Origin: Saccharicrinis sp.
Lineage (GTDB): Bacteria; Bacteroidota; Bacteroidia; Bacteroidales; Marinilabiliaceae
Assembly (NCBI GenBank): GCA_024635555.1
Contig: JAGXIO010000017.1
Coordinates: 29,797 to 93,796, forward strand
Direction of reading: 5' to 3'
Length of the DNA: 64,000 nt
Shown: positions 1 through 64,000 of the stretch, piece after piece
How the letters are laid out: each line of letters begins with the position of its first letter
How positions within the stretch are numbered: position 1 is the stretch's first letter
Position numbers and translations under genes: made by a program
Notes under the pieces: model-generated
The model's database searches: none
What the model was told of the DNA's origin: nothing
What the model saw: only the letters and a program-made list of their open reading frames with translations

Positions 1-2
1 CA

Positions 3-851
3 CGCGAAAGCAAGTTCGCCAAGCAATTGTTGTTTGCTGTTCAGCATACAGGTAAAAAAGTATTCCCCGATTACAATACCGCGTGGCATTTTGACGATAA
101 GGTAGCGCAAAAATATTTGTTAGAAGGTATTGATGCGCCATTGGCTCCCGCTTACGCTTTTTATACTGAAAAAGAAGCGCTGGAGTGGGCGGCTATCACC
201 GCTTATCCCAAAGTGTTTAAACTGCGCAATGGTGCCGGATCGGATAATGTTAAGCTGGTGAAGTCTTTTGATGGAGCCAAAAAATTGATACAAAAATCTT
301 TTGGTAAGGGTTTTAAACAATATGATGCTTGGGGAAATCTCAAAGAGCGGATTAGGTTATTTAAGGCTGGCAAAACCACTTTCTTCGATGTTACCAAAGG
401 AATTGCGCGTATATTTTACACAACACAATATGCTCGGGTAACGGGTAAGGAGATGGGCTATGTTTATTTTCAGGAGTTTATACCTCAAAACGATTCCGAT
501 ATCAGGGTTTGCGTTGTGGGTGACAAAGCCTTTGCCATAAAACGTATGGTACGCGAAAATGACTTTAGAGCTTCCGGCAGCGGCACCATTCTTTACGACA
601 AAAAATATTTCGACGACGATACCATTAAAACGGCTTTTGATATTTCGGAAAAATTAAAGGATCAGTGCATGGCTTACGATTTTGTTTATTTAAACGGCAA
701 GCCTTTGATAGTTGAAATAAGCTATGGTTTTGCCAAGGAAGGATACGACGATTGTGTGGGATATTGGGACAAAGATATGACTTGGCATCCCGGAAAGTTT
801 AATCCCTACGGATGGATGGTGGAAGATATTCTCAGGAACGGGTCTGTATAA
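3..851 (+). CDS. ATP-grasp-like protein, 5' truncated by the window edge
   Basis: Open frame continues upstream of the listed TTG start to the window edge (RESKFAKQLLFAVQ...); ATP-grasp-like features such as FKLRNGAGSDNVKLV and YDFVYLNGKPLIVEISYGF. Confidence 0.7.
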   Translation, partial: RESKFAKQLLFAVQHTGKKVFPDYNTAWHFDDKVAQKYLLEGIDAPLAPAYAFYTEKEALEWAAITAYPKVFKLRNGAGSDNVKLVKSFDGAKKLIQKSFGKGFKQYDAWGNLKERIRLFKAGKTTFFDVTKGIARIFYTTQYARVTGKEMGYVYFQEFIPQNDSDIRVCVVGDKAFAIKRMVRENDFRASGSGTILYDKKYFDDDTIKTAFDISEKLKDQCMAYDFVYLNGKPLIVEISYGFAKEGYDDCVGYWDKDMTWHPGKFNPYGWMVEDILRNGSV

Positions 852-981
852 AAGTGCTGTAAATCAGACCCGTTCCTTAGCGCTATAAATACTTTTAGCT
901 TTCAGCACCAAAACCACAAACAATTCCATTCCTTAACATCAAAACCACGATTACCCCGCTCCCGAGTTAAATAAAAATTTA

Positions 982-2079
982 ATGACAATAGAAAATAAGA
1001 AAATAAAAATATGTTTGGTGATACATTCACTTCAGGCTGGTGGCATGGAGCGGGTTATGTCGGAGTTGGCATCCTATTTTGCAAATAAAGCTAACACAGA
1101 AACACACCTGATACTTTACGGTTTAAACAGGGAGATATTTTATAAAATACCCGACAATGTTATCGTGCACAAGCCAAAGTTTAAGTTTGATAACAAAAAG
1201 CGATGGGTATCTACTCTAAAAACCATTTTATATCTACGTAAAACTATAGCGTGTATTCACCCAAAATCGGTACTTAGTTTTGGCGAACATTGGAATAATC
1301 TTGTTTTACTTTCCATGGTAGGTTTAAAACATTCCGTTTATGTATCCGATAGAAGTCAACCCGACAAGAGCTTGGGTAAAATACAGGATTATCTGCGTAA
1401 AAAGCTTTATCCAAAGGCCAAAGGCATTATAGCCCAGACTCAAAAAGCAAAAGAAATTTTTCAAAAGAGTGTTAAACATCCCAATATTGCTGTTATAGGT
1501 AATCCAATAAGGGAGGTTGGTCAGATTGAACCCAAACCACAAAAGGAAAAAATAGTACTGATGGTTGGTCGGCTTATCCAAAGTAAAAACCAGGATAAGC
1601 TGATTGAGATTTTTGCTAGGGTAAATGCTCCCGATTGGAAGTTGATGTTAGTGGGCTACGATCATTTAAAACAAAAAAATATGGACAGGCTAAAGACGCT
1701 GGCCAAGGATTTAAAAGTCGGCGATAGGGTTGTTTTTACCGGAAAGCAGGATAATGTAGAGAAATTGTATGGGCAAAGCTCCATCTTCGCATTTACCTCA
1801 AGTTCAGAAGGCTTTCCCAATGTCATTGGCGAGGCCATGTCGGCTGGGCTTCCGGTGGTGGCTTTCGACTGTGTAGCAGGGCCTTCAGATATGATTAGCG
1901 ATGGCCAAAACGGATTTCTTATCCCTCTTTTCGATTCTGACGAATTTGAGATTAAGCTTTCCCTATTGATGAAAGATCATGCCCTTCGTGAAAAAATGGG
2001 AGCCAATGCCCTCCAAAGTATTCAGCGATTTTCTAAGGAAAAAATATGTGAAGAGTTTTATCAATTTATCACAAAATAA
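982..2079 (+). CDS. Glycosyltransferase family 4
   Basis: N-term HSLQAGGMERVMSELA and C-term SSSEGFPNVIGEAMSAGLPVVAFDCVAGPSDMI, typical GT4 signatures. Confidence 0.93.
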   Translation: MTIENKKIKICLVIHSLQAGGMERVMSELASYFANKANTETHLILYGLNREIFYKIPDNVIVHKPKFKFDNKKRWVSTLKTILYLRKTIACIHPKSVLSFGEHWNNLVLLSMVGLKHSVYVSDRSQPDKSLGKIQDYLRKKLYPKAKGIIAQTQKAKEIFQKSVKHPNIAVIGNPIREVGQIEPKPQKEKIVLMVGRLIQSKNQDKLIEIFARVNAPDWKLMLVGYDHLKQKNMDRLKTLAKDLKVGDRVVFTGKQDNVEKLYGQSSIFAFTSSSEGFPNVIGEAMSAGLPVVAFDCVAGPSDMISDGQNGFLIPLFDSDEFEIKLSLLMKDHALREKMGANALQSIQRFSKEKICEEFYQFITK

Positions 2080-2204
2080 TCATGTCAGTAAGCTATCAGC
2101 CTAACAATCTAACAACCTTCCCGTCAGAAAATAAATTTCAGGCGACGGGATGTCACTTCGTTCCAATTAATCTATAATCTCATAGTCTCAAAATCTTAAA
2201 AAAA

Positions 2205-3098
2205 ATGAAAATACTCATCATAGGCTCAAAAGGATTTATAGGCCAAAATTTGGTTCGTTACTTCCAGAAAAAAAATTACAAAGTTTTTAAAGCGGATGTG
2301 GTAGTAGATTATACCGATACCGATCGTTATTTTTTAATTGATGCCTCCAACTCCGATTACAATACGGTTTTTCATTACGAAAAATACGATTTGTGCATCA
2401 ATTGCTCGGGAGCGGCCAGTGTGCCCGATTCTTTGAAGAATCCGATGAGAGATTACTATTTGAATACCGTAAACGTATTTAAAATACTCACAGCCATTAA
2501 CCAGTTTCAACCCGAATGCAAATTTATAAACATGGGTAGTGCCGCTGTTTATGGCAATCCGCTGACCTTGCCGGTACTTGAAAGTGCAGAGCGAAACCCT
2601 CTTTCTCCTTATGGATTTCATAAGTTGCAGGCCGAGCAAATATGTGACGAGTTTTACAAGTTTTTTAAACTAAAAACCTGCTCATTACGTATTTTTTCGG
2701 TGTATGGTAACGGACTGCAAAAACAATTGTTTTGGGATCTGAATCAAAAAGCGTTGTCAGGTACACCGATAGAATTATTTGGAACAGGTGACGAGTCAAG
2801 AGACTTTATTCATGTGTACGACTTGGCCAGAGCCATTGAATTGGTTGCGCTTAACTCGGAGTTTAAAGCGGATGTTATTAATATTGGCAATGGGCAGGAA
2901 GTAAAAATTAAAGAGGTGGTAGCCGATTTTTTTGCTTTATTTAAAGATGAAGTAGTATATACTTTCTCTGGCACTACCCGGAAAGGCGACCCTTTAAACT
3001 GGAAGGCCGATATTAATAAACTAAAATCGTTTGGTTATGCGCCCACAGTTGATATGAAAGAGGGCTTGAGGCAATATTATGAATGGTTGCAGGAATAA
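2205..3098 (+). CDS. NAD-dependent epimerase/dehydratase
   Basis: GSKGFIGQNL Rossmann motif, YGFHKLQAE (YxxxK), RDFIHVYDLARA. Confidence 0.93.
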   Translation: MKILIIGSKGFIGQNLVRYFQKKNYKVFKADVVVDYTDTDRYFLIDASNSDYNTVFHYEKYDLCINCSGAASVPDSLKNPMRDYYLNTVNVFKILTAINQFQPECKFINMGSAAVYGNPLTLPVLESAERNPLSPYGFHKLQAEQICDEFYKFFKLKTCSLRIFSVYGNGLQKQLFWDLNQKALSGTPIELFGTGDESRDFIHVYDLARAIELVALNSEFKADVINIGNGQEVKIKEVVADFFALFKDEVVYTFSGTTRKGDPLNWKADINKLKSFGYAPTVDMKEGLRQYYEWLQE

Positions 3099-3102
3099 TC
3101 AC

Positions 3103-3244
3103 ATTGCCGTTGGCTTTAGCCAACGGAAAAAAGACTTTACTTTTGGCTTTAGCCACATTTAGTCTATTTGGTTTAAAATAAAAAATGTGGCTAAAGCCAG
3201 TAGCTGCTGCACATTCATAACCGTTGGTTAAAACCAACGGCAAT
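3103..3244. repeat. Nested inverted-repeat intergenic element
   Basis: Outer arms attgccgttgg / ccaacggcaat; inner perfect 17-bp arms tggctttagccacattt / aaatgtggctaaagcca. Confidence 0.8.
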
Positions 3245-3312
3245 AGGGGTTAAAACAAACCTATATTTCAAACAAGATGAACTTTTACATTTTTTTAATC
3301 ACTTTTTAAACA

Positions 3313-4461
3313 ATGATACCCTTAGATAAAAAAAGACTCAAAATTGGACTTCTGTTCAATTTTCAATCCGTATGGATGGGTGGAATAACCTACATACTTA
3401 ATCTTATAAAAACATTTAATTATTTAGATGATGAGGAAAAACCTGAAATTATTCTTTATTACAGTTCTGCTTTAAAAAAGTACATTTCTGATATTGATTA
3501 TCCGCATATAACATTTTCGGAATATCCTGCGCATCCGGTGGCCTTAGGTTATATCATGTCGTGGTTAAATCGGAAGAACTTATTTATCGATGATTTAATA
3601 GTACAAGATAGTTTGGATGCTATTTATCCAGTTAGAGATTGTCCGGTAAAATCCAAAACGAATGCCAAAGTTATCGCGTGGTATGCCGATCTTCAACATA
3701 AAGTATATCCGGAGTTTTTTACTCGCTCAACACTTTTGCATCGTACACTAAGGCTCAATCTAATGCTGCGAAATGCCACCAACATGGTGGTGTCGAGCCA
3801 GGCTGTGAGAGACGATTTCGACCGTTTTTTCAAGATTCGGAAGAAACTTAGGTTTCATATTTTTCATTTTGTGTCGATAAATGAAGATTTTGAGCAAGCC
3901 AATATTAAAGAATTAAGGCATACGTATAATTTACCCGAGAAATACTTTATGGTATCCAACCAATTTCATAAACATAAAAACCATAAGGTAATATTATTGG
4001 CTCTGGTAAAATTAAAAGAGAAAGGAATTTACAAGCACATAGCCTTCACGGGTAGATTTCCATCTGCCGCGGACTCACCTTATCTAGCTGAACTTCATCA
4101 AATTATTAACGACAATAACCTGCACAATCAAATCAGTATGTTGGGTATTATTCCGCGTAATGATCAGATGCAATTGATGAATTATTGCCAAGCTGTTTTA
4201 CAACCCAGTCTTTTTGAGGGATGGAGTACGGTTATAGAGGATGCTAAATCCCTGCAAGTACCGGTGATGGCCAGTAACTTAAAAGTGAATGTGGAGCAAT
4301 TACAAGATAAAGGCGAATATTTTGAGCCAGATGATTACAAAACCTTGGCTACTATGCTGGCCAACTTTCCCGATAGAAATAGAGCGAAGTCTATCTATAT
4401 GCCGCATGAGCATAGGGTGAAAAGCGCAGCCAAGGAATTATTGAGCATTTTTAGCAGATGA
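3313..4461 (+). CDS. Glycosyltransferase family 4-like
   Basis: QPSLFEGWSTVIEDAKSLQVPVMASNL GT4 donor-site region. Confidence 0.88.
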   Translation: MIPLDKKRLKIGLLFNFQSVWMGGITYILNLIKTFNYLDDEEKPEIILYYSSALKKYISDIDYPHITFSEYPAHPVALGYIMSWLNRKNLFIDDLIVQDSLDAIYPVRDCPVKSKTNAKVIAWYADLQHKVYPEFFTRSTLLHRTLRLNLMLRNATNMVVSSQAVRDDFDRFFKIRKKLRFHIFHFVSINEDFEQANIKELRHTYNLPEKYFMVSNQFHKHKNHKVILLALVKLKEKGIYKHIAFTGRFPSAADSPYLAELHQIINDNNLHNQISMLGIIPRNDQMQLMNYCQAVLQPSLFEGWSTVIEDAKSLQVPVMASNLKVNVEQLQDKGEYFEPDDYKTLATMLANFPDRNRAKSIYMPHEHRVKSAAKELLSIFSR

Positions 4462-4610
4462 GTACAGTACGCAATCCTACTTGAATAAAGTGATATTTTA
4501 GAGGTTCTATTATTTCTATTCATCAGTGAAAATAAATACACCTCCCTAACTTCAATCTACTAACCAACCTTTTAAGGTAGAGTAATTTTGGGAAAATACG
4601 CATAACTAGC

Positions 4611-4648
4611 CCCGGGATTCCTGCCCTCCGTCAGGCGGGTATCCCGGG
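4611..4648. repeat. Hairpin-forming intergenic repeat
   Basis: cccgggattcctgcc ... ggcgggtatcccggg (13/15 paired); a second small hairpin gggctttagccc lies just downstream. Confidence 0.6.
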
Positions 4649-4733
4649 AAACTTTACAGCATGTATATCGGGCTTTAGCCCAAATTAATGTGCAAAATCC
4701 TATCTGCCGCTAAAAAATCTAAACTCAAACCAT

Positions 4734-5864
4734 TTGAAAAAAATCACCATCATAAATCAGGATTCGGGCTATTTAATGATCGACATCGCCAATGATTATA
4801 TCCGTAAGGGATATGATACTACTTTAATTGCAGGGAGGATTGTGCAAAGAGATATTCCTTTAAATAAGGATGTACACGTAAAAAAAATCGTGCAGTACAA
4901 CCGATCCTCAAACTTCAAACGATTAATAACCTGGTTTGTCGCTACTATTCAAATATGGACGATAGTATTTTTTAAATCTCGCAAATCACATTTACTCATT
5001 GTCAGCAATCCTCCTCTTGCGCCGCTTTTGCCTTTATTATTGCCCAACAAGTATTCGTTGTTGATCTTCGATTTGTTTCCCGACGCACTGTCCGAATATG
5101 GTTTTGTCAAGGATAAATCGACTATTATAAAATTATGGGGGCGAGCCAACAAAAAGGTGTATGCTGGGGCAAATAAAAATTATACCTTGACCAAAGGTAT
5201 GCGCAAAGCTATGGGTAATTATACTTCAACAGAAAAAATAGACATCGTACCCTTATGGACTAATAATTCATTTTTGAAACCGATGTCAAAAGATAACAAC
5301 TCCTTTATTAAGGAACATGGTTTGGAGGGTAAGTTTGTGGTGCTTTATTCGGGTAATTTTGGTTATGCACATCAGGTTGATTTGATTATTGACCTAGCAG
5401 CTAAAATATACGACCCAAACATTGTGTTTGTTTTGGTGGGTGGAGGACATACCGAAGCAAAACTGAAAAGTAGAATTGATAAAGAAGGTATTTGCAATTG
5501 CCTGATACTTCCATGGCAAACCGTGGACATGCTACCTTACTCCCTCTCGTCGGCCGATTTGTCGATAGTGAGTTTGAGCGAAAATGCCACGAACCTGGCC
5601 ATTCCCAGTAAAGTATTTAATTATATGTCGGTTGGGTCGCCCATATTAGGAATCACGGGTGCCGGTTCCGACTTGGAAAGTTTGATATTGGATTATGAAT
5701 TAGGCAAATCATTTACTGCCGGTCAATCAGATCAAATCGTAAATTTCATAAAAGAACTGGCGGGTAATAGTGCCCTCTCTGATTTTTATAGTGCCAATTC
5801 TCTTAAAGCCACAAATAAGCACACCTCTAAAAATGTTGAACTCATAACACAATTCGATGTATAA
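4734..5864 (+). CDS. Glycosyltransferase (GT4 / WbuB-like)
   Basis: KFVVLYSGNFGYAHQVDLII, SLSENATNLAIPSKVFNYMSVGSPILGI. Confidence 0.88.
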   Translation: MKKITIINQDSGYLMIDIANDYIRKGYDTTLIAGRIVQRDIPLNKDVHVKKIVQYNRSSNFKRLITWFVATIQIWTIVFFKSRKSHLLIVSNPPLAPLLPLLLPNKYSLLIFDLFPDALSEYGFVKDKSTIIKLWGRANKKVYAGANKNYTLTKGMRKAMGNYTSTEKIDIVPLWTNNSFLKPMSKDNNSFIKEHGLEGKFVVLYSGNFGYAHQVDLIIDLAAKIYDPNIVFVLVGGGHTEAKLKSRIDKEGICNCLILPWQTVDMLPYSLSSADLSIVSLSENATNLAIPSKVFNYMSVGSPILGITGAGSDLESLILDYELGKSFTAGQSDQIVNFIKELAGNSALSDFYSANSLKATNKHTSKNVELITQFDV

Positions 5865-6447
5865 AAAATTCTTTAAACAGGTCATAGATTTTTTCCTGGC
5901 TTTAATTGCTGCAATCCTTTTAATGCCGATCTTTATAGTTGTTTTCATCGCCATAAAACTCGAATCAAAGGGTCCAGCCGTCTTTCACCAAGCACGTTTG
6001 GGTAAAAACGGAAAGATATTTACCGTGTTAAAATTTCGTTCTATGGTGGCCGATCAGAGCCAAATAAAGAAAAGCACTACGGTTTACGAAAACGATCCCA
6101 GAATAACCCGGATAGGTGCTTTTATTCGAAAAACCAGTATTGACGAATTGCCACAGGTGTTTAATATTATAAAGGGCGAGATGAGTTTTATAGGGCCACG
6201 TCCGCCGGTGCCTCATTTTCCGAAAAAATATGACCAGTACAACGATTTTGAAAAACAACGATTTGATGTGAAGCCAGGAATCAGTGGTCTGGCACAAATC
6301 CGCTGCCGCGAAATTCACGATTGGAATATCAACATTCCCATCGACGTGGAATATGTAAACAACTATTCTTTCGTCTATGATGTTAAATTGTTTTTAGCCT
6401 CTTTTATGACTTTTTTTAAACACGATAATATTTATACAAAAGGGTGA
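5857..6447 (+). CDS. Initiating sugar (phosphoglycosyl) transferase, PglC/WcaJ-type
   Basis: FHQARLGKNGKIFTVLKFRSM, RKTSIDELPQVFNIIKGEMSFIGPRP, DVKPGISGLAQ; overlaps the preceding CDS by 8 nt. Confidence 0.95.
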   Translation: MYKKFFKQVIDFFLALIAAILLMPIFIVVFIAIKLESKGPAVFHQARLGKNGKIFTVLKFRSMVADQSQIKKSTTVYENDPRITRIGAFIRKTSIDELPQVFNIIKGEMSFIGPRPPVPHFPKKYDQYNDFEKQRFDVKPGISGLAQIRCREIHDWNINIPIDVEYVNNYSFVYDVKLFLASFMTFFKHDNIYTKG

Positions 6448-6570
6448 AACGGTATTCAGTGAACAGTTGGAGTGAAACGACATCCAGTCACCTTAATTTC
6501 ATTTATTCTTTGACGGGAAAGCAGTAATCAGTTAACAATATAATTAGTGGGCATTTAAGCATTCCAATAA

Positions 6571-6623
6571 TCATCACATCATCACATCATCACATCACCA
6601 CATTAGCACATCATCACATCACC
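6571..6623. repeat. Short tandem repeat (catcacat-type)
   Basis: tcatcacatcatcacatcatcacatcaccacattagcacatcatcacatcacc. Confidence 0.75.
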
Positions 6624-6703
6624 TGAAATTTAATTAGACGGGAACTCAAAACTCGGAACTCTAAACTTTTAACCCTAAACTCTGAACCCAAAACACTAAA
6701 AGC

Positions 6704-7399
6704 ATGAACAAAACTATCGCCATACATCAACCCAATTATTTGCCATGGCTGGGTTATTTTTATAAAATTTCTCAATCCGATGTCTTTGTATTTCTTGACG
6801 ATGTGCAGTTTTCGAACCAAGGGATGCACAATTACACCTATCTAAAAACGTCCAACGGTCCTTATCGCCTAAAATATCCGGTCAATCAAAAATTTGGTGA
6901 CGATATAAAGCAGGTATCATCAAAAGATGAAATCAATTGGAAGAAAAAGCATCTGGATACCATTGCCTCAAATTATAAAAAAGCGCCACATTTTGAAGAA
7001 GTGTTTGAGGATTACAAGCATATTTTAAATCAGGAATACCAAGATATTGTAGATCTTAACACTGCTTTTATCCTTTTTTATGCCAATAAAATGGGCATCA
7101 ACACACAGTTCGTGCGTTCTTCCGAGCTAAATATAGAATCGAACCGTACCGAAAAAATTATAGATATTTGTAAAGCCTTGGGCGGGAACGTATATTACTC
7201 CGGAACTGGCGCTAAAGCCTACCAAACAAATGAGGAATATGATTCACAGGGAATCGAGCTTCGGTATTCAGTTTTTAAACCAGTGGAATATCCCCAACTG
7301 TGGAACGAGTTTCAATCAAATGTTTCGGCATTAGACTATTTTATGAACTGCGGATACGATTTTAGTAGGATACTAAAAGAACAAAAAAACGGTGTATAA
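6704..7399 (+). CDS. WbqC family protein
   Basis: N-term IAIHQPNYLPWLGYFYKISQSDVFVFLDDVQFSNQGMHN is the WbqC signature. Confidence 0.95.
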   Translation: MNKTIAIHQPNYLPWLGYFYKISQSDVFVFLDDVQFSNQGMHNYTYLKTSNGPYRLKYPVNQKFGDDIKQVSSKDEINWKKKHLDTIASNYKKAPHFEEVFEDYKHILNQEYQDIVDLNTAFILFYANKMGINTQFVRSSELNIESNRTEKIIDICKALGGNVYYSGTGAKAYQTNEEYDSQGIELRYSVFKPVEYPQLWNEFQSNVSALDYFMNCGYDFSRILKEQKNGV

Positions 7400-8373
7400 T
7401 GGAAATTGGTAGCTTTATCGGCCTCGATTTGGAAGGCACCCAAGAATATTACAATAACGAACTGGACATGGCGCGGTTAAATTCTGCTCGATCAGGTATT
7501 TACCATGCCTGTGGGCTTTACGGATGTCATACGGTTTATATCCCGTTTTATTTATGTCCGAGCGTAAATAAGTATTTGACCGATCACGGGATAAAGACCA
7601 TCAAATATCATATCAATTCGTATTTTGAACCAATAGGGGTTAAGCAGGAGCCGAATAGCGCCTTTGTTATAGTAAATTATTTTGGTATACTAAGCCACCG
7701 TAAGATGCAGGAAATGGCTATGCGGTTCCGAAATGTTATCGTAGATAATTCGGCTGCCTTTTACGCAAGCCCTATAGATGCATGTTATAACGTATATTCT
7801 CCCCGTAAATTTTTTGGTGTGCCCGATGGGTGCTATGTTATTGGAAATTATGCATCAAAGGGCATCAAGCAATATGATCAGGATCGTTCGGCCGGAACAT
7901 CGTCTTTTTTGTTTGCTACCATCGAACAGGGAACCAACCTTACCTACAACGAGCGGATGAAAAACGAGGAACGTATTGATAAATCTGGCTCACTACGCAT
8001 GTCGGAACTGACACGTTGCCTGCTCAAAAATATCAATTACCCAAGGATTAGAGCCAAAAGAATAGAGAACTTTAATTATGCCCACTTGATGTTTAATAAA
8101 ATAAATAAATGCGATCCGTTCCATTCGTTCGATAGCACTTGTGTTCCCATGGTGTATCCCTTGGTTATTGAAAATGAAGAGCTGGACAAAAAACTCAGAG
8201 AAAAAAAAGTGTATGTGGGCCGCCTATGGACAAGCGTTACGCAGGAGGTAGAATCAAATTCGTTTGAAGGTCGCATGTCGAAATTTATGGTGCCCCTACC
8301 CATCGATCAACGATATGGACGTACCGAAATTACCCAAATGCGCAATTACGTGAGCGATATATTAAGCGAATAA
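7399..8373 (+). CDS. DegT/DnrJ-fold PLP-dependent aminotransferase-like protein
   Basis: ARSGIYHACGLYGCHTVYIPFYLCPSV, VIVDNSAAFY, YSPRKFFGVPDG (candidate PLP lysine); TAATG overlap with wbqC. Confidence 0.6.
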   Translation: MEIGSFIGLDLEGTQEYYNNELDMARLNSARSGIYHACGLYGCHTVYIPFYLCPSVNKYLTDHGIKTIKYHINSYFEPIGVKQEPNSAFVIVNYFGILSHRKMQEMAMRFRNVIVDNSAAFYASPIDACYNVYSPRKFFGVPDGCYVIGNYASKGIKQYDQDRSAGTSSFLFATIEQGTNLTYNERMKNEERIDKSGSLRMSELTRCLLKNINYPRIRAKRIENFNYAHLMFNKINKCDPFHSFDSTCVPMVYPLVIENEELDKKLREKKVYVGRLWTSVTQEVESNSFEGRMSKFMVPLPIDQRYGRTEITQMRNYVSDILSE

Positions 8374-8466
8374 ATTGCGTAATTATTTGAATAAAAAAGA
8401 AAATAAAAGATGAGTCTATTTGGCTAATGCCTATGGCAGGAGTATTTTTACTCATCATAAAAATGC

Positions 8467-9627
8467 TTGAAAATAAATGAAGGCAGAATGTCTATAAAAG
8501 GTACAAGATTAAATAAGGAGTTGGTTGTAAAGGATAAATTAAACATTCGTATTCATCCAATTGGGAGTATCGATGCGCAGGAATGGGATCAGTTTTTAAA
8601 CAGCACATCTGAATCTACTTTTTTTTGTACCACCGATTGGTGGAATACTTTTGAGGATGCATATATTCTGCAAATACGTGATAATAATGGAAAGCTTGTG
8701 GGAGGGGTGCCTTTTCGTACCCTAAAGGTTTTACCAATTATAGGAAAATATTTTAGGTTTTCGTGGTTAGATTCATCCGTACTCGTCTCTGATGGGCTTA
8801 ATCAAGAGGATCATCTAAACATTAAAAAAATATCCTTTGAATACCTGGTAAAGCATCTCGAAAAGACTGGTGTGATAGTCATGACCATATCGTCCAAATC
8901 ACATTCCCTCGATGAAAACCTTTTCCAGGTCTTATTCAAATCATCAGAAAAGTGTGCCACCCTTATTGTAGATTTGAGTAAAGAGGAGGAAGATATTTTA
9001 AAGTCTTTCGAGAAGAGAAAAAAAAACTCCATCCGTAAAGCCAAAAAAATGGGTGTTGTAATTAATATATTGGAAGGGGAATCCGGCCTCCCGCTTATAC
9101 CTGATTATTGTTTGTTGCAAAACAAAATGTTCGAGTACAAGAGTAATTCGTATTCGGATATATATGCCAAGTCGGCGCAGCATATAAAATCCATATTGTT
9201 GTCGAAGCAAAAAACATTTATTGCGATGGCCTATTATCAGGGGCAACCTGTTGTAGGCAATATCATGGTGTCGCACAAAAAAGCGATTTATGCCTATTTA
9301 GGAGCCTCGGATAATATGCTGAATAGGGCTACAAATGCGTCTACCTTGCTCGAACTCGAATCCATGATGTATGTAAAGCGTAAAGGTTATGATAGCTATG
9401 ATTTAGGCGGCATACCTGCCCAAGTTCCGGATAGTACAGATAGCCTGTACGGGATTTATTTATATAAAAAAGGTTTTGGTGGAGCTCACTTTGTTTTTGA
9501 TTGTGCAACCTATATGCTCCGCAAAAGTAGATATCGCTTTATTTGGAGGCTCCGTAAACTCGATACCAACCCCGTGATGCGTAAAATATATAAATTACTA
9601 AAAAAATTTCAAGAGAAAAACAAGTAA
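8467..9627 (+). CDS. FemAB/GNAT-like (peptidoglycan bridge / BioF2-type) acyltransferase, copy 1
   Basis: STFFCTTDWWNTFED, KRKKNSIRKAKKMGV, YLGASDNMLNRATNASTLLELESMMYVKRKGYDSYDLGGIP. Confidence 0.85.
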   Translation: MKINEGRMSIKGTRLNKELVVKDKLNIRIHPIGSIDAQEWDQFLNSTSESTFFCTTDWWNTFEDAYILQIRDNNGKLVGGVPFRTLKVLPIIGKYFRFSWLDSSVLVSDGLNQEDHLNIKKISFEYLVKHLEKTGVIVMTISSKSHSLDENLFQVLFKSSEKCATLIVDLSKEEEDILKSFEKRKKNSIRKAKKMGVVINILEGESGLPLIPDYCLLQNKMFEYKSNSYSDIYAKSAQHIKSILLSKQKTFIAMAYYQGQPVVGNIMVSHKKAIYAYLGASDNMLNRATNASTLLELESMMYVKRKGYDSYDLGGIPAQVPDSTDSLYGIYLYKKGFGGAHFVFDCATYMLRKSRYRFIWRLRKLDTNPVMRKIYKLLKKFQEKNK

Positions 9628-9641
9628 TAATTTTTTTAAAA

Positions 9642-10733
9642 ATGAGCAACGATTTAAGTATCAATATAAGCCACATCAATAAGCTCGACGAAAACGAGTG
9701 GAATGATTTCCTTTTCAAATCATCAGATTCTACTTTCTTCTGCACCACAGGTTGGTGGAAGACTTATCAGGATGTGTACATATTACAAATCAGAAATGAG
9801 CAGCAGCAGCTTATGGCCGGCGTTCCTTTCCGTATTTTATCGGTGTTACCACTTTTAAAAAGATTTTTTAAAAGTGCATGGCTAGATTCCTCTGTCGTGG
9901 TGAGTGATGAGTATGATGAGAAGGTCAGGTATCACCTTAAAAAGGCCGCATTCGATTATTTGTTGGCCTACCTGAAAAAAAGGAGTGTGATAAACATGAC
10001 TATTTCTCCCAAGACCAGATCGCACGACGGTGAGCTGTTTAAAGAGATATTCGGGAATGTCGACAAATGTGCCACCTTTGTGGTCGATCTTAGTCTCGAT
10101 GAGCAAGCTATTTTTAAATCTTTTTCAAAGGGAAGAAAAAGCGCCATAAAAAAGGCACAAAAAATGGGTGTTGAAGTTAAAATATTGGAGGGGGCATCGG
10201 GTTTTTCTCTTCTTTCCGACTATTGTTATCTGGAAAATAAGCTTTTTGATAACAAGCAGAATTCATATTCTAATATCTACTTTAAATCGGAAGCTTATCT
10301 AAAAAAGTTGTTGTCCTCGGGTAATACCTATGTTGCGATGGCGTATTATGAAGATAAACCGGTGGCGGGAAGTATCATCGTAGCCCATTATAAGAGCTTG
10401 TATTACTATTTGGGCGCTTCTGATATTGAGCTTAATAGACTAACAAATGGAGCCTCATTGTTGAAGTATGAGAGCATATTGTATGGAAAGAAAAAAGGAT
10501 GTCAAGAATTTGATTTAGGTGGCATTCCATTTGTGGAACTTGATGCCTCGGATAGCCTATACGGCGTATATAAGTTTAAAAAAGATTTTGGGGGTGAGCG
10601 ACAAGAGTTCGACTGTAATAATTACACAATTCACCCTCGGCGTTATAAGCTCATTTGGAGATTAAGAAAGTTCGAATCGAATCCTTTAGCTCAAAAAGTG
10701 TATAGATTGTTAACTGGGGGTAAAGTTATTTAA
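9642..10733 (+). CDS. FemAB/GNAT-like acyltransferase, copy 2 (tandem paralogue)
   Basis: Collinear with the preceding CDS (STFFCTTGWWKTYQDVYILQIRN..., YLGASDIELNRLTNGASLLKYESILYGKKKGCQEFDLGGIP). Confidence 0.85.
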   Translation: MSNDLSINISHINKLDENEWNDFLFKSSDSTFFCTTGWWKTYQDVYILQIRNEQQQLMAGVPFRILSVLPLLKRFFKSAWLDSSVVVSDEYDEKVRYHLKKAAFDYLLAYLKKRSVINMTISPKTRSHDGELFKEIFGNVDKCATFVVDLSLDEQAIFKSFSKGRKSAIKKAQKMGVEVKILEGASGFSLLSDYCYLENKLFDNKQNSYSNIYFKSEAYLKKLLSSGNTYVAMAYYEDKPVAGSIIVAHYKSLYYYLGASDIELNRLTNGASLLKYESILYGKKKGCQEFDLGGIPFVELDASDSLYGVYKFKKDFGGERQEFDCNNYTIHPRRYKLIWRLRKFESNPLAQKVYRLLTGGKVI

Positions 10734-10799
10734 CCAGCAACAAACTATTAAGAATTTGAATTGGCCTCGGTCATGATTATTAAATAAATAAAATTTTCC

Positions 10800-11471
10800 A
10801 TGAAAAAAAATATATTAATATTAGCCCCTCATCCCGATGATGAAGTACTTGGCTGCGGAGGTATAATCCGTAAAAAATCAGAAAAGGGGCATCAGGTTTA
10901 TGTGCTGGTAGCCACGCGTGGATCGGCAAAGCGATACAGCGAAGAGCGCGTGGCCAATGTACGGAAGGAGGCTTTACTGGCTCATGCCATATTGGGAGTT
11001 ACCGAAACATTGTTTCTGGATTTTCCCGCGCCGGATTTGGATCAGGTGTCAAAGGCTGATATGTCGGGTGAAATTGCTCAAGTGTTAAAGAAATTTGAGA
11101 TAGAAGAGTTGTTTTTGCCACACCGTGGCGATATACACCATGATCATCAAGCTATTTTTAATGCCGGACTGGTTGCTGCACGTCCTGTGCATGGCAATAC
11201 CGTTAAAAGCATTTATGCCTACGAAACGCTATCCGAAACAGAATGGGCCGCACCGTTTGCCTCTGATGCTTTTATTCCCAATTATTTTGTGGATATTTCC
11301 GATAATTTTGCATCAAAGCTGGATGCCATGGTGCAGTTTAAAAGTCAAGTCAGGGAGTTTCCCAATTCGCGCTCTCTGCAAGCAATTGAAGCTTTGGCTA
11401 AGTATAGAGGTTGCACCGTTGGCGTTGACCGTGCCGAAGCATTTATGGTTATTCGTGTAATAGAAGATTGA
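10800..11471 (+). CDS. PIG-L family deacetylase
   Basis: LAPHPDDEVLGCGGIIRKK, PHRGDIHHDHQA. Confidence 0.95.
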   Translation: MKKNILILAPHPDDEVLGCGGIIRKKSEKGHQVYVLVATRGSAKRYSEERVANVRKEALLAHAILGVTETLFLDFPAPDLDQVSKADMSGEIAQVLKKFEIEELFLPHRGDIHHDHQAIFNAGLVAARPVHGNTVKSIYAYETLSETEWAAPFASDAFIPNYFVDISDNFASKLDAMVQFKSQVREFPNSRSLQAIEALAKYRGCTVGVDRAEAFMVIRVIED

Positions 11472-11600
11472 GTTGGTGTAAAAAATAAAATTACAAACAA
11501 ATATTTAACCGATTGCAATACGAAAAACATTATATTCGGTATTAGAAGTCTCATTTAAAACGACTCAATAATTCAGTTATTAATCTAAAAACTTACTACC

Positions 11601-11825
11601 ATGAAAGATAAATTTATTACAGCTCTGGCCGAGGCGCTCGAAATGGAAGACAATGAAATTAAAATGGAAGATACCTTTAGAGATTACGATACCTACGACT
11701 CACTCTCGGAGCTCTCTATTTTAGCCATGCTTGATTCTGATTTTGGTATCGAACTCGAAATGAACGAATATAATACGTATTTAACCGTGGGAGATTTGTA
11801 CAAGCGTGTTTCTTCCAGTAAATAA
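11601..11825 (+). CDS. Acyl carrier protein
   Basis: 74 aa acidic protein with phosphopantetheine-site-like YDSLSELSILAMLDSDFG. Confidence 0.9.
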   Translation: MKDKFITALAEALEMEDNEIKMEDTFRDYDTYDSLSELSILAMLDSDFGIELEMNEYNTYLTVGDLYKRVSSSK

Positions 11826-11834
11826 CCTATAAAC

Positions 11835-12893
11835 ATGGCACTCTTTTCTTTTAACAATATAGGTATTTCCGGAATGTCCGGTGCTGTACCTAAAAATGTA
11901 ATCAACAACTACGAATACGACGTGTTTTTTCCTAAGGAAGAAATAAAAGAAGTGGTGGATAAAATAGGGGTGAAGGAACGGCGGTTTGCAGATGAAAATA
12001 CTTGCGCCTCCGATTTGTGCTACGCCGCTGCTGAAGACCTCCTTAATGGGATGAATGTAAACCGCGACGAAATTGATCTCTTAATTTTTATCTCCCAAAC
12101 TCCTGATTACCGGATGCCAGCCACTTCCATTCTATTGCAAAATAGGTTGGGATTGTCCAGGTCGGCCATTGCCTTTGATATTAGCTTGGGTTGTTCTGCC
12201 TTTTTGTATGGCCTATCCGTAGCTTATTCGATGATTGCTTCCGGAGCAGTTAAAAAAGCCCTTATACTGGATGGCGAAACTAGGTCGAAAGTATATTCGC
12301 AAAAGGATCGTAAAACGGCCTTCTTGTTCGGCGATGCTGGTATAGCTGCGTTGATAGAAAAAAATGATAAGTTTGGCACCAGCTGGTTCTCGTTGAACTC
12401 CGATGGAGAACGTGAAGACCTGATAAAAATACCCGCTGGTGGATATCGAAACATGTCAAGTGCAGAAACGCTAAAAGAAAAGGTGGTGGATGAGTATGGT
12501 AACATGCGATCCGACGAGCATGGATATATGAATGGAGCTGATGTGTTTAACTTTGTTTTGCGTGAAATACCCAAGGATTTTAAACGTTTGGTGGAATATG
12601 CCGGTGTGGATACCTCTACTGTAGATTATTTTGTGTTTCATCAGGCCAATCAATACATCAACGGACTGGTTGCTAAAAAATTAAAGTTAGCAGATGAAAA
12701 AATTCCATCAACGGTTCATAAGTATGGAAATACTTCATCTGTATCTATTCCTCTAACTATTGTGTCGGAATTAAAAGATAAACTCAATAAGCATTCTCGC
12801 CTATTGCTTTGCGGCTTCGGCGTAGGCCTGTCTTGGGGAACTGCCATTATTGATGTGGACAACTGTTACGTAGGAAACGTGGTGGAAGTATAG
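11835..12893 (+). CDS. 3-oxoacyl-ACP synthase III (FabH/KAS III) family
   Basis: Cys-His-Asn set visible: DISLGCSAFLYGL, FHQANQYI, GNTSSVSIP. Confidence 0.95.
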   Translation: MALFSFNNIGISGMSGAVPKNVINNYEYDVFFPKEEIKEVVDKIGVKERRFADENTCASDLCYAAAEDLLNGMNVNRDEIDLLIFISQTPDYRMPATSILLQNRLGLSRSAIAFDISLGCSAFLYGLSVAYSMIASGAVKKALILDGETRSKVYSQKDRKTAFLFGDAGIAALIEKNDKFGTSWFSLNSDGEREDLIKIPAGGYRNMSSAETLKEKVVDEYGNMRSDEHGYMNGADVFNFVLREIPKDFKRLVEYAGVDTSTVDYFVFHQANQYINGLVAKKLKLADEKIPSTVHKYGNTSSVSIPLTIVSELKDKLNKHSRLLLCGFGVGLSWGTAIIDVDNCYVGNVVEV

Positions 12894-12985
12894 TGGCTGA
12901 TGGCTGGTAGCTGATGGCTGATGGCTAATGGCCGATAGCTGATGGCCGGTAGCTGATAGCTTATGGCATTTAGCCAATGGCTGCT
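12894..12985. repeat. Degenerate tandem repeat (tggctgatggctga-like)
   Basis: tggctgatggctggtagctgatggctgatggctaatggccgatagctgatggccggtagctgatagcttatggc. Confidence 0.85.
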
Positions 12986-13034
12986 CGAGATAAACCAACA
13001 AACCAATGCTTGTGATAGACATGCTGTAAATCAA

Positions 13035-13088
13035 GCCCCAACGGGGCGCAGTCTAATAACCTAGGGTAAGCGCAGCGCAGCCCTAGGT
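13035..13088. repeat. Hairpin-rich REP-like element
   Basis: gccccaacggggc palindrome followed by acctagggtaagcgcagcgcagccctaggt palindrome. Confidence 0.7.
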
Positions 13089-13313
13089 ATTTAACGCAAT
13101 GTAAATCGGCACAAGCATAAAGTTGTTATTTGCACACCCTTGTTTTGTGCCGCAAATGCATGATGTTGTTTAGTGGATATTTCGTTACAAATTCCGCAGT
13201 ATTGTGGGACCGGTTCTCAGGGTAAGGGAATAAAACTAATTGTGTAAGCATTTTTAATTCTTCGTACTCTTATACTAATCTGGCTTGCCAAAATCAATAT
13301 CTAATCCATCAAT

Positions 13314-14081
13314 ATGAATAAAACACCTTTTACCCTGCACAACAAGGTAATTGTAATTACTGGTGCCTCTTCGGGTATCGGTAGGCAATGTGCCATTACA
13401 TGCAGCCAGATGGGAGCTGCTGTTGCGTTGCTTGGTAGGGATGCCGATCGCTTAAACGACACCTTGCAGGCAATGGAAAATATATCTAAGCATAAAACGT
13501 TTCCATTTGATTTATGCGATTTTGAGCAAGCAGCGGCAAGCATTAAGGATATCAGTACCCAATTTGGTCAAATAAGCGGCCTAATAAATTGTGCCGGAAT
13601 ATCTACAACCCTACCCATAAATGCCGTATCTACGGATAAAATGGAAACGTTTTTCAGAACCAATGTATTGGGATCGTTAAACTTAACTAAGCTGGTGGTT
13701 AGTGCATCAAACTTCTCGAAGCAAGGAGGTAGTGTTATTTTTATTAGTTCGGTGATGGGTGTGGTGGGGGCCAAAGGGAAAACCTTGTACTCCATGACAA
13801 AAGGAGCCTTGGTTTCAGCTGCCAAGTCATTGGCGGTTGAATTAGCACCCAGAAGTATTAGAGTAAATTCGGTTGCACCTGGCGTGGTACAAACCCCCAT
13901 GTCGCAATCGGCCATTTATTCCAGAAATCAAGAAGCCCTCGATTACGTAACAAACCAGCATCCCTTGGGGCTCGGCTTACCCGAAGATGTGGCCAACGCC
14001 TGCGTATTCCTGTTAAGTGATGCTTCGCGCTGGATCACCGGTACCAATTTAGTGGTAGATGGAGGCTACCTGGCCAAATAG
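13314..14081 (+). CDS. SDR family oxidoreductase (FabG-like)
   Basis: ITGASSGIGRQ, NCAG, YSMTKGAL (YxxxK), VAPGVVQTPM. Confidence 0.95.
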   Translation: MNKTPFTLHNKVIVITGASSGIGRQCAITCSQMGAAVALLGRDADRLNDTLQAMENISKHKTFPFDLCDFEQAAASIKDISTQFGQISGLINCAGISTTLPINAVSTDKMETFFRTNVLGSLNLTKLVVSASNFSKQGGSVIFISSVMGVVGAKGKTLYSMTKGALVSAAKSLAVELAPRSIRVNSVAPGVVQTPMSQSAIYSRNQEALDYVTNQHPLGLGLPEDVANACVFLLSDASRWITGTNLVVDGGYLAK

Positions 14082-14361
14082 CGTGATGAAAACAAAACAA
14101 TTCTCTTTTAAAATGTGGATATTTTCCGTCTTAACCTTAAAGAGGACTTTTGCTCTCTCCAATTTCGGTAACACTATTTTTATTAGATTATCACTTAATC
14201 AATTTTACTAAGCTGTAAAACAAAGCCCCTTTAGGGGTTTGGGGTAATCATGAAAGAGTATTAAAAAAACTGGGAGTTTTCTTAGATGTCCTATTTAAGA
14301 AAAAGTTAGAAATGCTAAATTCAACTTCTGCAATCAAAATACAAAAAACCATTCATTTTTT

Positions 14362-15015
14362 ATGACAGACCTTATTATTATCGGTGCTGGTGGACATGCA
14401 GCCGAAATAAACGACTATATATGTTTTGCACAGCTAGAATCCGATGTGCAGCAAATTCAAATCAAAGGATTTATAGACGATAACCCAAATAGCTATCAAG
14501 CCTATCAATTCTCAGCCCCGTATCTGGGAACTATAAAAGATCATGTTATATCCAAAAATGCATCTTATTTGATGGCCATTGCGAACCTCAATTATAGAAG
14601 ACCTATTATAGAACGTTTTGTGGAGAATGGTGCAACTTTCATTTCTTTCGTTCATAAAACAGCCTACATATCTCCCTCGGCCGTTATAGGTAATGGTTCC
14701 ATAATTGGCCCTAATGTAAATATTGGCCCTAATGTAAAAATAGGAGAGTTTAATTTAATCAATTCCCGATGCAGCTTAGGGCACGATACACAAATGGGCA
14801 ACTATAATTTCATTAGTCCCAATGTTTGTTTCTCAGGTTTTACAGCTATTGGGCACGAAAATTTATTCGGAATAAATAGTGTTACCATACCCCATATTTC
14901 CGTAGGCCATAACAATAAAATTGCCGCAGGTATGGTACTCGACCAAAATGTTAAAGATGATGAGGTGGTGTTTTATCGCTTCAAAGAAAAAATAATAGCA
15001 GTTCCAAAAAAATAA
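14362..15015 (+). CDS. Sugar O/N-acetyltransferase, NeuD/PglD-like left-handed beta-helix
   Basis: IIIGAGGHAAEI N-term and hexapeptide repeats (VIGNGSIIGPNVNIGPNVKIGEFNLINSRCSLGHD). Confidence 0.93.
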   Translation: MTDLIIIGAGGHAAEINDYICFAQLESDVQQIQIKGFIDDNPNSYQAYQFSAPYLGTIKDHVISKNASYLMAIANLNYRRPIIERFVENGATFISFVHKTAYISPSAVIGNGSIIGPNVNIGPNVKIGEFNLINSRCSLGHDTQMGNYNFISPNVCFSGFTAIGHENLFGINSVTIPHISVGHNNKIAAGMVLDQNVKDDEVVFYRFKEKIIAVPKK

Positions 15016-15022
15016 AAATAAG

Positions 15023-16162
15023 ATGAGCCAAACCGAACGAGTTTATTTATCAAGTCCCCATATGTCGGGGCACGAGCAAAAATATATACAACAAGCTTTT
15101 GAGCAAAACTGGATTGCTCCACTGGGACCCAATGTAAATGCCTTTGAAGATACCCTGGCTAATTATTGTGGTGTAAAACATGCCGCAGTGCTTAGTTCGG
15201 GCACTGCAGCACTTCATTTAGCACTTATTATGTTGGACGTAAAGGCGGGTGATGAGGTGCTGGTGTCAACTTTTACTTTTTCTGCTACGGTAAATCCAAT
15301 TGTTTATCAAAGTGCCAAACCCGTGTTTATTGATAGTGAACCGGATACCTGGAACATGGATCCTCAGCTACTAGAGCAGGCACTCAAGGAACGGGTCGCA
15401 AATAATACCTTACAAAAAGTAAAAGCTATTGTTGTGGTTCATCTTTACGGGATGCCCGCCAAAATGGATCAGATTATGGAGGTAGCCAATCGGTACGGGG
15501 TGCCGGTAATTGAAGATGCCGCCGAAGCGCTAGGGAGTAAATACAAAGGTAAACCCTTAGGCTCCTTTGGTAAATTGTCCATACTTTCATTTAACGGTAA
15601 TAAAATAATTACCACTTCGGGCGGTGGTGCCTTGCTGTGTAACGAGGAAGAGTATGCCATTAAAGCCCGTTTTTTGGCTACACAAGCCCGCGACCAGGCC
15701 CCGCATTATCAGCATAGCCAAATTGGTTACAACTATCGGATGAGTAATGTGCTTGCCGGAATTGGCAGAGGACAGATGGAAGTGATAGATAAAAGAGTGG
15801 AAAAGAGAATAGAGAATTATAATTTTTATAAATCTAGTTTTAAAAGTATCGAAGCAATACAATTTCCTGATCTCCCGGGAACCGATTATTTCTCAAACCG
15901 TTGGCTAACAACCTTCCTAATAGATAAGGATAAAACAGAAGTTACCTATTCTCAGATTCAAGAAGCACTTGAAAAGTACAATATCGAATCGCGTCCTTTG
16001 TGGAAACCCATGCATTTACAACCCATTTTTAATATTTATGAGGCATACATGAATGGAACTTCCGAAAATCTTTTTGCCTCTGGTATCTGCATACCCAGCG
16101 GATCCAACCTTGCCGATGCGCAACGCACGCAAGTGGTGGAAGTAATAAGGCAATGCTTTTAA
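15023..16162 (+). CDS. DegT/DnrJ/EryC1 aminotransferase (PglE-like)
   Basis: SSPHMSGHEQKYIQQAFEQNWIAPLGPNVNAFE, EDAAEALGSKYKGKPLGSFGKLSILSFNGNKIITTSGGGAL. Confidence 0.95.
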   Translation: MSQTERVYLSSPHMSGHEQKYIQQAFEQNWIAPLGPNVNAFEDTLANYCGVKHAAVLSSGTAALHLALIMLDVKAGDEVLVSTFTFSATVNPIVYQSAKPVFIDSEPDTWNMDPQLLEQALKERVANNTLQKVKAIVVVHLYGMPAKMDQIMEVANRYGVPVIEDAAEALGSKYKGKPLGSFGKLSILSFNGNKIITTSGGGALLCNEEEYAIKARFLATQARDQAPHYQHSQIGYNYRMSNVLAGIGRGQMEVIDKRVEKRIENYNFYKSSFKSIEAIQFPDLPGTDYFSNRWLTTFLIDKDKTEVTYSQIQEALEKYNIESRPLWKPMHLQPIFNIYEAYMNGTSENLFASGICIPSGSNLADAQRTQVVEVIRQCF

Positions 16163-16206
16163 AAATAGGATTATTTTAATATTTTTGGTGTCATAATTAC
16201 AGCAGG

Positions 16207-17223
16207 ATGAATAAAACGAAACTCATAAAAAAAACGGGGATACATAAACTATTCAAACCATTTTATGGAGGTATTGGTCATGCTATCATGTTTCATAGGG
16301 TTTATAACGACAATAAAAAGTTAATTACCGGTGGGCTACAAGTTACTAGCGATTATATGGAACAGGTAATCACTTATTATAAAAATAATGACATTGACAT
16401 TGTTTCGTTGGATGAGTTTTATAAAAGGATAACAAGTAAGGAGAAATCGAAACGATTTGTAACTTTTACTTTTGATGATGGATATTTGGATAACCTGACC
16501 CATGCACTGCCCGTATTTGAAAAATACGATGCGCCCTTTTCGGTTTTTGTTTGCACCGGATATATCGATAAAACAGCGTTTCTATGGTGGTATCTCCTCG
16601 AAGAAATCATGTTTAAACAGAATTGCCTTAAGTTTTGTTATAACAATCAAGAATATATTTTTAAAACTGAAACGGAGGAAGAAAAAAGAGTTGCTTTTGG
16701 AAAGATTAAAACTTTAATTTTGGAGTGTACCAATGTATCTGATTATAATGCACTGATGCAGCTTATTTTAAAGGGTTCTGATGTGAGACCCTTTGAGCTG
16801 AACGATAAATTGATATTAACTTTAGAACAAACAAAAAAATTAAGTGAGCATCCCTTAGTTACCTTGGGTGCACATACACTCAATCATATGGCATTAAGTG
16901 CAATGAGTACAGAAGATGTATATACAGAAATTCAGGGATCAATAGCGCGGTTAAAAGAGATAATAGGTAAAAATATTGAATACTTTGCATATCCCTATGG
17001 TACCACTGTGGAAGCGGGTGAGCGAGAATTTGAAATAGCAGGTAAATGTAATCTAAAAATGGCGTTCACAACGCAACGCAAGAATATCTCGCGTAAGCAG
17101 TCGAAAAATATTTTTTCTATACCCCGGGTTGGGATTAATCCCAGAATGGAAGTAGATCATATCGATTTGTATATGAGTGGATTTAGCGTATTTAAAGATA
17201 GTTTGGGCAACTTGTCTTTCTAA
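16207..17223 (+). CDS. Polysaccharide deacetylase (NodB homology)
   Basis: VTFTFDDGYLDNLTHALPVFEKYDAPFSVFVCTGY, GAHTLNHMAL. Confidence 0.93.
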   Translation: MNKTKLIKKTGIHKLFKPFYGGIGHAIMFHRVYNDNKKLITGGLQVTSDYMEQVITYYKNNDIDIVSLDEFYKRITSKEKSKRFVTFTFDDGYLDNLTHALPVFEKYDAPFSVFVCTGYIDKTAFLWWYLLEEIMFKQNCLKFCYNNQEYIFKTETEEEKRVAFGKIKTLILECTNVSDYNALMQLILKGSDVRPFELNDKLILTLEQTKKLSEHPLVTLGAHTLNHMALSAMSTEDVYTEIQGSIARLKEIIGKNIEYFAYPYGTTVEAGEREFEIAGKCNLKMAFTTQRKNISRKQSKNIFSIPRVGINPRMEVDHIDLYMSGFSVFKDSLGNLSF

Positions 17224-17247
17224 CTTTGAAGTAAAAAAACGTAAAAC

Positions 17248-17820
17248 ATGAAAACACCACAAGAGTATATTTTGATGCTATTTAATGCCATACGTTGCAT
17301 TCCGCATTTAATTCTTTTTGTTCTTCATAAAAACAAACCGATTATAAAGGCTGATATGGCAAGGAGTTTGGAAAATATGGGACTAAATTTTAATGTGTAC
17401 TTTGGTTTGTTATATCTACTTTCGTTTTGCAGAGAGTTCAGGAATTTATTTTATTATAGAACACGACCCTACTCCTTTTTCCTCAATTATATTTGTCGTT
17501 CCGAATCCACCTTGTTTATTCAAACAAAAACGATTGGTGGAGGACTTAAAATAATACACGGTTTTGCAACGGCCATCGGTGCCGTATCAATAGGTGAAAA
17601 TTGCACTGTATATCAACAGGTTACCATTGGTGGTACCGATGATGGAGCTCCTACCATAGGCGATAATGTGCAAATTTTTGCCGGAGCAGTTGTGTTCGGG
17701 AAAATTACCATAGGAAATAATGTAACCATTGGTGCCAATGCAACAGTTTTCACCAACGTGCCGGATAATTCGAGTGTGCTACCGGGCACTTCAAAAATTT
17801 TTCAATGGAATAAGCCTTAA
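17248..17820 (+). CDS. Serine acetyltransferase-like hexapeptide protein
   Basis: GGGLKIIHGFATAIGAVSIGENCTVYQQVTIGG...PTIGDNVQIFAGAVVFGKITIGNNVTIGANATV. Confidence 0.9.
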   Translation: MKTPQEYILMLFNAIRCIPHLILFVLHKNKPIIKADMARSLENMGLNFNVYFGLLYLLSFCREFRNLFYYRTRPYSFFLNYICRSESTLFIQTKTIGGGLKIIHGFATAIGAVSIGENCTVYQQVTIGGTDDGAPTIGDNVQIFAGAVVFGKITIGNNVTIGANATVFTNVPDNSSVLPGTSKIFQWNKP

Positions 17821-19272
17821 ATGTTATTTAACTCTCTCGATTTTGCGATTTTTCTGCCGGTCGTATTCGTCTTATACTGGTTCGTATTTAACCGAAATTT
17901 GAAACTACAAAATTTATTAATTGTAGCCGCAAGTTATGTTTTTTACGGTTGGTGGGATTATCGGTTCTTATCATTGATTTTTCTGAGTACCATGGTTGAT
18001 TTTTTGGTGGGAAGTAGATTAGCAGGAGAAGAGGAAGATAGAAATCGTAAGGTGTTGCTGTGGATTAGCATTGTTTTTAATCTCGGATTTCTCGGATTTT
18101 TCAAATATTATAATTTCTTTCTGGATAACTTCATCTCCGCTTTTAGTCTTTTGGGTGGAACGTTTACAGCAGGTTCGTTAAAAATTATACTTCCCGTGGG
18201 TATCAGTTTTTATACATTTCAAACAATGAGTTACACCATTGATGTGTACCAAAAGAAACTGAAACCAACTAAGGATTTTATTGCTTTTTCGGCTTTTGTT
18301 AGCTTTTTCCCTCAACTGGTAGCTGGACCTATCGAAAGGGCTTCCAATTTACTCCCTCAGTTTTATTCTAAACGAAACTTCGAATACAGTAAAGCTGCGG
18401 ATGGTATGCGACAAATACTTTGGGGTTTATTCAAAAAGGTGGTTATTGCAGATAACTGCGCCGAATTTGCCAATCAAATTTTCAATAACTCTGCACAGAT
18501 GAATGGAAGTGCCCTGATGTTAGGTGCTTTGTTTTTCACCTTTCAAATTTATGGCGATTTTTCGGGTTACTCCGATATTGCTATCGGTACATCGCGCTTA
18601 TTTGGTTTCGATTTAATGCGAAACTTTGCATACCCCTATTTCTCGCGAGATATAGCCGAATTTTGGCGCCGATGGCATATTTCGCTCTCAACATGGTTTC
18701 GCGATTATTTGTACATCCCTTTGGGTGGTAGCCGCGGGGGTACATGGATGAAAGTTAGAAACATCTTTATTATTTTTGTGGTAAGCGGATTTTGGCATGG
18801 TGCAAATTGGACTTTCGTAATATGGGGTCTTCTAAATGCTATTTATTTTCTACCCTTGCTACTTACTCAAAATAACAGGAATAATTTAGGCGTAGTTGCA
18901 CAGGATAGACGTTTACCATCGCTCAAGGATTTTTTTGCCATACTCACTACTTTTTTACTTACCGTTTTTGCATGGGTTTTTTTTAGAGCTCAAAGTGTAA
19001 CGCACGCTTTAGATTATTTAGGTGGAATTTTTTCAAAGACTTTATTCCAGATGCCTAACTTTTTTAATTTGCATGGGGCTTTATTAACCATTGTACTCAC
19101 TATATTAGCTGTAATGGTGGAGTGGGTAGCGCGTCGTGAGCAATTTGCTCTAGGTGGTATAGGTCAAATAAATAACAGGTGGCTGCGTTGGACGATATAT
19201 GGTCTGGTTATTTTTGTAATTGGTGTTTACATGAGAACAGAAGAAAGCCCTTTTATTTATTTTCAGTTTTAG
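17821..19272 (+). CDS. MBOAT family O-acyltransferase (AlgI-like)
   Basis: GDFSGYSDIAIGTSRLFGFDL, FWRRWHISLSTWFRDYLYIPLGGSRGG, VSGFWHGANWTFVIWG. Confidence 0.97.
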   Translation: MLFNSLDFAIFLPVVFVLYWFVFNRNLKLQNLLIVAASYVFYGWWDYRFLSLIFLSTMVDFLVGSRLAGEEEDRNRKVLLWISIVFNLGFLGFFKYYNFFLDNFISAFSLLGGTFTAGSLKIILPVGISFYTFQTMSYTIDVYQKKLKPTKDFIAFSAFVSFFPQLVAGPIERASNLLPQFYSKRNFEYSKAADGMRQILWGLFKKVVIADNCAEFANQIFNNSAQMNGSALMLGALFFTFQIYGDFSGYSDIAIGTSRLFGFDLMRNFAYPYFSRDIAEFWRRWHISLSTWFRDYLYIPLGGSRGGTWMKVRNIFIIFVVSGFWHGANWTFVIWGLLNAIYFLPLLLTQNNRNNLGVVAQDRRLPSLKDFFAILTTFLLTVFAWVFFRAQSVTHALDYLGGIFSKTLFQMPNFFNLHGALLTIVLTILAVMVEWVARREQFALGGIGQINNRWLRWTIYGLVIFVIGVYMRTEESPFIYFQF

Positions 19273-19288
19273 TAAATTATTCACAATA

Positions 19289-19412
19289 CATGAAACGAGC
19301 CCCCGAAGGGTCGGGGCAGGCTATGAGAGTTGCTTCTCACAAAACCTGTCCCGCCTTAGCGGGAGGGGAATGATTGTAATGGCGAGTTCCCCGTCTGCGC
19401 CGGGCAGGCATA
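19289..19412 (+). repeat. Interspersed repeat, copy 1 (inverted partner at 41338-41430)
   Basis: catgaaacgagc...gggcaggctatgagagt...ctcaca...ggcgagt...; the 17-nt core is identical to the reverse complement of 41402-41418. Confidence 0.75.
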
Positions 19413-19438
19413 TGGCAAATGAAATTAATTATAAGCAT

Positions 19439-20368
19439 ATGAAACGTTTTTGTTTTACGCTGTTGGCTTTTCTTCCTTTTGTAGTTTTATTATATGCAGC
19501 ATTATTGTATGTAATGGGCTCATTTATTCCGCCCGCTGCAACACCCAATATTTTAAATAGTTCTATTGTAGGACAAACTGAACTTCGTTTAAAAGAGGTG
19601 AAACATTTTGGTACAGTAGATATACTTTTTTTGGGCTCATCACATGCTTATCGTGGGTTTGACACACGGATATTTGAAAAAGCAGGGTTTCGATGCTTCA
19701 ACTTAGGAACAAGTGCGCAAACACCATTGGAAACAAAAATTTTATTGCGTCGTTATCTGGACCGACTAAATCCAAAATTAATTGTTTATGATGTTTTCCC
19801 CACTACATTTTCAATAGATGGAGTAGAGTCTTTTGTAGATATTTTGGCCAACGATTCGGTTGATTTTGCCACCTTTGAAAAGTTTATTGTAATGCATAAC
19901 GTAAAGCTTTATAATACTTTCTTTTATCAAATCTTATCAGATCCACTGCATAAAAGACTCGAATTAGATCAACCAAAGCATATCGATGATGATACTTACA
20001 TCAACGGAGGTTATGTGGAGAAAGAAATATCGTATTTTAAATATATTAACCACCCCAAACAAGAATGGAAGTTTAACATCGAGCAATATAAAAACTTTGA
20101 AGAAACATTGGAGTTAATAAAAAAAAGAAATATTGAGGTAGTATTGGTATTTGCTCCTATTACTTCTTCGTTATATCATTCATATACAAATAACAAGTTG
20201 TTCAATGATAAAATGGATGCTTATGGCGAATACTATAATTTTAATGAGATGTTAACGTTGAATGATTCATTGCACTTTTTGGATGAGCATCACCTGAATC
20301 AATACGGTGTGCAACTATTCGATGAAAAATTGATAGAACTTTTAATAACAAAGGGCCAAATCCCTTAA
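19439..20368 (+). CDS. SGNH-like membrane-anchored/secreted protein
   Basis: TM near N-term, LFLGSSHAYRGFDT block, C-term FLDEHHLNQYGVQLFDEKL. The listed start at 19370 lies in the repeat; ATG at 19439 (MKRFCFTLL) is more likely. Confidence 0.75.
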   Translation: MKRFCFTLLAFLPFVVLLYAALLYVMGSFIPPAATPNILNSSIVGQTELRLKEVKHFGTVDILFLGSSHAYRGFDTRIFEKAGFRCFNLGTSAQTPLETKILLRRYLDRLNPKLIVYDVFPTTFSIDGVESFVDILANDSVDFATFEKFIVMHNVKLYNTFFYQILSDPLHKRLELDQPKHIDDDTYINGGYVEKEISYFKYINHPKQEWKFNIEQYKNFEETLELIKKRNIEVVLVFAPITSSLYHSYTNNKLFNDKMDAYGEYYNFNEMLTLNDSLHFLDEHHLNQYGVQLFDEKLIELLITKGQIP

Positions 20369-20536
20369 ATAAAGACCTTATGGTATTTTATTTTTATTTG
20401 TCAACGGATTTGATTAAATTGGGTTAATCTTTTTTATTTTATCAAATTTAATTTACCCTAAATTTATAGGCATATATCGTTTTAGTAATGCATATATTTA
20501 TCACAGAGTAAATTAATACTAAACCCATCAATGTAA

Positions 20537-21805
20537 TTGAATATGAAAAAATTTGCTCTTTTCTTGTTGCTCCTTCCGATTTATCATGTTACTCCTGCGC
20601 AGATTGTGGCAGATCATAACGTAGTGGATATGTACGATAAAATACCCCAACAATGGGTGGATGAAGTAAAAAAAATGTGGGTAAGTGTGGCAGGAAAGTC
20701 ACATGCAGAAGCATATATTACCGGAGCCGACATGCTCGATGACAATGACCCTACCAAACCGTCTTCAAAAAAATATGAAGGTGAACCGGAACCTTATACG
20801 GATCAACATTTAAGGATAAGTACAGCAATCCGGGGTACACAAAATTCCCCTACTGCATGGGAATACCAAAACGAGCAACAACATTGGTACACTAACCCAG
20901 AAGCTCGTGAGCGCATTAAGGCATATCTTCAGTATTGTCATGATATTGGTCCCAAATTAAGTGCTACTATGTACGGTTGGTCATACGATGCCCAATTTGA
21001 AAATGAGCCTTCGGGTGAATATGACCCTGCTTATCATGTCCGTTGGGCCGGAAGGACTACTGATGGGCCAGATGGTAGCCGCATTTGGGGCTTGGATGAT
21101 CAAGATAAAGCGATAACTGGAAATAGCGTTAGTATGAATACTTATATCGAGACCGTTAATGAGTACAATCAATATTGCAAAGATAACGACATAGCCACAA
21201 AGGTAATATTTACTACCGGGTCGGTCGATAATGGTGATCAAGGATGGGCTAAGGGTGAACGAGGCTATCAGCAATTCTTAAAATGGCAGTATATACGGGA
21301 TTACGTGAAAAATTCTGGAGGTGGTTACTTGATAGATTATGCGGACATACTATGCTACAATGATGCCGGACAATTTGAAACGACAAGCTGGATAGATAAT
21401 AATCAAACTGAGCAGACCTACGGCTTAATACACCCTGATAATCTGGAGGGTGGTTATACGAGTCACATTGGCTATAACGGAGCCGAACGTGTGGCCAAAG
21501 CGATGTGGTGGTTACTCGCCCGCATGGCCGGTTGGGATGGTAAACCGATTTCAACTTCCGTACTTCAGGATGATAAAACAGATACTATTCAGGTGATAGA
21601 AAGAGATGGGCTCGTGGAGATAAAATCAGAAGAAGATATCACGGGGAAGGTGGTTAGTTTAATTAGCGTAAACGGGCAAACAGTGCAAAAAAAAATGATA
21701 GAAGGTAATACTTGCCAAATCAATATGGATAGTCTTCCCAGCGGAATGTATCTGCTTGTAATTGCCTTGGACAATCCTTTTAGTAAAAAAATTATTAAGC
21801 ATTAA
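20537..21805 (+). CDS. Secreted SGNH-like protein with T9SS-type C-terminal sorting domain
   Basis: Signal peptide MKKFALFLLLLPIYHVTPAQ; C-term ISVNGQTVQKKMIEGNTCQINMDSLPSGMYLLVIALDNPFSKKIIKH. Confidence 0.65.
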   Translation: MNMKKFALFLLLLPIYHVTPAQIVADHNVVDMYDKIPQQWVDEVKKMWVSVAGKSHAEAYITGADMLDDNDPTKPSSKKYEGEPEPYTDQHLRISTAIRGTQNSPTAWEYQNEQQHWYTNPEARERIKAYLQYCHDIGPKLSATMYGWSYDAQFENEPSGEYDPAYHVRWAGRTTDGPDGSRIWGLDDQDKAITGNSVSMNTYIETVNEYNQYCKDNDIATKVIFTTGSVDNGDQGWAKGERGYQQFLKWQYIRDYVKNSGGGYLIDYADILCYNDAGQFETTSWIDNNQTEQTYGLIHPDNLEGGYTSHIGYNGAERVAKAMWWLLARMAGWDGKPISTSVLQDDKTDTIQVIERDGLVEIKSEEDITGKVVSLISVNGQTVQKKMIEGNTCQINMDSLPSGMYLLVIALDNPFSKKIIKH

Positions 21806-21828
21806 TCGTATAAACTTCACAATGTATT

Positions 21829-21866
21829 ACAACAAAAAAGCCGGGTGAACCCGGCTTTTTTGTTGT
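21829..21866. terminator. Bidirectional hairpin terminator between convergent genes
   Basis: acaacaaaaaagccggg tgaa cccggcttttttgttgt, perfect 17-bp stem. Confidence 0.92.
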
Positions 21867-21876
21867 TGTGCGAATG

Positions 21877-22770
21877 CTACTGAAGTGCTTCACCTGTTAA
21901 TTTAGTTTTTGTACCGTTGTTTTCCACCACATCAATAATCCTGTTGGCAAACAATCGCGAAACTTTTTTCGAAAAATCACCACCGGGATGAGAGTTATAG
22001 GGTGTTAGTGCGTAATCATCCTTAAAATAGAGGCCACCTTCAGTTTGTAAAGCGTACAAATCCCAAAGGTAAATATTGTCGCCTTCTTCGTTCCATTCAT
22101 TTATTACCCAATTATAAAAGGTCTTGGCTCTTTTTGCCTCCTCGTCGGGTAAATAATATTGCACCTGCACTGCACCCGTAAATAAGATAAATTTAGTATT
22201 AGGGAATTCGTGCATCTTCTTTTTTAAGGCTTTATACTGGAGCTTATAGTTGGCCATTGTTTTCACATCCGAATTAATATCGGCAGAATCCTGGTCGGGC
22301 TGAATATTGCTGGAGGGGTAGCAATGCTTAAAAATAATTACCTGATAATCTTTTGTAAGCATTTCCAGCGTAGGTTCTTCTAGGTATGGCTCCCCTCCTG
22401 CATTCTTTACCCAAATGTTATAATAGTCGTAGGGATAATTGTTCCATCCGTAAGGCGATATTTTTGGAAAGGCCATTTCGGTGATTCGGTAATCTGTCTG
22501 GTTTTCCAAGTTATGTGCTTCAATATAAGCGGGTACACGTGGACTTTTAGTCATCATTTCTGCAAGACGATCACTAATTCGGTTAACTACTTTGATAAGG
22601 AAAGTGCGTTTGGTGCCGTTCCAAATGGCACTGCCTGTGCTGTGATGTAAAAATGCAATATTCATGTCGGAGCTTGTTTTTGTTGTTGGAGTAGCTTCTT
22701 TTGAATTGTTGCACGAATTGAGGATAACGAAGAATGCGCCTAAAACAAAATAAATTAATTTGATTTTCAT
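21877..22770 (-). CDS. Secreted lipoprotein, possible SGNH-like fold
   Basis: Lipobox FFVILNSCNN; IAFLHHSTGSAIWNGT N-terminal block, SHPGG near C-term. Confidence 0.55.
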   Translation of the reverse strand: MKIKLIYFVLGAFFVILNSCNNSKEATPTTKTSSDMNIAFLHHSTGSAIWNGTKRTFLIKVVNRISDRLAEMMTKSPRVPAYIEAHNLENQTDYRITEMAFPKISPYGWNNYPYDYYNIWVKNAGGEPYLEEPTLEMLTKDYQVIIFKHCYPSSNIQPDQDSADINSDVKTMANYKLQYKALKKKMHEFPNTKFILFTGAVQVQYYLPDEEAKRAKTFYNWVINEWNEEGDNIYLWDLYALQTEGGLYFKDDYALTPYNSHPGGDFSKKVSRLFANRIIDVVENNGTKTKLTGEALQ

Positions 22771-22994
22771 AAAAATGCAATTTTAAAATGAACATTGACT
22801 GATTTTCTATTGGCAAGCGGATGCATTAATATACTACCTTGTTACCAGTTGAAAAACAAATTTACACCATTATTGTTTATTGCGCTTGGTTTTGCGAGTT
22901 TTAATAGAAACAAACCAAAGATACTTTAAAACAAAAAAAACCGGAAACAAGTATGTTCCCGGCTCTATATTTACTTTTTAAACAAAAGTTTAAA

Positions 22995-25013
22995 CTATTG
23001 CTTTGTAACCGTTGTGCTAATTATATCTACGCCATTATCTAAGTTTATTTTGTAATTGCCTCTTAGCAGTGGAGCTAGGTTTAATACCATTTTGTTGAGG
23101 TTTGGTTTTGCCGAAAAATAATCTGTCAACATGGTTTGCCCCACTTCGTCTGTAACGGTCACTGTAATATTGGCCACCTTCGAACAGGTGAATTGAATGG
23201 CAAACAGCCCAATAGTAGGGTTGGGGAAGCTTTTAACTATTTTATAAGTGACATTCACATCATCGGGTAGCTTGGTAACTGTACACGATGTGTTTGAGTT
23301 GCCATTGCTTAAGCGAATCGTATATACACCCGCAGCTAGGCCACTTAAATCAACCTCAACCTGATTGTTTTGTCCAATACTGGCCTCATCACTTGGCTGA
23401 ATAAACTGGTTGCCCGTATCGTCGGTTGCTGTAATGCTAACGGTGCCTGCTTGTGGTGAGTAATAAGTTACCGATACAATATCCGCCGTTTTATTGGGGG
23501 TGTAGTCTGTTATTTCTATAGGTTTATAGTCGTTGGGCACATATTCAAAAGCTCCAAGGTCTGGGGCAGCACCTAGATATGTATTGGCGTCAATGCCTGC
23601 AGCTCTTAATTCACTTGCAATTACTGTTTCTAAATCAAGTCCGGCATCGATTAAATCACTGCCTGCAACAAGTTTCATAAAATTAACATCAGGCAGCGAA
23701 CCATCGGGTTTACGGGGAGATTTCAGTTCTTGGACATTTAAACTAATAAAATCATCGTCTGTAACCGTGTAGGTTTCGTTTATTCTAAACCAAGGCAAAC
23801 TACCAACTTCTTCTGCTGGTGCAAATCTAAAAGTGTTATTATATGTTTCGTAAAATTCACCTACTGATAGAATATAGGGATAACCAGCCGCTGTGATCTC
23901 TACGGGTTTATAAGCTATATTATTATAATATTTAGGAGGGGTTATGCCATTATAAGCATCATTTATAGATATTGATATACTTATGCCGTTGTTATAAAGC
24001 GAATTGTTATACACCCTAGATTCATTAGGATAATACGGGGCATAAGCTAAATCATATAAACCAAGACCTAAATTACCAGCTGCAATACAATTCTTAAGTA
24101 CCCGTCTTACTCCAGTAACATTAGGGCCTACATGAGTATTCCCAATCGCGTCTTGTGTAGCACCGATACCTCTATTAGCTCCATACTTAAAACCATTACC
24201 ATCAAGAGCACCGGCGAAACCTTGATTAAATGCCCAGCAGTTATCAAATATCAAACGTCCTGGCCCCGATATATCAAAACCATCATCGCCATTACCCCAA
24301 GCACGGCAACCATAAAAATAAAGGTAAGTACCGCTTTCAGCATCCATCTTACACCCATCAGAACCATTACCTGGTACAGAACTTACTAAATCTACACAAT
24401 CATATATGTCACAATTAATAAACCGAGTTGTATCAGTAGGTATTTCAGGATATTCAGGATGCCCTGCAACACCCCAATAAGTCATACCTCTACCCCCAAC
24501 ATCGTGTATAGTCATATTCTCAAAAATCATGTTATGAGTAATACCGTTACCAATACCACAAGCAAGTTCTTGCGAAGTTGGCTGTATAACATTACGTACA
24601 GTAAGACCTTTGAGGTGATACCAGCCAACACGAGTAATATCTAATGCACTATTAAAGCGATTTCCCGTCATATCCACTTGTGAGCAATCAAGGATAGGAA
24701 CTTCGCCAGGATAGTTGAAAAATTTAATAGGAGCTTCTCTAGTGCCTGTATTGCCATATCCTAATTCAGGGTCAACTATTACTATGGCATTACCAAATGC
24801 ATGTTCCTGTGGATACCAAACGCCCCCCCTAAAATAAACCGTTTCGCCCGCTTGTGCCGTAGAAAAGGCTTTTTGCCATGTTCCCCATGGTCTGTCGTAT
24901 GTGCCAGGGCCGGAATCGTTCCCATCTACTGCCACATAATAATCGCCCCCTATGTCCTGTGCCGTAATAAGTAAGGGCACGAACATCAATAAAGTTAATA
25001 GTAACTTCTTCAT
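22995..25013 (-). CDS. Secreted right-handed parallel beta-helix protein (polysaccharide lyase-like) with T9SS-type C-terminus
   Basis: Signal peptide, YYVAVDGNDSGPGTYDRPWGTWQKAFSTAQAGETVYFRGGVW start, repeated strand motifs, C-term NPTIGLFAIQF...LRGNYKINLDNGVDIISTTVTKQ. Confidence 0.8.
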   Translation of the reverse strand: MKKLLLTLLMFVPLLITAQDIGGDYYVAVDGNDSGPGTYDRPWGTWQKAFSTAQAGETVYFRGGVWYPQEHAFGNAIVIVDPELGYGNTGTREAPIKFFNYPGEVPILDCSQVDMTGNRFNSALDITRVGWYHLKGLTVRNVIQPTSQELACGIGNGITHNMIFENMTIHDVGGRGMTYWGVAGHPEYPEIPTDTTRFINCDIYDCVDLVSSVPGNGSDGCKMDAESGTYLYFYGCRAWGNGDDGFDISGPGRLIFDNCWAFNQGFAGALDGNGFKYGANRGIGATQDAIGNTHVGPNVTGVRRVLKNCIAAGNLGLGLYDLAYAPYYPNESRVYNNSLYNNGISISISINDAYNGITPPKYYNNIAYKPVEITAAGYPYILSVGEFYETYNNTFRFAPAEEVGSLPWFRINETYTVTDDDFISLNVQELKSPRKPDGSLPDVNFMKLVAGSDLIDAGLDLETVIASELRAAGIDANTYLGAAPDLGAFEYVPNDYKPIEITDYTPNKTADIVSVTYYSPQAGTVSITATDDTGNQFIQPSDEASIGQNNQVEVDLSGLAAGVYTIRLSNGNSNTSCTVTKLPDDVNVTYKIVKSFPNPTIGLFAIQFTCSKVANITVTVTDEVGQTMLTDYFSAKPNLNKMVLNLAPLLRGNYKINLDNGVDIISTTVTKQ

Positions 25014-25445
25014 TTGTGTTGTGTTTTTGTGTTGTGTTTATATAGTGTTGAATTTGTGTTGCAAGCTTAAGTATTGTTATAACTCGAATAACTATTTAAT
25101 GTTTTTTGTAATTAAAATTCTTTATTTATTTTGCTTCTCCAAACAATTGTCAAATTTACGAGTTTTATTCAAAAAAGGTTTCAAACATCTTACTTATCAT
25201 GTATTTTTAACTATTCGTCAATAATGTTTTATGTACTTTCAACAATTTGTCTTCATTGTTGTTGTTTTTACGTTAGAGATTCTTAAATCACACTTATTGC
25301 GAAACTTTAGCTATGGACAGGCAACGTATAGTTTTTATTGTAACTGAATCTCATCAATTAAATAGATTGTTCTGTCAATAAAAAGCAAGAGTTAATAGAT
25401 AGATTCATTAAATTGTATGAAAACTAATTAATAAACCATTGTATC

Positions 25446-26267
25446 ATGAAGAAATTGTTAACATTATTAATAGCCGTTAGCGTACTAGGCTTGGTTTCGT
25501 GCGAAAAAAACTCCGGTCCTTCGGAAGTTCCTGGTAATATACCCGGATTCGGAAACAATACCGACGTGAAACCTGAAATAAAAGAGAATTTTGTTTATCC
25601 GGAAGATATTACATTAGAAGGTGTAATTACCGGTGCCTCAAATGAAACAACCACTGCAAGCAATTTAAAATCTGCCAATTCAGGCAATTGGGAATATGGG
25701 AGCGGAGGGGATGTGAAGCTTAAACTTACTCTAAAAAATAATTCCAACACGCCCCGAACCATCTTTTTACCTAAAGGACTTATTTGGGAATCTACTCAAA
25801 ATGGGTATCAGCATGGTTTGCAACTTCAAACGGTTTGGATTAGTTTAGCAGGTAAACAATCTAAAGAAGTTATTATTGATTTGTATTGTGCAAATTTCAA
25901 TTTGTTGCCATATCCTGGGCATGACGTTGTTTACCATATTTTGGGTGTAACAACTTCTAAAATTATTTGGAGATTTTTGGATATGATTGGCTGGAAGATG
26001 ATAAATTTTGAAATGATTGCAGCAAATCAGTCAAATCCCGGCAATCAACTTAAATCTTCGGAAGGGCCAACGTTTGATGTGATTTCGGCAAGGTTGCAAT
26101 CGATGTTGCATAAGCTTACGGATAATGGAGCGGAGTTCACGGATGAAGATATTGCATTTATCAAAAGTATTCCAGATGTGGAACATGAAACTGCACGAAA
26201 ATATCTAGACAAAGATGTTACTTATCCATTATATTTGGAAGAATATAGTGAAATGGTTAAAAAATAA
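25446..26267 (+). CDS. Lipoprotein of unknown function
   Basis: Lipobox VLGLVSCEKN; no recognised family. Confidence 0.8.
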   Translation: MKKLLTLLIAVSVLGLVSCEKNSGPSEVPGNIPGFGNNTDVKPEIKENFVYPEDITLEGVITGASNETTTASNLKSANSGNWEYGSGGDVKLKLTLKNNSNTPRTIFLPKGLIWESTQNGYQHGLQLQTVWISLAGKQSKEVIIDLYCANFNLLPYPGHDVVYHILGVTTSKIIWRFLDMIGWKMINFEMIAANQSNPGNQLKSSEGPTFDVISARLQSMLHKLTDNGAEFTDEDIAFIKSIPDVEHETARKYLDKDVTYPLYLEEYSEMVKK

Positions 26268-26374
26268 ATGTAATGATCTGTAAAAGATTAGCAAGCAGTA
26301 TTAGCTGTTTATTAATTTCGGAATTAAGTTTATTTAAAACTCAAGCAGTTAGAATATAAACTATTAAATAAGAA

Positions 26375-26406
26375 TGGGTAAATCTGGTTTAGATTTACCC
26401 ATTTTT
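26375..26406 (+). terminator. Hairpin terminator
   Basis: tgggtaaatctggtttagatttaccca followed by tttttg. Confidence 0.75.
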
Positions 26407-26581
26407 GTAATCGCAATTTTGTAGCTTTTAAATTACAAGTTTAAAACGTTCATCATATTTTGGTGTATTTTAAATCAAATTTGTGGGTATTTACTTGCAT
26501 AAATTTGTAATTTGATGATTATTTGTGCAGTCTGGACACCAAACCTAGAAAGATAAGTCGTATAAACTTACATACATAACA

Positions 26582-28483
26582 ATGAAAAGTATTCTATTAA
26601 ATATTTTTAATGGTCGTGTTGTTTCCCCTTGGTGGATTCTGCTGATTGATCTGGGTATTTCGGCAAATGCCTTTGTCCTCGCCTTTATTCTTAGGTTAAA
26701 CGTTCAATTAACGGCATATTCGGTTTCCGATATGTTGATTGGGGGTACGTATGTGTTGACGGTTTATTTGGTATCCTTTCTTTTGTTTGGTTCTTACCGT
26801 GGAGTTATCAGGCATAGCAATTATAACGAGCTAAAGCTTTTGGCTGTAGCATGTTTCAGTGCTTTTGTTTTTCTAATATTATCCAGTTCGGTTTTTGAGT
26901 GGCTCCAATATGGCTGGTTTATAGTGCCTCGTTTGGTATTGATATTTCATTTTTTGATGACCATAGTACTCAGCTTTACGTTTAGGATTTTAGTGAAAGA
27001 AACCTATAGTTCATTAACTAAAAAGAATACCTCCACTAATGTGTTTATTTATGGAGCCGGGGATATGGGGCAAATTACGCTTGAAGCTATCCGTAGCGAT
27101 AAAGCCAATCAGTATAATGTAGTTGGAATAATAGATGATAACGCGAACATGAAAAACGTTGTGCTACATTCTGTTCCGGTTTTTAGTTGGGAGAAAGCAC
27201 TGAGGGTTGGTGAGGCTAAACAGATAGAGGTGGTTATTCTGGCCATTAACCGTATTACAGTTAAACGTAAACACGATATTACAAATGCCTGTTTGGATAA
27301 GGGATGGAAATTAAAGGTAATGCCCTCGGTGGGCAATTGGGTAAATGGTATTTCCAACCAAAATCAGATTAGGGATATACGCATTGAAGATATACTGGGA
27401 CGCGAAGAGATTAGGCTGAATCAACTGCAGATAATGGATGGTTTGGATGGAAAAGTGATAGCGGTTACTGGAGCTGCCGGTTCCATTGGTTCCGAAATAG
27501 TGCGACAGCTGTTACGCTTTTCGGTTAGAAAAATTGTAATGGTGGACATGGCCGAGTCGGCGTTGTACGATTTACAACAAGAGTTGTTGTTGAGTCATAC
27601 GGATGCACCGTTTAATGTTGTTTTGGCTGATATTACCAATGCGCATCGCATGCAGGAGGTTTTTGATTTATATCGTCCTCAGATAGTTTTTAATGCAGCA
27701 GCCTATAAACATGTACCCTTATTAGAGGAATTTCCTTACGAAGCTATCCGCGTAAATATTGGTGGGGTGAAGGTGTTGGCCGATTTGGCTATTAAGTATC
27801 AAGTGGAGAAATTTGTAATGGTTTCTACGGATAAAGCGGTCAATCCAACCAATGTGATGGGTGCTTCTAAGCGCATATGCGAAATATATATTCAGGCTTT
27901 GTCACAATTAAAAGATGTGAAAACTGAGTTTGTGACCACCCGTTTTGGTAATGTGTTGGGTTCAAATGGTTCGGTGGTACCTTTGTTTAAAAGGCAAATA
28001 GAACGGGGTGGGCCTATAACTGTAACGCACAAAGATATTACCCGATATTTTATGACCATTCCCGAAGCGTGTCAATTGGTTCTTGAAGCCGGCTTTATGG
28101 GACGTGGTGGTGAGATATTTGTATTCGACATGGGTGAACCGGTTAAAATTGTTGATCTGGCCAAGGAGATGGTTCGCCTCTCTGGGTTAAAACTAGGTGA
28201 GGATATTGATATTACCTACACTGGACTACGACCCGGAGAGAAATTATACGAAGAACTGCTGGCGTCTAAGGAAAGTACAATGCCTACACATCATGAGAAA
28301 ATTATGATTGCCAAAGTACGGCAATATGAATATGTCATTATCAAAGAGCGTATTAAAGAGCTGTTACTTGCGCTTAAAATGGAAAATAATGAGCACCTCG
28401 TGTCCCGAATGAAAGAGTTGGTACCTGAATATAAATCGCAAAACAGTCAGTATAGTGAGTTGGATAAACAGATGATACAATAG
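26582..28483 (+). CDS. Membrane-anchored nucleoside-diphosphate-sugar 4,6-dehydratase (CapD/PglF/WbpM-like)
   Basis: N-terminal TM helices, CoA-binding-like domain (YGAGDMGQ), second Rossmann VTGAAGSIGSEIVRQLL, STDKAVNPTNVMGASKR, TGLRPGEKLYEELL. Confidence 0.97.
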   Translation: MKSILLNIFNGRVVSPWWILLIDLGISANAFVLAFILRLNVQLTAYSVSDMLIGGTYVLTVYLVSFLLFGSYRGVIRHSNYNELKLLAVACFSAFVFLILSSSVFEWLQYGWFIVPRLVLIFHFLMTIVLSFTFRILVKETYSSLTKKNTSTNVFIYGAGDMGQITLEAIRSDKANQYNVVGIIDDNANMKNVVLHSVPVFSWEKALRVGEAKQIEVVILAINRITVKRKHDITNACLDKGWKLKVMPSVGNWVNGISNQNQIRDIRIEDILGREEIRLNQLQIMDGLDGKVIAVTGAAGSIGSEIVRQLLRFSVRKIVMVDMAESALYDLQQELLLSHTDAPFNVVLADITNAHRMQEVFDLYRPQIVFNAAAYKHVPLLEEFPYEAIRVNIGGVKVLADLAIKYQVEKFVMVSTDKAVNPTNVMGASKRICEIYIQALSQLKDVKTEFVTTRFGNVLGSNGSVVPLFKRQIERGGPITVTHKDITRYFMTIPEACQLVLEAGFMGRGGEIFVFDMGEPVKIVDLAKEMVRLSGLKLGEDIDITYTGLRPGEKLYEELLASKESTMPTHHEKIMIAKVRQYEYVIIKERIKELLLALKMENNEHLVSRMKELVPEYKSQNSQYSELDKQMIQ

Positions 28484-28608
28484 TATTTGCCGTTTTTTAT
28501 AGCTACTATTTTAACTTTCCGTTAGACAATTTGTTTTTTTAATTGGAGGTAACAAATTGTTTTTAATTCCGTATCAAGGAAACTAACTAATTGATTAAAC
28601 TTTTTATT

Positions 28609-28857
28609 ATGAGGGAAGATATACGAAAATTTATTGCGGAAACTTCATTTACTAACTTATCCGACATTAAGGATGAAACCTTAATATTCGATGAGGGCAT
28701 TTTTGATTCAATGGGACTATTGGGACTAATTAACTTCTTGGAAAGCGAATTCAATGTTGTAACAGAAGATACCGAATTACAAGAAGAAAACTTTGGGAGC
28801 GTTAAACGAATTGCCGCTTTTGTTCAGAAAAAAATAGGTGTAGTTGTTGCTGACTAA
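28609..28857 (+). CDS. Acyl carrier protein (second, isolated)
   Basis: FDEGIFDSMGLLGLINFLESEFNV with DSM phosphopantetheine-type motif; ATG at 28609 preferred to 28591. Confidence 0.85.
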   Translation: MREDIRKFIAETSFTNLSDIKDETLIFDEGIFDSMGLLGLINFLESEFNVVTEDTELQEENFGSVKRIAAFVQKKIGVVVAD

Positions 28858-28941
28858 ACGACTTTTTACACTACCAATGGAATGTGAGGTGTTTTGCTTT
28901 CCACCACACGCGTAACTAAGAATTGTAACTTTTAAAGAAGA

Positions 28942-28978
28942 ACGTCAAGACAATTCATTACATGTCCTGACGTTTTTT
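28942..28978 (+). terminator. Hairpin terminator
   Basis: aacgtcaagaca ... tgtcctgacgtt + tttt. Confidence 0.7.
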
Positions 28979-29195
28979 GTATTATCTACTCCTGACGTGT
29001 TTGTTTCATTTCATGAATGTATCGTTATTTGTGATGGTCACATTTATAAATATCAAAGTGCACGCCTATGCATTTTGAGCACAACTGTCTGTTTTTTCCA
29101 CCTTTTAATTTGAACCGAACGGTTAAAAACCTTTAAATACAATTGTTTATGCAATTTATTTAAAATCAACAGCAAAAAAAAACCGAAATAAAAAC

Positions 29196-29203
29196 TACCT
29201 TTG
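29196..29203 (+). promoter_or_regulatory. Bacteroidota -7 promoter element (TAnnTTTG)
   Basis: tacctttg about 23 nt upstream of the typA start. Confidence 0.65.
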
Positions 29204-29225
29204 CACCCTCATTTTTTATTAATAT

Positions 29226-31022
29226 ATGTACGACATAAGGAATATCGCAATTATTGCGCACGTTGACCACGGCAAGACTACCCTGGTGGATAAAATGTTA
29301 CTAGCAGGTAAATTGTTCAAGGATCACCAGGAGGTCAAGGAACTTTTTATGGACAATAACGATCTGGAGCGGGAAAGAGGGATTACTATTCTTTCGAAAA
29401 ACGTTTCGGTAATGTACAAAGGCACGAAAATAAACATTATTGATACCCCAGGTCACTCGGACTTTGGTGGAGAAGTAGAACGTGTTTTAAATATGGCCGA
29501 TGGGGTTTTGCTTTTGGTAGATGCCTTTGAAGGTCCTATGCCACAGACTCGTTTTGTGTTGCAAAAGGCACTTAGACTAGGGTTAAAGCCCATTGTTGTT
29601 ATTAATAAGGTGGATAAAGCCAATTGCCGCCCTGAGGAAGTTCAGGAAGCAGTTTTTGACCTCATGTTTAACTTAGATGCCGATGAAGATCAGTTGAACT
29701 TTGTCACCCTTTATGGTTCGGCCAGAAACAATTGGATGAGTACCGATTGGAGAAAGCAAACCGATGATATATCGGCTGTATTTGATGCCGTTTTAGAAAA
29801 TATACCTGCTCCTAAAATCATTGAAGGTACGCCACAGATGCTTATCACTTCTTTGGATCACTCCCCATATACTGGACGAATTGCCATAGGACGTGTTCAT
29901 CGTGGCCAACTCAAGACCAATCAGCAGGTGGCGTTGATAAGTCGGGATGGCTCAATCACTAAAACTAAAATCAAAGAGATTAATATTTTTGATGGCTTGG
30001 GTCGCACCAAAGTAGACGAGGTGCAATGTGGTGAACTATGTGCCTTAATAGGCTTAGAAAAGTTTGATATTGGTGATACTATTGCGGATGTAGAAAACCC
30101 CGAAGCGCTTGATCCTATTGCTATTGATGAGCCTACCATGAGCATGTTGTTTACCATTAACAACTCCCCATTTTTTGGTCAAGACGGTAAATATGTTACC
30201 TCACGCCATATCAAAGATAGGTTGGATGCTGAGCTGGAAAAAAACCTGGCTCTTAAAATTGAAAATACCAATTCGGCAGACGCATGGAACGTTTTCGGGC
30301 GTGGCGTGCTTCACTTGGCTATTTTAATAGAAACCATGCGCCGCGAAGGCTACGAAATGCAAATAGGTCAGCCACGTGTAATTATAAAAGAGATAGCTGC
30401 CATTAAGCACGAACCTATTGAAGAACTCACCATTGACCTGCCCGACGAGTTTGCCGGAAGAGCAATTGAGATGGTAAGCCAGCGCAAAGGAGATATGTTG
30501 AGTATGGAACGTAAAGGCGAACGTGTGGTTATAGAGTTTACCATTCCATCGCGTGGAATTATTGGTTTACGTAACGCAATGCTTACTGCAACTGCCGGAG
30601 AGGCTATCATGGCGCATCGTTTTATCGAGTTTCAACCGTACAAAGGGCATATCGCCAAACGGATTAATGGTTCGCTTATTTCCATGGAAGATGGAGCAGC
30701 CATACCTTACGCATTGGATAAGTTGCAGGATAGGGGTGAATTTTTTGTGTCGCCACAGGAAAAGATTTACACAGGACAGGTAATTGGCGAAAACAACCGT
30801 GACGGTGATTTAACTGTTAACATCACAAAAACCAAAAAGCTGACCAACATGCGTACCTCAGGTACGGATGATAAAGTACGATTGGCTCCTCCCATTATTT
30901 TTTCTTTGGAGGAAGCACTGGAATATATTCAAGGTGATGAATATGTGGAGGTTACGCCAAAGTTTATTCGTATTCGCAAAATATTTCTGCAGGAGCACGA
31001 GCGCAAACGTCTTCCGAAGTAG
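29226..31022 (+). CDS. typA: Translational GTPase TypA/BipA
   Basis: [40 protein letters not shown]; full-length TypA architecture. Confidence 0.98.
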
Positions 31023-31054
31023 GAAGAAGAAGTTTGGAAAATTATAATATAAGG

Positions 31055-31088
31055 AACGGTTCTTTTTTTTTTAAGAGCCGTTTTTTTT
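31055..31088. terminator. Hairpin terminator after typA
   Basis: aacggttctt ... aagagccgtt followed by T-run. Confidence 0.75.
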
Positions 31089-31108
31089 AGTTATGTGGGG
31101 TTATTTTA

Positions 31109-31318
31109 TCATTTCTGTAGGTAGTCTTGGTATATATCCTCTCTCTCATCTTCCCAAAAATCTAATCCCTGGGTTTGAGCAGAAAAATCACGCACTTCAT
31201 TATCTGATTGATTCAACTCTTCAATAAAAGTTACAATAACCCTGTATTGTTTTTTCTCGCTTACTTTTTCTGTAAGCCTTATGTTTTTACCATCGTATAT
31301 TCCGTTTACAGCAAGCAT
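31109..31318 (-). CDS. Small hypothetical protein, possible antitoxin-like
   Basis: 69 aa, MLAVNGIYDGKNIRLTEKVSEKKQYRVIVTFIEE; no toxin partner seen next to it. Confidence 0.5.
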   Translation of the reverse strand: MLAVNGIYDGKNIRLTEKVSEKKQYRVIVTFIEELNQSDNEVRDFSAQTQGLDFWEDEREDIYQDYLQK

Positions 31319-31491
31319 AGTTTTTGTTTTTTATATCTTTCACAAAGTTAGTGATTTATACTTGAAATGATTTAATGTTACTTTTTATTTCAACACTTCG
31401 TTATATTTTTGTAACTATCTGAATGTTAGAGTTTTTGCTGAGTTACGCGATTTTCGCTAACCCCTTGATAATATAGCGTTTGTAAATAAGT

Positions 31492-32787
31492 CTAGTTTCT
31501 ATTATCTAAAATCCCTGTCTGCCGACAGGCAGGTATCGGTCTATTGATTAATGCATCCGCTACCACTCTACCTGTACTGCCCTCATTGCACTCAATTAAT
31601 TGAAAAATATATGTTGGTTTAAGACCCTGTTCGGTGCGGTGCGACACATAAATAATGGCTGTATCGCTTTGCTGGGCTATTTCTTGAACCAGTTCAACCA
31701 TGAGTGCGGCACTATCATCATCGAGACCTGTTGATGGTTCGTCAAGAATTAAAAGAGGAGGGTGCTTAATCATGGCGCGTACAATGAGCACCAAGCGTTG
31801 GTTTACTTGCGACAGGTCGCTAAAACGCAGGTTCTTTTTATCATCCAAGTTAATTACTCTAAGCCAGTCCATTGCTAATTTTTTTTGTTGGTCACTGGGC
31901 TTGGAATATAGCCCCACGCTATCCATCAGCCCCGAAATAATCATTTGCAAGGCATTATGGTTACCCCGAAAGTTGTCGGTAAGGGAAGGTGTAAAATAAC
32001 CTATCTTTTCTTTTATCTGCCATACGCTTTCGCCACTCCCTTTTTTTTGTCCAAATAAATATATCTCCTGACCAAAAGCTTTGGGATTATCGCCATAAAT
32101 CATGGAGAGCAGCGTGGTTTTTCCAGAGCCATTGGGGCCTTTTAAATGCCAAAATTCACCTTTTTTTATTTGCCAGGTTATGTCCTTCACAACAATTCTG
32201 TTGTTGTAGCTCACACTCACCCCGTCCATCTCCACCAGCACGTGGGGTAAATTGTTGAAGGGTTTTAAGGGGCCGGGGATAGTAACATTTAGTGTTTGCG
32301 GCTTTTGTGCGGTATTTAGTTCGTACGCTTGCACAGAGTGCCAATGCAATGTGTCATCGGGTAGTATTTGAAGTATGTTATTAATAAAAGGCAAGATATC
32401 GGTGTGTCTTTTATATAGCTGAACAATAGGGATATGCAGCGCAACATGCTCCAGTTGTTTTTTTAATTGCTGTACCGACTCCACGTCCAAACAATCGAAG
32501 GGATTGTCTAAGACCAAAAAATCCGGTTTTTGTTGCATCAGATATTTTAACAATGCTTTGCGCTGCTCGCCACTGCTAAAGGTGCGAATACTTCTTTCGT
32601 CATCGTTCGTTAATAAAAAATTATCGTGTCGCAGTTCCTCGTCGATTAATTTTTCGAGGGTAACGGTAGAGAACAGCAATCCCTTTTTACCTTGCAAAAA
32701 AGCTATTTTTCCATCTCCCATGAGGAGTTGCTGCATCCATCTTTGCTTCATGGAAAGCCCTTTACTTTCTATTGCAAAATGTTTCAA
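31492..32787 (-). CDS. Double-domain ABC-type ATPase (ModF-like), asymmetric motifs
   Basis: NBD1: SSGEQRKALL, FLVLDNPFD but no P-loop; NBD2: LKGPNGSGKTTLLSMIYG, LLILDEPSTGLD. Confidence 0.88.
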   Translation of the reverse strand: MKHFAIESKGLSMKQRWMQQLLMGDGKIAFLQGKKGLLFSTVTLEKLIDEELRHDNFLLTNDDERSIRTFSSGEQRKALLKYLMQQKPDFLVLDNPFDCLDVESVQQLKKQLEHVALHIPIVQLYKRHTDILPFINNILQILPDDTLHWHSVQAYELNTAQKPQTLNVTIPGPLKPFNNLPHVLVEMDGVSVSYNNRIVVKDITWQIKKGEFWHLKGPNGSGKTTLLSMIYGDNPKAFGQEIYLFGQKKGSGESVWQIKEKIGYFTPSLTDNFRGNHNALQMIISGLMDSVGLYSKPSDQQKKLAMDWLRVINLDDKKNLRFSDLSQVNQRLVLIVRAMIKHPPLLILDEPSTGLDDDSAALMVELVQEIAQQSDTAIIYVSHRTEQGLKPTYIFQLIECNEGSTGRVVADALINRPIPACRQTGILDNRN

Positions 32788-32884
32788 TCTATTTTTTTAA
32801 ATGGTTTATGTTTTGTTATAGTCGGCAATATAGGCCTATATAGTCGGCAATGTGCATTCTTTAGCCGCTTCAGTTAACTATTGA

Positions 32885-34354
32885 TTATTGTTCAAATTGT
32901 TGTTGTAAGAGGTCAATTCTCCGGGTTATATCAGTCAGGTGTTCGCCGTTATTCAATCTTTTGGCTTCATCGAGATAGAATTTTGCCGTAACAGGATTTT
33001 CTTCCAGATATAGTTCGGCAGTAAAAAGAGCTGCATAGGGTGCAAAATACCTTTGGTCGTCATCGCCCATTTTTATGGCTTCGGAATAGTGGAATATGGC
33101 TCTGGCCTTTTGGTCTATCATCTGATAACATCTTCCCAGTCGGTACTGAAGTTCGATGTTTTGTGCAGGCCCTTTTATGCTTGCTTGGTGAACAGTAAGC
33201 GTGTCAATCGCATCTTTATATTTTCCAGCATCAAATAAAATTCGGGATTGCAACAGTGTTTTGTGGAGTTTATTATCCAATGAATTCTCGTAGTTCGCCT
33301 GCTTGTCCTCCCAGGTTGGATAAGCTTTCAGCTTAGATATAATTTTTTGCTGTTGATGGTAGTTATCAGTTGCATCGGTTAAAAAATAATGCCATGATAG
33401 GTAGCGGTGCGCATCGGCAACAAACTGACCGGATGTATTTTTTTTGATATATTCTAAAAGTGTCTTTTCAGCTTTTTTGTCAAAACTGAGCACTTGGTAC
33501 TTGCCTTTTAGATAAAGCATAGGCAAAAAGGTCTGGGTGGTACTATCCGCAAACCAGGGTGTTGCCAGTGATGGTTTGCGTATTTTAAATGCGCATCGTG
33601 TTAGTGCAAACTGCGCTAAGGGAGTCAGTTGGCTAGCTTGACTGTCGAGAATTAATTTTTCTATTTCCTTATCGCTTACATCAAATTTAAGATAGCTAAA
33701 AGCGAGATGAATAATGGCATCCTGCTTATAAGCTATTTTTTTTCCGTTGGCTTCTAAGTAGGCATTCAGCGCAGCAAAACCTCTTTCGCTGTCGCCACCA
33801 TAGCCTATCCATCCAGCCCATCGGTTATAGGGCTGTGGCATATTACTCATAAGAAGGTTAAAAATTCCTGTGAGTTTTAAGTTGGAAATGAGTTTGGGAT
33901 GTTCGCTTTCGCTTTTTTGCCAATACCTGTAAGCTTTAAAAAAGGAGAGTATGGCATCCCTTTGTTTATCTGCCACATATTCCATAATGCCTTTTTGTAA
34001 GTATATCTCCGACAAAAATGCCAAAGTGCGCACTTCGCCATCGGAATATTTATTTAAGGTATCGTTAATGCTGTTAAGCTGCTCACTGTAATTGGTTGGG
34101 AAGGTGTTATTTATCATTTCGCGAAGAAACAATTGATAATGACTTAAATAAGCCTTTTCAGCAGGGCTACATTCTATGACAATGGAATCGTTGCTTGTGT
34201 TGTTGCTTGTGTTGTTGCCTATGTTGGTGCTATTTAGAACCGCATAAAAACTACGTTGGAATGCCGTATTGATATTTTGAGTCCACGTTACTTGTTGCAC
34301 AGCCAACAAAATAAATACGGCAAACACCACTCGTAAATGTAACACATAAACCAT
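32885..34354 (-). CDS. TPR-like repeat protein with N-terminal signal/TM
   Basis: Helical repeats (AIFHYSEAIKMGDDDQRYFAPYAALFTAELYLEENPVTAKFYLDEAKRL). Confidence 0.7.
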   Translation of the reverse strand: MVYVLHLRVVFAVFILLAVQQVTWTQNINTAFQRSFYAVLNSTNIGNNTSNNTSNDSIVIECSPAEKAYLSHYQLFLREMINNTFPTNYSEQLNSINDTLNKYSDGEVRTLAFLSEIYLQKGIMEYVADKQRDAILSFFKAYRYWQKSESEHPKLISNLKLTGIFNLLMSNMPQPYNRWAGWIGYGGDSERGFAALNAYLEANGKKIAYKQDAIIHLAFSYLKFDVSDKEIEKLILDSQASQLTPLAQFALTRCAFKIRKPSLATPWFADSTTQTFLPMLYLKGKYQVLSFDKKAEKTLLEYIKKNTSGQFVADAHRYLSWHYFLTDATDNYHQQQKIISKLKAYPTWEDKQANYENSLDNKLHKTLLQSRILFDAGKYKDAIDTLTVHQASIKGPAQNIELQYRLGRCYQMIDQKARAIFHYSEAIKMGDDDQRYFAPYAALFTAELYLEENPVTAKFYLDEAKRLNNGEHLTDITRRIDLLQQQFEQ

Positions 34355-34393
34355 AAAGGAGCTTATAAATATTTAGCAAAGATAAATAATAAA

Positions 34394-34417
34394 AAAGGCC
34401 ACTCTTGAGTGGCCTTT
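34394..34417 (-). terminator. Hairpin terminator for the minus-strand operon
   Basis: aaaggccactc tt gagtggccttt, T-tract on the minus strand. Confidence 0.85.
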
Positions 34418-34438
34418 AACTATTTTTATGGGAGGTAT

Positions 34439-35203
34439 CTAACCTTCAACTTGCTCTTGGTCTATTTCGTTGTCAACTAATATTCGGCCACAGTATTCGC
34501 AAACAATTATTTTTTTACGCGATTTGATGTCCACTTGTCGCTGTGGTGGTATTTTATTAAAACATCCGCCACAAGCATCCCGTTCAACCGGAACTACGGC
34601 TAATCCGTTGTTGGCATTGGATCGGATACGTTTGAAGGCGGTTAATAAGCGATCCTCAATGGTATCCTCAATTTGTGAAATCTTTTTGATTCTTTTGTCT
34701 TCGTCGTTCTTTGTCTCGGACACAATATCATCAAGTTCTTTCTTTTTGGCAGCAAGGTCACCTTTCCTGTCACTCAACAATTGTTTCGACGATTCAATAA
34801 CACCCTGTTTAGCTCCAAGATCTGCCGTAAATTCTTTGATTCTTTTTTCGCTCAGCTCAATCTCGAGCTTCTGGAACTCAGTTTCTTTGGACAAGGAATC
34901 AAATTCGCGGTTGTTACGCACGTTGGATTGTTGTGCTTCGTATTTTTTTATCAGTAACCCTGATTCTTTGATGTCGTTCTTTTTTTCTGCAATAGAATCC
35001 GTCAGGGCTTTCACTTCATTATCGTAATTGGAAATACGGGTCTCCAGACCTTCGATCTCGTCTTCCAAATCCTGCACCTCAAGTGGTAACTCTCCTCTAA
35101 GTGTTCTGATTTTGTCAACCTCGGTTGCCACTCTTTGCAAATCGTACAATGCCTTTAGCTTCTCTTCTACCGACATTTCAGCTTTTTTACTTTTTGTTGC
35201 CAT
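34439..35203 (-). CDS. C4-type zinc ribbon/coiled-coil protein
   Basis: Coiled coil then CGGCFNKIPPQRQVDIKSRKKIIVCEYCGRILV. Confidence 0.93.
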   Translation of the reverse strand: MATKSKKAEMSVEEKLKALYDLQRVATEVDKIRTLRGELPLEVQDLEDEIEGLETRISNYDNEVKALTDSIAEKKNDIKESGLLIKKYEAQQSNVRNNREFDSLSKETEFQKLEIELSEKRIKEFTADLGAKQGVIESSKQLLSDRKGDLAAKKKELDDIVSETKNDEDKRIKKISQIEDTIEDRLLTAFKRIRSNANNGLAVVPVERDACGGCFNKIPPQRQVDIKSRKKIIVCEYCGRILVDNEIDQEQVEG

Positions 35204-35207
35204 TCTG

Positions 35208-36302
35208 CTACAAATATTTAATAGGATTTGTATTTACATTAGATAAACGAAGCGCAAAATTAGGTATTTTTTTTGTAAGTAACTCATAAAATACCTCTTT
35301 AGTAAACTGTTCGCTTTCAAAGTGTCCAATATCGGCAATAATAATTTCATTTTCGGCATCCGAAAACTGGTGATACTTAAAATCGCCACTGATAAAAATA
35401 TCGGCACCAATGCTTTTTGCACGGTTTAATAAAAAGCTGCCAGCCCCTCCACAAACCGCCACTTTTTTTATTGGTTTTCCTAATAAGTGGGTGTAGCGTA
35501 CTGCTCCGGCACCAAATATCTCTTTAATTCTTTTTAAAAACACAATTTCTTCCTCTTCATTTTCGAGTATGCCGTACATGCCCGAGCCTACTTGTTCGTA
35601 GGCGTTGTTCAATAGGTACACATCGTAAGCCACTTCCTCATAAGGATGCGCTAGTTTTAAGGCGGATATTACTTTTGATTTTAAATGGGCAGGAACAACA
35701 GTTTCTATTCTAATTTCTTTTTCGCTGTGGAGTTCGCCTTTTTTACCTGCAAAGGGATTGGTGCTTTCGTTGCCTCTATAAGTGCCCTGCCCCTCCAAAT
35801 TAAAACTACAACTGTCGTAATTTCCAATATGGCCTGCACCTGCCTCAAAAATTGCGGTTCGCACGCTTTCGGCTTGCGCCAGTGGCACAAAAGTAACTAT
35901 CTTAAACAGTTCGCCTTTTTTAGGTTCCAGAATTTTGCAATCGCGCAAACCAATTTTTTCGCATATTTTGCCGTTCACACCTTTCATTACGCTATCCACG
36001 TTGGTGTGCCCTGCATAGATGGCTAAATCGTTTTTTATGGCTTTAATGATGATGCGTTCGTTATAGTTATTGCCGTTAAATCGTTTTAGTCCGCCCATGG
36101 CCACCGGATGGTGCGCCAATATGAAGTTATAGCCTAATTCAATTGCTTCGTCGAGCACTTCTTCCGTTACATCAAGGGTAATCAATATGCCGGTAACCTC
36201 AGCGTTCATATCACCGATTATAAGCCCTGCATTATCGTAACTTTCTTGAAAGGAAAGCGGCGCAAAGTCTTCCAGTATTTGGGTGATGTGTTTTATTTGC
36301 AT
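35208..36302 (-). CDS. Nif3-like dinuclear metal centre protein
   Basis: APLSFQESYDNAGLIIGD, LAHHPVAMGG, AGHTNVD; last part DIFISGDFKYHQFSDAENEIIIADIGHFESEQF. Confidence 0.96.
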   Translation of the reverse strand: MQIKHITQILEDFAPLSFQESYDNAGLIIGDMNAEVTGILITLDVTEEVLDEAIELGYNFILAHHPVAMGGLKRFNGNNYNERIIIKAIKNDLAIYAGHTNVDSVMKGVNGKICEKIGLRDCKILEPKKGELFKIVTFVPLAQAESVRTAIFEAGAGHIGNYDSCSFNLEGQGTYRGNESTNPFAGKKGELHSEKEIRIETVVPAHLKSKVISALKLAHPYEEVAYDVYLLNNAYEQVGSGMYGILENEEEEIVFLKRIKEIFGAGAVRYTHLLGKPIKKVAVCGGAGSFLLNRAKSIGADIFISGDFKYHQFSDAENEIIIADIGHFESEQFTKEVFYELLTKKIPNFALRLSNVNTNPIKYL

Positions 36303-36429
36303 GTGGATGGATTTTGAAAGAAATATTGGAAGGTCGTTAAATGTAAAAAAATAGTAGGGGAGTACAAATATTTCTTCATTTACGGTCTATTCGAACCAAG
36401 GTTGAACCAAGTCTTGATGTTTATGATTC

Positions 36430-36735
36430 TTAAACTATTTCAATTCCAGTATTTTTTATTTCGAAAGCGAAGGGATTAGAGGAGTTGAAATCTTGTTCCT
36501 TAATAGGATGAGGTTCTATTCTTAGGTCAATGTTTCTCCGTAGCTTCATTAATAATTTTTGTGTGAAAAAAAAGTCAGGCATGTTTTGCACAATAATAGC
36601 TATGTCAATATCGCTATCCTCCCGTTCATCACCTTTAGCATGTGAACCGAATAAATATGCTTTTTTAACCCCTAAATCATTAGGAATCAGTCTTAAATAC
36701 TGTTTAACTGTTTCTATAACTGATTGATTAGCCAT
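36430..36735 (-). CDS. MNT-type nucleotidyltransferase domain protein
   Basis: YLFGSHAKGDEREDSDIDIAII (GSxxxG..DxD). Confidence 0.92.
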   Translation of the reverse strand: MANQSVIETVKQYLRLIPNDLGVKKAYLFGSHAKGDEREDSDIDIAIIVQNMPDFFFTQKLLMKLRRNIDLRIEPHPIKEQDFNSSNPFAFEIKNTGIEIV

Positions 36736-36738
36736 TTT

Positions 36739-36893
36739 CTTATAGTTTTAATTCGTGCAATCCAAATGTCGGTATATTCTTTTGTACAAAGACGGTGAAA
36801 GTCCTTTTTTGAGATAGAATAACTTTTCTCATCTTAGATAATCTTTCATAAAATCAATCTCATTATCTCTATTTTTTCGGCTTGAAAATTCAT
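36739..36893 (-). pseudogene. Decayed small ORF(s) upstream of the MNT gene
   Basis: Minus-strand frame reads MNFQAEKIEIMRLIL* ... DEKSYSISKKDFHRLCTKEYTDIWIARIKTIRK, with in-frame stops. Confidence 0.4.
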
Positions 36894-36907
36894 AATATAT
36901 GAATTTT

Positions 36908-37279
36908 TTATTCCGCATCCTTTTCCATATTCTCCTTCAACTCCAACAAAACACCTCTGATTTCCTGTAGTTTTTTTATCACCTCAAAATTATTGACCGT
37001 ACCTTCTTTGTTGTCTTCCAACTTTTTTTGTGCACCTTTCAATGTCATTCCCTTTTCTTTTACCAAATAAAATATCAGATGGAAGTTATCCACATCGGCT
37101 GGCGTAAACATTCGGTTTCCCTTTTTATTTTTAAAGGGTTTAATAATATCGAATTCCTTTTCCCAAAAGCGGATGAGCGATGTTTTAACATCGAACATTT
37201 TTGACACTTCGCCAATGGTAAAATACATTTTTTCTATTTTCGGTTCTTTGTAAGGCATGTTGTTAGCGTTAAATGGCAA
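36908..37279 (-). CDS. MerR family transcriptional regulator
   Basis: YFTIGEVSKMFDVKTSLIRFWEKEFDIIKPFKNKKGNRMFTPADVD. Confidence 0.96.
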   Translation of the reverse strand: MPFNANNMPYKEPKIEKMYFTIGEVSKMFDVKTSLIRFWEKEFDIIKPFKNKKGNRMFTPADVDNFHLIFYLVKEKGMTLKGAQKKLEDNKEGTVNNFEVIKKLQEIRGVLLELKENMEKDAE

Positions 37280-37523
37280 TAAGATGTGGCTATTGCAGCC
37301 GTGTTTTATTAGTACAAGATGGCTGTTTATTAAGGTTAATTTGGTTCTGCGATATACGGATAGGGTAAAAATACTTCATTTTTGGTAAAAACCTTCAATA
37401 ATTGGTCGAAATGCAATTTTAGATGGAACAATTTGATTTGCAAAAAACTGAATAATATCATTTTGACCTTTTAGGCGGTTTGCTGCGTCCAAATCGTTAT
37501 TTTTGTCAAAAATCGTAAAATAT

Positions 37524-38627
37524 ATGATACGCTATTTTGTTCTTGTACTTGCCTTAACGCTTGGAATGCTAAATGTGAATGCGCAAAACGACACGCTCAT
37601 TTCGTTTGTCGGCGTGGGGGATATGATGTTGGGCACCGATTTTCCTAAAGAGGAATACCTGCCCCCTAATAACAATCCCCGCCCATATATTTCCGAAGCT
37701 GTTCCTTATTTGCAACAGGCCGACGTGACCTTTGGTAATTTGGAAGGCTGTTTTTTAGATGAGGGGCCGGTTGTAAAACAATGCAAGGACACTACCAAGT
37801 GCTATGCCTTTAAAATGCCCGAGCAGTATGCCCCAATTTTTAAGGAGTCTGGCTTCGATTTTCTGAGTCTGGCCAATAACCATATCCGTGATTTTGGACA
37901 GGTGGGAACGCATACAACCCGTTATCATCTTGATAAGATGGACATGGCATGGGCCGGTTTGCTGGATAAACCCACGGATACTTTGCGTGTTAAGGGTGTA
38001 AAAGTAGGCATGGCAGCTTTCTCCCCCAATACAGGAACAGTGGACATCAATGATTTGCCCGGTGCCATTGGTATCGTCAAAAACTTAAAAAAGGACTGCG
38101 ATATTGTTATTGTTTCATTTCATGGGGGAGCGGAAGGTGACGAGCATCAGCATATAACGCGTAAACAGGAAATATTTTACGGTGAAAACAGGAGCAACGT
38201 ATATGAATTTGCTCATGCCATGATTGATGCCGGTGCAGATATTATTTTTGGACATGGTCCACATGTCACACGCGCCATGGAAGTGTATAAAAATAGGTTC
38301 ATTATTTACAGTTTGGGTAATTTTGCCACCTACTCACGTTTTAATCTGGCAGGAGCGAATGGTTTAACGCCCATCATAAAGGTATATACCAACCGTAAAG
38401 GAGAGTTTGTTAGAGGGGAGATTATTCCTTTTAAGCAGGTGAAAAACGTTGCCCTAACCTACGATCACAGTAGAGCGGTGATATATAAGATTAAGGATCT
38501 TACCAAAATTGATTTCCCGGAACTCAGTCATCGTTTAATGATTGAACCCAATGGCAAATTTGGTATGCCTTTTGAAACAAAGTTGAAACCCAAAGGGCTT
38601 GAACTCGATTTTAGCACTGTAAAGTAA
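37524..38627 (+). CDS. CapA family (poly-gamma-glutamate synthesis-like) metallophosphatase-fold protein
   Basis: SFVGVGDMMLGTDFP, NLEGCFLDEG, SLANNHIRDFGQ, IIFGHGPHVTRAMEVYKNRFIIYSLGNF; ATG at 37524 preferred. Confidence 0.95.
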   Translation: MIRYFVLVLALTLGMLNVNAQNDTLISFVGVGDMMLGTDFPKEEYLPPNNNPRPYISEAVPYLQQADVTFGNLEGCFLDEGPVVKQCKDTTKCYAFKMPEQYAPIFKESGFDFLSLANNHIRDFGQVGTHTTRYHLDKMDMAWAGLLDKPTDTLRVKGVKVGMAAFSPNTGTVDINDLPGAIGIVKNLKKDCDIVIVSFHGGAEGDEHQHITRKQEIFYGENRSNVYEFAHAMIDAGADIIFGHGPHVTRAMEVYKNRFIIYSLGNFATYSRFNLAGANGLTPIIKVYTNRKGEFVRGEIIPFKQVKNVALTYDHSRAVIYKIKDLTKIDFPELSHRLMIEPNGKFGMPFETKLKPKGLELDFSTVK

Positions 38628-38646
38628 AGGGGCATAGTTTTTTTAC

Positions 38647-38654
38647 TATTTTTG
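38647..38654 (+). promoter_or_regulatory. Bacteroidota -7 promoter element (TAnnTTTG)
   Basis: tatttttg just upstream of the dCMP deaminase; overlaps the listed ORF start, arguing for the start at 38685. Confidence 0.55.
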
Positions 38655-38684
38655 CACTTCAATATTTTACGGATTGATTTTGGG

Positions 38685-39125
38685 ATGAATAAAAAAGACT
38701 TTTCGGCTGAAGAGAAACAGCTTCTCCTTGATAAAAGATATTTGCGAATGGCTCATGTCTGGGCCGAAAATTCCTATTGTGAGCGCCGACAGGTAGGTGC
38801 CTTGCTGGTAAAGGAAAAGATGATTATAAGTGATGGTTATAACGGAACCCCTTCGGGTTTTGAGAATAACTGCGAGGATGAAAACAAAATTACCAAACCC
38901 TATGTTTTACATGCCGAAGCCAACGCCATTACAAAGGTGGCACGCTCAAACAACAGTTCGGAGGGGGCAACACTTTACGTTACCTGTTCGCCGTGTATCG
39001 AGTGCGCCAAGTTAATCATTCAATCGGGCATCGTACGCGTGGTTTATAATCAGCTATACCGTGTAGAGGATGGTGTAAATTTATTAAAAAGAGCAAATAT
39101 TAAAACGGTTAACATCGAGATGTAA
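38685..39125 (+). CDS. dCMP/cytidine deaminase family protein
   Basis: HAEANAI and CSPCIECAKLI zinc motifs. Confidence 0.95.
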   Translation: MNKKDFSAEEKQLLLDKRYLRMAHVWAENSYCERRQVGALLVKEKMIISDGYNGTPSGFENNCEDENKITKPYVLHAEANAITKVARSNNSSEGATLYVTCSPCIECAKLIIQSGIVRVVYNQLYRVEDGVNLLKRANIKTVNIEM

Positions 39126-39158
39126 CCCTTAGATATTTATTTTATCGAAATATAAAAA

Positions 39159-40769
39159 ATGAGTTATAATAACACAAAAAAACAAATACTTGGGCCCATC
39201 GTTTTGGCCATGGTATTGATAGCCGGAATAATTATTGGCTATGCACTATTACCAGCAAAATCGGGCTCACGCAGCCCATTGGTTATTTATCCTAAAACCA
39301 ATAAAATAGAAGCCATCCTAAACCTTATTGATGAGGAATATGTGGATACTGTGGATACGGAAAAGTTGGAAGAAGAAATTATACCGGAGCTTTTAAAGAA
39401 GTTGGATCCTCATACGGTTTACATTCCCGCCAAGGATTTGCAAAATGTTAACGAAGAGCTTTCCAGTGGATTTGGGGGCATAGGGGTGCAATTCAGTATT
39501 CAAAAAGATACTGTTATGGTTGTATCCGTTATTTCCGGGGGTCCATCAGAAAAAGTGGGCATACTTCCCGGCGATCGGATAGTTTCGGTAAACGACTCCG
39601 TAATAGCAGGCAACGATATTCAAAACTCCACCGTGCTAAGCTTGCTACGGGGCGATATGGGCACAGAGGTTACAGTGGGTATAATACGACGTGATTTAAA
39701 AGAACCACTCAAATTTGATATTACCCGTGGTAAGATTCCCATGTACAGTGTGGACGTTTCGTATATGGTTACGGATGAAATTGGTTATATTAAAATTAAC
39801 CGATTTGCCGCAAATACTTATAGCGAATTTCTAACCGGAATGGCTAAACTAAAGGCTAACGGAAGTAAGAAGGTAATTCTTGATTTCCGTGGAAATTCAG
39901 GAGGTTATCTGGAGGTGGCCATCAATCTGTGTAACGAGTTTTTGCATGACGGCGATATGATTGTTTATACCGAGGGTAAATCGACACCCCGCCAAAACGT
40001 TCATGCCAACGGGAAAGGAAGCTTTCAGGATATTGAGATAGCGGTGTTGATTGATGATTTTTCGGCTTCGGCCAGCGAAATATTTGCAGGAGCCATCCAA
40101 GATAATGACAGAGGGATGGTGGTAGGACGCAGATCTTTTGGTAAGGGATTGGTGCAAAATCAAATACCATTGGCCGACGGTTCGGCACTTCGCTTGACGA
40201 TAGCAAGATATTATACCCCATCGGGAAGAAGTATCCAAAAACCGTACGAAAATGGAAATGAGGAGTATTATATGGATATCATGTCGCGCTATGAGCATGG
40301 CGAGTTTTTTAACCAGGACAGTATTAGCGAAAACGACACCTTAAAATATACTACCAAAGAAGGACGGACAGTTTACGGTGGTGGAGGTATTATGCCCGAT
40401 TATTTTGTGCCCCGCGATACTACCGCACTAACAAATTATTATTATAAGGTAAGAGAAAATGGTTTGATATATCGCTTCGCTTTGGAGTATGCCGATGATA
40501 ACCGAGATGCTTTAGATGGTTTTAAAAAGGTAGATGAGCTAAGTGCATACCTTGGCAGACAACCGCTGTTAACGCGTTTTGTGCAGTTTGCCGACAAGGA
40601 AGGTGTTAAAATGGATAAGGAACAATTTGATGTTTCCAAAATAACCATTGGGGTGGAGCTAAAGGCATATATTGCGCGTAATGTGTTGGATAACGAAGGC
40701 TTCTTTCCTATTTTGGGCGAGATAGACGAAGTGTTAATGGAGGCGGTTACCCGTTTGTCGGATAAATAG
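39159..40769 (+). CDS. S41 family C-terminal processing peptidase with PDZ domain
   Basis: GFGGIGVQFSI PDZ region, IDDFSASASEIFAGAIQDNDRGMVVGRRSFGKGLVQ (Ser/Lys active site). Confidence 0.97.
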   Translation: MSYNNTKKQILGPIVLAMVLIAGIIIGYALLPAKSGSRSPLVIYPKTNKIEAILNLIDEEYVDTVDTEKLEEEIIPELLKKLDPHTVYIPAKDLQNVNEELSSGFGGIGVQFSIQKDTVMVVSVISGGPSEKVGILPGDRIVSVNDSVIAGNDIQNSTVLSLLRGDMGTEVTVGIIRRDLKEPLKFDITRGKIPMYSVDVSYMVTDEIGYIKINRFAANTYSEFLTGMAKLKANGSKKVILDFRGNSGGYLEVAINLCNEFLHDGDMIVYTEGKSTPRQNVHANGKGSFQDIEIAVLIDDFSASASEIFAGAIQDNDRGMVVGRRSFGKGLVQNQIPLADGSALRLTIARYYTPSGRSIQKPYENGNEEYYMDIMSRYEHGEFFNQDSISENDTLKYTTKEGRTVYGGGGIMPDYFVPRDTTALTNYYYKVRENGLIYRFALEYADDNRDALDGFKKVDELSAYLGRQPLLTRFVQFADKEGVKMDKEQFDVSKITIGVELKAYIARNVLDNEGFFPILGEIDEVLMEAVTRLSDK

Positions 40770-40920
40770 CAATAGTACTTCGGGGGTAAGTGTTTTCAAC
40801 AATTCTACTCGTAAGCAAAAATTTAGCATATACCTTAGTTTGGCACAGTAAGTGAGTTTATGTTAATGCCCGACTCTTGGGTTGGGTTAAAGCATTATTT
40901 TTGAACAAAGAAAAAAAGTT

Positions 40921-41175
40921 ATGGGAATACTGAGAACAATATTTATTATTCTTGTTTTTTATTATCTGGTTAAGTTTTTAATGAGGATTATAGCTCCCTA
41001 CTTATTGGCCAAAGGGATGAATAAAATGAACGACCATTTAAAAAGAGAGCAGAGTTTTAAGACAGAAAAAAAACGTGAAGAGGGAAAGGTTACCATCCAA
41101 AATAACCGAGATGCCGAAAAAAAGATATCGCCTAACTTGGGCGAATATGTCGATTACGAAGAAGTGAAGGATTAA
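40921..41175 (+). CDS. DUF4834-like small membrane protein
   Basis: MGILRTIFIILVFYYLVKFLMRIIAPYLL...; C-term GEYVDYEEVKD. Confidence 0.7.
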   Translation: MGILRTIFIILVFYYLVKFLMRIIAPYLLAKGMNKMNDHLKREQSFKTEKKREEGKVTIQNNRDAEKKISPNLGEYVDYEEVKD

Positions 41176-41337
41176 ATTTTAATGGCATCTTACTTATGCT
41201 GATAAAAAAATCAGTGATAATCAGCGTCATCAGCGTTTCATCAAGATAACAAATATAGAACACGGATAACACGGATGCAAAGCAACGCTGATAAAAGGGA
41301 TTTCATCTGTCTATAATTTTTTTTTTTAGTGGTCAGA

Positions 41338-41430
41338 TAGCTTGCCGCGAACTTGATTCGGGAGTACTCGCCACATTAGTCATCCCCCTGTGTGAGAGGA
41401 TACTCTCATAGCCTGCCCGCTCGTTTCATG
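41338..41430 (-). repeat. Interspersed repeat, copy 2 (inverted relative to 19289-19412)
   Basis: Reverse complement reads catgaaacgagcgggcaggctatgagagtatcctctcacacagggggatgactaatgtggcgagtactcccg... Confidence 0.75.
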
Positions 41431-41612
41431 GCTATACGATTAATTTCGTAAAGGCCAATCTAATTATGATATACTGCAAATGCACTCTAATAGCATCTTG
41501 CCAATCGTTATTATCCAAAAATATTCCAACAAAAACTTACCACCTTTCAAATATCTTTTACTAATTTTCGATATTGATAAATTCGGTATTTTCTTTATTT
41601 AATTCACGCCTT

Positions 41613-44600
41613 ATGCAACCCAAAAAATTATTCAGTGTCCTCATTTTGTTTGCTTGCTTACTGTTAGCTGGATGCGGAAAAAAGAACAAAGAGGTTCAGC
41701 AGCTTTCTGAAGTTAAGTATAATCCCAAGGTGGCTGCTTTTACTTCGGGTATGGTATCTAACCAAGCCGAGGTTATGGTTCGCTTTTCGGAGATAATTGA
41801 GGAGGCCGAACCGGGTAAACCTGCCTCATCTAGCATCATGAAAATAACGCCATCGGTAAAGGGCGACTTTTATTGGCTCGATAATCAAACCCTCGCCTTT
41901 AAAGCCAGGGAAAGGATGAAGGGAGCAACCGTTTATAAGGTTCAAGTGAAGCTGGGACAGGTTTTTAAGGACAATGACGAAGATTTTGAATTTACTTTCC
42001 AAACTTTAACGCAAAACCTAAGGTTGGATTTGGGGCAGGTGTCGCCTTACAAAAATACCGAGCTTTCGGATAATCGATTGAGTGGCACACTTATTTTGGC
42101 TGATTATACCGATTTAAGTCAAGTGCATAAAGTGTTATCTGCCAACCAAAAAGGCGAAGAGCTCGAAGTGGAATGGTTGGCATCGGGCACACCCAACCAT
42201 TATCCCTTTTTGCTGCATCATATTAAGCGCGGCAATTCTTCGAGCTCCGTACAGATTAAAATAAATGGTGAGCCTATAGATGTAGATCTGCACGAAAGCG
42301 AAAAATTAAAAATTCCATCTATCAATGATTTTGAGCTTGTGGCTTGCAAAACTGTTTTTCAGCCCCGACAATCCATTGACATCTCCTTTACCGACCCGCT
42401 TAATCCATCGCAAGAAGTGGCAGGTTTGGTGGAATTGGATAATGCCACTTCGTTTACTGCGGAGATAGAAAATAATATCCTACATGTATATCCCAATAAT
42501 TCTTTGATTGGCGATGTGAGTGTAACGGTGCATCCCGGCATAGAAAATATATTGGGTACAAAAAGTAAAGAGAAAGAAACCTATCAGCTTACTTTTACAA
42601 GCAATAAACCACAGGTAGAGTTTTTGGGAAGCGGGACTATTCTTCCTGAATCATTGGGACTCACTTTGCCTTTTAAAGCGGTAAGTCTTAAAGAAGTTCA
42701 GGTTCAAGTAATAAAGATTTACGAAAATAATATTGCTTCTTTTCTGCAAGAAAACACCTTGGATGGCAATTACCAGCTAAAACGGGCTGGGCGCTTGATA
42801 CTTAAAAAAACTATTCCACTCAATACCGACAGAACCTTGGATTTGAACAAATGGAACACTTTTTCTATAGATTTGGACCGATTGGTAAAGGTGGATAGAG
42901 GTGCCATTTATAGGGTAGAGCTTCACTTTACTCGACGCAATGCCATTTATCCTTGCGCTGAGGTGGACGCAGAGGATGCAAGTGCGGATGCCATGCCCGA
43001 CCCAGATGTAATTTCGGAACGCGAGATTGCCTATTTCGATGGCCCCCAAGGTTATAGTTATTATGATGAGGATTACTATTATGATGGAAGCTGGAACGAA
43101 AGGGAAGACCCCTGCAAAAAAGCCTACTATCACGATAATCGCTTTGCCAGCCGCAACATCCTGGCCTCGAACATTGGTATCATAGCCAAAAAAGGCACCG
43201 ATAAGGAAATGCTTGTAGCTTTAACCGACCTGCGAACCACAGAGCCATTGGCTAATGTAGATGTGGAGATTTACAACTACCAAAATCAGTTAATAACTTC
43301 TGCCAAAAGCAACAAAGACGGTTTAATCCGCATGGATGTTACCAAGCAACCCTTTTTACTAATTGCCAAGTATGAGAACCAAAGAGGATATTTGCGTTTA
43401 GATGAGGGTTCTTCGCTTTCAATGAGCCGTTTTGACGTAGCCGGACAAACCATCGACAAAGGACTAAAGGGTTACATTTACGGCGAGCGTGGCGTATGGC
43501 GACCTGGTGACACCCTGTTTGTATCTTTTATTTTAGAGGATAGGGACAACACATTACCCAAAAATCATCCGGTAGTTTTTGAACTCTCCAACCCCAATGG
43601 CCAATTGGTAAGGCGTATGGCCAGCACAGATGGGGTGAACAATATGTATCTTTTTAAAGTAAATACCCGCGATGATGCGCCTACCGGTAATTGGCAAGCT
43701 CGCTTTTTAGTGGGTGGAACGGCCTTTTATAAAACGCTGAAAGTAGAAACAGTAAAGCCAAATCGCCTTAAAATAAAAATGGATTTCGGCACCAAAATGA
43801 TTTCAGTGGCTAAACCCTTTATCCAAGCCGATATGGAGGTCAAATGGCTTCACGGTGCCGTGGCGAAAAACTTAAAAACCAACGTTACCGCTACCTTAAC
43901 TTCGATGTCAACGCATTTCGAAAAATTTAGAGATTTCTCCTTTGATGACCCGAGCCGTTCTTTTACCGGAGAAGAAGTCACTTTTTTTGAGGGCAAAACA
44001 GATGCCGAAGGGATCGTTAACATTCAGGGCAATCTGGAAGTGAGCGACCAAGCTCCGGGCATGTTAAGGGCATCGTTCCGCACCCGTGTTTTTGAGGAGA
44101 GCGGCGACTTTAGTGTGGATAGGTTTTCCATTCCCTACAGTCCTTATAAATCGTACGTGGGCATCAAAACACCCGAAGGCGATAAACGTGGAATGTTGCT
44201 CACGGATAAAAACCATACGATACAAGTGGCCACGGTGGACAGCGAGGGGAATCCTAAATCAAAAAGTGGTTTAAAATATGTGATTTATAAAGTAAACTGG
44301 CGCTGGTGGTGGGAGTCAGGAGATGATAACCTGGCCCGATACATTTCGTCCTCGTCGGAGGATGTGATAGATAGAGGCACTTTAAGTACCAAGGATGGCA
44401 AGGGTAGTTTTGATTTTAAAATAGAATATCCTGCTTGGGGGCGTTACCTCATTCGTGTGTTCGATCCTATGAGTGGACACGTGAGCGGGAGTACCGTTTA
44501 TGTGGATTGGCCCGGATATTCCATGAAGCCTGCGGGTGATAACCCAGAAGCAGCATCCATGCTAACGCTATCATCAACCGAGGATAAATACAATGTCGGT

Positions 44601-47171
44601 CAAAAAGCAGAAGTCACTTTTGCATCCGCCGAAGGTGGACGTGCTTTGGTGAGTATCGAAAACGGTTCGCGGATCATCAGGGAATATTGGGTGAAAACGC
44701 AAAAAGAGTTTACGGCATTTAATTTTGAGGTGACCAAGGAAATGACACCCAACATTTATGTACATGTAACCATGTTGCAGCCCCACGCCCAAACGGCCAA
44801 TAACTTACCCATTCGCATGTATGGCATAACGCCATTAATGGTTGAGGATGCCCAAACGCACCTTAAACCAATAATCGATATGGCCGAAACATTGACGCCA
44901 GAGCAGAAGGTAAAAATAAAGGTTAGCGAACAGAATGGGGTTTCAATGACCTATACCATCGCTATGGTGGAAGATGGCCTCCTGGATTTAACCCGTTTTA
45001 AAACACCGGAGCCCTGGAATCATTTTTATGCCCGCGAGGCACTCGGCGTGCGAACCTGGGATATTTACAATCAGGTGATTGGTGCTTATGGCGGTCAAGT
45101 TGAAAGAGTTTTTAGCATAGGTGGTGATGGCGATATGATGCAAAAGCAAAATGACCCCAATGCCAACCGCTTTAAACCGGTGGTAAAGGTATTTGGCCCT
45201 TTTGAGTTAAAAAATGGAGACAGTAAAACACACGAGTTCAAGATGCCCCATTACATTGGCTCAGTGCGTACGATGGTGGTAGCACGCAACGGACGAATGT
45301 ACGGAAATGCGGAAAAAACTACCCCCGTGAAAAAACCGTTGATGGTGCTGGCCACGCTGCCCAGAGTATTAGGGCCGGGCGAAACGGTAAAGTTACCTAT
45401 CACCGTTTTTGCTATGCGCAGCGACATTAAAAAAGTAGAACTAAGTATTGAAACCAATGAATTGCTCAGCCTAAAGGAAAGCAATAAGCGTGTTTTAACA
45501 TTTGACAAGGAAGGGGATAAGGTAGTGTCCTTTACATTACAAATCCCCGAAAAATTGGGGGTGGGCAAGGTGAAGATAATGGCCAGCTCCGGCACAGAAA
45601 CGGCAGTGGACGAAATAGAAATTCAAGTTCGTAATCCCAATCCGCCCCGTGTTTCTTCCATCAGCAAGATGCTTAAAGGCAAGGAGAGCGGCAGTATTGA
45701 TTACCAACTTTTTGGCATGGAAGGTACCAACAAAGCCACCATAGAGGTATCGTCCATACCCCCGGTGGATTTTGGTAGCAGGTTAAAATACCTCTTAAGC
45801 TATCCCCACGGTTGCTTGGAACAAATAACCAGCATTGGCTTTCCACAATTATTTCTGGAAAATGTGATGGAGCTTAACGACAATACAAAAGCTACTACCG
45901 AAAAAAATATCAAAGCAGCTATTAGTAAGCTTTCCACGTATATTAATGCAGAGGGTGGATTTATTTATTGGCCGGGACATACCGAAGCCAACGATTGGGG
46001 AACATCTTATGCAGGACACTTTTTTATTGAAGCCGAGAAAAAAGGTTATAGCCTACCCATAAACTTCAAAAATAAATGGGTGAGCTATCAAAACAAGCAA
46101 GCCAATAATTGGACAGCAGCCAACAATGAAAGCTACAAGCAGTTGAACCAGGCTTATCGTTTATATACCCTTGCCTTAGCGCAGCAGCCCAACAAGAGTG
46201 CCATGAATAGGATGAGGAACATCACCTCGCTTACCTCCGTAGCACGTTGGAGGTTGGCAGCAGCTTATGCCCTTATCGGACAAAAAGAAGTTGCCGCTGA
46301 ATTGATAGAAAACCAAAGCACCGAAGTGGCAGAGCGTTTTGAGTACTACTATTACTCTTATGGGTCGGCTACGCGCGATCAGGCGATGGTTTTAGAAACA
46401 TTGGTTTTGTTAGATCGTTTGGATACTGCCGCCCTTTTGATGAAGGAAATTGCGGAACAATTGAGTTCGCAACGTTGGATGAGCACGCAAACCACCGCTT
46501 ATTCGCTTATCGCCATCAGTAAGCTGGCAGGCAACTCAACCAAATCAAAGGTTTTTTACACTTATCAGGGATCGGGCATCAGTAAAGTAAAAATATCGTC
46601 GGACAAGCCTGTGAGTCAGATTCAACTACCGGCTACTATCCCGGCAAGGGGAGAGGTGAAATTTGAGAATCATGCCGAGGGCGTTATGTTTGCACGATTG
46701 ATATTGGAGGGAACTCCTTTTATGGGCGATTCAGTGGCAGAAAGCTCCAACCTTAAGATGAGCGTAAAATATACAACCTTGTCGGGCGAGCCCATCGATG
46801 TAGGGAACTTGCCGCAGGGAACCGATTTTATGGCGATAGTAACCCTAACACATCCAGGCCAGTTGTCGGGTTACACCAACATGGCTCTTACGCAGATATT
46901 CCCCTCAGGCTGGGAAATACGAAACACCCGCATGGAAGATACGCCATCCGTTTTTGACGTCAACACCCCCGATTACCGCGACATACGTGACGACAGGGTG
47001 TATACCTATTTCGACCTTGAACGTAACCAAAGTCTTACTTTTGTGGTATTGCTCAATGCTACCTATCAAGGGCGTTACTATTTGCCGTCAGTGTCGTGTC
47101 AGGCCATGTACAACAATCAGATAGCCTCGCGTAAGTCAGGACAATGGGTGCAGGTAATGGGGCAAGAGTAA
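41613..47171 (+). CDS. Alpha-2-macroglobulin family lipoprotein with thioester motif
   Basis: Lipobox LLLAGCGKK, MG-type domains, YPHGCLEQITSIGFPQL thioester site, TED helices. ATG at 41613 more plausible than 41574. Confidence 0.95.
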   Translation: MQPKKLFSVLILFACLLLAGCGKKNKEVQQLSEVKYNPKVAAFTSGMVSNQAEVMVRFSEIIEEAEPGKPASSSIMKITPSVKGDFYWLDNQTLAFKARERMKGATVYKVQVKLGQVFKDNDEDFEFTFQTLTQNLRLDLGQVSPYKNTELSDNRLSGTLILADYTDLSQVHKVLSANQKGEELEVEWLASGTPNHYPFLLHHIKRGNSSSSVQIKINGEPIDVDLHESEKLKIPSINDFELVACKTVFQPRQSIDISFTDPLNPSQEVAGLVELDNATSFTAEIENNILHVYPNNSLIGDVSVTVHPGIENILGTKSKEKETYQLTFTSNKPQVEFLGSGTILPESLGLTLPFKAVSLKEVQVQVIKIYENNIASFLQENTLDGNYQLKRAGRLILKKTIPLNTDRTLDLNKWNTFSIDLDRLVKVDRGAIYRVELHFTRRNAIYPCAEVDAEDASADAMPDPDVISEREIAYFDGPQGYSYYDEDYYYDGSWNEREDPCKKAYYHDNRFASRNILASNIGIIAKKGTDKEMLVALTDLRTTEPLANVDVEIYNYQNQLITSAKSNKDGLIRMDVTKQPFLLIAKYENQRGYLRLDEGSSLSMSRFDVAGQTIDKGLKGYIYGERGVWRPGDTLFVSFILEDRDNTLPKNHPVVFELSNPNGQLVRRMASTDGVNNMYLFKVNTRDDAPTGNWQARFLVGGTAFYKTLKVETVKPNRLKIKMDFGTKMISVAKPFIQADMEVKWLHGAVAKNLKTNVTATLTSMSTHFEKFRDFSFDDPSRSFTGEEVTFFEGKTDAEGIVNIQGNLEVSDQAPGMLRASFRTRVFEESGDFSVDRFSIPYSPYKSYVGIKTPEGDKRGMLLTDKNHTIQVATVDSEGNPKSKSGLKYVIYKVNWRWWWESGDDNLARYISSSSEDVIDRGTLSTKDGKGSFDFKIEYPAWGRYLIRVFDPMSGHVSGSTVYVDWPGYSMKPAGDNPEAASMLTLSSTEDKYNVGQKAEVTFASAEGGRALVSIENGSRIIREYWVKTQKEFTAFNFEVTKEMTPNIYVHVTMLQPHAQTANNLPIRMYGITPLMVEDAQTHLKPIIDMAETLTPEQKVKIKVSEQNGVSMTYTIAMVEDGLLDLTRFKTPEPWNHFYAREALGVRTWDIYNQVIGAYGGQVERVFSIGGDGDMMQKQNDPNANRFKPVVKVFGPFELKNGDSKTHEFKMPHYIGSVRTMVVARNGRMYGNAEKTTPVKKPLMVLATLPRVLGPGETVKLPITVFAMRSDIKKVELSIETNELLSLKESNKRVLTFDKEGDKVVSFTLQIPEKLGVGKVKIMASSGTETAVDEIEIQVRNPNPPRVSSISKMLKGKESGSIDYQLFGMEGTNKATIEVSSIPPVDFGSRLKYLLSYPHGCLEQITSIGFPQLFLENVMELNDNTKATTEKNIKAAISKLSTYINAEGGFIYWPGHTEANDWGTSYAGHFFIEAEKKGYSLPINFKNKWVSYQNKQANNWTAANNESYKQLNQAYRLYTLALAQQPNKSAMNRMRNITSLTSVARWRLAAAYALIGQKEVAAELIENQSTEVAERFEYYYYSYGSATRDQAMVLETLVLLDRLDTAALLMKEIAEQLSSQRWMSTQTTAYSLIAISKLAGNSTKSKVFYTYQGSGISKVKISSDKPVSQIQLPATIPARGEVKFENHAEGVMFARLILEGTPFMGDSVAESSNLKMSVKYTTLSGEPIDVGNLPQGTDFMAIVTLTHPGQLSGYTNMALTQIFPSGWEIRNTRMEDTPSVFDVNTPDYRDIRDDRVYTYFDLERNQSLTFVVLLNATYQGRYYLPSVSCQAMYNNQIASRKSGQWVQVMGQE

Positions 47172-47279
47172 AGGCAATACGCTAGGTTGAAATCAAATTA
47201 ATATACTTTTACGGTACGCCGCATTTCGTTATGCCAATAAATAAATGTTAAAACTTTGTTAAAAAACAAAAATTAACTT

Positions 47280-47287
47280 TATATTTG
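47280..47287 (+). promoter_or_regulatory. Bacteroidota promoter (-33 TTTG at 47255-47258, -7 tatatttg)
   Basis: TTTG - 21 nt - TATATTTG. Confidence 0.6.
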
Positions 47288-47293
47288 CGGCTG

Positions 47294-47370
47294 GAAAAAA
47301 GTATATCCTTTTCCCTTAAATCTAAAAAAATCCGCAAAAAAGGCCCACTACCCATGGGTCTTTTTTGCGT
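47294..47370 (+). ncRNA. Candidate short transcript or 5' leader ending in a hairpin terminator
   Basis: Promoter-like site immediately upstream; hairpin cgcaaaaaaggccca / tgggtcttttttgcg at 47333-47369. Confidence 0.35.
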
Positions 47371-47471
47371 TTACCACTTTTGTAAATAGAGAAGTGAACC
47401 ATTTAAGTAGGCCGGGGTTTTATCCTCTAAACACCAATAGTTCATACAAACTTTAATGTTATTTTATTCTT

Positions 47472-48068
47472 ATGCAATCATTTTGGGACGAGCGCTATGC
47501 CTCGCAAAAATACATATATGGCGAAGAGCCAAACCCTCAGCTTAAAAGTTTTATAGACAGAAATACACCGGGCAAAATTTTATTTCCAGGTGAAGGCGAA
47601 GGGCGAAACGCTGTTTATGCAGCCTTGCAAAACTGGGATGTTGTGGCCATGGATCAAAGTAGCATGGCTAAGACCAAAGCAGAGGCTTTGGCCGCCAAAC
47701 ATGGAGTTAAGATTGATTATTCCATAGGCGATATTGTAGCCAGCGTATACCCTCCAGAAAGCTTCGAGGCCATAGCACTGGCATTTTTTCATCTGCCCCC
47801 GCAAGTACGAAATAAGGTACATACTTATTTGGCATCTTTGTTAAAGCCCGGAGGTAAATTATTTTTAGTGGGTTTTTCAAAGCAACAGATCAACTATAAT
47901 AGTGGTGGCCCTGGTAATGTGGATATGCTGTATTCAACAAACCTTTTGCTTGAGGATTTTAATGGTTTTCAGATTGTTACCAATGAGCAGTTTGTGTCGG
48001 AATTAAACGAAGGCGACGGGCATGATGGTCTGGCATCGCTAATAGTGTTTGAAGCAATAAAAAAATAG
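47472..48068 (+). CDS. Class I SAM-dependent methyltransferase (TehB/TPMT-like)
   Basis: FWDERYASQKYIYGEEPN, ILFPGEGEGRNAVYAALQNWDVVAMDQS. Confidence 0.92.
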   Translation: MQSFWDERYASQKYIYGEEPNPQLKSFIDRNTPGKILFPGEGEGRNAVYAALQNWDVVAMDQSSMAKTKAEALAAKHGVKIDYSIGDIVASVYPPESFEAIALAFFHLPPQVRNKVHTYLASLLKPGGKLFLVGFSKQQINYNSGGPGNVDMLYSTNLLLEDFNGFQIVTNEQFVSELNEGDGHDGLASLIVFEAIKK

Positions 48069-48081
48069 GATTGGTATAAAC

Positions 48082-48125
48082 CTAACTTGGACAAGCCAAA
48101 AACTTTTTTGGCTTGTCCAAGTTAG
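48082..48125. repeat. Long perfect hairpin
   Basis: ctaacttggacaagccaaaaa / tttttggcttgtccaagttag, 21-bp perfect arms separated by 2 nt. Confidence 0.9.
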
Positions 48126-48210
48126 TAGGCAAAATTTAAAAATACATAATTTGTAGGTTTCATTATTTTTTATTCTTCAGTATCAAAAAACAATGCATTT
48201 TAAATTTTGC

Positions 48211-48273
48211 TTTAGTACCTTATCTCTAATATTCTCCCAAAAAATGGCAGAATATTAGAGATAAGGTACTAAA
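48211..48273. repeat. 25-bp perfect inverted repeat
   Basis: tttagtaccttatctctaatattct ... agaatattagagataaggtactaaa, 13-nt spacer. Confidence 0.92.
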
Positions 48274-48302
48274 TAATGGTAATTTTGACTTAAATTTTAA
48301 AA

Positions 48303-48668
48303 ATGGATGATAAAGAGATATCTGCCAGCCCGCAGGCTGGGATAAAAGAAGATAGTTGGGAAGAAATGCTTTTAAAAGTAAGCAAGAAATTTAAAGTAAT
48401 GGCCGACTTCGATTTTCTATTGTTTTTGATAGGAATACAGGAACGCGGCACGGGATATATTCAATATTCGAAGCAAGAAAAAATGGACTTAATAAACTTG
48501 GGACGCTGTGTGTTATTTCAGCGCAAAGGTTTTTATGCCACCGATGGAGTTGACGAAGAAGGATGGCCTACTTTTACCATAGTTAATGAAATACAGGATA
48601 TATCGCCCTCGGAACGCGAAGGTATTTTAAAGAAGGCCATGATAAAGTATTTTGCGGAAAAATTATAG
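48303..48668 (+). CDS. Conserved hypothetical protein
   Basis: 121 aa; N-terminal SASPQAGI encoded by a ccagcccgcaggctgg palindrome, so the true start may be downstream. Confidence 0.7.
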   Translation: MDDKEISASPQAGIKEDSWEEMLLKVSKKFKVMADFDFLLFLIGIQERGTGYIQYSKQEKMDLINLGRCVLFQRKGFYATDGVDEEGWPTFTIVNEIQDISPSEREGILKKAMIKYFAEKL

Positions 48669-48692
48669 GCAAAAGTAACCACAAAGGAGAAA

Positions 48693-49559
48693 ATGAAAAA
48701 TACCATTTTGTATTTATTATCAATGCTCTTTATGAGCATTATAAGTTGCTCGTCCAAGCCGAGTGAGCCCATTGTGCGTATAAAAACCACACATGGAACC
48801 CTCAAGATAAAGTTGTACAACGAAACCCCGGCACATCGCGATAACTTTTTAAAGCTGGCGAAAGAGGGGTATTTCGATGGTACCTTGTTTCATCGGGTTA
48901 TCAAAGATTTTATGATTCAGGGTGGTGACCCCAATTCTAAAGATGCGCAACCCGGAGTGTCACTGGGCGATGGGGGACCGGACTATACCTTGCCTGCCGA
49001 GTTTAATTACCCTACACTTTTCCATAAAAAAGGAGCGCTTGCCGCAGCCCGCCAAGGCGATCAGCAAAATCCCGAAAAACGTTCCTCGGGCTCGCAGTTT
49101 TATATTGTGCACGGCGAGGTGTACGACGAAGCTAAGCTCGCCAAGGAAGAAAACAAAATACGTGAAGGAAAAAGACGGGATATTTTTAACCACTTGCTTA
49201 TGCAGTACAACGATTCGTTAAATATGCTTCAGCAATTGGGCAAGGAGGATGAAATGATGGCTTTGCAGAATTTTGTAATGAGCGAGGTAATGAGAATATA
49301 CGGCGAGGAACCTGAGTTTAGTATCCCGGAAAAAATAAAGGAGGTTTATAAAACAATTGGCGGAACTCCTCATTTGGATAGATCGTACACGGTTTTTGGT
49401 GAGGTGATTGAAGATAAAACCCTGTTTGAAAAAATTGGCTCGTGGTTTGGTAAGCACTATGGCTTGGAGGTTATAGACCTAATAGCCCAGGAAAAAACCG
49501 ATGGCCGTAACCGACCGCTGAACGATGTGGTAATGGAAGTAAAAGTGGTTAAAAAATAA
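48693..49559 (+). CDS. Cyclophilin-type peptidylprolyl isomerase lipoprotein 1
   Basis: Lipobox MSIISCSS; YFDGTLFHRVIKDFMIQGGDPNSKD, KRSSGSQFYIVHGEV, HLDRSYTVFGEV. Confidence 0.95.
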   Translation: MKNTILYLLSMLFMSIISCSSKPSEPIVRIKTTHGTLKIKLYNETPAHRDNFLKLAKEGYFDGTLFHRVIKDFMIQGGDPNSKDAQPGVSLGDGGPDYTLPAEFNYPTLFHKKGALAAARQGDQQNPEKRSSGSQFYIVHGEVYDEAKLAKEENKIREGKRRDIFNHLLMQYNDSLNMLQQLGKEDEMMALQNFVMSEVMRIYGEEPEFSIPEKIKEVYKTIGGTPHLDRSYTVFGEVIEDKTLFEKIGSWFGKHYGLEVIDLIAQEKTDGRNRPLNDVVMEVKVVKK

Positions 49560-49619
49560 TATTCATCAAATTGTTGTAAGTTGTATAATATGTGTTTTTG
49601 TAAATGAAAATTTAGTTAT

Positions 49620-50468
49620 ATGACAAAAGAAACGTCAATAAAGTTATTTCAGGACCATAACGTGCGTGTTGTATGGGATAGTAATCAAGAAAAATGGCTT
49701 TTTTCTATAGTTGATATAATTGCGATTTTAACAGGCAGTGAAAGACCAAGAAAATACTGGTCGGATTTAAAGAAGAAGTTAAAGTTGGAAGGAAGTGAAG
49801 TGTCCGAAAAAATCGGACAGTTGAAAATGAAGTCTCCTGATGGTAAAATGAGAGTGACGGATGTTGCTGACACGGAGCAGTTGTTACGATTAATACAGTC
49901 CATTCCGTCGCCCAAAGTAGAGCCATTTAAATTATGGTTAGCTAAAGTAGGTTATGAACGTATTGAAGAAACTGAGGATCCTGAAATAGCTTTTGATAGG
50001 GCAATGGAAACGTACCTAAAAAAAGGATATTCTACAAATTGGATAAATCAAAGACTAAAGAGTATTGAAGTCCGTAAGGAATTAACTGATGAATGGGAAC
50101 AAAGAGGAGTTAAAAAAGGTCTGGACTATGCCATCCTAACCGACGAGATAACACAAGCTTGGGCTGGACTAACAACTAAGGAATACAAAGACTTTAAAGA
50201 TCTTAAGAAAGAAAATCTCAGAGATAATATGACCAATTTAGAGTTGGTTTTAAATATGTTGGCAGAAGCTACAACTACTGAAATTTCAAAAGAAAAGAAA
50301 CCTGAAACATTTTTGGAGAATAAGAAAATAGCAAGACAAGGAGGTACAATAGCTGGAAATACAAGGAAGGAGATTGAAGAGAAGACGGGAAAAAGCGTAC
50401 TATCACCACTTAATGCAAAAGAACTTGGAGGGAAGATCGATAATAAAAATATGGGGATAGAAGAATGA
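49620..50468 (+). CDS. BRO family N-terminal domain / DinD-like protein
   Basis: VRVVWDSNQEKWLFSIVDIIAILTGSERPRKYWSDLKKKL; C-term AGNTRKEIEEKTGKSVLSPLNAKEL. Confidence 0.88.
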   Translation: MTKETSIKLFQDHNVRVVWDSNQEKWLFSIVDIIAILTGSERPRKYWSDLKKKLKLEGSEVSEKIGQLKMKSPDGKMRVTDVADTEQLLRLIQSIPSPKVEPFKLWLAKVGYERIEETEDPEIAFDRAMETYLKKGYSTNWINQRLKSIEVRKELTDEWEQRGVKKGLDYAILTDEITQAWAGLTTKEYKDFKDLKKENLRDNMTNLELVLNMLAEATTTEISKEKKPETFLENKKIARQGGTIAGNTRKEIEEKTGKSVLSPLNAKELGGKIDNKNMGIEE

Positions 50469-50526
50469 AAAGCCAAAATATGAATTATGAATAATATTAT
50501 ATGCAGGATTAAGTCCATTTAAAATT

Positions 50527-51327
50527 TTGCGAATGAAAAAGTTAGTTGTTTTAGCGATATTTGGTCTTTGGGTTTTAGTTGGTCATGCACAAAGTAAAAG
50601 CGTAATCATATCAACCACTTTGGGCGATATAAAAATTATGCTTTACGATGATACACCCAAGCATAGAGATGGCTTTTTAAAACTAGCTACGGAATGTCAC
50701 TACGATGGCACACTATTTTACAGGGTAGTAAAAAATTTTGTGATTCAAGGCGGATCGTCCGACTCAAAAAATGCTTCGCCAGGAAAGCATATTGGCTATG
50801 GCAGTTCAGAATTAACCATCGATTCAGAATTCCGCGAGAACAGGTTTCATAAAAAAGGTGCCATCTGCGCACCTCGACAACCCGAAGATATCAATCATTT
50901 TTTAATGTCGGACATAAGCCAGTTTTATATTGTTTTAGGCAGGATTTACACTGAATCAGAGCTGGACTTGTTGGAAAAAGCAACAAACACCCCCATCATG
51001 ATTGATCTGAAAAAGAAATTTTATCTGCCACAAAAAGCCAGGCTGGATAAACTAAAAACGGAAGATCCTCATGGCTTCAACCAATTACTGCGCGAAATAA
51101 AGGATAAAATAGCTTTTGAATATACTCTTTCGGACCGATTGGAGTTTACTCCGGAACAAAGGAAAGTTTATACAACAATAGGCGGTTTACCTGAGTTGGA
51201 TGCCGACTATACGGTATTTGGAGAGGTGGTCAGCGGCTTTAGCGTTGTGGAGAAAATTGCCGCTCTCGAAACCGACAAAAACAACCGCCCCTATACCGAT
51301 GTGAAGCTGGTGGTGAGGGTGTTGTAG
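50527..51327 (+). CDS. Cyclophilin-type peptidylprolyl isomerase 2
   Basis: YDGTLFYRVVKNFVIQGGSSDSKN, DISQFYIVLGRI, DADYTVFGEV. Confidence 0.93.
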   Translation: MRMKKLVVLAIFGLWVLVGHAQSKSVIISTTLGDIKIMLYDDTPKHRDGFLKLATECHYDGTLFYRVVKNFVIQGGSSDSKNASPGKHIGYGSSELTIDSEFRENRFHKKGAICAPRQPEDINHFLMSDISQFYIVLGRIYTESELDLLEKATNTPIMIDLKKKFYLPQKARLDKLKTEDPHGFNQLLREIKDKIAFEYTLSDRLEFTPEQRKVYTTIGGLPELDADYTVFGEVVSGFSVVEKIAALETDKNNRPYTDVKLVVRVL

Positions 51328-51529
51328 ATTGGATGTTTGTGCGATTTTAGATAAAATAAAATAATAAGGTTGTCTATATCATGGAAATACAATAGCTACT
51401 AAGGTGAAAAAAATAAAATAAGGTCTTAATAGTAATAGTGAAAACCTTATTTTTAGCAGCAAACCTTAGTAGTTTTTAATAAACGAAGTTTAGTGACCTT
51501 ATTACCTTATTCGAATTAATTACATAAAC

Positions 51530-52828
51530 ATGAGCAAATTAGGAATTGTACTTTTACTAGTGGTTGCCCTAGCCGCATGTAAAACCGGGCAGCAAAAAAG
51601 CGATGGTTCAAAACAAGAGCATATCTTACCTAAGAGCTCGTATCAGCGTAATATTAAAGGCATTGTAAGTATCGAAACCCTCGATCATTATAACCGCTCT
51701 TTAAATAAAGGTTACGGCTTTTATATCTCCCCAAATCTGGTGGTTACCAATCTGGATTTAATAAAAGGCAGTTTCAAGGCCAAAGTAGCCATCATTGAGG
51801 CCGACGATTACTATGACGTAGCTGGTTATACAGCCTATAATATTGAGCAAAACTTGGTGATATTAAAAACATGGAAGAGGAATTTAAATTATCTCGATAT
51901 CGATAAAGTTGCGCAGAGCATCCCGGATTCTGTGGCAGGATTATATCGCAAACAAAAAACAATGTATGCCCCAAAGGCCGCAGTTGAAAAGCTGGAGCTG
52001 GATTCCACAGTGCAGTATCTTTTGAGTCGCTACATATTTGTCGGCTTGCCTGTTTTTAACGATTTGCATCATTTGGTTGGCATGGCGCAAACCATAGATA
52101 CCGATAGCGGCGATGTTTCGGTGCTTATCCCGGCATCGGACATTAAAGATCTCAGTCAAAATCAACTTGAGCAGCAGGCTGCAATTTACGATCTGCGCAC
52201 CAAAACCAACAAGGTGTATCCATCCTACAAAAATATTGAGGCATTCAGAATAACTACCACTATGGGCAGCATCACCATAAAACTCTACAACCAAACGCCC
52301 GTGTTTCGAGATAATTTTATAAAACTAGTGAGCGATCAGTTTTACGACAGCCTGCTGGTTCACAGAGTAATACGCAATTTTTTGATTCAAGCAGGTGCCG
52401 CCGATAGTAAATATGCGGGTAAAGATGATTTGGTAGGCTGGCAGGGCCCGGGATACGATTTAAAAACCAATATTGTTCCCGGATTATTCCATAAACGTGG
52501 TGCTGTGGCAGCCTCAAAAATGCCGGCAGAGCGTAACCCCAAAAACCGTTCCGACGGTTCGCAATTTTTTGTCGTTTCGGGAAGACCCTTCACGATAGAC
52601 GAACTGAAGGATTTGGAAAAAGAAAAAGGAATAAAATTTACTCAAGCGCAAATAAACACTTACACCACGGTTGGCGGAGCTCCACATCTTGACGACGATT
52701 ATACCGTTTTTGGCGAAGTTATCCAAGGGATGGATGTGGTTGATAAAATTGCTACCGTTAAAACTTATGGCGTGGATAGGCCAGTTGACGATATCAGGAT
52801 ACTAAAAATTGAGATCTTGAAAAAATAA
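51530..52828 (+). CDS. Degenerate trypsin-like domain fused to a cyclophilin domain (lipoprotein)
   Basis: Lipobox VALAACKT; GFYISPNLVVTNLDLIKG ... NLVILKTW ... GLPVFNDLHHLVGM; then YDSLLVHRVIRNFLIQAGAADSKY, NRSDGSQFFVVSGRPF. Confidence 0.88.
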   Translation: MSKLGIVLLLVVALAACKTGQQKSDGSKQEHILPKSSYQRNIKGIVSIETLDHYNRSLNKGYGFYISPNLVVTNLDLIKGSFKAKVAIIEADDYYDVAGYTAYNIEQNLVILKTWKRNLNYLDIDKVAQSIPDSVAGLYRKQKTMYAPKAAVEKLELDSTVQYLLSRYIFVGLPVFNDLHHLVGMAQTIDTDSGDVSVLIPASDIKDLSQNQLEQQAAIYDLRTKTNKVYPSYKNIEAFRITTTMGSITIKLYNQTPVFRDNFIKLVSDQFYDSLLVHRVIRNFLIQAGAADSKYAGKDDLVGWQGPGYDLKTNIVPGLFHKRGAVAASKMPAERNPKNRSDGSQFFVVSGRPFTIDELKDLEKEKGIKFTQAQINTYTTVGGAPHLDDDYTVFGEVIQGMDVVDKIATVKTYGVDRPVDDIRILKIEILKK

Positions 52829-52991
52829 AATTTTAAGGTAAATGTAAAACCTGCTCTAAGAATACATTTCGCTCCATAATTCCATATTTTAGTCCAAATA
52901 AAATAAATAAGACTAAGTAAACATGCTTAAATGACGAAAAAACAGTAAAATAAGAAAAAATTCAATCAGAGTGAGATTTAAAAAATAGGGT

Positions 52992-53789
52992 TTAAAACCT
53001 TTTGTGCCGTACCACAAAACCAAAAAACTTGAGGGCAATAAAAATATGATGGTACAAGGTTGAGGCCATTCCGTAATGTTTCACCATAATACGAAAACGT
53101 TCTTTTAGTCCGGCTACAATGTTTTGCTTGGTAAATCCGCCATCTAAAAATTTTGAAAGCACCAGCTGGGTGTTGCAAATATTTTCTGCCTTTTCTATGG
53201 CTTTTAGGCACCACTCAAAATCGGCAGAAAAAGTATATGTTTCGTTGTAGTGATCCACCAGGCTCTTTTTTACAATAAAAGATTGATGACTCACCAGCAT
53301 GCCTTTTTTAAAACTGGCAGGGGTAAGTGTCTCCGGAGTTTTTAAGCGTCTGTCGCCAATTTCATTTCCGGCATCGTCTATCATCACGGTTTCGCCGTAA
53401 TAAATATCGGCATCCGGCATGCAATCTATAGCTTTTTCCAAGGTGGTGGAGTCCGCAATCTGGTCGCCCGAATTCATAAACCACAAATAATCGCCCGTAG
53501 CCAAGTCAATCCCTTTATTCATGGCATCATAAATCCCGCGGTCGGCTTCGCTTATCCATTTATCAATTACACCATCGTAACGCTTAATAATACTGAGCGT
53601 TGCGTCCGTTGAATTTCCGTCAACAATAAGATACTCGATGTTTTTATACGATTGATTGGCTATGCTTTTAATGGTGGCCTCCAATGTGGACGCTCCGTTA
53701 TACACAACGGTGATGATGGATATTTTAGGATGATTTGTCATTTGATTGGCTAACAAGCGAGGTGTATAAATCGGTGTATTGTTGTGCAA
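52992..53789 (-). CDS. Glycosyltransferase family 2
   Basis: ISIITVVYNGASTLEATIKSIANQSYKNIEYLIVDGNSTDAT, AMNKGIDLATGDYLWFMNSGD. Confidence 0.96.
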   Translation of the reverse strand: MHNNTPIYTPRLLANQMTNHPKISIITVVYNGASTLEATIKSIANQSYKNIEYLIVDGNSTDATLSIIKRYDGVIDKWISEADRGIYDAMNKGIDLATGDYLWFMNSGDQIADSTTLEKAIDCMPDADIYYGETVMIDDAGNEIGDRRLKTPETLTPASFKKGMLVSHQSFIVKKSLVDHYNETYTFSADFEWCLKAIEKAENICNTQLVLSKFLDGGFTKQNIVAGLKERFRIMVKHYGMASTLYHHIFIALKFFGFVVRHKRF

Positions 53790-55008
53790 TTAACTGGTTC
53801 GAATAATTTTCGGCAACAAACTGTTGCGCAGATGAAAGCATTTTTACGGAGTTACTCATGTATAAAATATGATAGATGCCCTGTGCCAAGTCTTCACAAT
53901 CATTTGCTGTGCTTAGATACCCGGTTTCTTTGTGCCTAATCATTTGGGGCACTCCTCCAATATTAAACGCCACCACAGGAACGCCACAGGCCAGCGACTC
54001 CATTACGGTATTGGGTAGGTTATCTTCCAATGAGGGCAATACAAAGGCATCGGCACAATTATAAAGCCGAGCAATTTGATGGGTATCGCTCAAAAATTGA
54101 ATGCTATGCCACTTGTAAGGAAGGCTGTTCAGATGCTCCTGGTTACTCTTCCCAAAAATCACCAACTCTAAATCATCTTTCAATTCAGGATGGCTTTCAT
54201 TTAAAAGTTCCAAAGCCTGTATCAGTAGCTTCATTCCTTTGCGCGGATCGTTAATATTGGCGGCGCCAAACAACAGTAGTCTTTTGTCGGTGGGCAACCC
54301 GAATGCTGTTCTGCACTCTTTTTTATCAAGTGGTTTAAAAATGTCGGTGTTGATAGGGTTTGGGATAGATGTTATCTGCTGGCCTTGCAATAATCCGCTT
54401 TTTTGCGCCAGATTGGCCATCCATTGGCTGCAACCCACGGCATGTATGCGTGCTTTGGCCCAGATATTTTTTTTCTGCTGATAAATACGTGTCGATAAAT
54501 CGTGCTTGCCAGGAAAGCGCAGCATGGGACAATGGCCGCAACCTTGTGTAAACCTGTCACAGATGCCCGCATAGTGACAGCCTCCGGTAAAAGGCCACAT
54601 GTCGTGCATAGTCCACACAATGGGTTTGTTCAACTCAAAGAGCTTTTGTAATCCACCCAGCGATAAAAAACCATGATTAATCCAATGCAGATGAATAATA
54701 TCGGCCTCCAGTACCCAGGGATGCTTGCTGATATCCACACCCACTTTGGCAGGTGAAAACTGATACCGGACCGATTTATTTTTTTCGTGGGGCAAAAAAT
54801 ACAATCGTTCTAAGGCAAACCTAAACAGGGCTTTTCGTTTTTCGGCTTTGTTATGGGCAATACATTTAATGTCCTCTGTTTCGTCCGCACTACCTTCTAC
54901 CAACATTTTAACATCGGAGCCATGCTTTTTCAGGGCATCAAACAGCCTTTTTGCAGCTATGGCAGCTCCACCGTTTTTTAAGGATTTGTTGATAATAAGG
55001 ATTTTCAT
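53725..55008 (-). CDS. Glycosyltransferase family 4
   Basis: INKSLKNGGAAIAAKRLFDAL, TMHDMWPFTGGCHYAGICDRFTQGCGHCP, PSLEDNLPNTVMESLACGVPVVAFNIGG. Confidence 0.95.
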   Translation of the reverse strand: MKILIINKSLKNGGAAIAAKRLFDALKKHGSDVKMLVEGSADETEDIKCIAHNKAEKRKALFRFALERLYFLPHEKNKSVRYQFSPAKVGVDISKHPWVLEADIIHLHWINHGFLSLGGLQKLFELNKPIVWTMHDMWPFTGGCHYAGICDRFTQGCGHCPMLRFPGKHDLSTRIYQQKKNIWAKARIHAVGCSQWMANLAQKSGLLQGQQITSIPNPINTDIFKPLDKKECRTAFGLPTDKRLLLFGAANINDPRKGMKLLIQALELLNESHPELKDDLELVIFGKSNQEHLNSLPYKWHSIQFLSDTHQIARLYNCADAFVLPSLEDNLPNTVMESLACGVPVVAFNIGGVPQMIRHKETGYLSTANDCEDLAQGIYHILYMSNSVKMLSSAQQFVAENYSNQLIAQQYTDLYTSLVSQSNDKSS

Positions 55009-55100
55009 TTATTTTAGATAAGAGATTGATAGATAAGAGACAAAAGACAAAGAGATAAGAAAAATATACTCCATGGTTTAAGAGGTGCAGAAACTTAATT

Positions 55101-56675
55101 TTATCTTTTCGTACGTAACTTATTCTGATCTACGGTATAATGCAAGCCGCGACTCTCCTTGCGCATCATGGCCATCCGGATAACCAGGTAGCCCACATTT
55201 ATTTTGTTGCGCAATTGACATAACTCCTTAGTTACAATAGAATCGTCGAAAAGGGCTTCTGTTTCGCGATAAATCAGTTCCAATCTGTCGAGGGCTCTTT
55301 TAAGGCGAAGGTTAGAGCGAACTATGCCTACATAGTTACTCATGATTTGCTCCACCTCCTTGTTGGTTTGCGTAATAAGCACCATCTCCTCATTGTGCGT
55401 AGTACCTTCGTCGTTCCAACTGGGTATTTGTGTTTTATGCTTAATGGTATCTATCATTTGTACAGCATCCGTAGCGGCGGTATCGGCATACACAATGGCT
55501 TCTAACAGAGAGTTGCTGGCCAATCGGTTGGCACCGTGCAAGCCTGTTGAGGAACACTCACCGGCAGCATACATGTTGAGTATGGATGATCGACCTTTTA
55601 GATCGACCTTAATGCCCCCGCACAGATAATGGGCAGCAGGCACCACCGGAATCATTTCTTTGGTTATGTCTATCCCCAGCTCCATGCATTTATGGTAAAT
55701 GGTAGGAAAATGGGTTTTGGTTTCTTCGGCGTTTTTATGCGTAACATCCAAATAAACAAAATCTTCACCCCTGTTTTTCATTTCATTGTCGATGGCACGA
55801 GCCACAATATCGCGAGGAGCCAGACTTCCGCGCGGATCGTATTTCTCCATAAAAGGTTTTCCATCGGTACCTTTTAAAATAGCTCCGTAGCCCCGCATGG
55901 CCTCGGTAATCAAAAACGAAGGACGCTCTTTGGGATTAAACAACGAAGTGGGATGGAATTGTACAAACTCCATATTTTCGATAATCCCTTTGGCACGATA
56001 CACCATAGCTATGCCGTCGCCCGTGGCAATGGTGGGGTTGGTAGTGGTTTGATAAATATTGCCGATTCCCCCGGTGGCCATCATGGTAATTTTTGATAGG
56101 ATGGTATCTACCTTGCCGGTTTTTTCATTCAGCACGTACGCGCCAAAGCATTTCACATCTTTACGCCAACGGAAGGTAATCTCGCCTAAATGGTGTTGCG
56201 TAATGATATCTACAGCATAAAAATCTTCGGCAAACTCGATATTGCTATGTTGTTTGGCTTGTTCGAGCAATGCGCGCTGGATCTCCTTCCCGGTATTGTC
56301 GAGATGGTGCAGAATACGGTATTCGGAGTGCCCACCCTCTTTATGCAAATCATATTTCCCCTCTTCCGTTTTATCGAAACCTGTGCCCCACTCCACCAAC
56401 TGCCTAATCTGCTGTGGCGCATTTTCGATAACCATCTTAACCGCTGCTGGGTCCGACAATTGATCGCCTGCAATCATGGTATCCTCAATATGTTTCTTAA
56501 AATCGTCAGGCTCGTAAGTTACCGCTGCGATACCTCCTTGCGCATAGGCGGTATTGGTTTCGCCTAACTTGGTTTTGCTAATTACCAAAACCTTACCGTA
56601 GGATGCCACTTTAAGTGCAAAGCTTAACCCGGCTATTCCGGAACCTATAACCAGAAAGTCCACTTTCTTTCTCAT
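55101..56675 (-). CDS. nadB: L-aspartate oxidase
   Basis: FLVIGSGIAGLSFALKVA, NTAYAQGGIAAV, GATGGIGN-like MATGGIGNIYQ, AAGECSSTGLHGANRLASNSLLEA. Confidence 0.97.
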   Translation of the reverse strand: MRKKVDFLVIGSGIAGLSFALKVASYGKVLVISKTKLGETNTAYAQGGIAAVTYEPDDFKKHIEDTMIAGDQLSDPAAVKMVIENAPQQIRQLVEWGTGFDKTEEGKYDLHKEGGHSEYRILHHLDNTGKEIQRALLEQAKQHSNIEFAEDFYAVDIITQHHLGEITFRWRKDVKCFGAYVLNEKTGKVDTILSKITMMATGGIGNIYQTTTNPTIATGDGIAMVYRAKGIIENMEFVQFHPTSLFNPKERPSFLITEAMRGYGAILKGTDGKPFMEKYDPRGSLAPRDIVARAIDNEMKNRGEDFVYLDVTHKNAEETKTHFPTIYHKCMELGIDITKEMIPVVPAAHYLCGGIKVDLKGRSSILNMYAAGECSSTGLHGANRLASNSLLEAIVYADTAATDAVQMIDTIKHKTQIPSWNDEGTTHNEEMVLITQTNKEVEQIMSNYVGIVRSNLRLKRALDRLELIYRETEALFDDSIVTKELCQLRNKINVGYLVIRMAMMRKESRGLHYTVDQNKLRTKR

Positions 56676-57020
56676 AACAAAAAATGTATTTTTGTGCGTT
56701 GTTTTAACGCTTTACAACAGCAAATATAGCTATTTAGCTATTCCGATTCCGGAATAATTCGGAAAAAACGAAATTTGGACTATTTTTGCATCCGCAAATG
56801 GTAATCGCAATTTGTTTTTTCAAGAAAACTGGGCAATTGATTATTAGCAACCCTCTAACTCCCTAAAGGGAGAACCGCTACCCAGATAGTTTTGCACTTC
56901 CCCTTTAGGGGATTGAGGGGTGTTTAGATAGTTTTTTCAATATATTAAACAACTTAGATTGAATGCCGGCTCCTTAAATGTGTACCAGCCTTTAATCTTA
57001 TCATCACTTATACAATTATT

Positions 57021-58574
57021 ATGGCTCAGGAAGATGTTTTTAAAAAATTGGTAGCCCACTGCAAAGAGTATGGCTTCGTGTTTCAAAGTAGCGAGATTTA
57101 CGATGGACTGAGCGCAGTTTACGACTATGGCCAATTGGGTGTTGAATTAAAAAACAACATTAAGAAGTATTGGTACGATTCAATGGTAAAGCTTAACGAC
57201 AACGTGGTGGGACTCGATTCTGCTATCTTTATGCACCCTACTACTTGGAAAGCTTCGGGCCATGTGGATGCCTTTAATGATCCGTTGATTGATAATAAGG
57301 ACAGTAAAAAGCGTTACCGTGCTGATGTGTTGATCGAAGATCTGATACAGAAATTCGAGGCCAAAATAGAAAAAGAGGTGGAGAAGGCTAAAAATCGCTT
57401 TGGTGAGTCCTTCGACGAGGAGCAGTTTAAAAGTACAAACCCACGTGTGCTGGCTAACCAAGAAAAGATAAGCGAGATACATACCCGTTTTGCTGCGGCC
57501 TTAAACAACAGCGACCTGGTTGATTTAAAGCAAATCATTATCGATTATGAGGTGGTTTGCCCTATTTCGGGCACCAAAAACTGGACCGATGTACGTCAGT
57601 TTAACCTGATGTTTTCTACGGAGATGGGCTCTACAGCCGAGGGTGCCAGCAAAATTTATCTACGACCAGAAACAGCACAAGGTATATTCGTTAATTTCCT
57701 GAATGTACAAAAAACAGGACGCATGAAGATCCCTTTTGGCATTGCCCAAATAGGTAAAGCATTCCGTAATGAGATTGTAGCGCGTCAATTTATTTTCCGC
57801 ATGCGCGAATTTGAGCAAATGGAACTACAATTTTTCGTTCGCCCCGGCGACGAGATGCAGTGGTTTGAGTATTGGAAGGACTTCCGCATGAAATGGCATA
57901 AATCGTTGGGAATGGGAGATGAGAACTATCGTTTTCACGACCACGATAAATTGGCTCACTATGCCAATGCAGCTACTGATATTGAGTACCGCATGCCCTT
58001 TGGTTTTAAAGAGGTGGAAGGTATACACTCGCGCACAGATTACGATCTAACGCAACATCAGGAGTATTCAGGTAAAAAAATGCAGTATTTCGATGCGGAA
58101 CTGAACAAAAACTATGTGCCTTACGTGGTGGAAACTTCCATTGGTGTGGATCGCATGTTCCTGAGCATTATGGCCGGAGCATATACCGAGGACGAAGTAG
58201 AGGACACCAAAGGAAATAAAGAAACCCGTGTGTCGTTGAAACTTCCTGCTGCTTTGGCACCTGTTAAAATGGCCGTATTACCCTTGCTAAAAAAAGCAGG
58301 TCTGCCCGAAAAAGCACGGGAGATAGTTGACACCCTAAAGTTTGATTACAACCTACAATACGACGAAAAAGATTCCATAGGTAAACGCTACCGTCGCCAG
58401 GATGCTATAGGAACACCATTCTGCATCACCGTTGACCACCAAACATTGGAAGACAACACGGTAACCATCCGCTACCGCGACACCATGGAGCAGGAACGGG
58501 TACAGATTGCTGATCTGGAAGCTATTTTAGAAGAAAAAGTAAGCATGAAGAATTTGTTTAAGATGTTGGTTTAG
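57021..58574 (+). CDS. glyS: Glycyl-tRNA synthetase (alpha2 type)
   Basis: KKLVAHCKEYGFVFQSSEIYDGLSAVYDYGQLGVELKNNIK, LRPETAQGIFVNF, FRNEI, ETSIGVDRMFL. Confidence 0.98.
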   Translation: MAQEDVFKKLVAHCKEYGFVFQSSEIYDGLSAVYDYGQLGVELKNNIKKYWYDSMVKLNDNVVGLDSAIFMHPTTWKASGHVDAFNDPLIDNKDSKKRYRADVLIEDLIQKFEAKIEKEVEKAKNRFGESFDEEQFKSTNPRVLANQEKISEIHTRFAAALNNSDLVDLKQIIIDYEVVCPISGTKNWTDVRQFNLMFSTEMGSTAEGASKIYLRPETAQGIFVNFLNVQKTGRMKIPFGIAQIGKAFRNEIVARQFIFRMREFEQMELQFFVRPGDEMQWFEYWKDFRMKWHKSLGMGDENYRFHDHDKLAHYANAATDIEYRMPFGFKEVEGIHSRTDYDLTQHQEYSGKKMQYFDAELNKNYVPYVVETSIGVDRMFLSIMAGAYTEDEVEDTKGNKETRVSLKLPAALAPVKMAVLPLLKKAGLPEKAREIVDTLKFDYNLQYDEKDSIGKRYRRQDAIGTPFCITVDHQTLEDNTVTIRYRDTMEQERVQIADLEAILEEKVSMKNLFKMLV

Positions 58575-58654
58575 GATGAGTAGCGTTCTAAACGATTTGA
58601 TAATTTATTTAGGACAATATTGTTTTAGGATAAAGAATTAGCATTGAGCTTAAG

Positions 58655-58688
58655 AAAAAAAGGCAGCCCATGGGTTGCCTTTTTTTTG
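58655..58688 (+). terminator. Hairpin terminator after glyS
   Basis: aaggcagccca / tgggttgcctttttttt. Confidence 0.85.
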
Positions 58689-58791
58689 GTGAAAATGGTT
58701 TGGGGAATAAGGAGGCTATAGGTGGCTAATTCAACACATCTTCAAACTAAGCCCTCAGCCATCAGGCAGGTAGAGGTAGATATTTAGGTAA

Positions 58792-59739
58792 GTGAATACA
58801 GGAGACCTGGGGCTAGCAATTAAAAAATACTTCAGTAAGGATGGTGAGCTTTTTTGCATGGTGATGGCTCAAAAAAACTATAACTCCGGAGACAACAGTT
58901 ACCAACTAAATAAATATCTTTATAACGGCAAAGAGTTGCAAGATGATGTTCTTGGAGGGGTAAGTTTGGACTGGTACGATTATGGGGCAAGATTTTATGA
59001 CCCTAGTATTGGGCGTTGGAGCGTAATAGACAATAAGGCAGAAAAATATTATGGTTCTTCTACATATACTTATGCACTTAATAATCCTATTATATTTATT
59101 GACCCTGACGGGAATGAAGTCTGGAAAGTTACGAAGGATAATAGAGACGGTACAAGAATTGTTACTGTGAATTTTGATATTAGGGTGAATAATTCAGGAG
59201 GCTTTGATTCAAAAAATGTTGCTCGATGGAGTGGTAAAATTGCTTCTCAAATTGAATCTTCTTTTAGTGGAAAAAGTGCAGATGGGAAAACTACTTATGT
59301 GGCTAAAGCAAATATGGACATAAGTGGCAAAAATAATGGGAATAACTATACTATGGATTTTGTTGAAACAGTCATTGATGGTCAAGGTAGAAAAAGTTAT
59401 GCTTGGGGCAGAATGAGTGGTGACTGGGGTGATACCAAAGACAATAATATGCAAATAAAAGGACCAGGAACTGATAATGGACTATTTGATTCTCCTTCAG
59501 ATGAAACGGTAGGAAGAACTGGAGGGCATGAAGTAGCTCACACAGGTGATTTACGTCATCCTGATGATCCAAAAAATACTTTATCAGGAACTGACGAGAA
59601 AGGTAATTTAATGTGGGGATCAGATCATCCAGATATGGCGGGAAAGGATCTTAAAGGTAATCAATTAGATTATTTCACAGAACATGTTCAAGAAGGGAAG
59701 CCTGTAACTGCGCCAAATAGAGAAAATATGGGCTTATAG
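58792..59739 (+). CDS. Orphan RHS core tip with metzincin-like C-terminal metallopeptidase domain
   Basis: RHS core [39 protein letters not shown]...[18 protein letters not shown]; then [14 protein letters not shown] (HExxHxxxxxH) and downstream GNLMWG. GTG start; upstream RHS repeats absent. Confidence 0.85.
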
Positions 59740-59751
59740 AATTTTAATTAT

Positions 59752-60180
59752 ATGAAAAATATTTTTATTTGTCTAATTTTAGTTGTTTCCTTGAGTTGTA
59801 GGAATAAATGCAACAATCTGCATACGTCTAGTTATGACATTCAGATTGATTATTTAGGCAGTCCTTCTTCAGATCTAAGAGAGATGAAGAATGATTCTTT
59901 GTACATACTTTTTGATGGTAATTATAATGAAGATACGGTACGAATTATGATTAATAATAATTTATTTAAGGAACTGATTTTGACAACAGATGATGTTGTT
60001 GGAATTGCAGAAGTTATTAAAACCATAAAATATGAGGATGTTAAAAATGTTGGGTTAAGGATTAATAATGGAAAGTTAATATTTGTAGAGCCGGAAAATC
60101 GTCATTACAATATTAGATTAAACTATTTGGATAGTTTAGCGACAATAAAGTTTTATAGAAGATTCCCTGGATTTATGTAA
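59752..60180 (+). CDS. Small lipoprotein, candidate immunity protein for the RHS effector
   Basis: 12-nt gap after the RHS gene; lipobox-like LVVSLSCRNKC; no recognised family. Confidence 0.6.
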   Translation: MKNIFICLILVVSLSCRNKCNNLHTSSYDIQIDYLGSPSSDLREMKNDSLYILFDGNYNEDTVRIMINNNLFKELILTTDDVVGIAEVIKTIKYEDVKNVGLRINNGKLIFVEPENRHYNIRLNYLDSLATIKFYRRFPGFM

Positions 60181-60324
60181 TTTTTTGATCACATTAGCTT
60201 GCGCGGACTTGCAGTTAAGGGTGTTCGGAAGTAAATCTCCGGTTCGCTCGGATATGTTAATTAAGCGCTACGGCTGTTAGCGCGGTTTTTTAAACCGTGC
60301 AATAAGCAGCAAGAGCATAAAAAC

Positions 60325-60362
60325 AACAAGTGCCACATTTTAAAAAGTGTGGCACTTGTTTT
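60325..60362 (+). terminator. Hairpin terminator
   Basis: aacaagtgccacattt / aagtgtggcacttgtttt. Confidence 0.75.
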
Positions 60363-60461
60363 ATGTTGTAAGGGTTTAGTATCTGATTATTGCTACGCTC
60401 AACATAACCAAAATAGATTTTGCTTCTGCCTTCACTAATCGCAATAATTGTAACCCGTTAT

Positions 60462-60687
60462 CTATAACAATGCCGGTAACTTAGTTTTAGTAATAAAGGC
60501 ATCCAAAAAGGTAAATACCATCTTTTTATCTTCCGGTTTTAGCTTGTTCACTTCCTCAATACGGTTCAGCATCTCTTTGTTAATCTGCTTTTCAGAAGCC
60601 CCTACCAGGTAATCCAAAGAAACTTCAAAGGCATCCGCCATACGCTTGGCAATATCAATGGAAGGTACAGCATCACCCCGCTATCGC
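60462..60687 (-). pseudogene. 5'-truncated XRE-family HTH regulator remnant
   Basis: Minus strand reads RGDAVPSIDIAKRMADAFEVSLDYLVGASEKQINKEMLNRIEEVNKLKPEDKKMVFTFLDAFITKTKLPALL*, preceded in frame by a stop and the L1 repeat end. Confidence 0.7.
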
Positions 60688-60694
60688 ACGATTG
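60676..60694 (+). repeat. Element end L1 (ccccgctatcgcacgattg)
   Basis: Shares ccgct[a/g]tcgcacgattg with 62322 and 62731. Confidence 0.7.
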
Positions 60695-60698
60695 AAGA

Positions 60699-61052
60699 AA
60701 CAAAATCCAAGTATTATTAATCCTGCAGTAAACCTAATTTTAAAAGGTGTTAGACAAAAACTACCTTCTAATAATATCAACTATGCAGAACTTGAAAATA
60801 TTTACCAATCCTACCAAACCCAATGACAATAGAGACAAAAGAAACAAGGCTATTTTAGGCTTATTGGTTTATCAAGGAGTTACCACCGAAGAGCTGCACC
60901 AACTTGAACCGGAACATCTGAAACTCAAACAAGGTAAAATCCAAATCTCTGAAAACAGAAGAAGAAACAGCAGAACACTAGATTTACAACCTTGTCAGAT
61001 ACTTGAAATACATGAGTATATAGGCAAAATAAGGCCAAAAATCAACAAATAA
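60699..61052 (+). pseudogene. Tyrosine recombinase/integrase remnant, frameshifted and truncated at both ends
   Basis: Frame a: KQNPSIINPAVNLILKGVRQKLPSNNINYAELENIYQSYQTQ*; frame b: NDNRDKRNKAILGLLVYQGVTTEELHQLEPEHLKLKQGKIQISENRRRNSRTLDLQPCQILEIHEYI. Confidence 0.7.
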
Positions 61053-61169
61053 AACGCTTGCAGCAACTGATCAAAGAAGATCGGCAAAAGAAAGTTGGCA
61101 AGTAACAACATAATATAAACAAAAACCAAAACTTAATATTAATCGTTAACTTTGTAAAGGATATAAACA

Positions 61170-61412
61170 ATGGAAGTTATGAACGCACCGGAATTAAGAA
61201 AAGACTTACATAGTCAAATAGACCACCTTGATGAAAAAACTCTGGAGGCCGTATATACAATGTTCCAGGATTATTTTGGGACCAGTAAGGATTTTACATT
61301 GAGTCAGGCACATAAAGACTTGATTGATGAAAGGTTAGACGATTATGAGAAAAATCCTCAAGATGTAATGAGTTGGGAGGAGTCGAACCGATTATTAAAG
61401 AAATATTTATGA
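61170..61412 (+). CDS. Antitoxin of a RelE/ParE-type module
   Basis: 80 aa, MNAPELRKDLHSQIDHLDEKTLEAVYTMFQDYF...; ATGA overlap with the next gene. Confidence 0.8.
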   Translation: MEVMNAPELRKDLHSQIDHLDEKTLEAVYTMFQDYFGTSKDFTLSQAHKDLIDERLDDYEKNPQDVMSWEESNRLLKKYL

Positions 61413-61708
61413 GTTACCAAGTAGATTTAAAGCTTGAAGCCCATCAGGATATCTTTGAAACAATGCTTTGGTACGAAAGCAAAAGAAAAGGTTTGGGAGC
61501 TGAGTTTTATGCTGAAGTTGAAAAGGTTAAGAATGTTTTGTTGACAAATGCAGATTCTTTTGAAATCAAGTATCGAAGAAATGTTAGATGGATACAAACT
61601 GACCGCTTCCCTTATATTGTTGTTTATGTGATAAATGGAAATAACGTTGTGATTTTAGCTGTAGTAAGCACTTATAGACATCCTAAGATATGGAAAGGGA
61701 GAACATAA
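61409..61708 (+). CDS. RelE/ParE family toxin
   Basis: MSYQVDLKLEAHQDIFETMLWYESKRKGLGAEFYAEVEKV...RWIQTDRFPYIVVYVINGNNVVILAVVSTYRHPKIWKGR. Confidence 0.9.
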   Translation: MSYQVDLKLEAHQDIFETMLWYESKRKGLGAEFYAEVEKVKNVLLTNADSFEIKYRRNVRWIQTDRFPYIVVYVINGNNVVILAVVSTYRHPKIWKGRT

Positions 61709-61775
61709 AAAAGGTAAGCCAGCCCTCCCCTCAGGGCAAAAAATACAGCCGTTTCACTTAATTTTGTAGCTGAAC

Positions 61776-61829
61776 CACACGATGCAATCTCCGTTGTAAC
61801 GGAGCAGGCTGTGCGGCAGCGGGGGGGGG
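61776..61829. repeat. Element end R1
   Basis: cacacgatgcaatctccgttgtaacggagcaggctgtgcggcagcggggg; aligns with 62907-62958 over about 52 nt with about 9 mismatches by eye. Confidence 0.75.
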
Positions 61830-61903
61830 TATTTATCAACAACACCTGGTGCGGTTTTGAAATCCCAACCTCAAGTTTTGAAAAATATTTTAACGAAGTA
61901 ATC

Positions 61904-62320
61904 ATGAAATTTGTATTAGCGATCTTAATATTAGTAACTATATATAGTTGCATAAGCATTAAAAAGAGTAATGAGTTCTATTGTTTCGAATATCTTAAGA
62001 ATTACACGGTGAAGTTTTCTTCGTCCCCAGCTTGGATAGTCCATAAGGGGGTAGAGTACTCAAAAGAAGAGTTGACATCTTTAAAATCAGATTCTCCCAT
62101 TGGAATAAAATATAATATTAATACGTGTCGGGGTGAACTGCTAGATTTAGAGCTTATAGAAAAGAATGCCTTAAGCCATAAAGATGCATTAGTAGCCAGT
62201 ACAAAGCAAAAAATATTGGAAGGATTAAAGAGGAATTTTAATATAGACGTATTGCCAATAAGAGAAGGTGAAGAAGTGACATGTGATTCCAGTTTAATAG
62301 TATATATTTGGGTAAAATGA
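61904..62320 (+). CDS. Small lipoprotein of unknown function lying between element ends R1 and L2
   Basis: MKFVLAILILVTIYSCISIKK lipobox; ATG at 61904 preferred over 61811. Confidence 0.65.
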   Translation: MKFVLAILILVTIYSCISIKKSNEFYCFEYLKNYTVKFSSSPAWIVHKGVEYSKEELTSLKSDSPIGIKYNINTCRGELLDLELIEKNALSHKDALVASTKQKILEGLKRNFNIDVLPIREGEEVTCDSSLIVYIWVK

Positions 62321-62321
62321 A

Positions 62322-62354
62322 CCCCTCGCTGTCGCACGATTGTATCGTGTGATA
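62322..62354 (+). repeat. Element end L2
   Basis: cccctcgctgtcgcacgattgtatcgtgtgata; hairpin aaaagctgca / tgcagctttt follows at 62371-62402. Confidence 0.75.
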
Positions 62355-62400
62355 AAGAGATAAAAATAACAAAAGCTGCATTTAGAAATAAGTGCAGCTT

Positions 62401-62697
62401 TTACTTTATAAGATCGGCATTTTTAAGTAGTTCAATAATATGATCTTTGGTAATGTTTTCGAGTTGGCTTATGTCGTAAATGTATGTGAGGTAAACCTCA
62501 TTGTTTTCGGTTACAAGGTAAGTTATAACCCTTGCACCCCCAGATTTACCTTTCCCTTTAGAAGTAATGGACATCCGTATTTTATGGATTCCATGGCCTA
62601 AATGAATACCTAAATCAGGTTCTTCTTTTAGCGTTTCAACAAGCTCTTGTAATCGAGCGACCCGAGACCATGGGGAAATGGAAGAATGGTTATTCAA
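62401..62697 (-). pseudogene. RelE-like toxin C-terminal portion, N-terminus replaced
   Basis: LQELVETLKEEPDLGIHLGHGIHKIRMSITSKGKGKSGGARVITYLVTENNEVYLTYIYDISQLENITKDHI; the ~30-aa N-terminal RelE part is missing and replaced by MNNHSSISPWSRVA. Confidence 0.65.
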
Positions 62698-62730
62698 GCG
62701 GTATAGCTAGGGCTTGCTGTTTAAGTCAGC

Positions 62731-62958
62731 CCCCCGCTGTCGCACGATTGTATCGTGTGATATAAAGAAAACTAATCTGGTATATTACTAGCATAAGACA
62801 ACAGAAGCTGCATTAAAATAATGTAGCTTTTGTTGTTTTTAGGGGAAAGCAATCCGATACAATCGCTCACTTTTTGTGTAGAATTTCCTAACTTTAGATT
62901 TAATAAACCAAACAATATAATCTCCTTTTTGACGCAGCAGGCTGTGCGGTAGCGGGGG
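62731..62958. mobile_element. Candidate 228-bp MITE-like element with terminal inverted repeats (ends L3 and R2)
   Basis: cccccgctgtcgcac ... gtgcggtagcggggg: 15-nt terminal inverted repeats, 13/15 matching; internal hairpins. Confidence 0.6.
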
Positions 62959-62983
62959 TAGGGCAATGTTCAGGGCTTTTGTT

Positions 62984-63377
62984 TTAAATATCATAAGGGT
63001 TCACAACAGCCAGCCCTTCAATTTTATCAAAGTCTTTTGTATTGCGGGTAATAATTGTGAGTTTGTTTACAAGGGCTGTGGCTGCGATTATTGCATCGGG
63101 AAGTTTGGTTTTGCGTTGCTTTCTTATCTCAATAGTGCTGTTTACAATATCTCCATCTAAATCAAGAACATTAGCAGCATTAATAAGTTCCTGAAATTTT
63201 AGTTCTTCATTTACGGTAATACCAGCAAAACCAAGCAGCTCAATTTTATTGATAACAGAAATATAAAACTGCCTGTCAATTAATACCATCGAGCATGGTA
63301 AGGGCTTTTTCAGGTAGTACTTCGCCAATGTATTCAATGGCAACGTTTGTATCGATTAAATATTCCTGTCTTCCCAT
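62984..63377 (-). pseudogene. PIN-domain toxin (VapC-like) disrupted by a +1 frameshift
   Basis: Frame from 63377: MGRQEYLIDTNVAIEYIGEVLPEKALTMLDGIN*; shifted frame continues IDRQFYISVINKIELLGFAGITVNEELKFQELI...DAIIAATALVNKLTIITRNTKDFDKI. Confidence 0.8.
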
Positions 63378-63574
63378 TCGTTACGCATTTGGTTGAGTTG
63401 TCCGTTTAGTTCTTGTGCACGTTCTTTACTTATAGCACCCCTAAGACTTGCAGAAAGTTTTGTTTTTTCCTTCTTGTTGTTTGTATCCAACACACGTATG
63501 ATATTGGCAAGTTCAAGGTCTTTTAAGAGCCTTAAAGCATTGTTGTTCCTAAGTTCTACAGTTACAGTTCTCAT
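63356..63574 (-). CDS. VapB-like antitoxin
   Basis: MRTVTVELRNNNALRLLKDLELANIIRVL...; overlaps the PIN gene start. Confidence 0.75.
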   Translation of the reverse strand: MRTVTVELRNNNALRLLKDLELANIIRVLDTNNKKEKTKLSASLRGAISKERAQELNGQLNQMRNEWEDRNI

Positions 63575-63611
63575 TATCTTGTCGCTGTTAAAGTTTTTAA
63601 TTTTGCATTAT

Positions 63612-63758
63612 TCAGCATTGCATCAATACTTTGGTTTTATTGAAGATTGACACTATTTGTATAGAATCGGAAAGCTCAGTTTTAAAAGACTTAAATTTAC
63701 GTGCAAGTCGCTTAGCATGCCTGTCAAAATAAGGAATGGTTTTAATCTTATAACTCAT
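63612..63758 (-). pseudogene. RelE-like toxin N-terminal portion, truncated
   Basis: MSYKIKTIPYFDRHAKRLARKFKSFKTELSDSIQIVSIFNKTKVLMQC*; start overlaps the end of the antitoxin gene. Confidence 0.7.
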
Positions 63759-63969
63759 TCAATAACTCCTTAGCATCACGAGATTTCAATTTTCCTTGTT
63801 TTACAAGGTTCATTTCTTCTACAGCTTCAGCCAGTTCAGATAAGAATAGTTTTTTATTCCTCAAACGCTCAAGTTCTTCAAGGTCTTTTTGTATCTGCTC
63901 CCAATCTTGCATGGGCAACTGCACTGCATTTTTGTGACCTCTTCCGTCTGTTATGTATTGTAAATTCAT
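63748..63969 (-). CDS. Antitoxin of a RelE-type module
   Basis: MNLQYITDGRGHKNAVQLPMQDWEQIQKDLEELERLRNKKLFLSELAEAVEEMNL; precedes and overlaps the truncated toxin. Confidence 0.75.
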   Translation of the reverse strand: MNLQYITDGRGHKNAVQLPMQDWEQIQKDLEELERLRNKKLFLSELAEAVEEMNLVKQGKLKSRDAKELLNEL

Positions 63970-64000
63970 AACCGTTCAAATTAAAGATACAAATATACGC

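Follow-up and report, generated by a model that had tools for sequence, protein, structure and literature searches.

An ACP-KASIII-SDR cassette, together with the PglD homologue encoded downstream from it, probably makes a 3-hydroxyacyl group (most likely 3-hydroxybutyryl) on the ACP and places it on the 4-amine of a UDP-sugar. The linkage ACP-KASIII-SDR-PglD(-PglE) is conserved, and both its gene content and its intact active sites are directly observed; we infer the primer, the chain length, the acylated position and the order of the steps from sequence. In the proposed pathway, the KASIII would use the dedicated ACP for the condensation of malonyl with a short primer, which is most likely to be acetyl, and the SDR would reduce the 3-keto group, to yield a 3-hydroxyacyl-ACP, most likely 3-hydroxybutyryl-ACP. 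PglF- and PglE-type enzymes would make UDP-2-acetamido-4-amino-2,4,6-trideoxyhexose, the 4-amine of which would be N-acylated from 3-hydroxyacyl-ACP by the PglD homologue. A PglC-type enzyme would then probably load the acylated sugar onto undecaprenyl phosphate, for incorporation into a Wzx/Wzy-type surface polysaccharide. The cassette contains neither a dehydratase nor an enoyl reductase, so reduction would be predicted to stop at the hydroxy stage and, with one KAS and one ketoreductase, 3-hydroxybutyryl-ACP would be the expected intermediate. The nearest solved structures to the PglE-type protein are 1o61 and 4ztc (E = 1e-101), which we take to be C. jejuni PglE, and the same protein reached 399 of 420 bits for TIGR04181; the structural match makes UDP-QuiNAc4N the most likely acceptor. 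The likely product is, on these predictions, UDP-QuiNAc4N, N4-acylated with 3-hydroxybutyrate. A search of the literature for 3-hydroxybutyryl/Qui4N gene clusters found nothing direct.

The stretch of DNA analysed (64 kb, hereafter referred to as the window) is part of a 93.8-kb contig from a 5.3-Mb draft genome. All the genes named in the first-pass annotation are real, correctly placed ORFs with the expected domains (ORF calls plus Pfam/NCBIfam profiles), and those considered here lie on the forward strand. The PIG-L and FemAB genes come first, followed by those for the ACP, KASIII and SDR, and then by PglD and PglE; this arrangement, as originally described, was confirmed by ORFs, Pfam domains and intact catalytic residues. 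The interval first assigned to the module (10800-14081) holds the correct genes, but position 10800 is the start of the PIG-L gene, not that of the ACP gene. The dedicated ACP (11601-11825; PP-binding, 2.9e-8) carries a DSL motif with Ser34, and is followed by the FabH-like condensing enzyme KASIII (11835-12893; ACP_syn_III, 5.6e-21, and ACP_syn_III_C, 4.6e-26), with a Cys120-His269-Asn299 triad, and by the SDR, a FabG-like 3-ketoacyl-ACP reductase (13314-14081; adh_short_C2, 6.1e-57). Next come the PglD/NeuD-type hexapeptide N-acyltransferase (14362-15015; PglD_N plus hexapeptide), the proposed ACP-to-4-amine transferase, and the PglE-type 4-aminotransferase (15023-16162; DegT domain). The PglC- and PglF-like genes previously reported for the window were found at 5857-6447 (a phosphosugar transferase and proposed user of the finished UDP-sugar; Bac_transf, 1e-61) and 26582-28483 (a full-length membrane 4,6-dehydratase; Polysacc_synt_2, 3e-118, plus CoA_binding_3), such that all four Pgl types are encoded within the window. 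The 20 kb upstream from the window encode a Wzc-like kinase domain, sugar isomerases, a flippase, a polymerase-like membrane protein, glycosyltransferases and an asparagine-synthase-like protein, these products having been named by inspection of the proteins rather than by domain search. This gene content is that of a Wzx/Wzy-type polysaccharide locus.

A second ACP-like ORF, absent from the first-pass annotation, is located directly after the PglF gene (28612-28857) and has an FDSMG motif and a weak PP-binding match. Its homologue adjoins an asparagine-synthase-like (AsnB-like) gene in three other loci (L102, L106 and L108); in the window, it has no such neighbour, and BipA is encoded next to it instead. 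Given the position of its homologue in these relatives, this ORF is unlikely to be the partner of the KASIII.

The spacer between the KASIII and SDR genes (12894-13313, with no assigned strand) is 420 bp long and filled with repeats, whereas the corresponding distance is less than 80 bp in most close relatives. It begins with a degenerate 7-bp tandem array of about 10 copies (12894-12967), followed by a palindromic element (approximately 13028-13107) with two further copies in the genome (84-90%). Given this spacer and a 280-bp gap before the PglD gene, a single transcript is not assured.

The catalytic residues of the cassette enzymes were conserved in alignments with their relatives: the KASIII triad in 48/48 sequences, Ser34 of the ACP in 37/37, Tyr159 and Lys163 of the SDR in 42/43 and 43/43, respectively, and His141 of the PglD homologue in 17/17. 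The genes characteristic of N-acyl-sugar cassettes of the vio/wfp kind are all present: an ACP with its serine, a distinct KASIII with Cys-His-Asn, a linked SDR with Tyr-Lys, a linked PglD/VioB-type transferase and a 4-aminotransferase. We considered the possibility that the cassette is a misplaced housekeeping FabH/FabG/AcpP set. The KASIII shares 31% identity with the FabH of this genome and 28% with E. coli FabH, and the SDR is 36% identical to E. coli FabG. In E. coli FabH, Trp32 stacks on the CoA adenine and Arg249 serves ACP docking; at the positions of Trp32, Phe87 and Arg249 (E. coli numbering), the window KASIII has Glu, Met and Tyr, respectively. The genome's own FabH retains all three residues and adjoins an L32 gene (its product being read as ribosomal protein L32), and the genome has eight PP-binding loci in all, the ACP differing from the others. 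The housekeeping explanation was rejected on these grounds, the window KASIII being, by sequence, a different protein from the housekeeping FabH. The canonical FabH beside the L32 gene also counts against the idea of a fatty-acid or secondary-metabolite module with no connection to the glycan locus in which it lies, as does the repeated linkage to PglD, PglE and PglC across families described below; both the KASIII and the SDR belong to large, broad families, which leaves some room for such an explanation, but we consider it extremely improbable.

Relatives of the cassette were identified by a KASIII search of related genomes and genome contigs, with subsequent mapping of the window proteins onto the loci obtained, several of which are fragments of draft genomes. 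The order PglC-ACP-KASIII-SDR-PglD(-PglE) recurs in several Bacteroidota families, with the PglC-type gene upstream from the ACP gene in most relatives, and the presence of the same gene order in other families places the cassette far beyond chance. In the maximum likelihood tree, the window KASIII falls within an 11-member clade (support 100/99), and all 11 members have an ACP, an SDR and a PglD-type gene on the same strand, with maximum gaps of 239, 424 and 1472 bp, respectively; the linked PglD of one locus (L049, genome G072) is only about 30% identical. Two loci found later (L144 and L145) have the same gene order as the window clade, and in L144 the series PglC-ACP-KASIII-SDR-PglD-PglE-PglF fits into about 9 kb of a single strand. 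The 13 loci with the module (hereafter referred to as module loci) are the window, L005, L006, L007, L008, L047-L052, L144 and L145; going by the length of its contig, L146 is apparently the same contig as L008. In L051, the SDR gene seems to be split by a frame change into two overlapping fragments (11125-11876), which may reflect an assembly error. The survey confirmed the conservation of the ACP-KASIII-SDR linkage, tied to PglD/PglE, but the linkage of these genes to FemAB and PIG-L, which had also been expected, was not conserved. This conserved cassette gives good support to the original proposal, in which an amino sugar receives a short hydroxyacyl group from a module dedicated to its synthesis.

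The PglD homologue is almost certainly the acyltransferase, rather than the FemAB-like proteins. It scored 151 bits against TIGR03570 (cut-off 160.8), and its nearest solved structures are VioB (7txp) and PglD (3bss). Among 149 related genomes, there were 36 PglD matches, the strongest eight of which (>150 bits) all have a KASIII relative no more than 3.5 kb away, versus only three of the 28 weaker matches (Fisher's test, 5e-6, or 2e-4 without the window's own genus). A similar picture emerged from 395 genomes drawn separately at class level, with the window's own genome set apart: a KASIII match above 400 bits was obtained for three genomes, and a PglD match above 200 bits for these same three and no others, with a spacing of about 0.8 kb between the two genes, two of these three genomes being from one genus. 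This linkage argues for acyl-ACP, not acetyl-CoA, as the putative donor of the PglD homologue. The co-location of PglD and KASIII, together with the distribution of FemAB and PIG-L, makes the PglD homologue the best candidate transferase.

The first-pass annotation had assigned this transfer differently, with PIG-L freeing an amine, onto which FemAB-like proteins would move the acyl group from the ACP. The genes concerned are adjacent in the window, where FemAB-like proteins 1 and 2 (8467-9627 and 9642-10733; domain matches) precede the PIG-L deacetylase (10800-11471; Pfam, 2.4e-24), and PIG-L lies directly upstream from the ACP gene in the window, L007, L047 and L048. However, relatives of FemAB (E≤1e-20) were detected in only three of the 149 related genomes, all from the window's genus, and FemAB was missing from every mapped module locus outside this genus, so the cassette occurs elsewhere without it. 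FemAB2 weakly matches an aminoacyl-tRNA-dependent peptide synthase (9wqw, E = 6e-5), and the sole NCBIfam match of the pair is to pepcterm_femAB (TIGR03019), for which the genome has no other matches; these matches hint at amino-acid transfer, not acyl-ACP transfer. FemAB was rejected as the acyl-ACP transferase on the basis of this distribution and homology. A role for PIG-L in freeing the amine is not supported either: PglE already supplies a free 4-amine, and PIG-L and the WbqC-like protein (6704-7399; domain match) are both missing from eight of the 13 module loci (L005, L006, L008, L050-L052, L144 and L145). They occur together in the other five (window, L007, L047, L048 and L049), and PIG-L, which tracks WbqC rather than the module, was rejected as a core part. 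No P value is attached to this co-occurrence (5/5 versus 0/8), because the loci are related. The arrangement originally proposed for FemAB and PIG-L is, overall, very improbable, and we treat FemAB (genus-restricted), PIG-L and WbqC as accessory genes.

These accessory genes might instead constitute a separate step of deacetylation and amino-acid addition, resembling that of the Vim proteins, unrelated to the cassette and possibly involved in anchoring type IX cargo. VimA also matches TIGR03019 (PMC7468200), WbqC and PIG-L co-occur as described above, and the products of the genes at 20537 and 22995 carry type IX sorting tails. However, the FemAB pair scored only 35.5 and 43.3 bits against TIGR03019, far below its cut-off of 260.35, and VimE is a CE4 deacetylase, belonging to a family other than PIG-L; amino-acid transfer by FemAB is therefore put forward as a hypothesis, and we consider this explanation of the accessory genes rather unlikely. 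It is compatible with the hydroxyacyl cassette. The two would be combined if a single polysaccharide carried a pair of exotic N-substituents, one being a 3-hydroxyacyl group made by ACP/KASIII/SDR/PglD and the other an amino acid from a Vim-like FemAB/WbqC/PIG-L step, perhaps serving as an anchor for type IX cargo, but this seems distinctly improbable. A literature search on WbqC found nothing directly relevant. Two proteins adjoining the glycan locus (20537-21805 and 22995-25013) have type IX secretion C-terminal sorting domains. A 324-aa DegT-like protein (7399-8373) accompanies the module in no genus other than that of the window; it had no Pfam match and no sequence match in the PDB, and its single-sequence AlphaFold model (pLDDT 29) was left unused.

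With neither Trp32 nor Arg249 in the window KASIII, the primer or its carrier could differ. The chain could also be longer or begin differently (3,5-dihydroxyhexanoyl, for example), through iterative use of the enzymes or an unusual primer, still with transfer by the PglD homologue. The substitution of the CoA-site residue Trp32 is consistent with such a chain, as are the yield of 3,5-dihydroxyhexanoyl from a similar kit in Flavobacterium psychrophilum (PMC6519341) and the enlarged kits of some relatives. However, a single KAS and a single SDR are present in the window clade, as in the vio island, which makes 3-hydroxybutyryl (PMC3927599), and the C6 kit of F. psychrophilum has two KAS genes; we therefore consider a longer or differently primed chain unlikely. 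The dihydroxyacyl substituent suggested by the first-pass annotation is, for the same reason, less likely here than the C4 monohydroxyacyl group predicted from one KAS and one ketoreductase. The enlarged kit of L049 comprises three KASIII, two SDR, an ACP, the distant PglD, a polysaccharide-deacetylase-like gene and PIG-L/WbqC, and may make a longer polyhydroxyacyl group. A variant kit in L104 (genome G129) adjoins AMP-ligase-like and formyltransferase-like genes, two SDR genes and one for a metallo-beta-lactamase-fold-like protein, a neighbourhood suggestive of an acyl group that is formylated or primed with an amino acid. The KASIII genes of a sister group (about 44% identical; L056, L147, L148 and L150) belong to another conserved operon, which, in the loci read, has the order ACP-KASIII-(SDR)-GT2 glycosyltransferase-GNAT-like protein, often with a second KASIII. 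KASIII matches of the sister-group kind or closer were present in 69 of the 395 class-level genomes.

The pathway favored here, with 3-hydroxybutyryl made on the ACP and transferred by the PglD homologue, has two published counterparts, and the likeness to both rests on gene content and order, not on comparison with VioS or Wfp sequences. The viosamine island of Pseudomonas syringae (vioS/vioR/acp/vioB/vioA) yields N-(3-hydroxy-1-oxobutyl)-viosamine, a product supported by mass spectrometry of mutants (PMC3927599). Like the window, it has one KASIII, one ketoreductase, a small ACP, a VioB/PglD-type transferase and a 4-aminotransferase; it differs in that its dTDP-viosamine is destined for flagellin, whereas the PglF, PglE and PglC types of the window point to a UDP-QuiNAc4N-type sugar in a Wzx/Wzy-type polysaccharide, and in that the window cassette has no methyltransferase. 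The wfpC-wfpG genes make the analogy to F. psychrophilum drawn in the first-pass annotation an apt one: NMR of the O-antigen shows 3,5-dihydroxyhexanoyl, the kit contains two KAS genes, and the PglD-type wfpG product is predicted to transfer the acyl group from the ACP to UDP-D-Qui2NAc4N (PMC6519341). This kit shares with the window its setting in a Bacteroidota polysaccharide locus, an ACP, KAS, ketoreductase and PglD homologue, and PglE/PglF, but the window has a single KAS. The acyl-making kit of the window is well supported, but systems of this type are already known from Pseudomonas flagella and F. psychrophilum; our analysis adds several further Bacteroidota families to the range of a kit that has been published but little studied. 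The combination of the KASIII clade with the linked PglD clade would provide a genomic rule for predicting the species in which a 4-amino sugar is N-acylated with a hydroxyacyl group instead of acetyl, and the range of kit sizes in relatives, from one KAS and one SDR to the three KAS and two SDR of L049, makes the relationship between gene count and acyl length testable. The Wbp/Vim pathway of Porphyromonas and Tannerella (PMC7468200), like the window, has FemAB-type and deacetylase genes beside sugar genes, a loose likeness that concerns the accessory genes, not the acyl cassette. Finally, the Campylobacter pathway to N,N'-diacetylbacillosamine uses the same four enzyme types (PglF, PglE, PglD and PglC), but its PglD transfers acetyl and is not accompanied by an ACP/KAS/SDR kit, whereas the PglD homologue of the window belongs to the kit-linked group.
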